A DNA stretch of 10,399 bases from Lenzites betulinus (Eukaryota; Basidiomycota; Agaricomycetes; Polyporales; Polyporaceae). Made by a program: the position numbers and the translations under genes. Below, in pieces: positions 1 to 10,399 of the stretch; position 1 is the stretch's first letter, and each line of letters opens with the position of its first letter. The notes under the pieces were generated by a model. That model was not told where the DNA came from. It ran no database searches and worked only from the letters and a program-made list of their open reading frames with translations. The stretch covers positions 1 to 10,399 of the forward strand of contig JABYQU010000107.1 in NCBI GenBank assembly GCA_022264855.1, given 5' to 3'.

Positions 1-2382
1 GGCGACGATCAACGAGAAGCGGCGCAACCGCGAGGACTGGCTGAGCGAGGTCGACCCGTTCCTGGACGACTGGGACCAGCCGGCGGTCCGCGAGACGTCG
101 CAGGGACATGGACATCGAGAAGCTGACCGTGATGTTGACGCAAGCACCACCGCTACGTCCGCGAGCGCGACGAGCCGATGGAGGACACGACGCCCAAGGG
201 CAAGGGCAAGGCAAGGCGAAGGCCACGGAGGCGCTGGAGGCCGTCAAGCTGGAGCCGGCGATGGCGAAGACCATGAAGTACCTGCTGTTGGTGATGCGGA
301 ACAGCGACGACTTCTTCAACGTCGGCCGGAGCACGGGGTACCGCAACAACGCGCGCTGGCGATGCAGGTGCGCGCGATGTGGGACGTCATCCGCGACGTC
401 CACGGGCCCATCTACGGCACGGACGCGGGCGAGGAGCTGCACAAGCAGATCCTGCAGTTCTTCACGACATACAGCTCGCTCTCGCCCACGCAGGTGTTCC
501 CGAACGAGGACCTCGTCGCGCTCAAGCGGCGCACGATGTTCACCAACTGGGATCAAATGCACTTCGCCGAGTTCAAGCGCAACGGCGAGTGGCACGGGTA
601 CGACCTCTTCCGCGACATCGGCTCGAACGACACCTTCTTCGCGCAGCAAAGCCGCATCGTCAACTACACCAAGGACATCGAGGCCGTCGTGTCCAAGGTG
701 ATGTCCGTCTCCGTCGCTCAGCACGACCCCTTCGGCGCGGCCATCTCCGGCAACACGGACAAGGAGGGGCTCATGCTGGCCACCCCGGTCGCAGAGGCTC
801 TCGATGTCCTCACCCAGGTACGCCCCCATCGCGCCGCGCTCTCTCATTCCCTCTTCGCGCACACGCTGACACTTGTCCTTGTCCCTCTCTTCTGCAGGCC
901 CTCGTCCAGAACGCGTCGCGCCAGGAAGCGCGTCTGCTCGCGGCGAGCCCCCTCCCCGTCGTCCTCCGCCACAACCACCTCCAGAAGGACTTCACGCGGC
1001 CCTTCAAGGAGTCCATCGACGACCCCGACCACTACACGCACCTCACCGACTTCCGCGACAACGACGAGGTCAGGTACCAGAAGTATCTCAGCCTCGTCGT
1101 CGACAAGTTCGGGGAGGAGGGGTACAAGAACCCCCTCCAGTACGCGTACCCGCAGGACATCGCCGAGGACCTCGCAGGGTTCTCGAGGAGGACGACGACG
1201 ACGACACCTCCTCCCACCGACGGACGGCGACCCCCCCGCCCGAGCAACGGCCTCCGCACGACGATGAGGAGGACGAGGAGCCCGCTCCGTCGGCCCCCCG
1301 CCGCGGCATGCTCATGGATCTCTCCCAGCGCCCTCGCGCACCCCCGCCCGACACCGAGGACGTCGAGATGGAGCCTCCCTCGCAGCCCGCACCCTCGCAG
1401 CCCGCGCCCTCGCAGCCCGCACCCTCGCAGCCCGCGCCCTCCCAGCCCCCGTACCCCCCGGCCCAGCGCCCCCCTGCCCGCTCGCCCTCCCCCTCAACCT
1501 CCCAAATGGCGGGGCAGACGACGATTCCGCTCTCGTCGCAGGAGCTTCGCGATATCGAGGCATGGGCCCCGCAGAACGGCAGCGGCATCGGTGGTAAGTA
1601 CACATCATTTTGGCACAGGACAGCTGTCTCTCCGCCGGCACTGCCGTTCGAGAGACACCCAAGAAATGGCCCGCAGGCCTGTCTCTCCATCGGCAGCGCC
1701 GTTGGCGAGACACCCAAGAAATGGCCCGCAGGCCTGTCTCTCCATCGGCACTGCCGTTCGAGAGACAGGTCGATCGGGGCCCTCAGGCGTGTCTCTCTAT
1801 CGGCACTGCCGTTAGCGGGACACTCTCGTTTCCTACATCGTTACTCATTTCCTTCGCAGACACTCAGGCAATCGAGGACCCCATGAACATCGACGCCAAC
1901 CCAGAGCTCCCCCCGACCACCCGCGTCCCAGAGACCATCGTCGAGGAGGACACCGCCCCCGACATGCAGGACATCCGTCCCTCCGTTGGCCCGTCCGCTA
2001 CGCCGCAGGAGCAAGCTGCCGGCACCCCCAAGCCTCCGCCTGCCCCTCGCAAACGTCCCCGCGCCAACACCGCCAGTACGTCCCTCTCCCTTCCCCTCCG
2101 CTCCCCCACCACTCACCCACCCACTCACTCACCCACTCACTCACAGACTCCACAGCCTCCGCATCGCAGCGTTCGCCCCCCCACAAGCGCAACACGCCCG
2201 CTCCCCCCGCTCGCCACCAGCAGCAGCCCGTCGCCAGCTCCTCCCGCTCGACCCGCCAGCGCTCCGCCGCAGCAGCCGCGAGGCCCGACAAGGACGTCGA
2301 CAAGGACAACGACCCCGCTCCCCGCACCCGCACCCCGCCCCTCCCAGGTATCCCTCCCCCCGCACCCACGGACTACGATTAG
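1..2382 (+). CDS. Gene A: unrecognised protein, 5'-truncated by the window, four visible exons, frame breaks near the 5' end
   Basis: I do not recognise the family. Visible exons are <1-817, 898-1593, 1860-2075 and 2147-2382 (stop TAG 2380-2382). The introns are 818-897 (GTACGC...GCAG, phase 0), 1594-1859 (GTAAGT...GCAG, phase 1) and 2076-2146 (GTACGT...ACAG, phase 1). About 655 residues fall inside the window. The N-terminal two thirds look globular, with runs such as YLLLVMRNSDDFF and FRDNDEVRYQKYLSLVVDKF. Next come an acidic run (EEDDDDD, about 1184-1204), five PSQPA repeats, and a proline/serine tail with basic, nuclear-localisation-like clusters (APRKRPRAN, PPHKRN), ending PTDYD. Continuity needs frame changes near 104 (extra base), 143 (extra), 215 (missing), 352 (missing) and 1175 (missing). 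These are either sequencing indels or early decay. The downstream splice phases all fit. Gene existence is well supported; function is unknown. Confidence 0.78.
1377..1451 (+). repeat. Five tandem 15-bp coding repeats (PSQPA) in gene A
   Basis: Five consecutive 15-bp units of the type CCCTCGCAGCCCGCR encode PSQPA four times and then PSQPP. They lie in the low-complexity, proline-rich C-terminal half of gene A. The units are almost identical at nucleotide level, with only A/G alternating at the last base and a variant fifth unit. This suggests recent slippage expansion and likely length variation between strains. Confidence 0.85.
1594..1859 (+). other. Long intron 2 of gene A, hosting palindrome array 1
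   Basis: The donor is GTAAGT at 1594-1599 and the acceptor is CGCAG ending at 1859. A CTCAT branch-like site lies about 14 nt upstream of the acceptor. Splicing joins codon GGT plus G to AC (GAC), and the downstream frame (DTQAIEDPMNID) stays open. The intron is 266 nt, while the other two introns of this gene are 80 and 71 nt. Removing the 198-bp repeat block would leave 68 nt, a normal length for this locus. Confidence 0.8.
1625..1822. repeat. Palindrome array 1: four 33-bp palindromes at exact 55-bp period
   Basis: Copies lie at 1625-1657, 1680-1712, 1735-1767 and 1790-1822. Each is a 15-nt left arm (consensus TGTCTCTCCATCGGC), a 3-nt centre (ACT or AGC), and a 15-nt right arm beginning GCCGTT and ending GACA. 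Arm mismatches number 3, 2, 2 and 3. The three spacers are all exactly 22 nt. The first two (1658-1679 and 1713-1734) are identical; the third (1768-1789) resembles them only in its last 12 nt (10 of 12). The block sits wholly inside intron 2 of gene A. The arms could form hairpins in DNA or in pre-mRNA. Confidence 0.95.
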
Positions 2383-2693
2383 GTAGCCGCACTTAGCATC
2401 CCCCCCGCGCATCGCGCCCCGCGCATCGCACTTCGCGTACAGTAGACTCACCGCATAGTCCCTCTACTCGTACTGTTACCCCCCGCCCCCCACATGTACT
2501 GCTTCTAGCCAGCCTAGAGTACATCGTTTACTTACCCTTCTCCTCGTCGGCTCCGGGCGCGCGGCCTCGGCCCCTCACTTACGTTCTCCTTGCCTTCCCA
2601 TATCCTTGCATACCACCTCCCCCTTTAACAATATATCGTCAATCATCATCTGGCCACATTGCCTCCCACAGCGAGTGAATGTCAAACGTATTG

Positions 2694-2726
2694 ATTAGGG
2701 TCCTAATTCCTAATTGCATTCCTAAT
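2694..2726. repeat. Short AT-rich repeat cluster: ATTAGG/CCTAAT inverted pair and three TCCTAAT
   Basis: ATTAGG (2694-2699) and CCTAAT (2702-2707) form an inverted pair separated by 2 nt. TCCTAAT occurs three times, at 2701-2707, 2708-2714 and 2720-2726. It is a distinctive AT-rich island in a GC/CT-rich intergenic region. It could be a protein-binding site or a 3'-end element, but nothing in the sequence decides this. Confidence 0.45.
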
Positions 2727-3152
2727 CACACTCGGTCGCCTGCGCCCTCCGTCAGTCCCTCCGCCCCATCAACAAGCTGAGTGCATGCATCAACGCAGAC
2801 TAACCACCACCCCCGCATATCGTGCTCCACCCTCCCTGCCTCTTTACTAACATCGTAAGCCATAGCTATCCCTAACCCTGCGCCCCCTCCTGTGCTTCCC
2901 CCTGCTCCGTCCCCACCCTCTCACCTATACCCACTCCCTCTCGCCTTTCTATGTTTTATATCATATCATTCCTCATTTATCCCACTCTCCTTCCTTTCAT
3001 TGTTCCTTCTTATCAAATATAATTTTCATCTCTCCCATCTCCGATAACCTTGTCCATACCTCTCCTCCCCGCACCTTATCCCTCCGCTCTGCACTTTGTA
3101 TTCCCCTCCACTCTGGAGTTTCTTCCGCCTCCGGAGTTTGTGTTCCCCTCCC

Positions 3153-3198
3153 CTCCGGACTTCCCCTCCGGACTTCCGCTCCGGACTTCTCCGGACTT
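3153..3198. repeat. Four copies of CTCCGGACTT
   Basis: Exact copies start at 3153, 3166, 3179 and 3189 (spacing 13, 13 and 10 bp). Related CTCCGGAGTT lies at 3129-3138 and CTCTGGAGTT at 3111-3120. The core CTCCGG is shared with the heptamers beside the telomere. This is a small degenerate tandem repeat upstream of gene B. Confidence 0.75.
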
Positions 3199-3523
3199 TG
3201 TATCCCTCCACATTCTGCATCCACTAAAACACTTCCCTCTATTACCTCCCTCTCACACCCTTTCTTCTCCGCTCTCTCCGTACGCATTATTCGTTTTCTC
3301 ACCCCACCTCCGCCCACTATCCCCGCCCTCTTCCAACTCTAATACAGTCCACTTATTTCATCATCGTCCTCCCAATCCATCCACCCATCAAATCTCAGTA
3401 GCCAATCTCATCTCCATCCGCAATCTCAGATCGTAATCTCAATGTCTCATTTCAAATCCCAACACCTGATCGTCGTCACCACACAGCCTCCGGCCTTCTC
3501 CTCGCTTCCCATTTCAAATTCCC

Positions 3524-3689
3524 TTAAAAGTTTATTCCCTATCTGTCAGCCTCCGCACTTCCGCACTTCGCCCACCTCTCTCCCCGGCACTTCTCTGCTT
3601 CTCTCCCCCACACTTCTCTGCTTCTCTGCTTCTCTCCCTTGCTCCTGCGCTCCTTCTCTCCCTCCTTCAACCCCCCACACTCTCCTTCC
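3524..3689 (+). promoter_or_regulatory. Probable core promoter / CT-rich leader of gene B
   Basis: A TTAAAA element (3524-3529) lies about 160 nt before the gene B start codon. It is followed by nearly uninterrupted C/T sequence, including a 17-bp direct repeat at 3588-3604 and 3611-3627 (core CTTCTCTGCTTCTCT). CT-rich blocks just upstream of start codons are common around transcription start sites in filamentous fungi. The assignment rests on position and composition only. Confidence 0.35.
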
Positions 3690-6600
3690 ATGTCTGTGTC
3701 TTCCATCGACGACGATCTCGACCTCCAAGATCTCCTCGACAACGCCCAAGTCGCCCACCATCCTGGGTAAGTCTTTCCCCATTCCATCCCTCCTCGTCCC
3801 CCCCCTCTCATCGCTCCCCCTTCCGATTGCACTCATGCCTTCCATAGCCACCCTCAGGGCTCCCATGCATTCTCAAATGACGACGATCCCATTCCTGCCA
3901 CAAACGCCCCCTCCTTCGCCCTAGACCTCGCTGCCATCCCAGACACCCTCGACGCCGACGACGCTGGCAACCAAGACATCCTCGACCTCGCCATCCTCCA
4001 GGCAGCCCAGCCCAACCAACACTATATCGACACCTACCACGACGCGCCGGCCTACAATCTCCACCTCACCCACCTTCGACATCTCCATGACCGCGGTGAC
4101 AAGCGCGCCGCCGCCGCCCTTTTGACCCGCAAGAATACCCTCATCCTCGACCCCGAGTTCGTTTACCCCCACCTGGACAACAATATCGCCTGGCAGGTGT
4201 ATCAGGTACGCCCCTCCATTGCAGCTCCCCTCACTTGCCCCCTCAACTCCAGCCATCTCCCCTCGCTCACAGCACCGACTCGACTATTACTGTCGAGTCC
4301 CCAACGACATCGGCTTCAACGCCGTCCTTCCCAACATGCAAGACCCCGACGTCCAACATCCAGTAGGCTGGACATTCAAGATGACGTTCAAGAAGCGTTA
4401 CATCTCCTACCCCGGCGACATCAAGGTCCTCGCCTTCAACCCTCGAGGCGCGATGCTGTACATCGGTCAGTCCCACGACAACGAGTCTGTCTGGTGGACC
4501 CTCTTCCCCCGCCAAGCACTCGAGCCGTACCCATCAGTCGAGCTCATGACTGCTGACACCGGTCCGTCGACCATGGATCCCCTCCTCGCCCGCATCAACA
4601 TCGCATGTCTGCTGTACATGATGCACAGATCAGGCTACACGAACTTCTACCTCCGCACCCGCTACCCCGACATCTCCTCCAATGCTGCGTTTACAGCGCA
4701 TGTCGGCGATCTCCTGTAAGTCCCCCCTCTGTTTGTGCATGTCATTTCATTCAAACCACCGCCTGCTGCAGAGACATCGACCCCATGGAGTTCTCAACAG
4801 AGCAGCTTGGTGCGTTGCAGGAGACCATCGTGCGGCTGTACCCGTCCTGGTGGGCGAAGGCTCCGGCCTCTTACAAGCACCCGCTGCTTGAAGGCAGGGT
4901 CCCTGCGGCTGTCGTCCTCAAATACGGCCAGGACCGGCATGTGTGCAACCCCCCCACAGCGGCGAACGACGCAGAGCTCTGGCATCGCAGCTGCGATTTC
5001 TCCAAGCTCTCCCGCGTCGCCTTTGCGCTGGCGACCCACTACCGGTGAGCACGCCCCCATGGACGCTTCGCCTGCTCTGTCTGGTGTGCGCCGACTGACT
5101 GCTATCGCTGTAGGGTGTCGCCTGTCCAGTCCTGGAACGCCATCGACCCGCAGACCATCGTGAACGCCCACCCTGTGATCTACACCACCGCAGATCCAGA
5201 GACACGCGAGGTAGTGGAGGACCTTGCGAACTACCCACTCCACGACGGAGACGAACGCGAAATACAAGTGTTCGGCCCCAGCGGCCGCCGCATACCCCGC
5301 CACAGCGTCACGTACTTCGACCCATACGAGCCCTGCGCTGTGCTCCAGAACCTCGGCGTGGTCTCGCAGCTGTTCGCCAGCCAGCCCACCCACAACAATA
5401 TCTGGACATACGACGAGGACGGCGCCATTGTGCGAGACCGGGGCCCTGCCAACCAGGACGAAGGCGAGGTCGACGCTATGCTGGATGGGATCGACCCGCC
5501 ATCCGTGCACCTCTATCCGATGGGCTTCACCCGTCATGGGCAGTGGCAGGCGAACGGCGTCATCGACCCCTTGCGCCGCCACATCTCCGCCATCTCGCGC
5601 TCTCTCAAGCAGCACGAGGGAGGGAGCGCCGCGGTCGAGGGCATCAAGAGTCAGTGCTATAATAATATAGCACACTATACGCGCCACTCCGCCCGCCACC
5701 ACATCGCGCAGCGCGGCGTGCTCACTGGGACGACTGGAGGTGCCTGGGCCAAGACCAACAAGGCGCGTGCGACGGCGACGGCCCTCTTCGCGTCGTGTTC
5801 TCTCAGCAACCCTCACACCGATCTGTGTGGGCAGCTCGAGCGCGCCGACCAGACGTTTCTTCGATTCGAAAACGTCTACACTGTGCACCTGCAGCGTCTC
5901 GATCCTGACAACTGCACTGGGCGACAGCTGTACCTCAAGGTGATGATGCCTTTGTCCTCCGCCTGCGCGCACCCGACCGTCCTCGACGCGATCAAGGCGA
6001 CGAGCAAGGTCTTCAGGCCGGGCGTTTTCCCCGATCTCATGCTCTGGACGACGTATCCCCTGCGTGTGCTCCTCGAACAGTTCTGGAGCAAGGTGTCGCC
6101 CTCGCTGACCCCGGCGGTGACCACCACGCCCAATCCCGTCGACCTGGAGATGATCGCGATCCTCGAGCGGCTTATCAACTTTGCGCACACTGGCGCGATG
6201 AAGGTGCTCGCCACCGGCGTCATGGATAAGCTGTGGCCCAGCCGCGCGGTGGTCGACCACGGATTCCCGTGCTTCTCCCCTGCTCTGTTTCTCGGAGGCG
6301 ACACCGGGTTGCTTCCTTCAGTCAGCCTGAACGACTGGCCACGGCATCTGATAACGGGCTATCCACTCGTGGCTTCCAAGCGAGCACTCGAGATCACCTA
6401 CGGCAGCGATGTCTTCACTGTAAGTAAACACCTCCAATCGCGCACGCCCTTCGACATGCACTCCTCCGTCTCCAGGTGGATGTGTCCCGCCATCGGCACT
6501 GCCGATGGAGAGACAGTATGAACGGTGCTGACAGAGGTGTCTCTCCATCGGCAGTGCCGATGGAGAGACAGTATGAATGACCGTGGTAGGGTGTCTCTCC

Positions 6601-8560
6601 ATCGGCAGTGCCGATGGCGGGACACATCCACCTGTACCATTGTTACTGTCTCTCCATCGGCATTGCCGTTGGCGGGACACCCTACCACGGTCATTCATAC
6701 TGTCTCTCCATCGGCACTGCCGATGGAGAGACACCTCTGTCAGCACCGTTCATACTGTCTCTCCATCGGCAGTGCCGTTGGAGAGACACCCTCACCTGGC
6801 GTCATGTTCTGTCCGCTTACACACCTGCACAGACATATCACACCTTGTTCCACATTCATTCAACAGTGTCGCGTGCACTCAACACAGGAAGAGCTCCCGA
6901 GGACATCGTGGCCTTTCGCGTCAAGATCATGGCCACCATCGTAGCCGATACATTCATCGCGGACGTCATGACTGCTGTCAAGGTCGCAGTACTTGAGGAG
7001 ACACAAGAGGCCTTTGACAATCCCACACACATCGATCGCGACTTTGCACTCGCACGCAGAGCATCGCTGAAGAAGTGGCTCAAGTACGAGGAGCCCCTCA
7101 ACTACGGCCCCAACAGGATCCATTTCGCAGACCTCGTCCGCGCGGTCTCCGCTCAGCAAGAGGATATGGTGCACGGACTGCCCCCCTCCTCCACGCGCAG
7201 CTCTTCCCTCGAGGCCTTCGTAGACAAGATATACAAATGGGCGATATCCAGCACAGTCGGCGCCCGCGCCCCGTTGTACAAGCAGGGCTCCACAGGCGTC
7301 GTCCTGCGCTCCATCATCGAAGAAGCCAAGCGCGCCCTCAGGGCACACTCAGAGACAGAACGCGAGTCAGAGCTCAAGAAGGCAATGGTCAGAGCCTTCA
7401 CCGCCAAGCAGGTCCACTACATGCCAGACGCTCTCCCAAACCCCGCGGGCCAGGGCTCCCCGTCCCATCAGCCGTCCATCCACGCATGGACAACCCTCGG
7501 CGCCGCCCCACAGGCTCGCTCTCTCACCGCGGCCAACGCTCGCACACACTCCGAGCGCATCGCATTCGAGCTCCACGCCACTGCCCAGTCTCTGGAAGAC
7601 AGCGACGTCCGCGGCGACTGGACCTTCCAGGAGATCTCCCTGCAGCACATCCACACCATCCTCAACCGTCGTGTCACCCCCGTCGACTGGTCGTATGGCA
7701 CCGCCCTCCGCTCCGCCGTCGGCATCACCCGCTCAATCTACGCATGGGCCTCCCAGCGTTTCTCCGAAGACATGCAGGATTGGACTTGCTCCCTCGCTCT
7801 CTCCCTCGCTATCATCCTCACCAAGCTCCTCCCCAACATCTTCTATCCCCATCCCCCAAAGAGTAACATCCTCAGCGCCATCGCCTCCGCCCCGCTCTCC
7901 AAGCCAGCCGCTTGCATCGCCGCCGTCCGCCGCGTCCCTTTGGATCCACCTTCCTCATCAGTCAAGGGCCTCACCAACAAGCCCCTCTACGCCACTCAGG
8001 CTGCCATCTGGCTCCTCGCCTGGATAGACGAGAACTCTCCCCTCAGGACGGCCATCAAGGCAGGCAACGCCTCCACGCTCAAGGAGTTCAATTCCAAGCA
8101 CTGTAAGTCCTCGCCTCGTCCCCCGCCCTCGTTAACACACACTCATCGCCCCCCTCCCCGCCTCTGTGCAGCCCACAAGGGCCTCAACCATATCAACCTC
8201 ATCCGCTTGGGCATAGCTTATGGCAACGCAGGAAGACTCTTCAATTCCGCTCGCGTCAATGAAGACTACCGCGTTCGCTCCACCTCCGATCTCAAGAAGT
8301 GGGCATCTTCAGTCAGGTCTCACCTCACGTCCCTCCCAGAGGGGCCCTTCAACCTCGTGTCTGCCATCTTCGGTCTCGACGCAGCCCTCAAACTCAGGGA
8401 CAAGGGCGAGTTTCCTGGCATGAATCCCGCCACCGTCGCCTCTCTTCAGACAGCCTCCGCCAAGCAACGCTCTATCGCATCTTCCTCCAAGAGGCCTCTC
8501 GACACCGACCTCGCTGACTCCGACACCCTCCCTCCTCGCCAGCGCCGTCGCAATCATTAG
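3690..8560 (+). CDS. Gene B: large unrecognised protein, seven exons, about 1371 aa
   Basis: Exons are 3690-3766, 3848-4205, 4273-4715, 4772-5044, 5114-6419, 6833-8102 and 8172-8560 (TAG). They sum to 4116 nt (1371 aa), with phases agreeing at every junction. Introns are 81, 67, 56, 69, 413 and 69 nt, all GT-AG. The start MSVSSIDDDLDLQDLL follows a CT-rich leader. Residues 1 to about 75 are acidic. The centre (about 145-820) looks globular, rich in aromatic, Cys and His residues, for example KYGQDRHVCNPP and RFENVYTVHLQRLDPDN. A hydrophobic stretch (CSLALSLAIILTKLLPNIF) lies near residues 1135-1155. The C-terminus has nuclear-localisation-like basic groups (SSSKRPLD and terminal RQRRRNH). I found no polymerase, helicase, integrase or transposase signature by eye. 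Intron 5 is anomalous because it holds palindrome array 2, so the exon 5/6 junction is the least certain. A nuclear role is inference. Confidence 0.83.
6483..6788. repeat. Palindrome array 2: six 33-bp palindromes, 54/55-bp period, mirror-ordered spacers
   Basis: Copies lie at 6483-6515, 6538-6570, 6592-6624, 6647-6679, 6701-6733 and 6756-6788. The second and fifth have perfect 15-nt arms: TGTCTCTCCATCGGC and GCCGATGGAGAGACA around AGT or ACT. All begin TGTC and end GACA. Spacers are 22, 21, 22, 21 and 22 nt. The fifth (6734-6755) is the exact reverse complement of the first (6516-6537), and the fourth (6680-6700) of the second (6571-6591). The order is therefore A-B-C-B'-A', with C at 6625-6646. 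This is the same 33-bp element as in gene A. Confidence 0.97.
6494..6777. repeat. Large inverted repeat with exact 102-bp arms
   Basis: Positions 6494-6595 are the exact reverse complement of 6676-6777. Between them lie 80 bp containing palindromes 3 and 4 and spacer C, which pair only imperfectly. On a transcript this would form a long double-stranded stem, competing with the six small hairpins. The lack of mismatches outside the palindromes implies a recent inverted duplication or continuing gene conversion. Confidence 0.93.
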
Positions 8561-8888
8561 CTTAATCACTCCCTAGCTCCATTACTATTGACCGCGTCTT
8601 ATACTACCCTATCCTACACACATCTCGCGCTGTGCACATGTGTTATATCTCATTATAATCAATACTATTGCGTACTATGGCGGTTATTCAATCTTCAGTC
8701 CATCGACTGTACACATCGTCGTCCTCACATGCCCATGCAGCTGCACAGCAACGCCACATCTACGGAGGTCCGATGTTCCAGTACATCGCTGCCCTGCGCC
8801 GCCGCATGTTTGGCTTCCCTCTGCGCTTTTCCCACCTCACATATTGATCACACTTTAAACATGGTGCATTGTCGCCCCCCGCCGCCGC
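8561..8888. other. Convergent intergenic spacer between genes B and C
   Basis: The 328 bp separate the stop codons of two convergent genes. The sequence is more AT-rich than the exons around 8581-8700 (for example CATTATAATCAATAC). It presumably holds both 3' untranslated ends. There is no canonical AATAAA and no convincing reading frame. I see nothing else in it. Confidence 0.6.
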
Positions 8889-9887
8889 CTACTCTGCCTC
8901 AGTGCTACCTTCTGGCGTCCACTCAGATGCTGAATCCTCCGAGTCTTCCATCTCCATCTCCGCCTCCTCCTCAGCCTCGATGTCCCCAGGCGCATCCTCC
9001 ACCCCACGCAGTTCGTCTATGAGCGCGGCAAAGTGCTCGCCCAGGATCTCCTCCCTCTGCTCTCGCAGTTCGGCCATCTCCGACCGCATCTCCTTCATCT
9101 CCCTCCGCAGGGTTTGCACCTCCACCAGCAGCGCATACAGCAGCTCTGTGTTGCAGAGCCCTCCCTTTTGCGGCCACAGCGACGCCCCACGAGACATCTC
9201 CTGTCCGAAGTTTCGCTTCTTGGGCCTCGGCGTCCCGGGCGTCCCGGGCGTCCCTTCACGCGTCCCCGGCACGTGACCCTCGTGGCGCGCGTCCTGGACG
9301 CCTGCCCCGGAGCCGGAGGGAACAGGCGTCCCCGCGGCGCTCATGCCGCCGCCTTCCGCCCCGGGCCGCACTCCCACCTTCCGTCGCTTCTTCTCCGGTG
9401 GGCCGCCCTGGAACGCCGTGCATTGCGTCTTCTGGCGCCGGCACTCTGTGCAGGAACGCCTCCGGCCACCTTCAAAGTAGCAGGTGAGGCCTTGCCTCTC
9501 ACACCGACTGCACGGCTGCCTAAAACCCGTGTCAGCTCTGAACTTACACCTCCGGGGCCCGGTGTCGGAACTCCGAACTCCGAACTCTGAACTCCGCCAT
9601 CGGAGCTCGCGTCCCTGCACTTACTGGGGCACATACACCTCCCCCTCGTGATCCTCCTCCGCTGCCCTCTTCTTGCTCGCCTTTCCCTTCTCACTGCCAA
9701 CCTCCATCCTCACTCCCTTGTCCTCCGACTTACGCTTCCCCTCCGCCTTCGTCTCCGCCCTCTTCCGATCCTCCTCCGCCTCCTTCGCCGCCGCCGCCCT
9801 CTCCTGCCGCTTCTTCTCCATTCGCGCCCGGAGCTCGTCCAGTTGCGCAGCCAGGCGCCCTTCTTCCTTGTCTGAGGCTGTCGGCAT
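8889..9887 (-). CDS. Gene C: Zn2Cys6 binuclear-cluster protein with flanking coiled coils, two exons, 297 aa
   Basis: Exon 1 is 9887-9625 and exon 2 is 9519-8889 (TAG). The 105-nt intron (9624-9520) has GTAAGT, a CTGAC branch site 12 nt before the acceptor, and TTTTAG. Joining CCC-CA to G-CAG gives VPQQPCSRC. Cysteines at residues 91, 94, 101, 111, 114 and 121 have spacing C-x2-C-x6-C-x9-C-x2-C-x6-C, matching the fungal GAL4-type Zn2Cys6 cluster, so sequence-specific DNA binding in the nucleus is likely. Residues 5-60 form a charged helix (DELRARMEKKRQER). A basic patch follows the cluster (PPEKKRRKV, about 128-135), then a Gly/Pro/Thr linker. A second leucine-rich coiled coil spans about 211-260 and probably mediates dimerisation, followed by an acidic tail. 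The ATG at 9887-9885 was chosen because it starts the charged helix about 75 nt after a TATA box. It is short and has no visible fungal-specific transcription-factor middle domain. Confidence 0.85.
9569..9596. repeat. Four AACTCCG heptamers inside the gene C intron
   Basis: Four contiguous 7-bp units (AACTCCG, AACTCCG, AACTCTG, AACTCCG, top strand) lie within the intron 9520-9624 of gene C. The CTCCG core and 7-bp period match the much larger heptamer array beside the telomere about 480 bp away. This suggests local seeding of the same repeat type. Confidence 0.85.
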
Positions 9888-9960
9888 ATCGGCGTCGGGT
9901 GGTGGGCACTTGAAGGTGATGCAAAGAAGGGTAACACATCTGCACAACCCTTTCCCATGC

Positions 9961-9965
9961 TTATA
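9961..9965 (-). promoter_or_regulatory. TATA box of gene C
   Basis: On the minus strand the sequence reads AAGCTTATAAGC, with TATAA at 9965-9961. It is 74 nt upstream of the chosen ATG (9887), a plausible core-promoter distance. This fits transcription of gene C away from the telomere. Confidence 0.5.
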
Positions 9966-10014
9966 AGCTTCTCTTTCTGACTCCGACCAAACTCCGATCA
10001 TATCAGCCCATAGG

Positions 10015-10020
10015 CACGTG
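10015..10020. promoter_or_regulatory. CACGTG E-box in the gene C upstream region
   Basis: A palindromic CACGTG lies about 130 bp upstream of the gene C start codon and about 50 bp upstream of its TATA box. It is the core site of basic helix-loop-helix factors. A six-base match can arise by chance, so this is only a candidate operator. Confidence 0.3.
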
Positions 10021-10073
10021 GAAATAATGATGTGAGACCCAATTCTGTGATGTGCACTACGTCTATCCGAGTG

Positions 10074-10248
10074 TCTCCGATCTCCGGTCTCCGGCATCCG
10101 ATCTCCGATCTCCGGCCTCCGATCTCCGGTGTCCGGTCTCCGGTCTCCGGTCTCCGATCTCCGGTCTCCGATCTCCGGTCTCCGATCTCCGGTGTCTGGT
10201 CTCCGGTGTCTGGTCTCCGGTGTCTGGTCTCCGGTCTCCGGTCTCCGC
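10074..10248. repeat. Telomere-associated heptamer array: 25 units of TCTCCGR type
   Basis: The 175 bp divide exactly into 25 heptamers with no insertions or deletions. Most are TCTCCGG or TCTCCGA, with variants CATCCGA, CCTCCGA, TGTCCGG, TGTCTGG (three times, each alternating with TCTCCGG) and a final TCTCCGC. Only 16 bp separate it from the first TTAGGG. It is a subtelomeric satellite. The alternating GGTGTCTGGTCTCC block shows a higher-order 14-bp period (units 18-23). Confidence 0.95.
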
Positions 10249-10264
10249 TCTATGAGGTGATGGG

Positions 10265-10399
10265 TTAGGGTTAGGGTTAGGGTTAGGGTTAGGGTTAGGG
10301 TTAGGGTTAGGGTTAGGGTTAGGGTTAGGGTTAGGGTTAGGGTTAGGGTTAGGGTTAGGGTTAGGGTTAGGGTTAGGGTTAGGGTTAGGGTTAGGGTTA
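10265..10399 (+). repeat. Telomere: 22.5 perfect TTAGGG repeats
   Basis: From 10265 to the last base the sequence is uninterrupted TTAGGG, ending mid-repeat at TTA. The G-rich strand runs 5'-3' toward the window end, so this is the true right-hand chromosome terminus (or the assembly limit within it). There are no variant repeats. Confidence 0.99.

What the first reader, a model, noticed from the sequence alone, without database searches (positions are those of the whole stretch)
1625..6788. An apparently unnamed 33-bp palindromic element in period-55 arrays inside introns of two neighbouring genes
Ten copies of the same 33-bp palindrome (15-nt arms, 3-nt centre, ends TGTC...GACA) occur in two blocks about 4.7 kb apart, at 1625-1822 and 6483-6788. 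Copy length is always 33 and spacer length always 21-22, but the spacer sequences of the two blocks are unrelated. So palindrome and spacing are kept while the spacer is free to change. No copy lies outside the two intron-like intervals. This is the signature of a mobile or amplifying palindrome, comparable by analogy to bacterial REP/BIME sequences or fungal mitochondrial double-hairpin elements. I cannot match it to a known nuclear fungal family.
Basis: partly seen in the sequence, partly recalled or inferred. Interest (0 to 1): 0.85.

Follow-up and report, generated by a model that had tools for sequence, protein, structure and literature searches.

The report
Palindrome arrays of telomere-attached elements
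The repeated palindrome sits in the noncoding gaps of a mobile element that is stacked on the chromosome ends of a wood-decay fungus, and each kind of element studied there carries its own palindrome, which looks like a protein-docking site the element uses to recognise itself.

Summary
The ten 33-bp copies are real (16+1+16 nt) and lie in two introns, but they belong to something larger. The window is a chromosome-end contig of Lenzites betulinus (telomere 10262-10399). The palindrome occurs 141 times in the genome (control 0); the 136 copies placed lie in copies of one cassette near contig ends, in six array positions in fixed order: three in introns, three between genes. The cassette behaves as a mobile unit. 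Homology starts at one base, 174 bp before the first array, in 11 of 11 copies compared, with a conserved 39-bp terminus. Its body points to the nearer chromosome end in 12 of 12 judgeable sites. Its far side is cut at varying points, followed by telomere repeats, another element's terminus or other DNA. A diverged cassette has a different 32-bp palindrome in homologous introns, a third element type a 28-bp one, with steps mostly of 52-55 bp. Mirror positions do not covary, which favours a dyad protein site over a hairpin. Best reading: element-specific operator arrays bound by a dimeric, probably element-encoded protein, working like the motif arrays of VANDAL anti-silencing transposons. Binding, binder and mobility enzyme are unproven; no reverse transcriptase was found.

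The parts
1594..1859 (+). Intron (phase 1) of gene 1 that carries array E
   Evidence: GTAAGT..CAG; frame joins GSGIG|DTQAIED; homologous intron 10 in the C106 model
1625..1657 (.). Palindrome copy E1
1680..1712 (.). Palindrome copy E2
1735..1767 (.). Palindrome copy E3
1790..1822 (.). Palindrome copy E4
1..2396 (+). 3' part of gene 1 (end approximate; open 12-exon, 1507-aa model on C106 by a simple script; unknown family; relative ACG7TL_007383 in Trametes sanguinea)
   Evidence: the window copy shows small frame differences from the C106 copy
3690..8560 (+). Gene 2, 7 exons, 1370 aa, unknown family (deposited as C2E23DRAFT_716408, partial)
6420..6832 (+). Intron (phase 0) of gene 2 that carries array F
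   Evidence: same join in proteins P0001 and P0002
6483..6515 (.). Palindrome copy F1
6538..6570 (.). Palindrome copy F2 (16 of 16 mirror pairs)
6592..6624 (.). Palindrome copy F3
6647..6679 (.). Palindrome copy F4
6701..6733 (.). Palindrome copy F5 (16 of 16 mirror pairs)
6756..6788 (.). Palindrome copy F6
6472..6624 (+). Left arm of the 153-nt inverted repeat that holds half of array F
   Evidence: I1, 92% complementary
6647..6799 (-). Right arm of the same inverted repeat
6055..6056 (.). Uninterrupted site (A^T): on contig C106 another element copy starts directly after the base homologous to A6055
   Evidence: C106 flank 98.5% identical to window 5856-6055 over 200 bp, then TTAAATGTCTC
8889..9620 (-). 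Gene 3 (ORF), with a CX2CX6CX9CX2CX6C cluster, zinc-cluster-like; weak candidate binder
   Evidence: Pfam Zn_clus E=0.0028, 18.2 bits, below the cut-off of 21
10073..10251 (.). 7-bp GTCTCCG tandem repeat before the telomere
10262..10399 (+). Telomere (GGGTTA)n; the element is cut here and capped (C6 runs on about 1.26 kb further before its telomere)

Best explanation
The palindromes are dyad-symmetric binding sites (operators) for a dimeric DNA-binding protein, set in arrays with steps mostly of 52-63 bp in the noncoding intervals of a telomere-attached, multi-gene mobile element (type I, at least 15 kb, from centromere to telomere: terminus, array A, Cys-rich gene, array B, opposed Cys-rich gene, array C, gene 1 with arrays D and E, gene 2 with array F, gene 3, telomere). 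Each element type studied keeps its own palindrome (I in the window; II on C3; III on C57, C17, C48 and others). The arrays would let an element-encoded protein recognise its own DNA and keep its genes expressed in telomeric chromatin, as VANC proteins do for VANDAL transposons, and possibly take part in copying the element to another chromosome end. Shown: element structure, precise terminus, orientation, chain-like stacking, type-specific palindromes, mirrored degeneracy without covariation. Inferred: protein binding, identity of the binder, anti-silencing, route of mobility.
For: 141 sites genome-wide, 0 for the control pattern; six array positions in fixed order. Half-sites invariant at 8 positions (2, 3, 4, 6, 12-15) in 76 of 76 half-sites of 38 distinct copies, the other 8 positions varying. 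Within-copy mirror matches 13.16 of 16 against 13.60 for random re-pairing, P(>=obs)=0.998. Family III likewise 11.68 against 11.65 of 13, 22 distinct copies. Homologous introns D and F of the C3 cassette hold a different palindrome with the same half-site frame GTCTC.C...CGG. Family III: 28-bp palindrome at mostly 55-bp steps, once in an intron (GTAAGT..CAG) of a gene 2 paralog 36% identical to the exon-5 query. Terminus and orientation. VANC parallel: tandem motif arrays in introns and upstream regions, family-specific (PMC5735166, passages).
Against: No binder is identified. Gene 3 was found by tblastn only on C10 and C6, not on the fetched parts of C3. CpG o/e is near 1 both in and outside the elements, so the sequence shows neither silencing nor escape from it. 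Family II copies are often perfect palindromes (6 of 13 sites), which a hairpin would also explain; no covariation test was made for family II. Tandem arrays can arise without function. The invariance is read from copies found with a pattern that fixes those letters; up to 4 mismatches were allowed, which added one site only. Copies are related by descent, so P is a guide. One C57 copy is a composite of type I and type III sequence, so spread may be recombination that copies a chromosome end from the terminus outward rather than transposition of a discrete element.
Confidence: 0.45

Rival explanations
1. Passive minisatellite: the palindromes arose by slippage or template switching, expand and contract freely, and only ride on the telomeric element without function.
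For: Copy number differs by one or two units between copies of the same array (E 3-4, F 5-6, D 5-6, B 4-6); spacers inside an array are often related or inverted copies; chromosome ends recombine.
Against: Palindromes of different sequence, 28-33 bp, recur with steps of mostly 52-55 bp; introns D and F hold arrays in cassettes whose gene 2 proteins are 71-72% identical; 8 half-site positions are invariant while spacers are free.
Confidence: 0.25
2. Sites of the copying machinery: the arrays serve replication, attachment to chromosome ends or partition of the element (iteron-, parS- or subterminal-repeat-like), not gene control.
For: Arrays are spread along the whole element; the terminus holds TGTCTC, the start of the half-site, and telomere-like GGGTTAGGG.
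Against: Insertion junctions lie at the terminus, not at palindromes; the seven distal cut points mapped do not fall inside arrays; no recognisable transposase, Rep or RT in the proteins scanned; the ParB/sulfiredoxin-like look of gene 1 (GGGHR, by eye) found no support in Pfam or PDB sequences.
Confidence: 0.15
3. Independently mobile palindrome (REP/BIME, double-hairpin or MITE like).
For: The type III gene 2 paralog has an array in a different intron and none in the F intron, so arrays do appear in new introns.
Against: No single palindrome with an empty site was seen; the 136 of 141 copies placed are in copies of the telomeric element.
Confidence: 0.07
4. RNA hairpins in pre-mRNA that help splice, circularise or silence (array F forms a 153-nt inverted repeat).
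For: Long inverted repeat in F; perfect copies in family II.
Against: No pairing covariation in family I, slightly fewer mirror matches than random even with G-U allowed, and none in family III; three of six array positions are between genes.
Confidence: 0.05

Closest known systems
VANDAL transposons with VANC anti-silencing proteins (Arabidopsis)
   Same: Family-specific short motifs in tandem arrays in introns and upstream noncoding DNA of the element's own genes, differing between element families, with gain and loss of repeat units (PMC5735166, passages)
   Different: Here the motif is a 28-33-bp palindrome; the elements sit on chromosome ends; no MULE transposase or other Pfam family above its cut-off was found; binding untested
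Terminons / EN-deficient Penelope-like elements at telomeres (rotifers)
   Same: Multi-gene elements stacked on chromosome ends, one fixed end towards the chromosome, other side truncated and capped by telomere repeats, telomere-like sequence near the attached end (PMC6431247, passages)
   Different: No reverse transcriptase in the proteins scanned and no hammerhead ribozyme at Rfam gathering; palindrome arrays; different proteins
MoTeR and FoTeR telomeric retrotransposons (fungi)
   Same: Fungal mobile elements in telomeres (titles and starts of abstracts in the listing only)
   Different: Those are retrotransposons; no RT was found here
Bacterial REP/BIME and fungal mitochondrial double-hairpin elements (recalled)
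   Same: Short palindromes in clusters with free spacers
   Different: No hairpin covariation; units not seen to move singly; nuclear, telomeric, part of a large element
Subtelomeric RecQ helicase families of fungi
   Same: Repeated subtelomeric gene units (PMC7473861, passages)
   Different: Genes 1 and 2 are not helicases by Pfam; 'palindrom' has 0 occurrences in that paper

Membership tests
VANDAL/VANC-type system | Tandem motif arrays in noncoding DNA of the element, motif specific to the element family | tested here: met
   Six type I array positions outside the coding sequence of the models; different palindromes in types I, II, III
VANDAL/VANC-type system | MULE transposase (VANA) and VANC relative encoded | tested here: not met
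   No Pfam family above its cut-off in gene 1 pieces and its whole relative P0007, gene 2, gene 3, Cys-rich pieces or four type III ORFs; no direct comparison with VANC sequences was made
VANDAL/VANC-type system | Protein binds the motif and removes silent marks | not testable with these tools
   Needs binding and methylation data; CpG o/e uninformative
Terminon / telomeric Penelope-like element | Reverse transcriptase | tested here: not met
   No RT in any scanned protein. On the C106 copy no + strand ORF of 200 aa or more lies outside genes 1 and 2; one - strand ORF of 200 aa lies outside all modelled genes and was not scanned
Terminon / telomeric Penelope-like element | Fixed end attached to the chromosome, other end truncated and capped by telomere or by the next element | tested here: met
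   C27 and C73 run into other, unidentified sequence
Terminon / telomeric Penelope-like element | Hammerhead ribozyme and reverse-complement telomere repeats at the 3' end | tested here: not met
   Rfam gathering: 0 hits in 11 sources, six of them with type I termini; the terminus holds only short telomere-like motifs
REP/BIME or double-hairpin element | Hairpin kept by paired changes | tested here: not met
   family I; family III
Introner (intron-creating element) | The intron exists only where the element inserted | tested here: not met
   The paralog at C57:29181 has at the F position a short intron of about 70 nt without palindromes (read by eye)
Zn2Cys6 target site (CGG inverted repeat; recalled) | CGG-N5-CCG core and an encoded Zn2Cys6 protein | tested here: inconclusive
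   Core present in the 38 distinct family I copies; gene 3 scores below the Pfam cut-off and is not found on the fetched C3 parts

The most novel reading that the evidence does not exclude
Basidiomycete chromosome ends carry a class of multi-gene mobile elements without reverse transcriptase that are copied onto chromosome ends from a conserved, telomere-like terminus, and each element type marks its own noncoding DNA with a private palindrome that co-evolves with an element-encoded recognition protein.
Probability: 0.4. Interest if true: 0.88.

Novelty: new variant of a known kind. Interest (0 to 1): 0.75.

Why it matters
If right, it is a further case of sequence-specific self-recognition by mobile DNA, outside plants and at telomeres, with at least three recognition codes in one genome, so co-evolution of site and protein could be tested directly. 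It would also show a way of populating chromosome ends in which none of the usual retrotransposon enzymes is visible, in a fungus that keeps ordinary TTAGGG telomeres.

Tried and rejected
Hairpin or RNA role: set aside as main reading by the covariation tests. Intron-specific role: set aside, since three of six array positions are between genes. Known RNA family: none at Rfam gathering in 11 sources. Gene 2 structure: AlphaFold model with 6 sequences has mean pLDDT 43, not interpretable, no fold search made. ParB/sulfiredoxin idea for gene 1: suggested by eye (GGGHR box), no support from Pfam or PDB sequences. Translated array as a probe for mis-annotated proteins in other species: 8 candidates, none at E<=10. 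CpG decay as a sign of silencing: uninformative. In 24 regions o/e was 0.89-1.10 in the six proximal regions outside type I; inside elements mostly 0.8-1.2, with 0.15 in the 174-bp terminal stretch, 0.77 in intron F and 1.22-1.34 in type III arrays. Pfam PF26608, listed by the protein database for 4 of 6 gene 2 relatives, is not in the library here and remains unnamed. Literature: searches; none of the titles and abstract starts listed names this palindrome or element (83 listed none). Passages of three papers and one abstract were read, so an earlier description elsewhere cannot be excluded. I had no tool that holds orthologous DNA of other fungi.

Full report
What the window is. The window is the whole contig C10 of a 37.4-Mb genome. 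A protein search named it: gene 2 is recorded as C2E23DRAFT_716408 on a 10,399-bp contig of Lenzites betulinus, a polypore. The contig ends in (GGGTTA)n.

The observation. Ten 33-bp copies are present where stated. The symmetry is 16+1+16 with a CGG-N5-CCG core. The pattern is found 10 times in the window and 0 times in each of 50 shuffles. Block 1 lies in an intron of gene 1 (1594-1859), block 2 in an intron of gene 2 (6420-6832). Inside block 2 the spacers occur as inverted pairs, giving a 153-nt inverted repeat.

Genome-wide. A degenerate pattern (up to 2 mismatches) finds 141 sites on each strand, 0 for the reversed control; another without mismatches 82. The regions I fetched hold 136 of the 141, 38 distinct (a similar pattern); where the other 5 lie was not listed. 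The 136 fall into six arrays in constant order from centromere to telomere: A (3 copies), B (4-6 copies, 63-bp step), C (2), D (5-6), E (3-4, window block 1), F (5-6, window block 2). No cassette copy fetched shows all six; C57 does (A to F) apart from its truncated neighbours, others are cut by telomeres, other elements or contig ends. On C106 gene 1 is an open 1507-aa model with D and E in introns (simple script, no transcript evidence). C lies 362 bp before its start, between it and an opposed Cys-rich gene; B lies between two convergent Cys-rich genes; A precedes the first of them. The Cys-rich genes are ORF fragments only; their PHD-like look is below Pfam's cut-off, so A and B could still fall in their untranslated parts.

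The cassette behaves as a mobile element. Upstream of array A, homology between 11 copies begins at the same base, 174 bp before A, and the DNA before it differs, apart from chance extensions of a few bases. All 11 start with TTAAATGTCTC.., preceded by A. The 39-mer ATTAAATGTCTCTTTTTGTAACCCTGGTGGGGGTTAGGG occurs 14 times exactly and once with 2 mismatches. Two insertion sites have an uninterrupted counterpart: on C106 the element starts directly after the base homologous to window A6055 (flank 98.5% identical over 200 bp); on C57 one copy starts after GGTACAA where the related stretch reads GGTACAATACCC. In both the target reads A^T, so the first two bases of the terminus (AT) match the target; this could be a target rule or short annealing. 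The sequence beyond the insertion point was not recovered in either case.

The far side is cut at different points. C56 and C75 run mid-gene straight into TTAGGG repeats. C17 and C57 run into one shared other terminus (ACACAGGGGCAAAAGTCGAGTGGGTGAGGGTTAGGG, here called type III), C13 into a third one, C73 and C27 into other sequence not identified. The type III terminus occurs 12 times exactly and twice with one mismatch. Where contig length or a telomere was known, the body points to the nearer chromosome or contig end in 12 of 12 type I and 10 of 10 type III sites. Not judged: C2, C29 and C106 for type I; C2, C19, C89 and C92 for type III. The sites are not all independent: two C57 copies share truncation point and type I/type III junction and are 99.9% identical over 8.4 kb from the terminus on. 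So there a composite of two element types was copied as one stretch beginning exactly at a type I terminus. That fits elements, or whole chromosome ends, being copied outward from the terminus onto another end, as in break-induced copying (inference), and weakens the picture of a discrete element with two fixed ends.

Each element type studied has its own palindrome. The C3 cassette (gene 2 protein 72% identical; the exon-5 query scored 81%) has TGTCTCGCTGGCGGACGTCCGCCAGCGAGACA at mostly 52-53-bp steps in the homologous D and F introns and at 3557-3796, where E is expected: 28 sites with up to 3 mismatches, control 0. Families I and II share the half-site frame TGTCTC.C...CGG. One of its arrays lies in an intron (GTAAGT..CAG) of a gene 2 paralog 36% identical to the window's exon-5 query. 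The apparently homologous intron in the window has 59 nt and no array, while that paralog's F intron is about 70 nt and has none. So arrays are gained or lost inside existing introns. C73 shows further palindromic arrays with 67- and 84-bp steps.

Site or hairpin? In 38 distinct family I copies, 8 of 16 half-site positions never vary and the others vary. If a hairpin were kept, mirror positions would change together. They match in 13.16 of 16 positions, fewer than the 13.60 expected when half-sites are paired at random (P of at least the observed value 0.998; with G-U 13.53 against 14.20). Family III gives 11.68 against 11.65 of 13. Family II was not tested; 6 of its 13 sites seen are perfect. 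The copies are related by descent, so P is only a guide, but it gives no support to a hairpin and fits a site read half by half by a symmetric protein. GTC and CGGC lie about one helical turn apart in each half (inference).

Mechanism. My best reading is a self-recognition system: a dimeric protein binds arrays in the noncoding intervals of its own element and keeps the element's genes active at chromosome ends. The nearest parallel is VANDAL/VANC, where family-specific motifs form tandem arrays in introns and upstream regions (PMC5735166, passages; PMC10398659, abstract). The stacking on chromosome ends resembles terminons (PMC6431247, passages), but no reverse transcriptase or ribozyme was found, so it is not filed as one. 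Weak candidate binder: gene 3, with a zinc-cluster-like CX2CX6CX9CX2CX6C pattern next to the telomere; against it, tblastn found it only on C10 and C6. Gene 1 is another candidate: it diverges faster than gene 2 (36% against 60% to T. sanguinea; 47% over a 47-aa stretch to C3).

Limits. The gene 2 model was too poor to interpret. CpG statistics were uninformative.

Noticed in passing
C73:2462-2718, 34-192, 6795-6921 (L041): Further tandem arrays with 67-, 84- and 50-bp steps; the first two contain 39- and 41-bp palindromes. Perhaps a fourth and fifth family.
   Followed up: partly
C13:773788 onward (L026): Another terminus-like start, ACTGTCTTTTTGTAATGTGGGTGAGGGTTAAG, resembling the type I terminus, joined to a truncated type I copy shortly before the telomere.
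   Followed up: partly
C6:11083-12345 (L025): Sequence beyond the point where the window's element is capped; by eye it reads like fragments of a telomere-linked RecQ helicase, not tested.
   Followed up: no
C73:4334-4455 (L041): A 64-bp stub holding the first part of the type I terminus directly before a complete terminus, as if an earlier copy had been eroded to its first bases before the next was added.
   Followed up: partly
window 9568-9596 and 10073-10251: GAACTCC and GTCTCCG 7-bp tandem repeats near the telomere.
   Followed up: no
C3:13168-13345 (L043:2868-3045): Three decayed family II palindromes at 73-bp steps downstream of gene 2. Steps of 52, 63, 73, 84 and 94 bp lie near whole helical turns while 55 does not; not tested.
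   Followed up: no
window 60-220 and about 1185: Reading frame of gene 1 shifts relative to the open C106 copy; decay or assembly error in this contig.
   Followed up: no
C57:15.2-41.0 kb: Two 99.9% identical composite stretches (truncated type I joined to type III), each starting exactly at a type I terminus: a composite was copied as one unit.
   Followed up: partly
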